DNA of 40,303 nucleotides from positions 1-40,303 of the forward strand of contig JAJXWV010000026.1 in NCBI GenBank assembly GCA_021781455.1, written 5' to 3'. A model generated the notes under the pieces. It was given only the letters and a program-made list of their open reading frames with translations, did not search any database and had not been told where the DNA came from. Below, piece by piece: positions 1-40,303 of this stretch. The stretch is from Acidobacteriota bacterium. GTDB lineage: Bacteria > Acidobacteriota > Thermoanaerobaculia > Gp7-AA8. Made by a program: the position numbers and the translations under genes. Numbering within the stretch: position 1 is the stretch's first letter; each line of letters starts with the position of its first letter.

Positions 1-2
1 TC

Positions 3-86
3 CGCAAGCAGATCAACGAACCCCAAATCTCGCCGCCCCCCTTTGCCACAACACCATTCCAACTCGTCGCTGCTGCTAACGCCTAG
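3..86 (+). CDS. Possible C-terminal end of a gene entering from the left
   Basis: An open frame runs in from the window edge and stops at TAG (84-86); its last residues read ATTPFQLVAAANA. It lies immediately before the 315-bp repeat, as a gene end would. It is only 27 codons long, codon usage is not decisive, and no family can be recognised, so it could be chance. Confidence 0.25.
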   Translation, partial: RKQINEPQISPPPFATTPFQLVAAANA

Positions 87-108
87 CCACCAGACGTCCA
101 AACTCCAG

Positions 109-423
109 GGCGGCCGTCAGGCCGCCGGAGCAAGCGATCGCATCAGCGTACGAGGGCACGAAGTGCCCGACAGAAGACCGGGGAAACAGACCTAGGATCT
201 GTCCCGCGCTGCGCGCGCTCGGACGCGGGGTCGGGCCGATCGCACGGCGGCCTCACGCCGCCGCTAAATTCTGTCGGCGGCTCCGCCGCCTCGACAAAGC
301 CCCACTGGTGACCTGGACGTCAGACGGCTGGGGTGGGGTGCTCAAGAACGATCGACTCAGTAGCCTTGAACCCAGCTGTCAAAGCCAAATCCCATCTCTC
401 CCACCGAAAACCCGGAAGAGCCA
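109..423. repeat. Dispersed repeat family A, copy 1 (about 315 bp)
   Basis: This segment aligns along its full length, in the same orientation, with 26779-27095. Shared landmarks include a GGCGGCCgtcaGGCCGCC hairpin at the left end, a GGGCACgaaGTGCCC hairpin, the phrase CTGTCAAAGCCAAATCCCAT near the right end, and a GGCGGCtccGCCGCC hairpin in the middle. It has no convincing ORF. The two copies differ by scattered substitutions and small indels, so they are old or relaxed copies rather than an assembly duplication. It could be a non-autonomous mobile element or a structured RNA; no transposase is present in either copy. Confidence 0.85.
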
Positions 424-689
424 TAGGAAATATGAAACGTAGCCACGCGGCGATTGCCAGTGCCCTCTCAAACGATTGTGCCGATTCTTATGCTCGCTTT
501 AACTGGAGCATTACTTAGAGAGGCTCCCGGCCTCGGCGCCGATAACACGGATCGTTCTGCTCCTGGGAGTGATCCCCACAAATGATGCGACGCTTAGCTC
601 CTGTCGATCACCGTGCTCGTTCAGTACTTGATGATCCAGTAGACCGCAACATTCGCTGGCCGTGTCTCGGAGTCGCCGCCGCCGGTGAT

Positions 690-1538
690 TGTCGACGTTT
701 GCCGTGCCCATGTATGGCAGGGTCACAAACCCCGGATCGCCCTTGTCGCCTTTCGAACCCTGCAGGCCTTGCAGGCCCGTGTCGCCCTTAGGACCAGCCG
801 GACCAACACCGCCTTGCGGGCCGGTCGGACCCTCTGGCCCTTGCGGGCCTGTACCGTTCGTTCACGTCGAGCCGTTGTAATACCAGAGTGCACCCGCCAG
901 ATCGACATACAACTCGCCGGCGCCATGATCGCCGTCCGTCGGCGCGCCCGCGGTACTTCCGGGGAGGAATCTCAACGGAATCGCACCGCGAGCCACAACG
1001 CCGAGCGTCCGCCGCGCGCATCGACCGCAATGGCACGCGGATCACTCGCCAGGGCGAGAAGACCTGTCGCGTAATTCGAAACCTCAGCACGCACACCAAC
1101 GCCGCCCTGGTTGGGCGAAAAGCCCTTTACGCCCGTGCCGCCGAAGCCCAACACGCCGGATCCGTTGTCACCACCGGCGCCACGGATGCCGACGGAATCC
1201 GACCCCGGCCAGGGATCCGAGTTGACGATCTCGAATACGGCCTTGCCGGAATTCTGGAGGGTTGCTGTGAACGGAAGCAAGACGGTGCCCTGCGGCCCTG
1301 CCGGCCCCGTCGGCCCGGGCGGACCCCCCGGTCCTGCCGGACCTTGCGGTCCCAGACCGTTCGTCCATGTTCTGCCGTCGAAGTAGTAAAGCGCACCCGT
1401 GCTGTCGATGTAGACCTCGCCGGGCTGGTGGCCGGACGTCGGAAGCAGCGCGGCTTCGACAAAGAGCATCCGCGAGCTCGTCGGATCGGCATTGCGGCAA
1501 TCGATCGACAGCCCCCGCGGGCTCGAGCTGGCGCTCAT
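690..1538 (-). pseudogene. Collagen-like (Gly-X-Y) repeat protein, decayed
   Basis: Read on the minus strand, two modules of the same kind follow each other: a 'GEVYIDSTGALYYFDG' box then about seven Gly-X-Y triplets, and after a spacer a 'GELYVDLAGALWYYNG' box then about thirteen Gly-X-Y triplets. The module order is typical of bacterial collagen-like surface or phage-tail-like proteins. The frame is broken twice: a one-base shift near 970-985 ends the first ORF at 972, and the Trp codon of the TWTNG motif is TGA in the second module (862-864) where the first module has TGG. After 'GFVTLPYMGTANVDN' (near 675) the sequence loses the family pattern. An ATG at 1538 has a GGAGG upstream, but residues 1-30 from it are antisense to a LuxR fragment and are probably not native. 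I read this as a 5'-truncated pseudogene; sequencing error could explain one lesion but hardly both. Confidence 0.7.
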
Positions 1539-1902
1539 GCGCCCCTCCGGGAAACGCCCCTATACGCTTCTCGCGTCGCCGATCCACACGCGGCTGTCTA
1601 TCGGGCATTCCACCAGGGTATTGGTTCTGATCACCGATACCGATCGGGAGATTCCGCAGGCGGCGGACACGTTACGCGCGATCTACTCTCTCTCTCGGTC
1701 CGAGGCCGCCCTGGCGATCGCATTGTGCGAAGGACATACGCTGAAGGAAATCGCGTTTGCCCGCAGCGTGTCGATCAACACGATACACACACAGCTTGCG
1801 AGCGTGCAGCGGAAGGTCGGGGCGAATCGCCAGACGGAGATCGTCTCGGTGCTGCTGCGCGGTCCGCTCGGCATCATGCGGGGCGAGCTCCCCCGCCAGT
1901 AG
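1492..1902 (+). pseudogene. LuxR-type HTH regulator fragment (C-terminal part)
   Basis: The C-terminal 65 residues fit a LuxR/GerE helix-turn-helix: 'LSRSEAALAIAL', then 'GHTLKEIAFARSVSINTIHT' and 'LASVQRKVGANRQTEIV', the scanning and recognition helices of this fold. The 70 residues before it resemble the end of a PAS-like sensor domain ('MRPSGKRPYTLL'). Family members are usually 200 to 370 residues with a complete sensor domain; here the frame can be followed only to about 1445, where sequence antisense to the collagen-like gene begins. TTG at 1492 is a nominal start without a clear ribosome binding site. It is therefore most likely a 5'-truncated remnant, though a short HTH-only protein could still be made. 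Confidence 0.6.
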
Positions 1903-2018
1903 CCGGCCCGCCCGGGCCGGATCGGCGCGCGCCACGACAACGCTTTCGAGCCACAAGAGACGAGTGCCACCAACCCGCGGGAACCGTGTGCCAAACGATG
2001 ACGATCTCGCGCCGGCTC

Positions 2019-2600
2019 TTACAGCGCCAGCCACACAAGATCGAGGAAGGCCTTGAGCATCCGACCCGTCAGGCCCCAGATCTCGTAGCGCCCGTAATGG
2101 TAGAAGTACGCGGGATAGTGGCGCGTGCGGAAAGGGACGTAGCGGACCTCCGGATTGCGCTCTTCCAGCAGCGCCTCGATCGGTACTTCGAATACCTCCA
2201 CGACCTCGCTCTGCTGCAGCACGTACTCGACGCGGTCGTGAACGACAGCGGCGAACGGCGCCACGAGAAAGCCGCTGTTGGTGATCACGTCGTCGAGGCG
2301 CCCGATCAGCTCGACCGTCCGCGGCGGGATCCCCACCTCCTCCTCGGCTTCACGAACGACCGCGGCTTCGAGCGTCTCGCCGCTCTCCACTGCGCCGCCG
2401 GGAAAGGCGATCTGCCCGGCGTGCGCGGCGAGCTTGTCGGAGCGCTGCGTGAAGACGAGCGACCAGTCGCCGTCGCCGCCACGCACCAGCGGGATCAGCA
2501 CCGCAGCCCGGCGAAACTGCGGGGCGTCGATCTCGATGGCTGGACGTGCTGCGGCGATGGCGCGAAGCCGCGCCAGGGCAGCATCGTCGAATCGCCTCAC
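2019..2600 (-). CDS. Nudix hydrolase, CoA pyrophosphatase type
   Basis: 193 residues. A complete Nudix box lies at about residues 69-91 (G-x5-E-x7-REAEEEVGI), preceded by 'FTQRSDKLAAHAGQIAFPGG', the signature that separates the NudL/CoA-diphosphatase branch from other Nudix enzymes. These enzymes cleave CoA or acyl-CoA to phosphopantetheine and 3',5'-ADP using Mg or Mn bound by the box glutamates. I chose the GTG at 2598-2600 because it overlaps the TGA of the glycosyltransferase (GTGA) and has GGAG 9 nt upstream; a GTG 24 nt further upstream is possible. It is the last gene of the minus-strand run. Substrate is inferred from the family signature. Confidence 0.88.
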   Translation of the reverse strand: MRRFDDAALARLRAIAAARPAIEIDAPQFRRAAVLIPLVRGGDGDWSLVFTQRSDKLAAHAGQIAFPGGAVESGETLEAAVVREAEEEVGIPPRTVELIGRLDDVITNSGFLVAPFAAVVHDRVEYVLQQSEVVEVFEVPIEALLEERNPEVRYVPFRTRHYPAYFYHYGRYEIWGLTGRMLKAFLDLVWLAL

Positions 2601-4099
2601 AACGCGATCTCCGCCGCCGCCCACGGCTTCGGGTCGACCGTGGGAATGCCCTGCAGTCCGTCGTAAAGGCGGAGCGAGCAGCGGCCGCTCCGGCCGAGGA
2701 CCGGAAACGTAAGTGTGGCCGTGGCGCCGGGAACGAGATCGCCGGGAAGGGAAAGCCAGCGGTCGAGAACCTCACGACTGCCCGCGAAAAGCTTGGCCAC
2801 GATCCTGTACTCCGGCTCGCCGTAGGTACGCGTGCGCACGACCGCATCGCCGACGTTGCGGACGGTGATGCGGATGTCGTCGCCCTCGATGTCCAGTCCG
2901 ACCAGTTTGAGCTCCGTGAAGAGCGGAAGCGAGGCTTTAATGCCATGCGCGCCCCCCTCATCCGGCTTCGCCACCTTCTCCCCCGCTGCGGCGGATCTCG
3001 ATTCACGATCCTCGATCGATTCGACGGTTTTCGCGTAGCCGTCGACAGCGAGATCGAGTGTCGCATTCTCGTCGAGCCATTGCCGCTGCGCACGCGCGAT
3101 CGCTCGATCATCGAAGTCGGCCGTCAAGAACCCCTCGAGTGCGTCGATCTCGCCATCGCCGAACGGGATCTTCACGACACAGCTGTCCGGATATTCGGCG
3201 AACTGCGCATAGCCGCTCACGGCCACCGGCTTGCCGGCGTCGAAGGCGCGGATCAGCGTTCCGCTCGTCTCCCCTGCCGACGGATAGCGCAGATTCACGA
3301 TGCGGTCCGCGGCGGCGTAATACGACCCGAACTCCTGGTCCGGCACGTAGCCGGTCGTGATGATCCCCTCGCCGCGCAAGGCGTCGAGGTCGATGTCCGG
3401 CGCGGGCTCGCCGACGATCAGTAGCTTCAACCGGCCGTCCCTGGCACGCGCCCTTGCGAACGCCTCCATGATGACCTCGGCACGCTTCGCGGAGGTGAGA
3501 AAGCCGAAGAAGCCGATGACGCAATCGTCACTGCGGAATCCGAGCCGGGAACGGACGGCGGCGCGATCGACCGGCGTTTCATCGGGAACGTATGGGTGCG
3601 GTACGACGTGGATCGCCGGGACGACGCCGAACGATCGCAGGCGGTCGGCGGCCCAGCGGTTGTGCACGATCACGGCACGCGAGCGGTTGGCAACCGCGAT
3701 GGACGCCGGCATGAGAAAATTGCCCATCTCGCTGTGCAACCCCGCGGCGCGTCCGCGCGCCCAGGCCGCACCGGGGGCACCGTGGTTCTCTTCGAGCGCC
3801 GCCACGTACCCGTCGACGTCGCCGCGCGCGAGCGTCATCTCCACGATCAGGTGATGGAGAACCATGTCGTGAAGGACCGCGATGCCTGGCCGCTGCATCG
3901 CCTCGCGGTAGATCCATTCGTGGTGCGGGTTGTTCCCGAGCTGGTAGATGGCGAGGTCGAAGCGATCGCGATCGTAATCGGCCGCCTGCCCGAACGCGGT
4001 CACGTCGAGACGCCTCTGCAGCGCCGGCAGCAGCATCGCCGAGTAGTGCGCGATGCCCGTGCGCGCGGGCGGGAGCGGCGAGAGGTAAGCGATCTTCAT
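2597..4099 (-). CDS. GT4-type glycosyltransferase with C-terminal extension
   Basis: 500 residues. The N-terminus 'MKIAYLSPLPPARTGIAHY' is the GT-B fold opening typical of GT4 enzymes that transfer sugars from activated donors. The C-terminal Rossmann domain shows 'VIGFFGFLTSAKR', 'LLIVGEPAP' and 'YPSAGETSGTLIRAFDAGKP', where the E of 'GETS' corresponds to the conserved E of the EX7E motif. From about residue 370 to the end there is an extra domain predicted to be beta-rich ('LVGLDIEGDDIRITVRNVGD', 'LSLPGDLVPGATATLTFPVL'), reminiscent of an Ig-like fold; this is not part of the usual enzyme. The start at 4099 is chosen over an upstream ATG because the native GT opening begins there. The stop overlaps the Nudix start by 4 nt, so the two are translationally coupled. 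Acceptor unknown. Confidence 0.85.
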   Translation of the reverse strand: MKIAYLSPLPPARTGIAHYSAMLLPALQRRLDVTAFGQAADYDRDRFDLAIYQLGNNPHHEWIYREAMQRPGIAVLHDMVLHHLIVEMTLARGDVDGYVAALEENHGAPGAAWARGRAAGLHSEMGNFLMPASIAVANRSRAVIVHNRWAADRLRSFGVVPAIHVVPHPYVPDETPVDRAAVRSRLGFRSDDCVIGFFGFLTSAKRAEVIMEAFARARARDGRLKLLIVGEPAPDIDLDALRGEGIITTGYVPDQEFGSYYAAADRIVNLRYPSAGETSGTLIRAFDAGKPVAVSGYAQFAEYPDSCVVKIPFGDGEIDALEGFLTADFDDRAIARAQRQWLDENATLDLAVDGYAKTVESIEDRESRSAAAGEKVAKPDEGGAHGIKASLPLFTELKLVGLDIEGDDIRITVRNVGDAVVRTRTYGEPEYRIVAKLFAGSREVLDRWLSLPGDLVPGATATLTFPVLGRSGRCSLRLYDGLQGIPTVDPKPWAAAEIAL

Positions 4100-4116
4100 G
4101 AGCGGCTCGAACCATC

Positions 4117-4172
4117 GTAGGGCGCAGCTGCGCTGCGCCGTAACCACGCGGCCCAGCGCGGCTGGGCCCTAC
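4117..4172. repeat. Inverted intergenic element between prfB and the glycosyltransferase
   Basis: GTAGGGC at one end and GCCCTAC at the other enclose two internal hairpins, GGCGCAGctGCGCTGCGCC-like and GGCCCAGCgcgGCTGGGCC. The outer end lies 10 nt from the prfB stop codon. There is no T-run, so it is not a standard Rho-independent terminator. Confidence 0.7.
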
Positions 4173-4182
4173 ACGCTGCCGG

Positions 4183-5287
4183 CTATTCTGCCGTGGTTTT
4201 CGCCTGCTGCGCGAGATATGCCTCGACGAAGCCGTCCAGATCACCATCGAGGATGCGACTGACATCGCCGACTTCGTAGCCGGTGCGCAGGTCCTTCACC
4301 ATCTGATACGGCTGCAGCACGTAGGAGCGGATCTGGCTGCCGAAGCCGATCTCCTTCTTCTCGCCTTCGATCCTGGTCTGTGTTTCCTTCCGCTTATCGA
4401 TCTCCACCTGATAGAGGCGCGCCTTCAGCAGCTTCATGGCCGTGGCGCGGTTCTTGTGCTGGCTGCGCTCGTTCTGGCAGGTCACGACGATCCCGGTCGG
4501 CAGATGGGTGATGCGAATCGCGGAGTCGGTGACGTTGACGTGCTGCCCGCCGGCGCCCGAGGAGCGGTAGGTGTCGACGCGGAGCTCCTTGTCGTCGATC
4601 TCGATCTCGATGTCTTCTTCGATGTCGGGATAGACGTAGACCGAGGCGAAGGACGTGTGCCGGCGTTTGGCGGCGTCGAAGGGAGAGATGCGCACGAGGC
4701 GGTGCACGCCGCGCTCGGCCTTCAGGTAGCCGTACGCAAAATCGCCGCGCACCATGAACGTGGCGCTCTTGATGCCGGCCTCTTCGCCGTTCTGGTAGTC
4801 GACCATCTCCGTCGACCACCCTTTCCGCTCGCAGTAGCGAAGGTACATGCGCAGCAGCATCTCCGCCCAGTCCTGCGATTCGGTGCCGCCTGCTCCGGGG
4901 TGAATGGCCACGATGGCATCGCGATCATCGTGCTCGCCGGAGAGCTTCATCCGCAGCTCGACTTCGGTGATCTCCTGCTCGAGCTGCCCGACGATGGTCT
5001 CGATGTCGGCCTCGACGTTCTCCCCTTCCCGCTGCAGTTCCAGCAACACGTCGAGCTCCTCGGACCTGGAGTCGAGCGAGGCGCCGGCCTGCAGGCGCTT
5101 TTCGGCGCGGCTGCGCTTGCGACCTACGTCCTGCGCTTTTTCGGGATCGTCCCAGAAGCCGGGAGCGGACATCTCGCGCTCGATCTCGTCGAGCGCATGG
5201 CGTGCGGAGGCGGGGTCAAAGATAGCTCCGGACCGAGAGCAGTCTGGGGCGGAGGTTGTCGATGCGTGTGACGGTTTCGTCTTTCAT
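4183..5287 (-). CDS. prfB: Peptide chain release factor 2, programmed +1 frameshift
   Basis: RF2 reads UGA and UAA stop codons and triggers peptide release. The mature product is 367 residues. ORF1 starts at ATG 5287 (MKDETVTRIDNLRP...), reads 23 codons to TATCTT, and meets TGA at 5218-5216; slipping +1 on CTT-TGA-C continues as 'LDPASARHALDEIERE' into the main ORF. A GGAG sits just upstream of the slip site as in the classical prfB signal (where it is AGGGGG). The codon-recognition motif SPF (about residues 201-203, RF2-specific) and the catalytic GGQ (about 246-248) are present. The extra base makes the span 1105 nt. It lies between lnt and the glycosyltransferase in one minus-strand run. 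Expression is expected to be autoregulated by RF2 level. Confidence 0.96.
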
Positions 5288-5340
5288 GTCTTGCGGGTCG
5301 CTACGGTAGTCGAGAAATCGAAAATTGAGAACAGAAAACG

Positions 5341-5412
5341 GGCTCTTGGCTGTTGGCTGTTGGCTGTTGGCTCTTGGGAGCAGAATCCCAAGAGCGTGAA
5401 GCTAAGAGCCAA
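5341..5412. repeat. Heptameric inverted-arm element, GTTGGCT word, overlapping lnt 3' end
   Basis: Left arm 5342-5379 repeats GTTGGCT/CTTGGCT at 7-bp spacing and ends CTTGGGA. The right arm starts TCCCAAGAGC and continues into GCTAAGAGCCAAC. The right arm includes the lnt stop codon (5402-5404) and its last codons, so the coding end is part of the repeat. Confidence 0.8.
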
Positions 5413-6949
5413 CCGCCTTTCGCTTCCGCACCACGATCGCGACGAGCACGAACGCCACGGCCATCCACGCAAACCAGTCACCGAATCGCACGTAAGGCGT
5501 GACGACGTGGCGGGTGGAAAATTTCGCGTAGATGATCCCCTCGCGGCCCATCGGGATCTCCGCCACTACGCGGCCGGTGCGGTCGACGAAGGCGGAAATG
5601 CCGGTGGTGGCGGCGCGGAGCAGGTCGCGATCATCCTCGACGGCGCGCAGGCGTGCCTGGTTGAGGTGCTGCCGGGGTGCGGAGGTTCCGTCGTACCAGG
5701 CGTCGTTCGTGATCGTCACGAGCACGCCCGCTCCATGGCGCACCTGGGTCCGGGTGATCTGGGGAAAGACCACCTCGTAGCAGATGGCCGGGCCGTATTC
5801 GGTCTTGCCAACCAGCGGATAGTCGTTGGTGCCGAACTCGAACTCGCCGACGGCGTGCACGAGCTTTTTGGCGAAGAAGAGCATCTTCCGCAGCGGGACG
5901 TATTCGCCGAACGGCACCAGCCGGATCTTGTCGTAGTGCCCGATCGTGCGGCCGCCACTGACCAGGAAGGCGGCGTTCCATATGCGATCGGGATTCGCCG
6001 GATCCTCGGCGACCGACCCGAGAATGATGTCGACGCCGCGCTCGCGCGACACCGATTCGATCGCCTCTTTGAAAAACGGTGTGCTGGCGTAAGAGAGCGG
6101 GACCGTCGACTCCGGCCAGATGATGATGTCCGCGCCGTGGTCGGCGGCCTCGAGCGTCATCGACATCATGCGCTGATAGATGGCCAGGACGTCGGACTCG
6201 TTCCAGCGCATCTGCTGGGTGATGTTCGGCTGCAGCAGGGCGGCAACGAAGGTCTGATCGCCGGCATCGCGCGTGGTACGCCAGCGTTCCGCGACGTATC
6301 CGGTTCCCCACCAGACGAAGATCACGATGACCACGGACCCGACGGCGATGACCTTCGCGATCGGCTCGCTCCGCTGCGTCAGCAGCCAGGCAATCACGAT
6401 CGTCGGAAGGAGCACGAGGCAGCCCAGGAAGTACGGTCCGGCGGCGCGCCCGATCTGGATCAGGGGCGCGTAATCGACGATCGACGCCGCGAGGAGGTTC
6501 CATGGAAATCCAGTGAACAGGTAGGTCCGCGCATATTCGACGGCCGCCCAGGCCAGCGGCACTAGAAGCCAGCGCGGAAAGCGCTCGCGCGGCGCGATGA
6601 GCCAGACCGCGACCGCGAAGATCCCGCCGTAGAGCCCGAGAAACAGCGACATCGCGCAGAAGAGCAGCACGCCTGTGACGTACGGCAACCCGCCGTAGTA
6701 CGACATCACGCGGACGACCCACGGCACCATGATCATCCAGGCGATCGACTGCGAGATCCAGCCGAGAAAGAACGACTCCCACCCGCCGCGGGCGCGCACC
6801 AGTGCGATCAGGAGCGGGATCAGCGCGACCAACGCCAGCCAGCTCACCGAGTAGTCGGGGAACGCGAGCGCGAAGAGAACGCCGGAGATCGCCGCGAGCA
6901 GGAGGCGGACGGCGAAGGGAGCGAACAATCGTTCCAGAGGTTCGGTCAC
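5402..6949 (-). CDS. lnt: Apolipoprotein N-acyltransferase
   Basis: 515 residues. Lnt adds the third acyl chain to the N-terminal cysteine of lipoproteins in the inner membrane. The first 200 residues hold about six to seven hydrophobic segments; a C-N hydrolase (nitrilase-fold) domain follows, with the expected catalytic set: Glu in 'IIWPESTVPL', Lys in 'YDKIRLVPFGEY' and Cys in 'AICYEVVFP'. A final membrane helix (WFAWMAVAFVLVAIVV) precedes the basic tail. I chose GTG at 6949 because hydrophobic, Lnt-like sequence begins there; the frame is open further upstream but that part is antisense to repeat sequence. The last codons and stop fall inside a 7-bp-period repeat arm. Confidence 0.94.
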   Translation of the reverse strand: MTEPLERLFAPFAVRLLLAAISGVLFALAFPDYSVSWLALVALIPLLIALVRARGGWESFFLGWISQSIAWMIMVPWVVRVMSYYGGLPYVTGVLLFCAMSLFLGLYGGIFAVAVWLIAPRERFPRWLLVPLAWAAVEYARTYLFTGFPWNLLAASIVDYAPLIQIGRAAGPYFLGCLVLLPTIVIAWLLTQRSEPIAKVIAVGSVVIVIFVWWGTGYVAERWRTTRDAGDQTFVAALLQPNITQQMRWNESDVLAIYQRMMSMTLEAADHGADIIIWPESTVPLSYASTPFFKEAIESVSRERGVDIILGSVAEDPANPDRIWNAAFLVSGGRTIGHYDKIRLVPFGEYVPLRKMLFFAKKLVHAVGEFEFGTNDYPLVGKTEYGPAICYEVVFPQITRTQVRHGAGVLVTITNDAWYDGTSAPRQHLNQARLRAVEDDRDLLRAATTGISAFVDRTGRVVAEIPMGREGIIYAKFSTRHVVTPYVRFGDWFAWMAVAFVLVAIVVRKRKAVGS

Positions 6950-6956
6950 TGTCTTA

Positions 6957-7136
6957 GAGCGCAGAGGGCGGAGCGCAGAGGGCAGGTGGACTTGACCTGC
7001 GCTCCGACGGTTCAATGCCCGACGACGGCAAGAGGATTCACCACAGAGGCACAGAGAATCACAACAGCTGCGTGATCGTCGAAGGCGCGCAGCAGAGTGG
7101 GGGTCGCCTGCGCTCTGCGCTCTGCCATCCGCGCTC
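6957..7136. repeat. Heptameric inverted-arm element, GCAGAGG word, after the zinc-ribbon gene
   Basis: Arm 6957-6986 (GAGCGCAGAGGGCGGAGCGC...) is the reverse complement of 7107-7136 at about 26 of 30 positions; both are built on 7-bp steps. The 120-nt interval contains a CACCACAGAGGCACAGAG phrase that recurs inverted at 20773-20793. The right arm ends at 7136, directly against the stop codon of the zinc-ribbon gene (7137-7139). Confidence 0.75.
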
Positions 7137-7625
7137 TCACTTCTTATTGAACAAGGCGTCGAAGGCCTTGCGCGCGTCATCGGGGGTCTGCAGCTTGCCG
7201 GCCTTGTCGGCGGCGAGATCCCTGACGATCTTCGGCGCGAAGAGCGCGCACTGATTGGCCTTCTGCTTCCCCGTGACGCGCACCTTGATCTCCGCGCGGC
7301 ACTCCCACAGCGTGGTCGTGTCGAAGAAACGGCAATTGCCGCAGGTGTGCAGGTCTGCGCCGCACTTGAGGCACAACTCGTCGAAGGCGATGTCGTCGAC
7401 GCTGAAGCCCTGCCTTATCTGTCCGCACTGGTTGCACTTGAAGGCTTCCGGGCCGAACCCGCCGGCAGTCCGGCCGCGCGGTGCGCCTTCCAGCCGCTGC
7501 GGGCGCGGCTCCGGTCGCGGCGTCTGCGGCCGGGGGCTGCTGCCGCTGCTCGACGAATTGCTCGAGCCATATCCGCCACCATCCTGGTAGCCACGGTGTT
7601 TGTACTTACGATCGTTCACAATCAC
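7137..7625 (-). CDS. Zinc-ribbon protein of unknown function
   Basis: 162 residues. The N-terminal 60 residues are Gly/Ser/Pro/Arg-rich and probably disordered. The rest carries cysteine pairs consistent with two zinc-binding knuckles: CNQCG, then CLKCGADLHTCGNC, with further Cys in 'WECRAE' and 'NQCALF'. A C-terminal helix follows (DDARKAFDALFNKK). I do not recognise a named family. The GTG start at 7625 overlaps the TGA of the upstream small membrane gene (GTGA), so translation is coupled; a second GTG two codons later is an alternative. Context next to lnt says little about role. Confidence 0.75.
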   Translation of the reverse strand: MIVNDRKYKHRGYQDGGGYGSSNSSSSGSSPRPQTPRPEPRPQRLEGAPRGRTAGGFGPEAFKCNQCGQIRQGFSVDDIAFDELCLKCGADLHTCGNCRFFDTTTLWECRAEIKVRVTGKQKANQCALFAPKIVRDLAADKAGKLQTPDDARKAFDALFNKK

Positions 7626-7774
7626 CTCATGAAGAGGAAGTAGAAGACCCCGGCAAGCACGACGATCAGGACGAGGAAGAGCGTCAGCTTGATCGCCACC
7701 TTCGCGAGTTTCAGGACGAACCAGATGGCGAGCACAACAACGATTAAGCCAATCAGCTCGAATGCACTCGGCAT
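7622..7774 (-). CDS. Small membrane protein (50 residues)
   Basis: ATG at 7774 opens a 50-codon ORF ending at TGA 7622-7624: MPSAFELIGLIVVVLAIWFV, a short basic linker (LKLAKVAIKL), then a second hydrophobic stretch ending FYFLFMR. This is a plausible two-helix membrane hairpin. The stop overlaps the GTG of the zinc-ribbon gene, the arrangement expected for a real translated pair. No strong Shine-Dalgarno is visible. Function unknown. Confidence 0.65.
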   Translation of the reverse strand: MPSAFELIGLIVVVLAIWFVLKLAKVAIKLTLFLVLIVVLAGVFYFLFMR

Positions 7775-7820
7775 GGCGGGGGTTGCGGATAGTGTAACAG
7801 GTTCAACGGCAAATTAAGTT

Positions 7821-7968
7821 CCGGACCGCAGACCGCAGACCAGAGCGACGGTCCGTTGCTCGATCGTTTCATTCATCGGTTGCGAGGTCACGAGGTTGCG
7901 AGTTCCGAGTCTGCGCAGAAACTGTGGTCTGTGGTCTGCGGTCTGTGGTCTGTGGTCTGTGGTCTGCC
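7821..7968. repeat. Heptameric inverted-arm element, GGTCTGT word, after the E2 gene
   Basis: 7922-7966 reads GGTCTGT/GGTCTGC six times at 7-bp spacing; 7821-7844 carries the reverse-complement word ACCGCAG/ACCAGAG. The interval holds a second short repeat (GCGAGGT / ACGAGGT / GCGAGTT). The right arm ends next to the E2 stop codon (7969-7971). Confidence 0.85.
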
Positions 7969-9303
7969 TCACACAATCAGCCGCAGGGGCTGCTCGAGGT
8001 ACTGCCGCAGGGTCTTGAGGAACTCCGCTCCGGCCGCACCATCGACGACGCGGTGATCGCACGACATCGTGATCTTCATCCGCTCACGCACAGCGACCTG
8101 CCGCTCGATCACCACGGGCCGCGACTCAACCGCGCCGATGGCCAGGATGGCCGCGTTCGGCGGGTTGATGATCGCGGTGAATTCCTCGATTCCCCAGGCG
8201 CCGAGGTTCGAGATGGTGAAGGTGCTCCCCTGGTACTCGTTGGGGAGCAGCTTGCGATTGCGCGCCTTCTCGGCCAGCGCGCGCACCTCGTCGCCAATCT
8301 CGCGGATCGATTTCTGGTCGGCGTTGCGGACCACCGGCGTGATCAGCCCTTCCGGCGTCGAGACGGCGATGCCGATGTGCACTTCGCCGTGCAGGCTGAT
8401 CCCGTCGTCGCCCCACGAGGCATTGACGTAGGGATGGTGGTGCAGCGCCAGGGCTACGGCGCGGACGATGTAGTCGTTGACGCTGGTCTTGATCCCTTCG
8501 ATGGCGTTGACCTGCTCGCGGAAGGAGAGCAGGTTCGTCACGTCGTAATCGGCGGTCAGGTAAAAGTGAGGAATGGGACCGGTGGACTCGGCGAGCCGTT
8601 TGGCGATGGTCCGCCGCATCGCTGACAGCGGAACCAGCTTTGCCTCGAGCGCCGGGAGCGTGGACATCAGCGGAGCGGCCGACACACGAGATGCCCGCGG
8701 TGCTGCAGCCGCTGGTTGGGCTTCCGCCGCGCCGCGGAAGTTCTGGACGTCTTTGGCGATCACCCGCCCCTGCGGACCGCTCCCCTGCACCGCTTCGAGG
8801 GGAACGCCGAGGTCTCGGGCCATGCGCCGGGCCAGGGGCGAAGAGCGGCGGCGTCCGCCTTCCGGCAAGGCCACGACATTCGCGGACGGCGCGGCGGTGC
8901 GGTCTTTCCGGAGGCCCTGCTGCTCGATGGCTTCCTGGTACTCGCCGGTCGTGTGCTTGATGCTGTCCTTCTTGTCGGTCCGGCGACGCTGCTGGCCCTT
9001 TTCGGGCTCTGATACCTCAGGCTTCTTCGGCGCCGCGGCCGCTTTCGCTGCGGGAGGCGCTTTCTCGCCAGGCGCGAGAACCGAGGCCAGCACATTGCCG
9101 ACCGGCACCGTCTGTCCCGCTTCGACGGTCACCGCCGCGAGCGTGCCGTCCTGCTCTGCTTCGACATCGAGATTGACCTTGTCGGTCTCGATCTCCAGCA
9201 GCGGCTCGCCCTTCTTCACGGCCTCGCCGGCTTTCTTGTACCAGCGGACGACCTTCCCCTCGGTCATCGCGTCGCCCACTTTCGGCATGATCACTTCGGC
9301 CAT
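7969..9303 (-). CDS. 2-oxoacid dehydrogenase E2 (dihydrolipoamide acyltransferase)
   Basis: 444 residues. E2 forms the core of the 2-oxoacid dehydrogenase complex and passes the acyl group from lipoyl-lysine to CoA. One lipoyl domain occupies residues 1-78 with the lipoylated Lys at 42 (EIETDKVNLDVE). An Ala/Pro/Lys linker leads to a peripheral-subunit-binding domain (SPLARRMARDLGVPLEAVQG, about 157-190), and the catalytic domain ends with HRVVDG (His417, Asp421). The E1 alpha and E1 beta genes lie directly upstream in the same operon, so it serves that E1. The substrate (pyruvate or branched-chain 2-oxoacid) cannot be fixed from sequence; acetyltransferase of pyruvate dehydrogenase is the more likely. 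No E3 gene is present here. Confidence 0.93.
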   Translation of the reverse strand: MAEVIMPKVGDAMTEGKVVRWYKKAGEAVKKGEPLLEIETDKVNLDVEAEQDGTLAAVTVEAGQTVPVGNVLASVLAPGEKAPPAAKAAAAPKKPEVSEPEKGQQRRRTDKKDSIKHTTGEYQEAIEQQGLRKDRTAAPSANVVALPEGGRRRSSPLARRMARDLGVPLEAVQGSGPQGRVIAKDVQNFRGAAEAQPAAAAPRASRVSAAPLMSTLPALEAKLVPLSAMRRTIAKRLAESTGPIPHFYLTADYDVTNLLSFREQVNAIEGIKTSVNDYIVRAVALALHHHPYVNASWGDDGISLHGEVHIGIAVSTPEGLITPVVRNADQKSIREIGDEVRALAEKARNRKLLPNEYQGSTFTISNLGAWGIEEFTAIINPPNAAILAIGAVESRPVVIERQVAVRERMKITMSCDHRVVDGAAGAEFLKTLRQYLEQPLRLIV

Positions 9304-9313
9304 AAATCCTCAA

Positions 9314-9387
9314 AGTGCTGAGTACTGAGTGCTGAGTACTGAGTCGAATCTTGAACACTCAGTACTCAGCACTCAGTACTCAGTACT
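9314..9387. repeat. Heptameric inverted-arm element, CTGAGTA word, between E1 beta and E2
   Basis: A 31-nt arm (9314-9344, CTGAGTA/CTGAGTG at 7-bp spacing) faces its reverse complement at 9357-9387 with a single mismatch and a 12-nt loop. The right arm ends 2 nt from the E1 beta stop codon (9390-9392). No T-run follows. The same arm sequence recurs at 30426 and 32373. Confidence 0.95.
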
Positions 9388-9389
9388 AC

Positions 9390-10376
9390 TCATTCGCGGT
9401 ACATGACGCGCCTGACGGCGCCAATGATCTGCGGCTCGTGCGGCGTGGCCAGCAGCTCGAGATTGCGGGCGTAGGGCATCGGAACGTCCTCGCCGGTCAC
9501 ACGGGCCACGGGAGCGTCGAGCTCGTCGAACATTTCTTCGGTGATGCTGGCGGCGATTTCCGCAGCTGCGCCGAACGGTTTCCACTGCTCCTGAACGACG
9601 ACGGCGCGATGAGTCCTGGCGACCGACGCGTAAGTCGGTACGAGATCGAGCGGGCGGATGGAACGGAGGTCGATCACTTCCGCCTCGATCCCCTCTTCCT
9701 TCGAAAGCTTCTCCGCGGCGACGAGGGAGAGCTGCAACATGCGGCCGTAAGAAACGATGGTGACGTCGGAGCCCTCGCGGGCCACGCGCGACTCGCCGAA
9801 AGGAACGGTGAAGTCGGGATCCTCGGGCACTTCGCCCTTCATTCCGTAAAGCGCCGCGCTCTCGAGGAAGATCACCGGATCCTTGCCGCGCACCGCCGTC
9901 TTCAGCATGCCTTTGGCGTCGGCCGGCGTGGCCGGCGCGACGACCGCGAGCCCAGGAAAGTGCCCGTAAAACGCCTCGAACGTCTGGGAGTGCTGCGCCG
10001 AGAGCTGGACGCCCGCGCCCTGCGGGCCGCGGATGACCATCGGCACGTCGACCTGCCCGCCGGAGAAGTAACGGACCTTCGCGGCGTGGTTCAGGATCTG
10101 GTCGGCGGCGACGATGGCGAAGTTCATCGTCATCATCTCCACGATCGGTCGCAGCCCGAGCATGGCCATTCCCACGGCGGTTCCGGCCATTCCCGCCTCG
10201 GCGATGGGCGTGTCGATGACGCGCTTCGAGCCGTACTTCTTCAGCATGCCGGCGGTGATGCGGAAGGTCCCCTCGTAGACGCCGATGTCCTCGCCCATGA
10301 TCAGGACGTTCGGATCGCGGTCCATCTCTTCGATCATCGCCTCGCGGATCGCGTCGCGGTAACTCTTCTCGGCCAT
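9390..10376 (-). CDS. pdhB: 2-oxoacid dehydrogenase E1 component, beta subunit
   Basis: 328 residues, the usual length. It partners the E1 alpha subunit to form the thiamine-diphosphate enzyme that decarboxylates pyruvate (or a branched-chain 2-oxoacid). The N-terminal transketolase-pyrimidine domain shows 'MGEDIGVYEGTFRIT', 'DTPIAEAGMAGTAVGMAM' and 'GPQGAGVQLSAQHSQTFEAF'; the C-terminal transketolase domain shows 'VTIVSYGRMLQLSL' and 'VIDLRSIRPLDL'. The glutamate of 'PIAEAG' should activate ThDP. It sits 74 nt after E1 alpha and 86 nt before E2, and both spacers are filled by inverted repeat elements. Confidence 0.94.
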   Translation of the reverse strand: MAEKSYRDAIREAMIEEMDRDPNVLIMGEDIGVYEGTFRITAGMLKKYGSKRVIDTPIAEAGMAGTAVGMAMLGLRPIVEMMTMNFAIVAADQILNHAAKVRYFSGGQVDVPMVIRGPQGAGVQLSAQHSQTFEAFYGHFPGLAVVAPATPADAKGMLKTAVRGKDPVIFLESAALYGMKGEVPEDPDFTVPFGESRVAREGSDVTIVSYGRMLQLSLVAAEKLSKEEGIEAEVIDLRSIRPLDLVPTYASVARTHRAVVVQEQWKPFGAAAEIAASITEEMFDELDAPVARVTGEDVPMPYARNLELLATPHEPQIIGAVRRVMYRE

Positions 10377-10387
10377 GTCAGTTCTGC

Positions 10388-10450
10388 GTGCTGAGTCCTG
10401 AGTGCTGAGTGCCCGGTCCTCTCAGGACTCAGGACTCAGCACTCAGGACT
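10388..10450. repeat. Heptameric inverted-arm element, CTGAGTC word, between E1 alpha and E1 beta
   Basis: The left side carries GTGCTGAGTCCTGAGTGCTG; the right side 10420-10450 repeats CTCAGGA/CTCAGCA at 7-bp spacing and is its reverse complement with a 7-nt register offset. It ends at 10450, and the E1 alpha stop codon is 10451-10453. Confidence 0.88.
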
Positions 10451-11497
10451 TCATTCCGTCTGGTTGATCTGTCGCGGACCGTGCTCGGCCACGACGTCGG
10501 TGAACAGCTCCGTGCCCCCGGGCACCGGGCTCTCTTCGGCGAACTTCACGGCCGCGGCGACGCGCTCGTTCGCTTCCTCATCCATCTTCCTGACGTCTTC
10601 ATCCGTCACTCCGCAGATCTCGCGGAGTCGGTTGCGAAGAATGATGATCGGATCGCGATGGCGGTGCTGCTCGACCTCATCCTTGCTCCGGTAAGGCTGG
10701 AGGATGTCGGCCGCACCGTGTCCGGAGAAGCGGTAGGTGACCGCCTCGAGGCAATACGGTTTGCCGGTCTCGCGAATCTGCCCGATGACGCGGTCCGCCG
10801 CGCCGCGAACGGCGAAGACATCCTGGCCGTCGACCTTCTCACCCGGGATGTTGTAGGCGCGGACGCGGGTCACGAGATCGGTCAGCGCGGAATGGCGCTC
10901 CACCGACGTCCCCATCGCGTATCCGTTGTTCTCGATGACGAAAAGGATCGGACAGAGGCCCTGGTTTCCCCACAGGCCGGCCATGTTCATCGCTTCGTGA
11001 AAGGAGCCGATGTTCATGGCGCCGTCGCCGAAGTAGCAGACGCAGATGCGGTCCGTGCCCTGATAGCGCAACGCGTACGCAGCTCCGGCGGCGAGGGTGA
11101 GGTGACCGCCGACGATTCCGTATCCGCCGTAGAAGCCGTGCTCGACGTCGAACAGGTGCATCGAGCCGCCCTTGCCCTTGGAAACGCCGGAGGCTTTGCC
11201 GAACAGCTCCGCCATGATGCGGTTCGGATCGGTGCCGCGAAGGATGGCATGCGCGTGGTCGCGATAGCCGGAGAAAACGACGTCGCGGTCGCGGGTGGCC
11301 GTGATGATGCCGGAGGCCACTCCCTCCTGCCCGATGTAGACGTGGAGATAGCCGCCGATCTTGCCGCGCCGGAACTCGCGCTCGGTGGCTTCCTCGAAGC
11401 GGCGGATGAAGATCATTCGCTTGAGGATCTCGGTCCACTCGGGAGCGCAGGCGGCTGGATCGATTGTACTTACGGAGTTTTCTTTCGTCTCAGGCAT
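10451..11497 (-). CDS. pdhA: 2-oxoacid dehydrogenase E1 component, alpha subunit
   Basis: 348 residues. It binds thiamine diphosphate: the GDG...NN motif spans residues 157-191 (GDGAMNIGSFHEAMN ... VIENN). 'FSGYRDHAHAILRG' and 'KGKGGSMHLFD' are conserved surface and active-site loops of the PdhA/AcoA class. It is the first gene of an E1 alpha - E1 beta - E2 operon. I chose ATG 11497 over ATG 11524 because homology starts soon after and the upstream residues are not family-like; neither has a strong Shine-Dalgarno. A possible -10 (TATAGA, 11539-11544) lies about 40 nt upstream, without a convincing -35. Confidence 0.93.
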   Translation of the reverse strand: MPETKENSVSTIDPAACAPEWTEILKRMIFIRRFEEATEREFRRGKIGGYLHVYIGQEGVASGIITATRDRDVVFSGYRDHAHAILRGTDPNRIMAELFGKASGVSKGKGGSMHLFDVEHGFYGGYGIVGGHLTLAAGAAYALRYQGTDRICVCYFGDGAMNIGSFHEAMNMAGLWGNQGLCPILFVIENNGYAMGTSVERHSALTDLVTRVRAYNIPGEKVDGQDVFAVRGAADRVIGQIRETGKPYCLEAVTYRFSGHGAADILQPYRSKDEVEQHRHRDPIIILRNRLREICGVTDEDVRKMDEEANERVAAAVKFAEESPVPGGTELFTDVVAEHGPRQINQTE

Positions 11498-11623
11498 TCG
11501 TCGTGACTGCGCGGTACCGTGCATACCGCGGGCCGAATTCTATATCACGCTCGATTCCCATCCGCGGCTGCCCGGTCGAGCAACTCGTGGCGAGGTCTCG
11601 AGTTTGCGAGGTCGCCGCTGCAC

Positions 11624-12931
11624 CTATCTCGCGACTTCCTGACTTAGCGGTACGGTGCCCTCGTCTTCGTCGAGTTCCGTCCCGCGGAACACGAATCCCG
11701 CCGCGATGATCGCGAGAACGATGCCGTTGATCGTCAGGGCCAGAGCGAGCGAGTAGCGCTGAATCATCCAGCCGGCGAGCAGACTGCCGAGCGGCATGCC
11801 GCCGCGGAACGCCAGCATGAAAATCGACATGACCCGGCCGCGCATCGAGTCGGCCACCGCGAGCTGGACGAGCGAGCTATAGAGCGAGACGACGCCGACG
11901 ACGCACGCGCCGGCGAAGAACGCCGTCACGAACGTGACCGGAATGTGAGTGGACAGACCGAACGCGATGAGCAGCAGCGCATACGCGAGCTGCAGGAACA
12001 GGGCGAGCCGTCCCTTCCTCTTCGCGTATCCGGTGAATGCCACGAACAAGGCCCCCATGACAGAGCCGACGCCGTAGGTGGACACCAGATACGAGAGCCC
12101 CTTCATGCCCAGGTGAAAGTTGTTTGCCACGACGGGGAGCATCTGGAAGAGCGGTTGCCCGAGGAAAGTGCCGGCAAAGGCAAGCACCGTCAGCAACTGC
12201 AGCTTCGGTCGCGCCAGCACGAACCGGAAGCCCTCGCGCATCTCCGCGACGATGCTCCGGTTCTCGGAAGCCGGCCGCGCGTGAGGCATGCGCATCAGCA
12301 TCAGCGCGACCATCACCGCGACGAACGACAGGGCATTCAGAGCGAAGCACGATGCCGCTCCCCACCACGCAAACACGACGCCACCGAGGGCCGGCCCGAT
12401 CACGCGTGCGAGGTTGAACTGCATCGAGTTCATCGCCACCGCGTTCGGCACGTCTTCGCGCCTGACCAGCAGCGGCAGAAGGGACGCGTACGCAGGTCCG
12501 CTCATCGACTGCGCACTTCCCGTGAGAAACGACAGCAGGAGGATGTGCCAGATCTTGACGGCGTGCGACCAGATGAGGATGGCCAGGATCAGCGCGAAAG
12601 AGCCCTGCAGAATCTGCGAGGCCATCATCACCCGTCGCCGCTCGACGCGATCGGCGATCACGCCGCCGAAGAGGGAGAAGAGCAGCATCGGTCCGGTGGC
12701 GAGAAATCCGTCCAGACCGAGCAGCAGTGCGGAGTTCGTCATCTGGTAGACCAGAAAACCCTGGGCGACGGCCTGCATGAACGTTCCGCAGGTCGACGTG
12801 AACGCGCCGATCCAGAGGAGGCGGAAATCCCGGTACGAAAGCGCGCTGAACGTTCGCCTCAATGCGCTGACCTGCGCCTGCGCCCGGACTTCCGACTCGA
12901 GCGTCTCTTCATCAGGCAGCGTCGAACTCAT
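11624..12931 (-). CDS. MFS transporter (MFS_3/EntS-like)
   Basis: 435 residues with about twelve hydrophobic segments. 'TFSALSYRDFRLLWIGAFTS' at the N-terminus and 'GGVIADRVERRRVM' (loop 2-3 motif A) are typical of the MFS_3 branch that includes enterobactin exporter EntS and related drug or metabolite exporters. A second copy of the loop motif is seen around 'AVADSMRGRVMSIFMLAFRG'. ATG 12931 is chosen because upstream codons in the frame overlap ruvC. The substrate is unknown. It is separated from ruvC by 53 nt and may be co-transcribed with it. Confidence 0.88.
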   Translation of the reverse strand: MSSTLPDEETLESEVRAQAQVSALRRTFSALSYRDFRLLWIGAFTSTCGTFMQAVAQGFLVYQMTNSALLLGLDGFLATGPMLLFSLFGGVIADRVERRRVMMASQILQGSFALILAILIWSHAVKIWHILLLSFLTGSAQSMSGPAYASLLPLLVRREDVPNAVAMNSMQFNLARVIGPALGGVVFAWWGAASCFALNALSFVAVMVALMLMRMPHARPASENRSIVAEMREGFRFVLARPKLQLLTVLAFAGTFLGQPLFQMLPVVANNFHLGMKGLSYLVSTYGVGSVMGALFVAFTGYAKRKGRLALFLQLAYALLLIAFGLSTHIPVTFVTAFFAGACVVGVVSLYSSLVQLAVADSMRGRVMSIFMLAFRGGMPLGSLLAGWMIQRYSLALALTINGIVLAIIAAGFVFRGTELDEDEGTVPLSQEVAR

Positions 12932-12984
12932 CGCGGGCTCATTATCTGCGGATCTGCGAACCGGCCGGACCGCGGGATTCCGTG

Positions 12985-13485
12985 TTAACGACGAATTTGC
13001 ATCCGGGCCGTCATCCCGGCCGAGTGCGCGTGGCAGATGGCGATGGCCAGGGCGTCGGAGGCATCGGCCGACATCTTCATCGTGGCGCATTGGGGAACGA
13101 GGCGGCGCACCATCGTCGCCACCTGCTCCTTCTCCGCACCGCCGAATCCGACGATGGCGCTCTTCACAGAGCGCGGCGAGTACTCGAACAGTTCAACGCC
13201 GCAGGCGCGTGCGGCAAGCAGGATGACGCCCCGGGCGTGCGCCAGCTGGATCAGGCTCTTTACGTTCTGACCGGCAAACGGTGTCTCCACTGCAATCGCC
13301 GCAGGGTTGGTTCGACGGATCACCACGAGGAGCTCCGCGTGGATGCGCTCCAGCCGTTCCGAGAGCTCGGACCCGCGGCGCGTCCCGATCGAGCCCTGCT
13401 CCACCAGCGACAGGCGGCCCCGCTCGTAGTCGATGACTCCGAATCCGGTCGTCACCGACCCTGGATCGACCCCGAGGATGCGCAT
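12985..13485 (-). CDS. ruvC: Crossover junction endodeoxyribonuclease RuvC
   Basis: 166 residues, close to the family's usual length. RuvC resolves Holliday junctions with RuvAB. The metal-binding acidic residues fall where expected: Asp7 (GVDPGS), Glu67 (AVETPF), Asp141 and Asp144 (SADASDALAIAICH). ATG 13485 is chosen because MRILGVDPGS is the canonical N-terminus; the in-frame extension upstream is repeat sequence. ruvA and ruvB are not in the window; trmB is upstream instead. Confidence 0.96.
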   Translation of the reverse strand: MRILGVDPGSVTTGFGVIDYERGRLSLVEQGSIGTRRGSELSERLERIHAELLVVIRRTNPAAIAVETPFAGQNVKSLIQLAHARGVILLAARACGVELFEYSPRSVKSAIVGFGGAEKEQVATMVRRLVPQCATMKMSADASDALAIAICHAHSAGMTARMQIRR

Positions 13486-13497
13486 GGAGGCATTGTA

Positions 13498-13584
13498 CAG
13501 ATCGCAGATGGCAGATCGCAGATGGCAGGTGTGCCGCGCCGGGCTGCGGGAGTACCTGCGATCTGCGACTGCCATCTGCGATCT
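13498..13584. repeat. Heptameric inverted-arm element, CAGATGG/CAGATCG word, between trmB and ruvC
   Basis: 13499-13530 and 13554-13584 are reverse complements at about 30 of 32 positions with one single-base gap; the 7-bp words alternate CAGATCG and CAGATGG. The interval is 23 nt. The right arm includes part of the trmB stop codon (13583-13585). Confidence 0.92.
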
Positions 13585-14182
13585 ACTTCCAGAACCGCAC
13601 CTCGTAAATCTCCCGTCCCTCGGCCCGGTACTTGGCCTCGTAGTTCGTCCGCGGCGGCTCGTCGGCTGTGGGGATGCGCGGCTCGGAGCGGAAGTACTCT
13701 GCGATCACAGGCGCCGCCGCTTCGAAGTACTCGCGGTGATCGGTCACATAGATGCCGGAACCGCCGTCGATGAGGACGCGGCGCATTTCGGCGAGCGCTT
13801 CCGGGCGGATGATCCGCCGCTTCTGCTCGCGTTTGCGCGGCCAAGGATCAGGAAAATAGACGTGCAGCTCGCTGACCGAAGCGGTGGGAAGCATGTCTCG
13901 CATCACCGCAAACGCGTCATGGTTGATGAGCCGCACATTCGTCAGATGGCGCTTGAGCACGCGCTCGCTGATGAGGCGGTGGTAGTGGAGCGACTTCTCG
14001 ATGCCGATGAAGTTCACCTGCGGCCGCTCCATCGCCGAGGTGATCAGGAAACGGCCCTTGCCCGAGCCGATCTCGAGCACCACCGGATGGCCGTTGCCGA
14101 AGACCTCCGTCAAGTCGAGGCGCACGAAGCCTGTCTCGCGAGGGTTGATGACGATGGAAACTTCGCGCGTTTGTGAGTTCAC
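13583..14182 (-). CDS. trmB: tRNA (guanine-N7-)-methyltransferase
   Basis: 199 residues. TrmB methylates G46 of tRNA variable loops using SAM. The SAM motif I 'VVLEIGSGKGRFL' and 'FIGIEKSLHY' are present, as is the family signature 'ELHVYFPDPWPRKREQKRRI' and the C-terminal 'TNYEAKYRAEGREIYEVRF'. The start is GTG 14182; only 2 nt separate it from the perfect terminal repeat of a dispersed element (14185-14518), so any promoter or ribosome binding site must lie inside that element. Confidence 0.95.
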   Translation of the reverse strand: MNSQTREVSIVINPRETGFVRLDLTEVFGNGHPVVLEIGSGKGRFLITSAMERPQVNFIGIEKSLHYHRLISERVLKRHLTNVRLINHDAFAVMRDMLPTASVSELHVYFPDPWPRKREQKRRIIRPEALAEMRRVLIDGGSGIYVTDHREYFEAAAPVIAEYFRSEPRIPTADEPPRTNYEAKYRAEGREIYEVRFWK

Positions 14183-14184
14183 GT

Positions 14185-14518
14185 CTTGTCATTCCGAGCG
14201 TTCGAATCGCGCAGGCGCGATACCGGAGAGAAGAAACGTTCGATCGTTCCCCCTCTCCCCGCCGCAGCGGGGAGAGGGCCGGGGTGAGGGGTCTCGTTCT
14301 GGTTCAAAAGGAGACCCCTTGTACGCCTTCGGCACCTTCTCCCCGCTGCGGCGGGGGGAAGGGCAACGAACGCCAGAACCCTCATAAGCAGTGGGAGTTT
14401 CTTGGAAGCGTGAGCGAGTGATCTGGGCGGTCGGGGGGGCGCCTGACTGAGCGGTTTTCAGAACGTTCTGCCTGCCACCCACACTCCCAGATTTCTCGCT
14501 CACGCTCGGAATGACAAG
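14185..14518. repeat. Dispersed repeat family B, copy 1, with perfect 16-bp terminal inverted repeats
   Basis: The left end CTTGTCATTCCGAGCG (14185-14200) is the exact reverse complement of the right end (14503-14518). Inside are TCTCCCCGCCGCAGCGGGGAGA and a related CCCCGCTGCGGCGGGG, probably from an internal duplication. Most of the element matches the reverse complement of 18925-19160. It has no transposase and fills the whole space between trmB and the next gene. It resembles MITE-like or REP-like non-autonomous elements. Confidence 0.88.
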
Positions 14519-14522
14519 CGTC

Positions 14523-15821
14523 CTAACTCGAGGCCCTGAACAGCACGATCAGGACGCCGATGCCGACGACGATCAGGATGATCGGCAGGATCACGCCCTT
14601 GCCCTGGGTCCGTCCCTTCGCGGCGGTGCTGGTCGTGTCGGTCGTGGCTGCCGACGCGGTCGTTTCCGTCGTCGCCGGCGCCGTGGAGGACGTCGTCTCG
14701 GTGGCTGTGGTCGAAATCGCCGACGCCGCGGAGGTCGTGGCGGCCGCGCTGGCGATTGGAGCGGACGCTGCGCTCGCCGAGGTCGTCTCATCCGGAGCCG
14801 CTGGGGTGGTCGACGAAGTTGTCGATGCCGCCGGCGACGGGCTGCTCGGCGCGTTCGACGAAGTCGGTGCCGGCTTCGCCTTTTCGGCAACAGCCTTCGG
14901 TGCGGGCTTCTCCACCGGCTTCACTGAAGATTTCCGCACAGGCTTCTCGCTCGTCTTCTGTGCCGCCTTCGCGCTCCTTCTTTCGATTTGATGGCTGCTC
15001 TTCCGCGGTGCCGGCGCCTTCTGGTGAGCCTCGGCGATCTTCGTCCCGGCGTGGTGTTCCTGCGCGGTCGTCCGGTGCAGAGGCGGTTTGGGTTTCGCCG
15101 CTGACGTCGTTTCTTTGGCTTCCCTCTTCTCGGCGGCCTGCGGTTCGGCTTTCGGCCGCGTCGTGGCGAGCCGCGGCAGAACGCGCGGCGGGCGGGGCGC
15201 GCGGGTCACCACGGAGACTCCGAGGTTCTTCAGGCGCTGCGCCGTTTCGCGGACGAGAAAATCGCGAGTCTCGGACGTCGGATAGAAACGCGTTCCGCGC
15301 GCGTCGACGAAAGTCTGATCGGCGATGGCGCGATCGAAGCCGGGATAGCCGCGCATGATCTGCGCAGGGACTGTCGTCGAATCGAAGAACGCACCGGTCC
15401 GCGATTCCATCTGGTACGTCCAGATGCGATCGAGGTCGTCATACACTCGGATGACCTGCGTGGCCGCATCCTTCTCCCCTCCCGCCGGGTACGCGGCCAC
15501 GGTGGCCTTCACGCGGGCGAGAGCATCGCGGAATCCGTCGCGATCGCCGCGGTCGGCCGCGTTCTGCACATCCTTGAGCTGCGCCTTCACCGATGCGGTC
15601 GGAGGGGCCGCGTTGGCGTGGCGCTTCGGCGGTTCGGGGATCTCAGCGACCTGGATGCGCGGCACTGCCGGCGGCGCCAGCGATTGATCGCAGTTCGCAG
15701 GGACGGGTGCGGTCGGCGTGGGCAGAACAGTGACGGTCGGGTTCAGCTGCGCGTCCGCAGCGATCGCCGATGCGACGAGCAAGAACGCCGTGAGCAGTAC
15801 GCGTAACACGCGATTCGTCAT
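14523..15821 (-). CDS. Secreted or envelope protein, Ala/Thr/Pro/Lys-rich with C-terminal anchor
   Basis: 432 residues. A Sec signal peptide (MTNRVLRVLLTAFLLVASAIAADAQ) is followed by a structured region of about 200 residues ('DLDRIWTYQMESRTGAFFDS', 'IMRGYPGFDRAIADQTFVD'), then a Lys/Pro/Ala-rich stretch and a Ser/Ala/Thr-rich stretch, and finally a single transmembrane helix (GVILPIILIVVGIGVLIVLF). This looks like an envelope protein whose low-complexity stalk crosses the periplasm. I chose ATG 15821 over an upstream ATG because of the signal peptide. I do not recognise a family. The next gene upstream has a similar secreted, Ala-rich design. Confidence 0.75.
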   Translation of the reverse strand: MTNRVLRVLLTAFLLVASAIAADAQLNPTVTVLPTPTAPVPANCDQSLAPPAVPRIQVAEIPEPPKRHANAAPPTASVKAQLKDVQNAADRGDRDGFRDALARVKATVAAYPAGGEKDAATQVIRVYDDLDRIWTYQMESRTGAFFDSTTVPAQIMRGYPGFDRAIADQTFVDARGTRFYPTSETRDFLVRETAQRLKNLGVSVVTRAPRPPRVLPRLATTRPKAEPQAAEKREAKETTSAAKPKPPLHRTTAQEHHAGTKIAEAHQKAPAPRKSSHQIERRSAKAAQKTSEKPVRKSSVKPVEKPAPKAVAEKAKPAPTSSNAPSSPSPAASTTSSTTPAAPDETTSASAASAPIASAAATTSAASAISTTATETTSSTAPATTETTASAATTDTTSTAAKGRTQGKGVILPIILIVVGIGVLIVLFRASS

Positions 15822-15948
15822 GTCGGTTCGATTCGAGGAGCAGTCTGGACCCAGGCGGCTGCGAAGCATCGTCCTCGCTCCCGCGTAGCTTACTAAACGA
15901 ACAGCTCATTGTGCAGTGCCAACGGCTTCGAGCCGCGGCCTGCCACGC

Positions 15949-17331
15949 TCATGGCAGCATCGTCTGCGAGGGCATCCCCTCGATCATCTCGCGATAGCGC
16001 TCCACATCTGCCGTGGCCTGGATGTAGGGCAACGCACAGGACAGCTCGTGTTTCGCGTCGTCGAAGCGTCCGATCTCGAACAGCGAAACGGCGTAGTAGT
16101 AGCGAAGGTCCTCCTCGCCACGAGCGAAGGTACCGAGGCGTTTGAAGGCGCTCACGGCATCGGAGTAGTCGCCGGTGCGGTAGAGACCGACTGCCGAGGC
16201 GCCGATGACTTCGCGGGGCGAGTCGGCCGCGTGGGCCAGCCGGACATAGGCACGATTGGCCTCGGAGAGGCTTCCGCTCTGGGCGAGCGATTCGGCCTGG
16301 CGGATGCCGGTCAGCATGGTCCGGCGCTCGGCGGCCGCTGCCACTTCAGCCTTTTGGCGAGCCTCCTGCTCGGCCGCGGCGCGCTCGGCGGCGATCTTCG
16401 CGTCGGCGTCGCGCTGGGCAGCAGCACGCGCCTCGGCAATCTTCGCGTCGGCGTCGCGCTGAATGGCGGCGCGATCCGCAGCGATCCTTTCGTCGGCGGC
16501 CTTCTCCGCAGCAGCGCGCTCGGCAGCAACGCGCGCATCGGCCTCCTTCTGAACCGCGGCAATCTTCGCGTCGGCCTCGCGCTCGATCTCCGCGCGAGCC
16601 TCCGCGACACGCTCGTCGACGAGCCGCAGCATTTCCGTGCGATCGGCAGCGGTCAATGCCGGCTGAGGCGGAGCGGGCGCGATCGCCGCTGCAGTGGCGG
16701 GAGCGGTTGCCGTCTCCGGCGGAGCGACGGTCGGAGCGGGCGAAGCAACTGCCGCCTGAGCCGTGGGAGGTGGCGTCGCAACCGCCGGAGTGGCGTTCGC
16801 CGGCGGAGGTGGCGGAGCAACCTGAGCGACAGCTGTTGGAGTGCCCGGCGCTGCGCCTCCACGTGCGAGTTGTGCGTTCGCGGGCAGTGTCAGGGCCGGG
16901 ACGAGCCTCGCGGCGAGCTGCGGAAAATCGGCCGCATCGGAGTCGAGCGGCAGCGCCGCGAATGTCGGCATGATGCGCTCCGCGTTGGCCAGCCTCATCA
17001 CCGTGTCCCGCGCCTCGGCATCCTTGCCGAGCTTCGAGTAGGCAAGCGCCAGGTAGACGAGTGATTGCTCGACCTGCGGCAGCGTATCGAGCTTGCCCGT
17101 GTCGACATACTGCTGCTTCTGTTCCGGACTGAGGAACGCCGCCGCGGCCGTCCGCAGGTCGTCGACGGCTTCTGCGTAGTGGCCGGAGCGATAGTTGTCT
17201 TTTCCGCGCTGGAGCAGCTGATCGGGGGTCGGCACAGCAGGCTGCGCTGCCGCCGGGGTGGCGGGCGTCTGGGCGAGGAGAGATCCGATGAGAAGGAATG
17301 ACAAACAGGCGACCGTGGCGATGCTCCTCAC
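15949..17331 (-). CDS. Secreted TPR protein with alanine-rich coiled coil
   Basis: 460 residues. The start is GTG 17331, with a strong GGAGGGGGG 7 nt upstream; it gives a clean signal peptide (MRSIATVACLSFLLIGSLLAQ). A TPR-like block (QLLQRGKDNYRSGHYAEAV) is followed by a Pro/Ala/Thr linker, then a 120-residue charged coiled coil built from repeats of the type 'ADAKIAAERAAAE' at 11-13 residue spacing. Further TPR-like repeats end the protein (VGLYRTGDYSDAVSAFKRLG). The role is unknown; periplasmic scaffold is a reasonable inference. Confidence 0.8.
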   Translation of the reverse strand: MRSIATVACLSFLLIGSLLAQTPATPAAAQPAVPTPDQLLQRGKDNYRSGHYAEAVDDLRTAAAAFLSPEQKQQYVDTGKLDTLPQVEQSLVYLALAYSKLGKDAEARDTVMRLANAERIMPTFAALPLDSDAADFPQLAARLVPALTLPANAQLARGGAAPGTPTAVAQVAPPPPPANATPAVATPPPTAQAAVASPAPTVAPPETATAPATAAAIAPAPPQPALTAADRTEMLRLVDERVAEARAEIEREADAKIAAVQKEADARVAAERAAAEKAADERIAADRAAIQRDADAKIAEARAAAQRDADAKIAAERAAAEQEARQKAEVAAAAERRTMLTGIRQAESLAQSGSLSEANRAYVRLAHAADSPREVIGASAVGLYRTGDYSDAVSAFKRLGTFARGEEDLRYYYAVSLFEIGRFDDAKHELSCALPYIQATADVERYREMIEGMPSQTMLP

Positions 17332-17472
17332 TGATGACCCCCCTCCGGCGGCTCGAAGCAGCCGGCGCATCGGCAGATCGACAGTCCGCTGCGCCGCCAG
17401 CGCGATTTCAATTGCGAGCGCTATTCTCTCCCAAGCGGAGGTGATTTCGCATTGAGTGCTGCAGGAGGGACG

Positions 17473-17865
17473 TTACGCGCAGCCGCTGATGATTCCGCGG
17501 GCGCCGCTCGCGAAGCACTGCCGGATGGCCCGCAACAGCCGCGTCGGAATCAGCGGCTTGCCCAACGCGTCGCAGACCTCGGGAAAGAGCTTCCGGATCT
17601 CGCGAACGTTCAGCCCCGTGACGACGATGATCGTCGACAGCACCTGAGGATTCGTGCACAGCAGTTGCTCCATGATGTCGGTCCCGCTGATCTTCGGAAG
17701 CACGAGGTCCAGCAGCACGACATCGTAGTGCTCGGATGAGAGCAGGCCCATACCGAGCTGCCCGTCGGCGGCCGCGTCTACGGTACAGCCCTCGTTCTCG
17801 AGAACAGCGACGAGCGCCTCACGGGTGATGGCATCGTCCTCAACGACCAGAGCTTTTCTGTGCAT
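17473..17865 (-). CDS. Single-domain response regulator
   Basis: 130 residues, receiver domain only. Acidic pair Asp10/Asp11 (VVEDDA), phospho-acceptor Asp53 (VVLLDLVLP), Thr in 'IIVVTG' and Lys in 'ALGKPL' are all present. There is no output domain, so it probably signals by protein-protein contact (CheY/Spo0F-like). No histidine kinase is adjacent. The 3' end of the upstream hydrolase gene lies 66 nt away. Confidence 0.9.
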   Translation of the reverse strand: MHRKALVVEDDAITREALVAVLENEGCTVDAAADGQLGMGLLSSEHYDVVLLDLVLPKISGTDIMEQLLCTNPQVLSTIIVVTGLNVREIRKLFPEVCDALGKPLIPTRLLRAIRQCFASGARGIISGCA

Positions 17866-17931
17866 TGCCGTAAGTATGTATTACAGCAAATCTGTCGCCA
17901 CGGCAAGAAAAAGCCGAGGCCGCAGGCGGGA

Positions 17932-18582
17932 TCAGCGGCGAGCGAAAGGTGCCGTAGCGGCGCGCGAGGTGACGGAAAGGACGAACTCGGAGGCGAGCTC
18001 GACCGCGTGCTTCAAGTTCTCCTGCTCGGTCGTCCCGGAGCGCACGCGCGGCTTGAACGAGTGATCGCCGTCCGAAAGCCATTCCACCGTGATCGATTGC
18101 GACAGGCGGTAACGCGGCACTTCCGACTCATTGCCGAGGGGATCCCGTGTGCCTTGAATGACAAGCGCGGGGGTGGCGAGAGATTCCAGGTGCCGGGTCC
18201 GCAGCTTCTGGGGCTGACCCGGCGGATGAAACGGGTAGCCGAAGCAGAGGACGCCGGCGACACCGAGCTCGTCCGCGACCATGCTGGCCATGCGGCCGCC
18301 CAGCGACTTCCCGCCGATCACGAGCTGGGAAGCGGGGGCGTACTTTGCGACCATCTCGCGCCAGGCGTCGAGAAGCACCGGTTCGCGGTCGGGCGCGCCG
18401 GTCTTCTTTCCCGCTCGCCTGGCGGCCATGTACGGAAATTCGAATCGGATCACCCGCACCCCGCGATCCGCGATTCCGCGCGCAATCGCGGTCATGAAGA
18501 GTGTGTCCATCGCCCCTCCGGCACCATGCGCGAAGAGGAACGTGGGGGCGGAAACGGCGGCGCCGTCGACGAGGACTTCCAT
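17932..18582 (-). CDS. Alpha/beta hydrolase (dienelactone-hydrolase-like / KANL3-Tex30-like)
   Basis: 216 residues. The fold is shown by 'FLFAHGAGGAMDT' (oxyanion loop), the nucleophile elbow 'IGGKSLGGRMAS' (Ser in GKSLG), Asp in 'IQGTRDPLG' and His in 'LSDGDHSFKPR'. This set is typical of the compact hydrolases related to human KANL3/TEX30. Substrate unknown. ATG 18582 starts 25 nt from a divergent gene, so both probably use one short promoter region. Confidence 0.85.
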   Translation of the reverse strand: MEVLVDGAAVSAPTFLFAHGAGGAMDTLFMTAIARGIADRGVRVIRFEFPYMAARRAGKKTGAPDREPVLLDAWREMVAKYAPASQLVIGGKSLGGRMASMVADELGVAGVLCFGYPFHPPGQPQKLRTRHLESLATPALVIQGTRDPLGNESEVPRYRLSQSITVEWLSDGDHSFKPRVRSGTTEQENLKHAVELASEFVLSVTSRAATAPFARR

Positions 18583-18607
18583 TCATGCGGAGCATACAAT
18601 CGAATCC

Positions 18608-18919
18608 ATGAAGTACAGAGTGATCGCTGCCGCTGTGTTCACCGCCGCTTCTCTGCTTGCTGCTGCGCCAAAACCGGTTGCGCCCGAGTCGATTCCGCAT
18701 TCAGACGCGATGTTTCTCTCCTCCCTCTCGAACAGTGGGGCGCGCCGCGTGACCTTCAAGGCCACCGCCCTCGGAACCTACTTCTTCCTCGAGGAATCGG
18801 CCGGAGTCACGGTTTACGTCTACGACGGCGTGGGCTACCGCCGCGAGAAGTTCCTGAAAGGCGCGACCCTGGAGAAGGCGGTCAGGGCGTACACGAAGAA
18901 GACGGCCGGGAAGCGGTAG
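18608..18919 (+). CDS. Small secreted protein
   Basis: 103 residues with an N-terminal signal peptide (MKYRVIAAAVFTAASLLAAA). The mature part is short and beta-rich in prediction (RRVTFKATALGTYFFLEES, VTVYVYDGVGYRREKFL) and ends in a basic helix. No family recognised. The start is supported by the signal peptide; it is divergent from the hydrolase. A family-B repeat begins 5 nt after its stop codon. Confidence 0.7.
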   Translation: MKYRVIAAAVFTAASLLAAAPKPVAPESIPHSDAMFLSSLSNSGARRVTFKATALGTYFFLEESAGVTVYVYDGVGYRREKFLKGATLEKAVRAYTKKTAGKR

Positions 18920-18924
18920 CGCAC

Positions 18925-19160
18925 TGTCATCCCGAGCCGCGCAGACGGCGAGGAATCCCCCGCTAACTCCGGGCGGTCGCAGTTGCGCGCTGAATCGGGG
19001 GATTTCTCGCCGCGCTCCGCCGGCTGCCAAGAAACTCCCAGTATTTGTGCGGCTTTGGCGTTCGTGGCCCTTTTCCTCGCCGCAGCGGGGAGAGGGGGAA
19101 CGATCGAACGTTTCTTTCTCTCCGGTCTCGCGCCTCCGCGATTCGACTGCTCGGATGACA
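18925..19160. repeat. Dispersed repeat family B, copy 2 (inverted relative to copy 1)
   Basis: The ends TGTCATCCCGAGC (18925-18937) and GCTCGGATGACA (19149-19160) are inverted repeats with one gap. Its reverse complement follows 14185-14518: the CGAATCGCG phrase, AAACGTTCGATCGTTCCCC, the CCCCGC/GCGG hairpin, the CGAACGCCA phrase and GGGAGTTTCTTGG occur in the same order. Copy 1 has about 90 bp more in the middle. Confidence 0.87.
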
Positions 19161-19227
19161 ACTTCCTGCCTACCGGGGCCTCTCGATCGGGCACAACATC
19201 GGCACGGGTCGCGCTCGATGGGAATCA

Positions 19228-20535
19228 ATGAACAGCATCCCGTCCAGGCCGGCTGGCGGCGTGGTGAACCGATCGACTCTGACCGTCGAGGAGGCCTTCG
19301 AGGCGGAAGATTCGCGCCGGTCCAAGCTGCTGCAAATCGCCGGCGACAAAGCCGACGACGATTCCCTCGCCCAGCTCGTGCTTGCCGCGGATCAGTTCCT
19401 CATTCACCCGCACACGCGCATCGTCGACGAGGCCCGGGCCTATGCCGCAGGCGAGAGCCCGCGCACCATCATCGCGGGTTATCACTGGTTCACCGACTGG
19501 GGGCGGGACACGATGATCAGCCTGGAGGGGCTGACACTCGACACCGGGCGGCATCGGGAAGCGGGGCGCATTCTCCGCACCTTCGCCTCCTACATCAACA
19601 ACGGACTGATCCCCAACATGTTTCCGGAAGGCGAGCAGAACGGCCTGTACCACACGGCCGACGCGACGCTGTGGTTTTTCCACGCGCTCTACCGCTACGT
19701 TCAATCGTCGACCGACAGGGAGACGCTGAAGGTCATCCTGCCGCGGCTCGTCGAGATCGTCGACCACCATCTGGCGGGAACGAACTTCAACATCCGGGTC
19801 GATCCGAAAGACGGTCTGCTGTCGCAGGGCGAGCACGGATACCAGCTCACCTGGATGGACGCTAAGGTCGAGGAGTGGGTGGTCACGCCGCGGCGCGGCA
19901 AGGCCGTCGAGATCAACGCCCTCTGGTACAACGCCCTGCGAATCCTGGAGAGCTTTCTGCGCGATCGCGGCGATGAGAAGAACGCCCGGCGGATGGACGA
20001 GCACGCCCGACAGGCCTACGAGTCCTTCAACCGCTGCTTCTGGTACGAAGAAGGTCAATATCTTTACGATGTCGTCGACAAGGAAGGCGGCGGGAACGAC
20101 ACCTGCCTGCGCCCGAACCAGATCTTCGCCGTCTCGCTCGATTTCCCGATCCTGGAGCAGTCGCGCTGGAATCGAGTCCTGCAGGTCGTCAAGGACGCCT
20201 TGCTGACGCCGTACGGACTGCGATCGCTGTCGCGCGACAATCCCGAGTACAAGGCGGCGTACGACGGCGACCGCCGTGCACGCGATGCCGCTTACCACCA
20301 GGGCACCGTCTGGGCCTGGCTCATCGGACCGTTCATCGACGCGTGGCTGAGAGTGCACCCCGGCGACAACGACTCCGTCTCCGCGTTTCTCGAGCCGTTC
20401 AGGAAGCAGCTGGGAGGGTCCTGTATCGGCACCATCGCCGAGGTCTTCGACGCCGAATGCCGCCATTCCGCGCGCGCGGCTGCGCCGCTCAGGCCTGGAG
20501 CGTCGCCGAAGTGCTGCGCTGCCTGTCAAACCTGA
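19228..20535 (+). pseudogene. Glycogen debranching enzyme (GDE_C, GH133-like), N-terminally truncated and frameshifted
   Basis: The product corresponds to the catalytic C-terminal half of bacterial amylo-alpha-1,6-glucosidases: 'IIAGYHWFTDWGRDTMISLE', 'LIPNMFPEG', 'YHTADATLWFFHAL', 'LTWMDAK', 'YHQGTVWAWLIGPFIDAWLR'. Family members are usually 600-700 residues and carry a GDE_N domain that is absent here; upstream sequence is a family-B repeat ending 67 nt before the ATG. Near 20455-20462 a one-base deletion shifts the frame: the normal ending (RGCAAQAWSVAEVLRCL) continues in another frame to a TGA at 20589-20591. The enzyme is probably non-functional, although a truncated (alpha/alpha)6-barrel could still be expressed. 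Confidence 0.8.
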
Positions 20536-20629
20536 GGAGAGGCGGTCCGGTCAGAGAAGCCGAGCGCGAGGAGTCGATGTCCTCCGTCTGATCAGCCTCC
20601 GTCTAAAGTTTCAAACGATCGGGCGACCG

Positions 20630-20734
20630 GTCCCCTCGCCCCGTGCTCCCCGACGAACGACCTCGCGCATCCCCTCGCCCCGCGGACCTTCGATCCGAGT
20701 GGTTGATGCATCGCGCCGCGGGGCGAGGGGACCT
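20630..20734. repeat. Inverted CCCCTCGCCCCG element
   Basis: GGTCCCCTCGCCCC (20630-20643) pairs exactly with 20721-20734, and TCCCCTCGCCCCGCGG (20671-20686) pairs exactly with 20718-20733. The right arm can therefore fold with either left arm, giving two alternative hairpins. It lies just after the debranching-enzyme remnant. No T-run follows. Confidence 0.8.
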
Positions 20735-20803
20735 ATGAGGCCATCTTCGGTGCGCGAGTGGAGCGAGCCTGCTCTGTGTCTCTGTGGTGAAGATTCAAAC
20801 GTT

Positions 20804-21320
20804 CTACCGCATCAGATCCAGCAGCAGAATGATCGTGCCGTGCCATTGCGACTTCAGCTCGGCCAGTATCTTCGCGGTGCCGAGGAGCGTCGTCATGTGG
20901 ATGTCGTGACCGCAGGCGTGCATGACGCCCACTTCATCGCCGGTGGCGTTCTTCGCGCGCACCGTGCTGGCGTACGGCAGGCCCGTAGCTTCGGTGATCG
21001 GGAGCGCGTCCATATCCGTGCGCACCAGAACCGTGGGCCCGTTGCCGTTCCTCATCACCGTGACGACGCCGTAGCAGGTCGCATTCGGCTGGTCGTACTT
21101 GCCGACGTGATCGGTGACCTCGTATCCGAGCTGGCGAAGACGCGCGGCGAGCAGCGCCGAGGTTTTCACCTCCTGCATCGACAGCTCGGGAGCCGCGTGC
21201 AGACCTTTGTAGGGTCGCGATCAGCGACGGCAGCTCGCGGTCGATGCGCTCATCGAGAGTCTGGGCAGAGAGCGCCGCGGTGAGCGAAGCGAAGGCGAAG
21301 AGGAGGAGCAAGCGGTTCAT
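20804..21320 (-). pseudogene. M20 peptidase/amidohydrolase remnant
   Basis: A signal peptide (MNRLLLLFAFASLTAALSAQ) starts at ATG 21320 and leads into the M20 N-terminus. An extra base in ACCCTAC (near 21210) shifts the frame; in the other frame the family sequence continues as 'GLHAAPELSMQEVKTSALLA', 'VRTDMDALPITEATGLPYAS' and the metal-binding 'VMHACGHDIHMTTLLG'. The protein then stops at 'WHGTIILLLDLMR', where a full enzyme would continue for about 300 residues (including FQPAEE). The remaining catalytic and dimerisation parts are absent. The 3' side is replaced by intergenic repeat sequence. Confidence 0.85.
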
Positions 21321-21349
21321 GAGGCGATGGCAAACGATTGTGGGGGACG

Positions 21350-21430
21350 GTCGCCGGGTCATCAGGTTGCCAGGTCACTGGGTCCCGCCCACCCGGTAAC
21401 TCGGTGACTTGGTGACCCGGTGACCCCGGC
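21350..21430. repeat. Octameric inverted-arm element, CGGTGACC word, upstream of gatB
   Basis: The right half repeats CGGTAACT/CGGTGACT/TGGTGACC/CGGTGACC at 8-bp spacing; the left half (GGTCATCA GGTTGCCA GGTCACTG) is its degenerate reverse complement. It lies between the divergent M20 remnant and gatB and is the only clear upstream sequence of gatB, so the gatB promoter must lie within or just after it. Confidence 0.65.
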
Positions 21431-21473
21431 GAATACAGCACAATCTCTATCCGCAATCTAGAATCAGCCCGCG

Positions 21474-22886
<1,413 letters not shown>

Positions 22887-22916
22887 CCGGCTGAGTCCCC
22901 GTCTCGAGCCTCGCGC

Positions 22917-23705
22917 CTACTTCCCGCCTAACGCCTTCATCATCTTTTCGACGGGGTTGTCGGTCTTCTTGTAGGAGGCGGGGAGAACGAACTGTGAATC
23001 GGGAAACTGTTTCTTCGCCACGTCATGGATTGTGGTCGTGGTCTTCGAGTCGATGACATGCCCGTTCTGGATCATCCTGAACGTCGTCACCTGCTTGAGC
23101 GGGAAACCCTTTGCCGTCGACTGGGCGGAGACCAGCTTGTCGATTTCGGCGATCCCGGTGGTGATGCTCTGCTTCTGGAGGAAGTTCGTCAGCTCCGCCG
23201 GGATCGAGTCGGTGAGCCAGCTCTCCGTCGTCATCTGCACGCCAATCTTCAACGGCGTTCCCATGGCGTTGATCGACATCGTGTAGGTGCTGGCCACCCG
23301 GCTTCGGTGCGTCGGATAGCCTTCGATGACTTCCCCTTTGCCGAGGTCGCGGGCTGTCACCTTCGGGTCGGAGATCTTGAACTTGAGGAAGCCCAGCTGT
23401 TTGAACATGGACGCAGCGCTTCCGGTGGCGTCGGCGAGGGCCAGCTCGTAGTAGGTCTTCGTGGCGGGGTCGGCGACGAGGAGCGTCCGCCCTCCGTCGT
23501 GCGAAATGACGAAGGAGCCGTCGCTGAAGGTGAAGCCGTCGCCGCGGCGGATATTCATCCGGAAGCTGGTGCCGTCGGCGGCCGCAGATCCGGAGATCGT
23601 CGACTCGCGAATGCCGGTGGTCACGCTTTCGAAGTTGTACGAGAGACCTGCAAACGCGGCCTGGGCAAGGGCGATCAGAGCGACTGCTAAAACGATCCGT
23701 TTCAT
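22917..23705 (-). CDS. Periplasmic DUF4412-like protein
   Basis: 262 residues with a signal peptide (MKRIVLAVALIALAQAAFAG). The mature part is beta-rich and follows a pattern of 'LLVADPATKTYYELALADA', 'VIEGYPTHRSRVASTYTMS' and 'FRMIQNGHVIDSKTTTTIHD', resembling DUF4412 or LolA/outer-membrane-lipoprotein-sorting-like folds. That assignment is tentative. ATG 23705 is chosen for the signal peptide; a longer start adds non-signal residues. It is divergent from the fadL-like gene. Confidence 0.7.
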   Translation of the reverse strand: MKRIVLAVALIALAQAAFAGLSYNFESVTTGIRESTISGSAAADGTSFRMNIRRGDGFTFSDGSFVISHDGGRTLLVADPATKTYYELALADATGSAASMFKQLGFLKFKISDPKVTARDLGKGEVIEGYPTHRSRVASTYTMSINAMGTPLKIGVQMTTESWLTDSIPAELTNFLQKQSITTGIAEIDKLVSAQSTAKGFPLKQVTTFRMIQNGHVIDSKTTTTIHDVAKKQFPDSQFVLPASYKKTDNPVEKMMKALGGK

Positions 23706-23773
23706 CAAGCTCTCCACTGAGAATTGCAACGATTTCCACACTGCTAAACGCCAGCGGACCGCAAAAATGCCTG

Positions 23774-23782
23774 TGCTATCAT
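23774..23782 (+). promoter_or_regulatory. Possible extended -10 promoter of the fadL-like gene
   Basis: TGCTATCAT (extended -10 TGn plus TATCAT) lies about 56 nt upstream of the TTG start. No good -35 is visible at the right distance. Confidence 0.35.
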
Positions 23783-23837
23783 GCGCCCCATTCTTCAGGG
23801 CCTATTTCATAGAGACGGCAATGCTTAGGAGGGTACT

Positions 23838-25151
23838 TTGCGTTCGCTCAACCGACTCCTGTTCCTGATTTCGATCCTGATTCTGGTGGTGAGCAGCACA
23901 GCTTTCGGTGCCGGCTTTTCCATCTTCGAACAAGGCGCAAAAGCAGTGGCCATGGGCGGTGCATTTGCCGCAACGGCCGACGACCCGAGCGCGATCTTCT
24001 ACAACGTCGCCGGCATCGCGCAGCAGCGCCGCGCGGAGCTGCTGGTCGGCGGGACGGGCATCACCTTCTCGAACTCGTTCAAAGGTGATCCGAACGATCC
24101 ATGGACCAGCGGCACAAGCGGCAACTACCGCAGGCACACGTTCGTTCCGCCTAACGCGTACTTCATCCTGCCGGTGGGAAGCAACGTCACCGTCGGTCTG
24201 GGCACGTTCTCAAACTTCGGTCTGCGCACCAACTGGCAGGAGCCGTGGGTAGGCCGTTTCGTCGCGCGTGATACCAACGTGAAGACGGTATCTGTCGAGC
24301 CCGCCATCGCCTTCCAGACCAGCGACGGCCGCATCGCGGTGGGTGTGGGCGCCGAGTACCGCCGCTCGCACATCGTTCTCAACCGTAACAACCCGGCCAT
24401 CAACCCCTTCACCGGCCGCGTCGTCGATGTTGCCAACGCTTTTCTCAACAGCGACTGGAACAACGCCTGGGGCTACAACGTCGGTCTGCTCTTCAAGCCG
24501 ACCGGCACTCTGCGCATCGGCGCCGCCTACCGAAGCCACATCAAGGTCAACTACACCGGCACGGCAACCTTCACGCAGATCTCGGCGTGCGCGAACCCCT
24601 CGGCCTGCACGCCCCAGGAGCAGCAGTTCAACGCCATCGTCAAGGCCGGCCTGCCGCCTAACCAGAGCCTCACCACCTCCATCGACTTCCCAGACAGCCT
24701 CACCCTCGGCGTGGCCACCTCAGCGATCGGCAAGTGGGACATCGAGGCCGACGTCAACCGCATGGGCTGGAGCCGTTTCAAGAACCTCGACGTCTACTTC
24801 TCCCAGACACCGGCCAACGACCTGCACAAGGCGGAGAACTGGAAAAGCGCCTGGTCGTACCGCGTCGGTGGCAACCGCCCCGTCACCGATCACTGGGACG
24901 TCCGTCTCGGCGCGCTCTACGACAAGAACCCGGAGCCGACCGATGTCGTCGGTCCGCTCCTTCCGGACGCCGACCGCATCGGCGCCAGCTTCGGCGTCGG
25001 CTACCACAAGGGCCCCTTCGTCGTCGACGTGACCGAGTTCCTCCTCCACTTCAAGACCCGCAGCACCGAGGGCATCAGCTCCGACAACTTCAACGGGACG
25101 TATAAGACGGACGCGAACCTGATCAGCCTGAACTTCGGCTACAAGTTCTAG
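23838..25151 (+). CDS. FadL/OmpP1-family outer-membrane transporter
   Basis: 437 residues. FadL-type porins import long-chain fatty acids and other hydrophobic compounds. After a signal peptide (LLFLISILILVVSSTAFGAG) the hatch sequence follows: 'FSIFEQGAKAVAMGGAFAATADDPSAIFYNVAGIAQ', shortened here to its key phrases GAKAVAMGGAF and NVAGIA. The remainder alternates beta strands and ends in an aromatic 'NLISLNFGYKF', a BAM-recognised C-terminus. The start is TTG 23838, supported by AGGAGGG 6 nt upstream. The SGNH hydrolase gene begins 24 nt downstream; the pair likely forms an operon for lipid-ester use. The ligand is inferred. Confidence 0.9.
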   Translation: MRSLNRLLFLISILILVVSSTAFGAGFSIFEQGAKAVAMGGAFAATADDPSAIFYNVAGIAQQRRAELLVGGTGITFSNSFKGDPNDPWTSGTSGNYRRHTFVPPNAYFILPVGSNVTVGLGTFSNFGLRTNWQEPWVGRFVARDTNVKTVSVEPAIAFQTSDGRIAVGVGAEYRRSHIVLNRNNPAINPFTGRVVDVANAFLNSDWNNAWGYNVGLLFKPTGTLRIGAAYRSHIKVNYTGTATFTQISACANPSACTPQEQQFNAIVKAGLPPNQSLTTSIDFPDSLTLGVATSAIGKWDIEADVNRMGWSRFKNLDVYFSQTPANDLHKAENWKSAWSYRVGGNRPVTDHWDVRLGALYDKNPEPTDVVGPLLPDADRIGASFGVGYHKGPFVVDVTEFLLHFKTRSTEGISSDNFNGTYKTDANLISLNFGYKF

Positions 25152-25175
25152 GGACCAGCAAAGGAGAACCCTCAG

Positions 25176-26600
25176 ATGAACAGCAGACTCGTCAAATTCG
25201 CAGCGGCACTCTCACTGGTGGCGCTGATTGCAGTCCCAGGCTTTGCCGCGCACGGCACCGCAGACTTCAGTCGCTTCTACGCGATCGGCGACAGCTACGG
25301 AGCGGGCTGGGAGAACGGCGCGCTCAACGTCAATCATCAGGTATACAGCTGGCCGGCCGTCGTTGCGAAACAGGCAGGACTCACGATCTGCCCGCCGACC
25401 GCATCGGCGACCGACAACTGCTTCGCCATTCCTCTGGTGTCGTTTCCGGGCCTCAGCTCCATACCGGGAGTCGGCGAGTTGCAGTTGAACGATGTAGTCA
25501 GCTATCCGCCATCGATCGTTCCGGCGTTCGGTCAGGCCGCGCCGCTGATGCTGACCTTCGGCCGTCCGTACAACGACCTCGCCGTCCCCGGATTCACGGT
25601 CGGCGCCACAATGCTCTTCACTGGTCGTGAGCAGGCTTCCGGTCTTGGACAGGTGATCCTGCGCGGCCTCGGAACGGAAGTCGACCAGACCATCGCCAGC
25701 CATCCAACCTTCATCGCCATCTGGATCGGCGGCAACGACTTTCTCGGATCCGTCTCTCAGGGGACGTCGCTGGGACTGACCTCGACGGCCGACTTCACCG
25801 CGCGGTACGGCGCGATGCTCGACAAGCTCATCGCCGGCGCACCGAATGCCGGCATTGTCGTCGGGACGCTGCCGAACACTTTCACGGGAATCCCGTTCCT
25901 GAATACCGTCTCGCCGTACATCATCAATCCGGCGACGAGGAGTCCCGTTCTCGGCCCTGACGGAAAGCCCATCACGATGATCACTGACCTCGGCGACGGC
26001 AACATCGGTCCGATTCCAGCAGGCAGCTTCGTCACGCTGGCCGCTTCGACCGATATCGCCAGCGGGAAGGGCATCCCGCCGGCTCTCGCTGGTATCCCTC
26101 CGTTTAACCACTTGCCGAACGCCGGCAAGCCTCTGCCGGCTTCCGATGTCATCACTCCCACCGAGGCGAGCGCGATTCAGACGCAGATCACGGCGTACAA
26201 CAGCGCGATCGCGCAGGCCGCGCAGTCGCGGAACATTCCGGTCGCCGACATCACTGGCCTTTTCAATCGCGTCGGCAGCAAGCAGGAGTTCGTCGGGCCG
26301 CTCAGCATCACGGGCGACTACATCACCGGTGGTTTCTTCGGTCTTGACGGCGTTCACCTGACGGACATCGGGTACACGCTGTTCGCCAACGAGTACATCA
26401 AGGCCATCAACAGCGGCTACGGCACCCACATCCCGCTGGCCAGCATCAGCCAGTTCAGCATGAATAACGCCACGAGCTCCGGCCTGCCGTTCTTCTCGAG
26501 CATGCCGTGGCAGGTCAGCGCGGAAGCGGTCAAGGCGATGACGACCATGTTCACGCTGCCGACGAGCGCTCCGAGGCGGCACCGGGCTACGCACAACTGA
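25176..26600 (+). CDS. Secreted SGNH/GDSL hydrolase (lipase/esterase-like)
   Basis: 474 residues with a signal peptide (MNSRLVKFAAALSLVALIAV...). SGNH blocks: block I 'YAIGDSYGAG' with Ser40, block III 'IWIGGNDFLG' (GGND 185-188) and block V 'FGLDGVHLTDIGY' with Asp391/His394. AAGGAGA 8 nt before ATG supports the start. It is larger than a minimal GDSL enzyme because of an insertion around residues 200-340. It follows the FadL-like gene by 24 nt and is closed by a strong terminator. Hydrolysing lipid esters outside the inner membrane and importing the fatty acids through FadL is a plausible joint function. The C-terminus is basic (APRRHRATHN). Confidence 0.88.
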   Translation: MNSRLVKFAAALSLVALIAVPGFAAHGTADFSRFYAIGDSYGAGWENGALNVNHQVYSWPAVVAKQAGLTICPPTASATDNCFAIPLVSFPGLSSIPGVGELQLNDVVSYPPSIVPAFGQAAPLMLTFGRPYNDLAVPGFTVGATMLFTGREQASGLGQVILRGLGTEVDQTIASHPTFIAIWIGGNDFLGSVSQGTSLGLTSTADFTARYGAMLDKLIAGAPNAGIVVGTLPNTFTGIPFLNTVSPYIINPATRSPVLGPDGKPITMITDLGDGNIGPIPAGSFVTLAASTDIASGKGIPPALAGIPPFNHLPNAGKPLPASDVITPTEASAIQTQITAYNSAIAQAAQSRNIPVADITGLFNRVGSKQEFVGPLSITGDYITGGFFGLDGVHLTDIGYTLFANEYIKAINSGYGTHIPLASISQFSMNNATSSGLPFFSSMPWQVSAEAVKAMTTMFTLPTSAPRRHRATHN

Positions 26601-26620
26601 TCTTTCGCTTCAACGAACCG

Positions 26621-26654
26621 AAAAGGGCCGGCGATGAGCCGGCCCTTTTTCTTT
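26621..26654 (+). terminator. Rho-independent terminator of the fadL-SGNH operon
   Basis: The stem AAAGGGCCGGC/GCCGGCCCTTT with a GATGA loop is followed by TTCTTT. It begins 21 nt after the SGNH stop codon. Confidence 0.93.
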
Positions 26655-26778
26655 CACCAGGGGAACGCAGTACCGAAAAACAAGGCTCCTCAGGATATTC
26701 AGTGGGTCCGGCGAAACCTCGAAGAGCGGACTCGCGCCGCGGCGAGATTCAAGGCGGCGGCGCCGCCGTAAGAATTTA

Positions 26779-27095
26779 GCGGCGGCCGTCAGGCCGCCGG
26801 AGCAAGCGATCGCCAGGGTACGAGGGCACGAAGTGCCCGACAGAAGGGGGGGAAACGGACCTGGGATCTGTCGCACGCTGCGCGCGCTCGGACGCTGGGT
26901 CGGGCCGATCGGACGGCGGCCTGACGGCCGCCGCTACTGTAAATGATGTCGGCGGCTCCGCCGCCTCGACAAAGCCCCACTGTGACTGGGACGACAGACG
27001 GCTGGTGTGGGGTCTCCGCAAACCATCGACTCAGTAGCCATGAACCCAACTGTCAAAGCCAAATCCCATCTCACCCACGGAAATCTCGGAAGACC
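26779..27095. repeat. Dispersed repeat family A, copy 2
   Basis: Same orientation and order as 109-423. In this copy a 20-nt segment at 26779-26798 (GCGGCGGCCGTCAGGCCGCC) is the exact reverse complement of 26913-26932, so the left half can fold on itself. The right half holds GGCGGCtccGCCGCC and the AAGCCAAATCCCATCTC phrase. The preceding 26655-26778 is non-coding, with a GGCGGCGGCGCCGCC palindrome near its end. Confidence 0.87.
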
Positions 27096-27102
27096 CAAAA
27101 AC

Positions 27103-27135
27103 AAAAACGCCGGCACCGCCGGCGTGTTTTCTCTT
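27103..27135. terminator. Bidirectional terminator
   Basis: The stem ACGCCGGC/GCCGGCGT with an ACC loop has A-rich sequence on one side and TGTTTTCTCTTT on the other. It would end minus-strand transcription of the 27153-27533 gene (T-run GTTTTTGTTTTTG) and any read-through from the left. Confidence 0.88.
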
Positions 27136-27152
27136 TCGAAATTGTGTGTCGA

Positions 27153-27533
27153 TTATGTTCCCGACGGACGTCCGCGCGGCGATGGCCGGGAGATGTCGAT
27201 CATGGCCATGCGCTCCTTCTCGTCGTACCAGCAGTGGAAGCGCTTGATGCCCGGGACGTCGATCTCGTAAGAGCGAAAGAAACTCGGTACGTGAAGGGAT
27301 GTCGATTTATCAGACTGACGGATTTTCGCCGCTCCCTCTTCCTTCTTGTCGAGCGGACGGATTCCGATGAGCTTGCGCTTCTTGTCGTAGTAGAGATTCG
27401 CGCTGGTCTTACCGCGCAGCCTGAGCATCGACGCCACGGGCGAGGGCAGGCGGATCAGTCGCGATTGAACAATTGTGGCCGATGCGGGAAAGCGACCGAA
27501 TTCCGGCTGCGGCTCCCATTTCTCAAATGCCAT
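27153..27533 (-). CDS. Hypothetical protein with its own promoter and terminator
   Basis: 126 residues (MAFEKWEPQPEFGRFPASA...). The ATG at 27533 has GAGGAG 7-8 nt upstream. The protein has short beta segments ('KTSANLYYDKKRKLIGIRPL', 'IKRFHCWYDEKERMAMIDIS') and a basic Pro/Arg/Gly tail. I do not recognise it; the first half is loosely reminiscent of AbrB/SpoVT-like DNA-binding folds but without a diagnostic motif. Monocistronic organisation with a consensus promoter suggests a regulated or well expressed small gene. Confidence 0.75.
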   Translation of the reverse strand: MAFEKWEPQPEFGRFPASATIVQSRLIRLPSPVASMLRLRGKTSANLYYDKKRKLIGIRPLDKKEEGAAKIRQSDKSTSLHVPSFFRSYEIDVPGIKRFHCWYDEKERMAMIDISRPSPRGRPSGT

Positions 27534-27579
27534 GCTCCGACTCCTCACCCATCACGAACCCTGCTGGCTAAGCGATACG

Positions 27580-27607
27580 ATCATAAAATCCCGCAGGTTT
27601 TTGTCAA
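27580..27607 (-). promoter_or_regulatory. Sigma70-type promoter of the 27153-27533 gene
   Basis: On the minus strand TTGACA (27602-27607) and TATGAT (27580-27585) are spaced by 16 nt, and lie about 47 nt upstream of the ATG. A perfect -35 is striking in this GC-rich sequence. Confidence 0.82.
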
Positions 27608-27825
27608 CAATTAATCGCAATGGTTTCGTGGAAAAACAACTCCTTCGTCACAATAATTATTCTGGATTTGCGGCCCGGCAGCCGCGCCTGCCCGCACCAA
27701 TCGTCGCAAATTGCGTGCTGATTTCCCGTAAGCTTCTGCATTCAATATTGTTATTACGAAGGCCCCGGCCCAGGCCCTGCCCGGCGGACCGGCAGGAATG
27801 GCAAATTTTTCCTGCTGAGCCCGCT
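27608..27825. other. AT-richer intergenic region without a recognised gene
   Basis: About 218 nt between the promoter above and the comM stop. It contains GCAGGAATggcaaaTTTTTCCTGC-like hairpin potential around 27791-27815 and GTTATTACGAAGG. The minus-strand frame is open into comM, but its sequence shows no family features, so I see no gene here. Confidence 0.55.
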
Positions 27826-29364
27826 TCACCCACGGAAGTACGAACGGTCCAGCGCCCGGTACTGCACGGCCTCGGAAATGTGGGCGCTGTCGATGCGCTC
27901 GGCGCCGGTCAGATCCGCAATCGTCCGCGCCACTTTGAGGATGCGATCGTGCGCCCGGGCCGAGAGCGCCAGCCGCTCGATGGCGCGGGTCAGGAGTTGC
28001 CGCGAGGAGGCGTCGAGCTCGCAGTGGCGGCGCAGGTGACGTGAGGTCATCTCGGCATTGCACTCGATGGCATTCCGGCGGAACCTCTCGCGCTGGATCG
28101 CTCGCGCTCCCTCCACACGCTGGCGGATCGAAGCGGACGGCTCCCCCGCTTCCATCGACATGATCTCGTCGCTCGACAGGGCCGCCACCTCCACCTGCAG
28201 GTCGATGCGATCGAGCAGCGGACCGGAGATCTTGGCGAGATAGCGCGCGATCTGCTGCTCGGTGCAGGTGCACTGCCGGCGATGGTCGTTGTAGAAGCCG
28301 CACGGACAGGGATTGAGCGCGGTGGCCAGCGTGACGCGCGAGGGGAACGTCAGCGTCCGCAGCGCCCGGGCGATCGTCACCGCTCCGTCTTCGAGCGGCT
28401 GGCGCAGGACTTCCAGCGTATCGCGCCGGAACTCGGTCAGCTCGTCGAGAAACAGCACGCCGGAGTGCGCGAGGCTGACCTCGCCGGGCTTCGGATTCGA
28501 TCCGCCGCCCACCAGGCCGGCCATCGAGATCGTGTGGTGCGGCGCGCGGAACGGGCGGCGCGAAATCAGTCCGCTGCCCGGCGGCAGCGTCCCGGCCACC
28601 GAATGGATCTTCGTCGTGACGATCGACTCCGCGAGAGAGAGCCGCGGCAGGATCGACGGAAGGCGCTTCGCCAGCATCGTCTTTCCCGATCCCGGCGGCC
28701 CGATCATCATCACGTTGTGCCCGCCGGCCGCTGCGACCTCGAGGGCACGCTTCGCCTGCGACTGTCCCCGCACTTCGGAGAAATCGGCGACCTCTCCGAG
28801 CAGTTCGCCCGATTCGTTGGTCGGCTGCGTCGGCGCAATCACCGATTCGCCCCTGATGTGCGCGATGACTCCGGTCAGGTACTTCACGCCGATGACACGC
28901 ACGTCCTCCACGGCCGCCGCTTCATTGGCGTTGCCGGCCGGGACGATCAGCTCGCGAACCGACCGGTCGCCGCCGAAGGCCGCGGAGATGGGGAGCGCCC
29001 CACGGACGGGGGCGACGCCGCCATCGAGCGACAACTCGCCGACGAAGACGCGGCCGGCGACATCCTCGTCGGTGAGGAACTCTGCCGCGTGAAGGATTCC
29101 CACCGCCATCGGCAGGTCGAATCCCGGCCCTTCCTTCTTCACGTCCGCCGGCGAGAGATTCACCGTGATGTGGCGCGGCGGGAGGTAGTAGCCGCAGTTG
29201 GCAAGCGCGGAGCGAACGCGCGAATACGCCTCGCGAACCGAGGCGTCGGGAAGGCCGACCAGAGTGAACCCGGGCTGCTGCGAATACCCGCCGCAGTCGA
29301 CCTCAATGACAATGCGAACCGCATCGATGCCGAGCGTCGCGGCACTCCATACTTTCGAGAGCAT
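27826..29364 (-). CDS. comM: ComM/YifB-family Mg-chelatase-like AAA+ ATPase
   Basis: 512 residues, full length. ComM is a hexameric helicase that promotes branch migration during natural transformation. The N-terminal ChlI/Lon-protease-like domain (MLSKVWSAATLGIDAVRIVIE, 'FDLPMAVGIL') is followed by the AAA+ core: Walker A 'MIGPPGSGKTMLAKR', 'FRAPHHTIS', Walker B 'GVLFLDELTEF', arginine-containing 'RVTLATALNPCPCGFY' with the conserved Cys pairs, and the C-terminal lid ('ISGPLLDRIDLQVEV'). It is likely a monocistron: PHA-type gene is divergent. Confidence 0.93.
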   Translation of the reverse strand: MLSKVWSAATLGIDAVRIVIEVDCGGYSQQPGFTLVGLPDASVREAYSRVRSALANCGYYLPPRHITVNLSPADVKKEGPGFDLPMAVGILHAAEFLTDEDVAGRVFVGELSLDGGVAPVRGALPISAAFGGDRSVRELIVPAGNANEAAAVEDVRVIGVKYLTGVIAHIRGESVIAPTQPTNESGELLGEVADFSEVRGQSQAKRALEVAAAGGHNVMMIGPPGSGKTMLAKRLPSILPRLSLAESIVTTKIHSVAGTLPPGSGLISRRPFRAPHHTISMAGLVGGGSNPKPGEVSLAHSGVLFLDELTEFRRDTLEVLRQPLEDGAVTIARALRTLTFPSRVTLATALNPCPCGFYNDHRRQCTCTEQQIARYLAKISGPLLDRIDLQVEVAALSSDEIMSMEAGEPSASIRQRVEGARAIQRERFRRNAIECNAEMTSRHLRRHCELDASSRQLLTRAIERLALSARAHDRILKVARTIADLTGAERIDSAHISEAVQYRALDRSYFRG

Positions 29365-29469
29365 GGTGCTTTCGCGACCCGGTGAAAGGAAATCCCCGAC
29401 CGAGGCTACCTCGGAACATCGGGGCGGTCAAAGGTGCGCCCCTGTGGCGAGTTGGATGCGGCCCTGGTT

Positions 29470-29578
29470 GCGAGGTTGCGCGGTTCCGCGGTTGCGCGGT
29501 GTTACTACGGGGTGTAGAGCGCCGATGGCTCGATCGGGCGATGAAGTCACCGCGGAACCGCGGAACCGCGCAACCTCG
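29470..29578. repeat. Octameric inverted-arm element, GGTTGCGC word, between comM and the PHA-type gene
   Basis: 29471-29501 and 29548-29578 are reverse complements with one mismatch in 31; the 8-bp words are GGTTGCGC and GGTTCCGC. The interval is 46 nt. Here the two neighbouring genes are divergent, so neither arm abuts a stop codon; the right arm is 27 nt from the start of the PHA-type gene. Confidence 0.9.
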
Positions 29579-29605
29579 TGATAAAACACATCCAGGAGAA
29601 ACCGA

Positions 29606-29905
29606 ATGCGTATTGCAGTGCCCCACAACACGACCCGCGCCGAAGCGAAGAAGCTCGTCGAGCAGAGGCTCGACGATCTGCAGCGGCAGTACGGCCATTA
29701 CGCCAGTGATCTCGAGAAGCAGTGGAACGGCGACCACCTCGATTTCTCGTTCAAGGCGAAGGGCTTCAACGGCAAGGGAACCCTGGAGATCACCGATACC
29801 GACGTCATCGTCGACGGCAAGCTCCCTCTGATCGCGAAACCATTCGAGCCGCGGATCCGCAGCAGCGTCGAGCGCGAAGCGGAACAGATGTTCCGAAGAG
29901 CTTGA
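29606..29905 (+). CDS. Polyhydroxyalkanoate granule-associated family protein (PHA_gran_rgn-like)
   Basis: 99 residues. 'MRIAVPHNTTRAEAKKLVEQ', 'FSFKAKGFNGKGTLEITDTD' and 'VIVDGKLPLIAKPFEPRIRS' match the small PHA-system family (PF09650-like). CAGGAGA lies upstream of the ATG. The family name comes from PHA operons, but no phaC or phaZ is nearby, so a direct role in PHA granules is uncertain. A heptameric repeat starts 2 nt after its stop. Confidence 0.82.
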   Translation: MRIAVPHNTTRAEAKKLVEQRLDDLQRQYGHYASDLEKQWNGDHLDFSFKAKGFNGKGTLEITDTDVIVDGKLPLIAKPFEPRIRSSVEREAEQMFRRA

Positions 29906-29907
29906 AG

Positions 29908-29963
29908 AGTCCTGAGTCCTGAGTCCTGAGAGCAAGGTGACTCAGGACTCAGCACTCAGGACT
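29908..29963. repeat. Heptameric inverted-arm element, CTGAGTC word, after the PHA-type gene
   Basis: 29908-29930 (AGTCCTGAGTCCTGAGTCCT...) and 29941-29963 are reverse complements with one mismatch in 23; the loop is 10 nt. It begins 2 nt after the TGA (29903-29905). Confidence 0.92.
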
Positions 29964-29965
29964 AA

Positions 29966-29996
29966 AGAAAAAGCGCCGGCCTTCTGGCCGGCGCTT
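29966..29996 (-). terminator. Rho-independent terminator of the 30027-30248 gene
   Basis: The stem AAGCGCCGGCC/GGCCGGCGCTT with a 4-nt loop is followed, on the minus strand, by TTTTTCTTT. It lies 31 nt after the gene's stop. Confidence 0.92.
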
Positions 29997-30026
29997 GTCG
30001 ATTCGAAAGCTCTGGAAGCAGGTCGA

Positions 30027-30248
30027 TCAGCTCACGTGGAAGATCTTCTTGAGGGCGTCGACGTTTGGATCGACGAACAGGTCGCCATCCACCTCGACGG
30101 CTGGGTCAGTGCCGACGTGGTGAAACGCGCTGGTTTTCAAGTGATCTGCGACGACCATTTCGTGGTCGACGTGAAACTGATCGAGGAAACCGGCCACCAG
30201 GCTGGTTTTCTGCTTCTTACTTCCGGGGTAGAACCTTACGGTCATCAT
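30027..30248 (-). CDS. Small protein, possible thioredoxin-fold (glutaredoxin-like) relative
   Basis: 73 residues: MTVRFYPGSKKQKTSLVAGF...HEMVVADHLKTSAFHHVG...VDGDLFVDPNVDALKKIF. The pattern strand - helix - strand - 'V...DPAVEVDGDLFVD' - helix is similar to glutaredoxin/NrdH proteins, but the CxxC active site is missing (SKKQ instead) and the usual cis-Pro is only loosely matched (TDPAV). A redox function is therefore unlikely. GGAGGGGG stands directly before the ATG pair, so the second ATG (30245) may be the real start. It has its own consensus promoter and terminator. Confidence 0.65.
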   Translation of the reverse strand: MMTVRFYPGSKKQKTSLVAGFLDQFHVDHEMVVADHLKTSAFHHVGTDPAVEVDGDLFVDPNVDALKKIFHVS

Positions 30249-30308
30249 CCCCCTCCTCTTCCACCCATTGGGTGTTCCTTGTTGCTGCCCGATTGGACGA
30301 ATGTCCGC

Positions 30309-30337
30309 AAGGTAGCGTTGCTTGTTACGGATGTCAA
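30309..30337 (-). promoter_or_regulatory. Sigma70-type promoter of the 30027-30248 gene
   Basis: On the minus strand TTGACA (30332-30337) and TACCTT (30309-30314) are spaced by 17 nt, about 60 nt upstream of the start. The remaining spacer 30338-30425 shows nothing else. Confidence 0.75.
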
Positions 30338-30425
30338 ATAAAAAACGTTCAGGCCGCGCGTAACCAGACTGACACGCTCAATCAGGCAGTTCCCAACGCT
30401 CCTCGCAAGCGACATGCCGAAGAAG

Positions 30426-30512
30426 AGTGCTGAGTCCTGAGTGCTGAGTACTGAGTCAAGCCCCGGTATTTTCACAAAAGCACTCAGTACTCAGCACTCA
30501 GTACTCAGCACT
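30426..30512. repeat. Heptameric inverted-arm element, CTGAGTA word, after the first ABC gene
   Basis: 31-nt arms 30426-30456 and 30482-30512 are reverse complements with one mismatch; the loop is 25 nt. The right arm ends 3 nt from the ABC gene's stop (30516-30518). The arm is nearly identical to those at 9314 and 32373, the loop is not. Confidence 0.95.
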
Positions 30513-30515
30513 TCT

Positions 30516-32363
30516 CTAAGCGACGGCCGCCTCGCGATATTGAATCTCGTAGAGCCGGCGATAGAGGCCGCCGGCCTGCATCAGCTCCTCGTGAGTGCCG
30601 CGCTCGCGGATCTCGCCGTGATGGAAGACCAGGATCATGTCGGCGGAGCGGATCGTCGAGAGCCGGTGGGCGATGACGATCGAAGTCCTCCCGGTGAGAA
30701 GTGTCTGGATGGCTTCCTGAATGAGATGCTCGGTCTCGGTGTCGATCGACGAGGTGGCTTCGTCGAGAATCAGCACCGGCGGATTGAAGGCCAGCGCGCG
30801 GGCGAACGACAGCAGCTGTTTTTCGCCGACCGAGAATCCGGCGCCGCGCTCGCGGACCTGAGATTCGTAGCCCTCCGGCAGGCGGGCGATGAACCGATCC
30901 GCCTGCACACGCACGGCTGCAGACTTGAGCGCCTCCTCGCTGACGGCCGATTCGCCCAGCGAGATGTTCTGGGCGACGCTGCCGGTGAAGAGAAAGAAAT
31001 CCTGCTGCACGACGGCAAAGATGCGCCGCAGCGCGCCGAGGTTGTAGCGGCGGACGTCGACGCCGTTGATCAGGATTTCGCCGCGCTGGATGTCGTAGAA
31101 ACGGAGGAGCAGCGACGTCACGGTGGTTTTTCCCGCGCCGGTGTGCCCGACCAGGGCCACGCGCTCGCCGCGGTTGACCACGAAGGAGACGTCCTTCAGC
31201 ACCCAATCCTCGTCGTTGTACGCGAACCAGACGTTCCGGAACTCGATCTGCTCGAGCGTCTCGATCGGAAGGCCTTCGTCGTTCGAGATGACCACGGGAG
31301 TGTCGAGCAGTTTGAAGATGCGCTCGCTCGCCGCCATGGCGGCCTGGAGGATGTTGTACTTTTCCGAAAGGTCGGAGATCGGCTCGTAGAAGCGCTGGGC
31401 GTACTGGAAGAAGGCCACCAGCGCGCCGACGGAAAGCGTTCCCTGGATGACCTGACCGCCGCCGTACCAGACGATCAGGGCGATCCCGAACGACTCGATC
31501 AGCTCGATGACCGGATAGAAGACGGCGTAGTAGAAGATCGAGTCGATGTTGGCCTGGCGATGCCGCGCGTTGAGCACCTCGAATTTCCCGGCCTCCTTCT
31601 CTTCCCGGTTGAACAGTTGCACCGTCGAGACGCCGGAGATGTGCTCCTGCAGGAACGCGTTGATGGCGGCGATCCGCGCCCTTACCTGGCGATAGGTGAT
31701 GCGCGCTCCGCGCCGGAACCACATCGAGACGATGACGATGAAGGGGGTGATCGAGAACAGCACCAGCGCCAGCCGCCAGTTCATCCAGAACAGGACTCCG
31801 ATGATGCCGGCCAGCACGAACACGTCGCCGAACATCGACACGAATCCCGCGGTGAACATGTCGTTGAGGGCGTCGACGTCGGTAGTCACGCGCGTCATCA
31901 ACCGCCCCACGGGGTTGCGGTCGAAGAACTGGATGTCGAGCTTCTGCAGATGGCCGAAGATCTGTTTGCGGAGGTCGTACATGATGTACTGCCCCATCAG
32001 ATTCATCAGCACCATCTGCGAATAGAGCACCGCGAACCCGGCCACGAGCGTGGCCAGATAGAGCATCGCCGCCACGTCGATGCCGCGGATCGGGTCGGTG
32101 CTCCAGCCGAAGAGGTGGATCAGGTCGGCCACCCGCCTGCTCAATCCGATCGGATGCGAGCCCTGCAGCGGCTTCACGAAGAGATCGATGCCCACGGCGA
32201 TGATGGCCGGTCCGATGATCTCCAGAGCCGAGGAGAGGATCACCAGAAACACCGACAGCCCGGCCCGGAGACGGTACGGGCGGAGATAGGTCATCAGCCG
32301 CCGCGCCAGCCGCGGGTCGAAAGCCTTGGCGCCTTCGTCTTCGTGTTTCTCGATATCAGCCAT
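30516..32363 (-). CDS. ABC exporter half-transporter, catalytic-type NBD (MdlB-like)
   Basis: 615 residues. An N-terminal six-helix ABC transmembrane domain ('YLRPYRLRAGLSVFLVILSS', 'FFDRNPVGRLMTRVTTDVDA') is followed by the nucleotide-binding domain: Walker A 'GHTGAGKTT', Q-loop 'VVQQDFFLF', a signature altered to 'FSVGEKQLLS' (instead of LSGGQ), Walker B 'PVLILDEATSSID' with intact catalytic Glu, and H-loop 'IVIAHRLSTI'. The second half-transporter gene is immediately upstream. Together they should form a heterodimer of the MdlAB/TmrAB/TM287-288 kind. Substrate unknown (lipid, drug or peptide). Confidence 0.92.
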   Translation of the reverse strand: MADIEKHEDEGAKAFDPRLARRLMTYLRPYRLRAGLSVFLVILSSALEIIGPAIIAVGIDLFVKPLQGSHPIGLSRRVADLIHLFGWSTDPIRGIDVAAMLYLATLVAGFAVLYSQMVLMNLMGQYIMYDLRKQIFGHLQKLDIQFFDRNPVGRLMTRVTTDVDALNDMFTAGFVSMFGDVFVLAGIIGVLFWMNWRLALVLFSITPFIVIVSMWFRRGARITYRQVRARIAAINAFLQEHISGVSTVQLFNREEKEAGKFEVLNARHRQANIDSIFYYAVFYPVIELIESFGIALIVWYGGGQVIQGTLSVGALVAFFQYAQRFYEPISDLSEKYNILQAAMAASERIFKLLDTPVVISNDEGLPIETLEQIEFRNVWFAYNDEDWVLKDVSFVVNRGERVALVGHTGAGKTTVTSLLLRFYDIQRGEILINGVDVRRYNLGALRRIFAVVQQDFFLFTGSVAQNISLGESAVSEEALKSAAVRVQADRFIARLPEGYESQVRERGAGFSVGEKQLLSFARALAFNPPVLILDEATSSIDTETEHLIQEAIQTLLTGRTSIVIAHRLSTIRSADMILVFHHGEIRERGTHEELMQAGGLYRRLYEIQYREAAVA

Positions 32364-32372
32364 GACTTTTTC

Positions 32373-32441
32373 AGTGCTGAGTACTGAGTGCTGAGTACTG
32401 AGTGAGCGAGACTCAGTACTCAGTACTCAGTACTCAGCACT
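32373..32441. repeat. Heptameric inverted-arm element, CTGAGTA word, between the two ABC half-transporters
   Basis: 31-nt arms 32373-32403 and 32411-32441 are reverse complements with one mismatch and a 7-nt loop. The right arm ends 2 nt from the stop (32444-32446) of the upstream ABC gene. This is the tightest hairpin of the set. Confidence 0.95.
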
Positions 32442-32443
32442 CT

Positions 32444-34243
32444 TCACGCAATCTCCTCGATCTCGTCCTCGATCGTCTGCCGGCGATACAGGTCGGCGTA
32501 ATAACCGTCGTGGACGAGCAGAGCTTCGTGTGTGCCTCGCTCCACGACCCGCCCTTCGTCGAGGACGATGATGTGGTCGGCATCCTTCACCGAGGAGACG
32601 CGGTGCGAAACGATGAGCACCGTCCTCCCCTTCCGGATGGTGCGCAGGGCGTTGAGAATCCGCTCTTCGGTGGCGGTGTCGACGGCGCTCAGCGAGTCGT
32701 CGAGGATCAGCACGATCGGATCGCGCACCAGGGCGCGGGCGATGGCCGTGCGCTGCTTCTGGCCGCCCGACAGCGTGATGCCCCGTTCGCCGATCATCGT
32801 CTCCAGGCCCTCCGGAAAGGTGGAAACGTCGGCCGTCAGTCCCGCCAGGTCCGCGGCACGCGCCACCTCTTCGACCGTGGCATCGGCGCGTCCGAAGCGA
32901 ATGTTCTCGCCGATCGATTCCGAGAAGAGGAACGTCTCCTGCGGCACCATGCCGATGAGATCCCGCATCTGCCGAAGCGGAATGGACTCGATGGGACGGC
33001 CGTCGAAGAAGATCGTGCCCGGAGGCGGCTCAAACGTGCGCGTGATGAGGGCCAGCAGGGTCGACTTTCCGCTGCCGGTCCGACCGACGATGCCGACGGT
33101 CTCGCCGCGCCCGACTTTGAAGTTGACGTTGCGGAGGACCGTGTGGCGCCGCGATGGCTCGCCGGCTTTCACGACCGTGCCGACCGCAGCGACGGTCGGA
33201 TAGGTGAAGGTCAGGTCGCGCACCTCGAGCTCTCCGGCGATCTCCCCCTCCAGGCGTTTCCCCTCTTCGTTGGACACCTCGGGCTCGATGGACCAGACGT
33301 CGTGCAGGCGCTGCATCGAGGCCATGCCGCGCTGCACGAGATTGATGACCCAGCCGAAGGCGATCAGGGGCCAGACCATGCGGCCGAGATAGAACTGAAA
33401 GGCCACGAACTCGCCGATGGTCAGGCGGCCCGCGAGAATGCGCCGGCTGCCGAGGTAGAACATGATCACGAACATCACGCCGATCATGGCGTGGAGCATC
33501 GGATAGAAGGTGGCCGTCAGGCGGATCAGCGAGCGGTTGCGGTCGACGTACTCGCGGTTCATCCGCTTGAACATCTCCACCTCGTTCCGCTCCTGCGTGA
33601 ACGCGCGAACCACGCGGACGCCAGCCAGGTTCTCCTGGACGCGGGCGGAGATGTCGCCGAAGTAATCCTGCACGGACCTGAAGCGGACGTGGATGCGCTG
33701 GCCGAAGAATTTCACCAGGCCGGCCACCACCGGCACCGCGATCAGCGAGATCAGCGCCATCTCCCGGTCGATGCGCATCATCATCGCGAACGCGCCGATG
33801 ACGATCAGCAGCGACGATGCCGAGTGCATGACCGCGGGGCCGATGAGCATGCGCACCGAGGCCAGGTCGTTCGTGGCACGCGACATCAGATCGCCGGTGC
33901 GCTGCTCCTGGTAGAACTCGAGCGGAAGCTTCTGCATGTGCCCGTAGAAGTCGTTCCGCATGTCGTATTCGATCTGCCGCGAGGCGCCGATGATGACCCA
34001 GCGCTGGAGATAGAGAAATGTCCCTTCCACGAGTGCGGCGCCGACGAGCTGGGCGCCGTAGCGGATCAGCACTCCTCTGCTGAAGGCGTGGGCCAGCGTA
34101 TCGACGGCATTGCCGACGATGGCCGGCTTGAGCAGCGAGAAGAATGCCGAGCCGATGACGCACAGGCCGCCCAGAAACAGCGAGCGCTTGTAGCGTCCGA
34201 AGTAGTGGAGAAGGCGTCGGGTCGGCGTCATCGGGGGAGACAT
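32444..34243 (-). CDS. ABC exporter half-transporter, degenerate-site NBD (MdlA-like)
   Basis: 599 residues. The transmembrane domain ('YFGRYKRSLFLGGLCVIGSA', 'EFYQEQRTGDLMSRATND') precedes an NBD with Walker A 'GRTGSGKSTLL', Q-loop 'VPQETFLFS', canonical signature 'TLSGGQKQRTAIARAL', Walker B 'IVLILDDSLSAVD' where the usual catalytic Glu is Asp, and H-loop 'IVSHRVSSV'. The Glu-to-Asp change is typical of the non-catalytic partner in heterodimeric exporters. It is the first gene of the pair; the next gene supplies the catalytic NBD. Confidence 0.92.
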   Translation of the reverse strand: MSPPMTPTRRLLHYFGRYKRSLFLGGLCVIGSAFFSLLKPAIVGNAVDTLAHAFSRGVLIRYGAQLVGAALVEGTFLYLQRWVIIGASRQIEYDMRNDFYGHMQKLPLEFYQEQRTGDLMSRATNDLASVRMLIGPAVMHSASSLLIVIGAFAMMMRIDREMALISLIAVPVVAGLVKFFGQRIHVRFRSVQDYFGDISARVQENLAGVRVVRAFTQERNEVEMFKRMNREYVDRNRSLIRLTATFYPMLHAMIGVMFVIMFYLGSRRILAGRLTIGEFVAFQFYLGRMVWPLIAFGWVINLVQRGMASMQRLHDVWSIEPEVSNEEGKRLEGEIAGELEVRDLTFTYPTVAAVGTVVKAGEPSRRHTVLRNVNFKVGRGETVGIVGRTGSGKSTLLALITRTFEPPPGTIFFDGRPIESIPLRQMRDLIGMVPQETFLFSESIGENIRFGRADATVEEVARAADLAGLTADVSTFPEGLETMIGERGITLSGGQKQRTAIARALVRDPIVLILDDSLSAVDTATEERILNALRTIRKGRTVLIVSHRVSSVKDADHIIVLDEGRVVERGTHEALLVHDGYYADLYRRQTIEDEIEEIA

Positions 34244-34335
34244 TCTAGTGCGGAGTCGTCAGCCGTGAATCCCGGCCGGGGATGGTCGAAGCAGAGTGGA
34301 CAACACGCGGTTCTCGAAAGTCATGCCTGAAGAGA

Positions 34336-34378
34336 GGTCGCAGGTGGCGGGTCGCAGGTGGCGGGTCGCAGGTGGCGG
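34336..34378. repeat. Tandem GGTCGCAGGTGGCG repeat (14 bp = 2 x 7), three copies
   Basis: Three near-perfect direct copies lie between the ABC gene start and the stop of the 34399-34800 gene, 20 nt from that stop. An inverted partner arm is not evident. The period of 14 (two heptamers) connects it to the other spacer repeats. Confidence 0.85.
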
Positions 34379-34398
34379 AGGACAGGCTGGGCTTTCAC

Positions 34399-34800
34399 CT
34401 ATTCCTGTTTCTCCGGCTCGGCGGCGCGCGCGCTCTCGTCGCGAAGGGGAATGCGCTTCATCTCCTGCAGGGCGATCCGAAGCACGCTCGACAGCGTGAA
34501 GCCCTGAGGAAAGGCGTGAGGGATTCGCAGTCCGGCCCCGCTGAGCTCGAGGAAATCGAGGGGCGGCTTCCGGTGCGCGAGCACCCACGCCAGCTTGCGC
34601 GGGAGGTCTTCGCGGTCGTCGGCATTCAGGTGCAGCGGCTGGAGGTAGTAGCCGAAGTGCATCTGGCGCAGCAGGGGCGTGCCGCCCGCGAACTCAGGAA
34701 GGGTCACGCTGAGGGTGAGGGCGCCGAAAATCCAGTTCTCACGGGCGAACTCGCCGCGCCAGAAATCCTCTTCTTCGCCCGTGAGATGTTCGAGTCGCAT
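34399..34800 (-). CDS. Hypothetical protein, last gene of an ABC-2/thioredoxin operon
   Basis: 133 residues (MRLEHLTGEEEDFWRGEFAR...). No motif recognised. 'FGALTLSVTLPEFAGGTPLL' and 'MHFGYYLQPLHLNADDREDL' suggest an alpha/beta protein; the C-terminus is charged. The ATG directly follows the thioredoxin gene's TGA with no gap, so translation is probably coupled. Confidence 0.75.
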   Translation of the reverse strand: MRLEHLTGEEEDFWRGEFARENWIFGALTLSVTLPEFAGGTPLLRQMHFGYYLQPLHLNADDREDLPRKLAWVLAHRKPPLDFLELSGAGLRIPHAFPQGFTLSSVLRIALQEMKRIPLRDESARAAEPEKQE

Positions 34801-35304
34801 TCAACGCCTGCGGCGCGGCGCCTTCCGCTGCGCACTGCTCAGGACCTCGAAAAATGCCGGGCGGCCGCGAAAACCTTCCATCCGTTCGAGCGCCTGTCCC
34901 TGCGCATCGGCGATCACGACGGTCGGAAAGGCGCGCACTTCGTAGCGCCGTTGCAGCGCTTCGATGTCCGATGGATTTCTCCCCTCTTCCTGCCTCCGGT
35001 CGACGACGCGAACCGGAACCACGAGATCGTTGATCCGGGTGGCGGAGTCTCGATCACGAAAGACTGCAGCATCCATCGATCGGCACGGGCCACACCAGTC
35101 GGCCGAGAACTCGTACATGATCGGCTTGCCCGACGTCCTGGCCTGCTGCGGTGCCTTCGCCAGAGCGACCCACTTGACGAGCTCGGCACCTTCGCTCTTC
35201 AGGAAAATGATCGTCAGCACACGAACAACAACGAGGAGCACCACTGCCAGCGGCAACCAGCGCGGCACATCCCGCTGGTTTACGGAGCGATCAGTCTGCT
35301 CCAT
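34801..35304 (-). CDS. Membrane-anchored thioredoxin-like protein
   Basis: 167 residues. An N-terminal membrane helix (WLPLAVVLLVVVRVLTIIFL) is followed by a thioredoxin domain with 'FSADWCGPCRSMD' (CGPC active site), 'VVPVRVVD' and the cis-Pro segment 'VRAFPTVVIAD'. The active domain should face the periplasm, where it could reduce or exchange disulfides. ATG 35304 is chosen; an ATG four codons upstream is possible. It overlaps the end of the ABC-2 permease gene by 14 nt, and is part of the same operon. Confidence 0.88.
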   Translation of the reverse strand: MEQTDRSVNQRDVPRWLPLAVVLLVVVRVLTIIFLKSEGAELVKWVALAKAPQQARTSGKPIMYEFSADWCGPCRSMDAAVFRDRDSATRINDLVVPVRVVDRRQEEGRNPSDIEALQRRYEVRAFPTVVIADAQGQALERMEGFRGRPAFFEVLSSAQRKAPRRRR

Positions 35305-36025
35305 AGGGCACCTCACGCCGGCGGAACATCAGACAGGCCAGGAAGAGAACGATGGCGGCATTCGAAATCACCAGAGCCACCCAACGGACATCGATCTCCC
35401 GCGGCACGTCCGGAAAGATATTTTCGTGAATCGCCTCGATCGTCCGGATGATCTGGGGGTATGTGACCAGGAGATGTCGCAGCCACTCGAACGCCTGCCC
35501 GATTCCGCCGGTCACCGCTTTCAGTCCGCCGATGGTCAGGCTGAGCGCGATGTTCAGGACGAAATAGATCACCACGTTGAAATACGACCGGCTGATGCTC
35601 CCGAACAGGGCCAGCAGCGCGCACGCCATCACCGCGTGGAGCGCCTCGCCTCCCGCGGACTGGAGCGTTGCCTTCCACTCGGACGGGCCGGTGAAGATCA
35701 GCGCGCGGCCGCCGAGATCGAACAGCAGTGCCACACTCATCGCCGCCCATGCCGCGACCAGGACACCCGCGAATCGGGAGAGGAGATAGGTCGAGCGGTT
35801 CACGGGCTTGGCCATGATCAGCTGCAGTGTGCCGGAGGAGAACTCCGGACCGATCAACTGCGCGCCGACACCGATGACCAGGAGTGACGCGAGGCTCTGC
35901 CAGACGGGATCGGCGTTCATCGCGCCGGCGATTGAGGCAACCAGAACGACGAGGCCGGCAAAAGCGAGAAAAAGAGGACTGGAGACGTTCCGCCGGAACG
36001 TCTCTGCGAACACGACGCGGCTCAT
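35291..36025 (-). CDS. ABC-2 type transport permease
   Basis: 244 residues with about six hydrophobic segments. 'GPEFSSGTLQLIMAKPVNRS' is the conserved cytoplasmic loop of ABC-2 permeases that face a NatA-like ATPase. The ATPase gene is directly upstream with a 4-nt overlap (36022-36025), so the pair probably makes one transporter. Substrate unknown. Confidence 0.88.
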   Translation of the reverse strand: MSRVVFAETFRRNVSSPLFLAFAGLVVLVASIAGAMNADPVWQSLASLLVIGVGAQLIGPEFSSGTLQLIMAKPVNRSTYLLSRFAGVLVAAWAAMSVALLFDLGGRALIFTGPSEWKATLQSAGGEALHAVMACALLALFGSISRSYFNVVIYFVLNIALSLTIGGLKAVTGGIGQAFEWLRHLLVTYPQIIRTIEAIHENIFPDVPREIDVRWVALVISNAAIVLFLACLMFRRREVPYGAD

Positions 36026-36927
36026 CGCTCCCTCCGGAAAAGCTCTTCCAGGTCCGCCGTTCGGCGGCGCACGTCGAGAACGCCGGCTCCCGTTTCGACG
36101 AGCCGGCGCACGATGTCAGCGATTGCGGCCTCCCGCTCGACCGTAACCTGCACCACGTTGTGCTCCGGCCGTGCGCCCACGGCGGCGGCCACGGCATCGG
36201 CGTCGAAGCTTCCGGGCAACAGCGTCACGGCGATCGGGATCGAGACGGTTGACCGCAGCGCCTGGTCGTCGCTGATCACGCCCTTCGACAGAAACAGGAC
36301 GCGATCGCAGACCTTCTCGATCTCGCTGAGCTGATGAGAATTCAGCAGGACGGTCGCACCACGGCGCCGCTCCTCGTCGATGACCTCGCGCACGAGCATC
36401 ACGCCGTTCGGGTCGAGCCCCGATGTGGGCTCGTCGAGGAAAAGAAAATCGGGAGTGGCGAGCAGCGCCTGGCAGAGGCCGATCCTCTGCAGCATCCCGC
36501 GCGAGTACTGCGAGAGCGGCCGCTCCGCAGCGTCTGCGATGTCGAGCCGCTCGAGCAATGCCTCCACGCGATCCTCGGGCTCCTCGACCTTCGCCAGCCG
36601 CGCCATGTACTGCAGGAACGCGCGGCCATTGACTCCCCTGTCGAAGTTCATTCGTTCGGGCACGAAGCCGGTGCGCTCGCGAATGGTCAGGTCATCGCTG
36701 CGCAGACCGTCGATCGTGACCTCGCCGTCCGTCGGAAAGAGAAATCCGAGGATGCAGGACATCAGCGTGGTCTTACCGGCGCCGTTCGGGCCGATGAGAC
36801 CGACGACCTCACCGGGCGCGACATCGACGTCGATGCCCTTGAGCACAGGCTGCTCCACGCCGAACGAGCGGAAGGTCTTCTTCAGGCCGCGAACGCGAAG
36901 GCCTCGATCGGTGGCGGGGGCCGTCAT
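36022..36927 (-). CDS. ABC transporter ATP-binding protein (NatA/CcmA-like)
   Basis: 301 residues. Walker A 'GPNGAGKTT' (46-54), signature 'YSRGMLQRIGL', Walker B 'FLFLDEPTSGLDP' and H-loop 'LLNSHQLSEIE' are complete. The C-terminal 80 residues (from 'VSIPIAVTLLPGSFD') form the extra domain seen in ABC-2 exporters. ATG 36927 is chosen because the upstream in-frame extension overlaps the previous gene; the ATG overlaps that gene's stop (ATGA). Works with the permease below it. Confidence 0.92.
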   Translation of the reverse strand: MTAPATDRGLRVRGLKKTFRSFGVEQPVLKGIDVDVAPGEVVGLIGPNGAGKTTLMSCILGFLFPTDGEVTIDGLRSDDLTIRERTGFVPERMNFDRGVNGRAFLQYMARLAKVEEPEDRVEALLERLDIADAAERPLSQYSRGMLQRIGLCQALLATPDFLFLDEPTSGLDPNGVMLVREVIDEERRRGATVLLNSHQLSEIEKVCDRVLFLSKGVISDDQALRSTVSIPIAVTLLPGSFDADAVAAAVGARPEHNVVQVTVEREAAIADIVRRLVETGAGVLDVRRRTADLEELFRRER

Positions 36928-37184
36928 TGCTTCATCTGCCGCAGGCCCGCCAGGATCTCGTCGATCTTCGCCTGATGAAACTCGTTGAGCGATTTCTGCA
37001 GCTCCGGTTCCGGAGTGGCAGCGAGGTCGGCCGTATAGACCTTTTTCAGCGCTCCGCCGAGATAGATCTTCGTCTCCACTCGCCACCCGGGTTTGGTGAA
37101 GAACTCGGTCTGGACGGTCAGCTTCTTGGGCCCGACGTCGAAGGCGTCGAGGCGTCCCATGGGCAGGGTCTGCGGATCGGGCAC
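36924..37184 (-). CDS. Hypothetical protein, first gene of the ABC-2 operon
   Basis: 86 residues (MPDPQTLPMGRLDAFDVGPK...). 'LTVQTEFFTKPGWRVETKIY' and a C-terminal helix 'LQKSLNEFHQAKIDEILAGL' are visible. Not recognised. The stop overlaps the ATPase start (ATGA), which supports that it is translated. Confidence 0.72.
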   Translation of the reverse strand: MPDPQTLPMGRLDAFDVGPKKLTVQTEFFTKPGWRVETKIYLGGALKKVYTADLAATPEPELQKSLNEFHQAKIDEILAGLRQMKQ

Positions 37185-37201
37185 GTCGGCTATGGTAGAC
37201 G

Positions 37202-37240
37202 AAAAAAAGCCGGCCGCGGGAGAGCCCGCGGCCGGCTGCG
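37202..37240 (-). terminator. Rho-independent terminator of the cytochrome operon
   Basis: A 13-bp perfect stem (AGCCGGCCGCGGG/CCCGCGGCCGGCT) with an AGAG loop is followed on the minus strand by TTTTTTT. It lies 26 nt after the cytochrome gene's stop. Confidence 0.95.
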
Positions 37241-37265
37241 AGTCAAAGACACGCTTCGTGATTCG

Positions 37266-40130
37266 CTAATTTCCGATCTGCCTGATCTTCACAGCCAGGC
37301 CGAAGAGCACCAGGATGATGATGCCGAGGGCGGCGCCGAGTCCGCGGCGGCGATACGTGAGCTCGGCCAGAGAGGACTTGCCCGCATTCAGGGCGGCGAT
37401 GGCGTGATTCATCGCTTCCTTCTGTTTGTCCGAGTACTGACCGGCGGTGCTGAAGGTGTGCAACAGCACCTGCATTTCGATTTGATTGTCGACTGCGTCA
37501 TCGAGCTCGGCGCGCGCTTTGCGCACTTCCACGCCCCCGCGCTGGGCAGTGAGCAGAGTGCGCTCGGCACGAGCCGACACCGAAGTGACCTGCTCCATGC
37601 TGCTCACGAACCCCGCCGCAGTGATCGCGCCGCTGGTTTTCGGGTCGACGTGGCAGTTGGTGCAGCGGCGCACCGCGACGTTCACCGGCTTCCCGGAAGC
37701 GGGGTCGACGAAGGAATAGTGAGTCTTTCCGATCCGGAACTTCTCGAACAGGCGCGCGAACTCCGGCCGCAGCGTGGTCTTGCCGCCACCCTCCTCGATG
37801 ACGTGCGTGGGAAGGGTCTGGGCGCGGTCGACCATCCAGTCGAAGCGAGCGTCGCCCTGGAGGTGCAGCTTGTCGGCGGTCGCCAGGAGCTGATTGCGCA
37901 GCCGCTGATAGTGCTCACGCTTTTGCTTCGGCTCGGAGACCGCGACCGGACCCGAGCCCTCGTGGCAGAAAGCACAGGGAACACTCGGCAGCGGTCCGAG
38001 AAGGGCCACGGTCGGGCGCATCACGCCGTGATTCTCGTGGCAGGCCACGCAATCGCTGAGGTAATGCGTGTTCGCCACGACATCGGGAGCGATGCCCTCG
38101 TGGCAGTTGTCGCAGGTCGCACCGCCGGCGAGAAACTCGTTGTGCCTGACGAAGCCATCGTGCTTCGCGGTTTTGGCGAAGAGCTCCGCCTCACGGGCGT
38201 GGCACTGGCCGCAGATCAGCGCGACGCTCTCCACGCCCGGAGGTGTGGCGCCGTGATTTCCATGGCAGGTGTTGCACGTCGGCGCGGTGAGGTCGCCCTT
38301 GGTGAACATGGCGTTCGCATGCACGCTGCGGCGCCAGCGCTCGTACTGATCGACCGGCAGCGGACGGCCGTAAGCATCCTTGTAGGACGCCATCCGCTTC
38401 GGATCGGAGTGGCACCGGCTGCAGGTCTCCGCGACGTGCGTCGGGTAGACAGGCGAGGCCGGGTTCTCCTTCCTCATGATGCCGTGCACGCCGTGGCAGT
38501 CGGTGCAGACCGCGACGTTGCCGTCGCCCTTGGCCAGCTGCTGGCCGTGGACGCTGGTCTTGTACTCGCTGACCACGTCGACACGAGCAGAGGGGTTGAA
38601 GCGCTTCATGTAAGCGGCCGACGAGTGGCATTTGCCGCAGAACTCCGGCATCTGAGCGCGCGTCGGCTTTCCGACGAAAGGACTGGCCTTGTACTTCGGA
38701 TCCATCGCCGACGGATCTTCGGCCAGCTTCGGGTCGGGGTTGCCGCCGTGGCAATCCTGGCAGGACAGGCCGACCTGCACGTGAACGTCGTCGCCGATGT
38801 TCTTCAGCTTGGCCTTCGCGGCGGCGTCGAACATGTCGGAGTTGTGGCAGGTGACGCAGGAGGTTTTCGCAGGTGGCGCCGCAAAGGCGCTGCCGGCAAC
38901 CACGAGCAGCAGAACGATCGCGCCTATGGCAGCGATGGTGGTCGTCAGCCGTCCCGAGCCTCCGCGGTCATCCGGCGGATTCTCGGACGGCCTCGTGACG
39001 AAGGCCATGATCAGGAGAAGGACGGCCGTAGCCAGGACGATGTAGAGCGGCAGGAGCGAGCGGTAGCCCCAGCAGGTCATGCCGATGATGAAGATCAGCG
39101 CCAGCACGCCGCCGAGGTCGAACAGAGGGCTCCTGGCGCGTTTGACCACACCGCGATCGAGGAACGGAACGATCGTGAGGATCAGACCGCCCAGGCCGAA
39201 CAGCAGGATGGGAATGGCTTCGTACTCGATGTGCCAGAACTCGCCGCCCGGCACGAACTTCAGGGTCTGGAACATGAAGATGTAGTACCACTCCGGACGG
39301 ATGTTCTCGTACGCCGGGGCAAAGGCATCGGCCTTGTCGCCGAGCTCCCACGGGAAGAGCGCCGCCAGTGCCGCCAGCACACCGAGGCCGACGATCCAGG
39401 CCCACAGGTCGCGCATGGCGAAGTTCGGAAAGAACCTCATCGGCTTGCGCATGGGCTTGCCTTCGAACTGCGGGGGAACGCTCATGCCCTTGATCTGAAC
39501 GAGCAGGAGATGCGCGCCGAGCAGGAGCGACGTGATGGCCGGCAGGATGGCTACGTGCCATCCGTAGAAACGCGACAGCGTTCCACCGCTGACGCGGTCA
39601 CCGCCGCGCAAGAAGCGCAGGGTCCATGGCCCGATGATCGGGACGACGCCGGCGATGTCGGTTCCGACCTTCGTCGCGAAGAACGCCAGCTGGTTCCAGG
39701 GCAGCAGATAACCGGAAAACCCGAATCCGAGGATCAGGAAGAACACGAGCGCGCCGGTGACCCAGGTGAGCTCGCGGGGGGGACGATAGGACTTCAAGAA
39801 ATACACGCTGGTCAGGTGCGCAAATGCGAAGAAGACCATCAGGTTCGCCGACCAGGAATGGATCGATCGGATCATCCAGCCGAACGGCACCACGGTCATG
39901 ATGAACTCGACCGATTCGAACGCTTCTTCGGCGGACGGCCGGTAATACAGCATCAGCAGGATGCCGGTGCAGACCTGCACCAGGAAGAAGAATAGGGTCA
40001 TTCCGCCGAGGTAGTACAGGACGCTGTAGCGGTGAACCGGGACGGTCTTGTGGGAAGCGAACTCGGTCATCGTGGAAAGACCGAGCCGGTCGTCGAGCCA
40101 GTTGTAAATGGACTTTGCCTTCGTTTTCAT
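37266..40130 (-). CDS. Cytochrome b fused to an eleven-haem cytochrome c
   Basis: 954 residues. Residues 1-380 are a full-length cytochrome b (b6 plus subunit IV parts): haem b ligands His91/His105 and His192/His207, with 13 and 14 residues between them (the latter as in cytochrome b6), and the quinol-site motif PEWY at 279-282. After a linker a hydrophobic helix (about 396-418) leads to a periplasmic region with eleven CxxCH motifs: 425, 457, 498, 542, 570, 619, 640, 673, 694, 719 and 823. A final membrane helix (about 930-948) anchors the C-terminus. The Rieske gene ends 2 nt upstream, so the two form a quinol-oxidising bc complex. The multiheme domain replaces cytochrome c1/f and probably hands electrons to a periplasmic or extracellular acceptor; that last point is inference. 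Confidence 0.93.
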
Positions 40131-40132
40131 GG

Positions 40133-40303
40133 CTAGACCTTCGAGATCACGACGGTGGGAGGCTGGCCCGCGCCCTTCGACACGAGGTTCACCTTGAAAG
40201 GAGTGAGCGGCCGCGGCGGAGGACCGCCGACATTGCGTCCGTTCATGTCGTACTGGCCGCCGTGGCAGTTACAGTAGATCCGGATCTTGTCCTTCTGGAA
40301 GCC
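40133..40303 (-). CDS. Rieske iron-sulfur protein, C-terminal part (5' end outside the window)
   Basis: The last 56 residues are visible. The second [2Fe-2S] box reads [12 protein letters not shown] (Cys-x-x-His pattern as CNCH), followed by 'GGPPPRPL' and a final beta segment 'FKVNLV...PTVVISKV'. Both are typical of Rieske domains. TAG lies 2 nt before the cytochrome b ATG, so they are co-transcribed. The first cluster box (CxH) and the membrane anchor are beyond the edge. Confidence 0.9.

Follow-up and report, generated by a model that had tools for sequence, protein, structure and literature searches.

The locus raises the question of whether two repeats without genes, found in an Acidobacteriota bacterium of the class Thermoanaerobaculia, represent one small mobile element or several superimposed ones. 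The window (the whole stretch of DNA analysed, 40,303 nucleotides) contains two copies, which a preliminary description assigned to a single MITE present in both orientations. The analysis points to a different answer, in which the repeats are probably nested elements with a hairpin pair outside and a second repeat inside. The outer layer on this reading consists of two REP-like hairpins arranged head-to-head over approximately 100-125 bp, and the inner layer is a module of approximately 210 bp without coding content that is placed in one hairpin at one point, after CCGAGC. The same non-coding repeat of approximately 210 bp splits hairpins at about 40 further sites in the genome. Genome-wide counts given here come from pattern searches and retrieved stretches of a draft assembly. 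The features of both copies, with the evidence used to delimit them, are as follows.

14185..14518, + strand: composite repeat copy 1 (hairpin pair and module); 17-nt perfect inverted ends and at least 40 genomic relatives
14188..14199, + strand: 5' half of a split REP-like hairpin, GTCATTCCGAGC, with TGTC tag; the same 12-mer stands directly before the right half in unsplit copies
14200..14409, + strand: inserted non-coding module of about 210 bp, with ends RYTCGAATCGCG...GGGAGTTTCTTGGAAGC; sharp borders and varied flanks in aligned copies
14251..14278, unstranded: REP-B palindrome CCCTCTCCCCGCCGCAGCGGGGAGAGGG inside the copy 1 module; a separate repeat in relatives
14335..14362, unstranded: second REP-B palindrome inside the copy 1 module, inverted relative to the first; arms 87% complementary
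14410..14423, + strand: 3' half of the split hairpin of copy 1, GTGAGCGAGTGATC; alignment of module loci and covariation across the module
14490..14515, - strand: second REP-like hairpin of copy 1, intact, GTCATTCCGAGCGTGAGCGAGAAATC, head-to-head with the first; comparison with unsplit hairpins
18925..19160, - strand: composite repeat copy 2, inverted, with internally deleted module; blocks common to copy 1
18926..18958, + strand: intact hairpin of another type, GTCATCCCGAGCCGCGCAGACGGCGAGGAATCC; comparison with unsplit hairpins
18996..19022, - strand: 3' half of the split hairpin of copy 2, CGGCGGAGCGCGGCGAGAAATCCCCCG; alignment of module loci (L082-)
19023..19148, - strand: copy 2 module, 126 bp, with a deletion of about 84 bp between the REP-B palindromes; module alignment and tree
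19149..19159, - strand: 5' half of the split hairpin of copy 2, GTCATCCGAGC, with one base lost; alignment of module loci

Copy 1 is 334 bp long and occupies the spacer between trmB (PF02390; GTG start at 14182) and a 448-aa ORF whose stop lies at 14523. Its ends (14185-14201 and 14502-14518) are perfectly complementary over 17 nt, one more than the 16 bp first described. Copy 2 lies beside the stop of a 103-aa ORF at 18919, so that both copies adjoin gene ends at 3-7 nt (the trmB start and the two ORF stops), in keeping with the preliminary description, and neither copy encodes a transposase. The preliminary description took copy 2 for the reverse complement of copy 1, smaller by 90 bp. It is indeed an inverted relative, sharing blocks of 48 nt (90%) and 40 nt (90%) with copy 1 in opposite orientation, but its module is shortened by approximately 84 bp (126 bp against 210 bp at 14200-14409), one end lacks a base, and its hairpin part (18926-19022) is of the CCGCGCAGACGGCGAGGAATCC type, unlike copy 1. 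The approximately 84-bp deletion apparently took place between direct repeats of the GCCGCAGCGGGGAGA palindrome, which are spaced 84 apart. The predicted RNA fold of copy 1 has a free energy of -192.3 kcal/mol (z -12.6). Through its two long palindromes, the module would add a very stable stem to transcripts crossing between trmB and its upstream neighbour.

The hairpins follow the consensus GTCATYCC-GA-GC-GNNA-GC-GA-GGRATC preceded by a TGTC tag, with a stem of 5 bp, two G.A mismatches and 2 bp, and a CTGGG tail. The preliminary description holds in so far as the repeat is dispersed and non-coding, looks mobile and has inverted ends of a widespread intergenic type, and more paired termini do exist: the genome contains 179 exact TGTCATYCYGAGC termini (0 for the reversed control pattern) and at least 40 long copies, and many copies of approximately 320-350 bp carry both ends. 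Within the window only three exact 12-mer matches count as evidence, as the 12-mer with two mismatches occurs 13 times against 13.9 expected and is not enriched. The termini also occur without the module, as pairs of approximately 105-125 bp and as lone 28-nt palindromes. Hairpin termini number 0-546 per genome across the bacterial family and differ as much as 230 versus 2 between genomes of one genus; the hairpin family is wide and spreads in bursts. Internal decay of copies is common. No target-site duplication was found in any of 31 paired elements with ends set at GTCAT, no excess over shuffled pairs appeared when ends were shifted by 1-6 nt or 70-nt flanks were scanned, and none was seen by eye in hairpin pairs of the relative G012. 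There were no Rfam matches in the window, and a literature search with the literal termini GTCATTCCGAGC and GTCATTCTGAGC returned no relevant paper.

The module alignment comprised 33 copies that retain both ends, together with 44 3' ends. Its borders are sharp with varied flanks, the inner borders being as sharp as the outer ones. In 42 unsplit hairpin units GTCATYCCGAGC is joined straight to GNNAGCGAGGRAT, and in most of the 44 loci these two halves abut the module precisely on either side. Its targets include GTCAG, GTGAG and GTTAG hairpins, CGGCGGAGCGCGG types (L012 and L082, with near-variants L019 and L125), and lone 28-nt palindromes (L020, L026 and L139). A recognisable right hairpin half is absent at a few module copies (L152, L178) and at most of those in G001. 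A pairing base of the stem covaries in unsplit hairpins (20 C/G, 13 T/A, 0 mismatched) and still does so across the module (14 C/G, 7 T/A, 3 mismatched, or 21 of 24; Fisher p=7e-4, an optimistic value since copies are not fully independent). The modules of L004 and L007 are 97.8% identical and have a 13-bp duplication in common while residing in different hairpins, and a module tree gave 14 changes of target type against 14.2 when shuffled, i.e. no clustering. One composite family includes copies with the module in the left hairpin and others with it in the right. Hairpin types combine freely with module subtypes. Nesting, a fixed site, varied target hairpins and repeated insertion are observed.

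(A)GC stands at either junction of the module, which lacks terminal inverted repeats, has at most a few nucleotides of duplication and carries palindromes near its ends. Among 18 genomes of the family it is restricted to two, both of the host's own genus. Its REP-B palindromes host two IS ends (seven and two copies). REP-B gave one 42-nt match against plasmids and none in phages, and the exact REP-B pattern had no match in viral contigs. A sequence at a contig edge was considered as the autonomous parent of the module and rejected, as two different module variants are joined to one and the same IS end at an identical position; it is read as an IS inserted into the module, on which the draft assembly leaves some doubt.

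A single MITE would have a DDE transposase acting in trans on the 16-17-bp termini, with the unit of approximately 330 bp travelling whole. The perfect ends of copy 1 and the many full-length copies with both ends agree with this reading. It is nevertheless quite improbable, given that the 31 paired elements lack a target duplication, that the termini (the outer arms of two REP-like hairpins) occur without the module, that the inner borders match the outer in sharpness, that hairpin type and module subtype are freely combined, and that no IS with such ends was found at the transposase loci and distant opposed termini examined. An RNA function, such as terminator, stabiliser or attenuator between genes, could instead maintain the repeat, which would then be no selfish passenger. 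The very stable fold, the position 3-7 nt from gene ends, and the presence upstream of trmB in G009, too, of a bare 86-bp pair of hairpins are consistent with such a role, but the same trmB spacer is without the repeat in G001, G007, G011 and G016, copy number ranges from 0 to 546 among relatives, and decay is frequent, which makes it very improbable. These spacers provide the empty sites sought in relatives in part only: a spacer without the repeat exists, but none is empty to the exact base, that of G001 having diverged.

Gene conversion would dispense with a transposase, if hairpins were cut, for instance by SbcCD, and a copy carrying the module then served as repair template, matched through the 12-14-nt arms. 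This accounts for the fixed site, the orientation and the absence of a recombinase, and the (A)GC junctions and arms common to all hairpins fit it as well. It is judged unlikely, as recombination would have little to work with in arms of 12-14 nt, arm bases would tend to travel along yet keep their own T/A or C/G state, and the first insertion into each hairpin type needs another mechanism. IS110-type elements lack conventional terminal repeats, as does the module. Several of them insert into REPs (PMC1525189). The module may derive from an IS110/IS1111-type element, its target being picked through a bridge RNA and a GC core being repeated at both junctions; (A)GC is indeed found twice, once at each junction of the module. 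The genome has only two IS110 transposase genes, however, with neither hairpins nor module ends beside them, and a related non-coding region was not identified; this origin appears rather unlikely, and IS110 as owner of the repeat was rejected.

The nested reading would have the outer hairpin pair spread between genes of the bacterial family without target duplication. The module would then enter, in a single orientation, at the point immediately behind CCGAGC that precedes the GNNA loop, leaving (A)GC at both junctions and splitting its target hairpin. Insertion would turn GTCATYCCGAGC|GNNAGCGAGG into GTCATYCCGAGC-module-(A)GC-GNNAGCGAGG. We infer that both layers are non-autonomous and moved in trans, the mover of the module most likely being an enzyme that recognises hairpin or single-stranded DNA. 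The module may, tentatively, home to the loop base of REP-like hairpins by responding to the hairpin as such, with its tandem G.A stem and GNNA loop, and not to a long sequence; unlike hairpins with only CCGAGC and the fold in common would then all be targets. The best guess is that a Y1-type (or IS110-type) enzyme inserts the module in trans, directed by the hairpin, with a Y1/HUH transposase of the IS200-RAYT kind as first candidate and an IS110-type recombinase as second. The genome has 14 Y1 (IS200/RAYT-like) transposase genes; of six that were typed, three match IS200/IS605 models and three match REP-associated ones, four of the six scoring below the curated cut-off. A RAYT as owner of the repeat was rejected after reading 12 of the 14 Y1 loci, whose flanks carry other palindromes or none, and no module ends and no IS605-type element with related ends were found at these 12. 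Three distant opposed termini (C19, C40, C35) enclose ordinary host-like ORFs in place of an autonomous element. No autonomous IS with the same ends was found at these three, the 12 Y1 and the two IS110 loci, in a draft where multi-copy IS are collapsed.

CGTC-tagged REPs have a CGTC/TGTC tag at one end, AT at the stem base, a 4-5-nt loop, mostly head-to-head pairs and no dedicated transposase, as here, but their stem is 8-9 bp and their tail CCA-like; Acidobacteriota are not among the five phyla listed (Di Nocera et al. 2013; PMC3733652). BIMEs (bacterial interspersed mosaic elements) are likewise intergenic mosaics of several REP types in alternating orientation, although their units lie side by side, whereas here a second repeat interrupts one of the REP units at a constant position. 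SMR-A of Haloquadratum is alike in its size of approximately 110 bp, strong inverted ends, lack of target duplication and transposase, and a small repeat nested in the palindromes of another; there the inverted-end element invades, whereas in the present case an element lacking terminal repeats invades and the hairpin pair receives it (PMC3119063). PATEs and IS200/IS605 derivatives resemble the module in being non-coding, with palindromes near the ends and neither terminal inverted repeats nor target duplication, (PMC3119063), but no IS605-type element with matching ends was found at the 12 Y1 loci read. IS1397, IS621, ISPpu9 and other REP-targeting IS also insert specifically into REP palindromes but encode a transposase, which the module does not (PMC1525189). 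The repeat shares with MITEs its short non-coding nature and terminal inverted repeats (17 nt in the 334-bp copy 1) but not their target-site duplication, and differs from RAYT-mobilised REPs in flanking none of the Y1 loci read.

How CGTC REPs spread without a dedicated transposase is an open question (PMC3733652). The approximately 40 hairpins split in nature reveal the point of strand opening, and the covariation kept between halves tells which of them were once joined, so that cut site and enzyme become directly testable. REPs emerge as docking sites in several layers, with a hairpin pair, a module and an insertion sequence stacked on one another.

The two repeats in the window belong to a nested class comprising a head-to-head pair of REP-like hairpins (layer 1), a ~210-bp non-coding module inserted into it (layer 2) and, within the module, what we read as insertion sequences (layer 3). 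The preliminary description of two copies with inverted ends was borne out, the 17-nt ends of copy 1 being perfectly complementary. The source is a 4.88-Mb draft genome (G000), in which the window spans C35:1-40303, and all genomes compared are drafts.

Composite repeats and neighbouring genes in the window
14182, minus strand: GTG start of trmB (PF02390)
14185-14518: copy 1, composite repeat
14523, minus strand: end of 448-aa ORF
18919: stop of 103-aa ORF preceding copy 2
18925-19160: copy 2, inverted relative to copy 1; 48-nt and 40-nt blocks common to both (90%)
19228: GDE_C glucosidase gene following copy 2

Copy 1 takes up the entire spacer that separates trmB from the 448-aa ORF. Empty sites in relatives had been named as a check: in G001, of the same genus, the counterparts of these genes lie ~30-50 bases apart and the repeat is absent, but among the draft genomes compared none shows an empty site exact to the base for the element as a whole. 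The repeat near trmB is also absent in G007, G011 and G016. In G009, from another genus, the same spacer holds a plain hairpin pair of 86 bp (L117:1363-1448), ~20 nt upstream of trmB and probably a separate hit. Elsewhere in the window, 45-bp tandem-like repeats (16343-16654) within a 473-aa ORF (15949-17370) encode an Ala/Glu/Arg-rich stretch.

Further copies in the genome, as anticipated, are abundant: exact TGTCATYCYGAGC occurs 179 times (89 and 90 by strand; reversed-pattern control, 0), and long copies number at least 40, only 40 of the 213 candidates from a first look having been scored. Counts of the 13-nt terminus in the own genome and its relatives (61 genomes in all) range from 0 to 546, and two species within one genus differ as 230 vs 2.

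The layer 1 unit, derived from oriented copies and unsplit sites, is GTCATYCC-GA-GC-GNNA-GC-GA-GGRATC. As DNA it folds into five base pairs, two G.A mismatches, two base pairs and a four-base loop; two units stand head-to-head with outward tags, 86-137 bp end to end. Single 28-nt palindromes also occur (L020, L026, L129, L139), as do types with an extended inner stem, such as GAGCCG-CGCAGA-CGGCGAGG in copy 2. Among 33 unsplit units from the own genome, the Y/R stem pair covaries (20 C/G, 13 T/A, 0 mismatched). Three loci (L010, L033, L055) share GTCAYYCTGAGAGGCTGTGCAGAAATCGAGAACGGCGCGGACGCGCTACTT to the left of the hairpin pair, possibly one more enclosing repeat.

In long copies the module lies between CCGAGC and the remainder of the first hairpin; 43 sites match its right end, CACTGGGAGTTTCTTGGAAGC, with at most 2 mismatches, and it holds the palindrome CYCTCCCCGCYGCRGCGGGGAG (REP-B) twice, inverted to each other. 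Sequences on both sides of it vary, including GTCAG/GTGAG/GTTAG hairpins, CGGCGGAGCGCGG hairpins, lone palindromes and hairpins lacking the GTC tag, e.g. TTTTATCCCGAGC/GGAGCGAGGGATCC (L150). Therefore copy 1 owes its perfect ends to the arms of two hairpins, and the single MITE-like element first envisaged gives way to this composite. Target duplications were sought at hairpin pairs, and none was found in the own genome or, by eye, in G012. A ~85-bp mini-module in G001 that lacks REP-B (L195, contig C47) suggests that this palindrome may have been acquired later; at L197/L142, GAGCCCGAGCCC repeats stand in its place. Searches for REP-B outside the class were shallow.

Four tests bear on whether the module INDEPENDENTLY is mobile: covariation, subtypes, a module tree and position within one bounded family. 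Hairpin halves covary across the module (14 C/G, 7 T/A, 3 mismatched, among them copy 1 itself; Fisher p=7e-4), although copies are partly dependent and one C/G assignment (L152) relies on a weak right half. Modules L004 and L007 have 97.8% identity and a common 13-bp duplication, yet that of L004 occupies a C/G hairpin and that of L007 a T/A one belonging to a different composite family; those of L014, L022, L030 and L152 have two markers in common in differing hairpins. The module tree, star-like and weakly supported, needs 14 target-type changes vs 14.2 in shuffles. In the family bounded by CCCAATGAGACAAAAATCG, some copies have the module in one or the other of the paired hairpins, some in a lone one and some not at all. 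A larger inverted repeat, CCCAATGAGACAAAAATCG...CGATTTTTGTCTCATTGGG, encloses this family (15 sites; control, 0), including L127 (G000:C15:4962-5151) and L132 (G000:C39:14852-15248). GTTAGC on both sides of L132, lacking at L127, is possibly a 6-bp target duplication. Taken together, the four tests fit repeated module insertion at one site; gene conversion may instead have spread the module.

Insertion used a fixed site and one orientation in varied hairpin targets, with (A)GC at both junctions and no long duplication. The module would have moved in trans. The own genome has 14 Y1 transposase genes (L061-L072), six of them typed: the IS200/IS605 model is passed by L061 and L064 and narrowly missed by L062; L065, L068 and L072 hit the model for REP-associated tyrosine transposases at scores under its cut-off. 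None of the 12 of 14 Y1 loci fetched is flanked by the window repeat; several have palindromes of their own, e.g. GTGTAGGACAGGCTTTCCAGCCTGTCCTACAC at L068 and CCCAGGGCTTCAGCCCTGGG at L061. IS200/IS605 elements use guide and target pairing. Read from sequence, CGAG of the target is complementary to CTCG two bases on, within the module (CGAG-CR-CTCG), a hint reminiscent of such pairing. An IS110-type mechanism may instead have inserted the module.

The inserted module would itself have been a target. Seven contig ends of the own genome (C79 at both ends, C29, C72, C84, C48, C39) share one identical sequence, which ends in CTTGACTTTCAACGGAGTAT and abuts CTCATCCGCC of the module at the same point in two different module variants; at two others (C85, C53) a different sequence, ending in GTTAGCGCGTATGG, abuts GGGTGAGGGG. 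We take both to be multi-copy insertion sequences that the assembly has collapsed, with a single fixed position for each in the REP-B part; the ends of both break the assembly.

Among 18 family genomes searched, the module is present only in two of the own genus. The nearest named record for its right end is a Thermoanaerobaculia bacterium MAG (JADGOA010000154.1), whose sequence is found again in G001. Layer 1 behaves like CGTC/TGTC-tagged REPs, for which no transposase is known, although its stem and tail fall outside the four families described, judged by their descriptions (PMC3733652). For the nesting, parallels are found in insertion sequences that target REPs (PMC1525189) and in the SMR-A and PATE elements of Haloquadratum, which have no transposase (PMC3119063).
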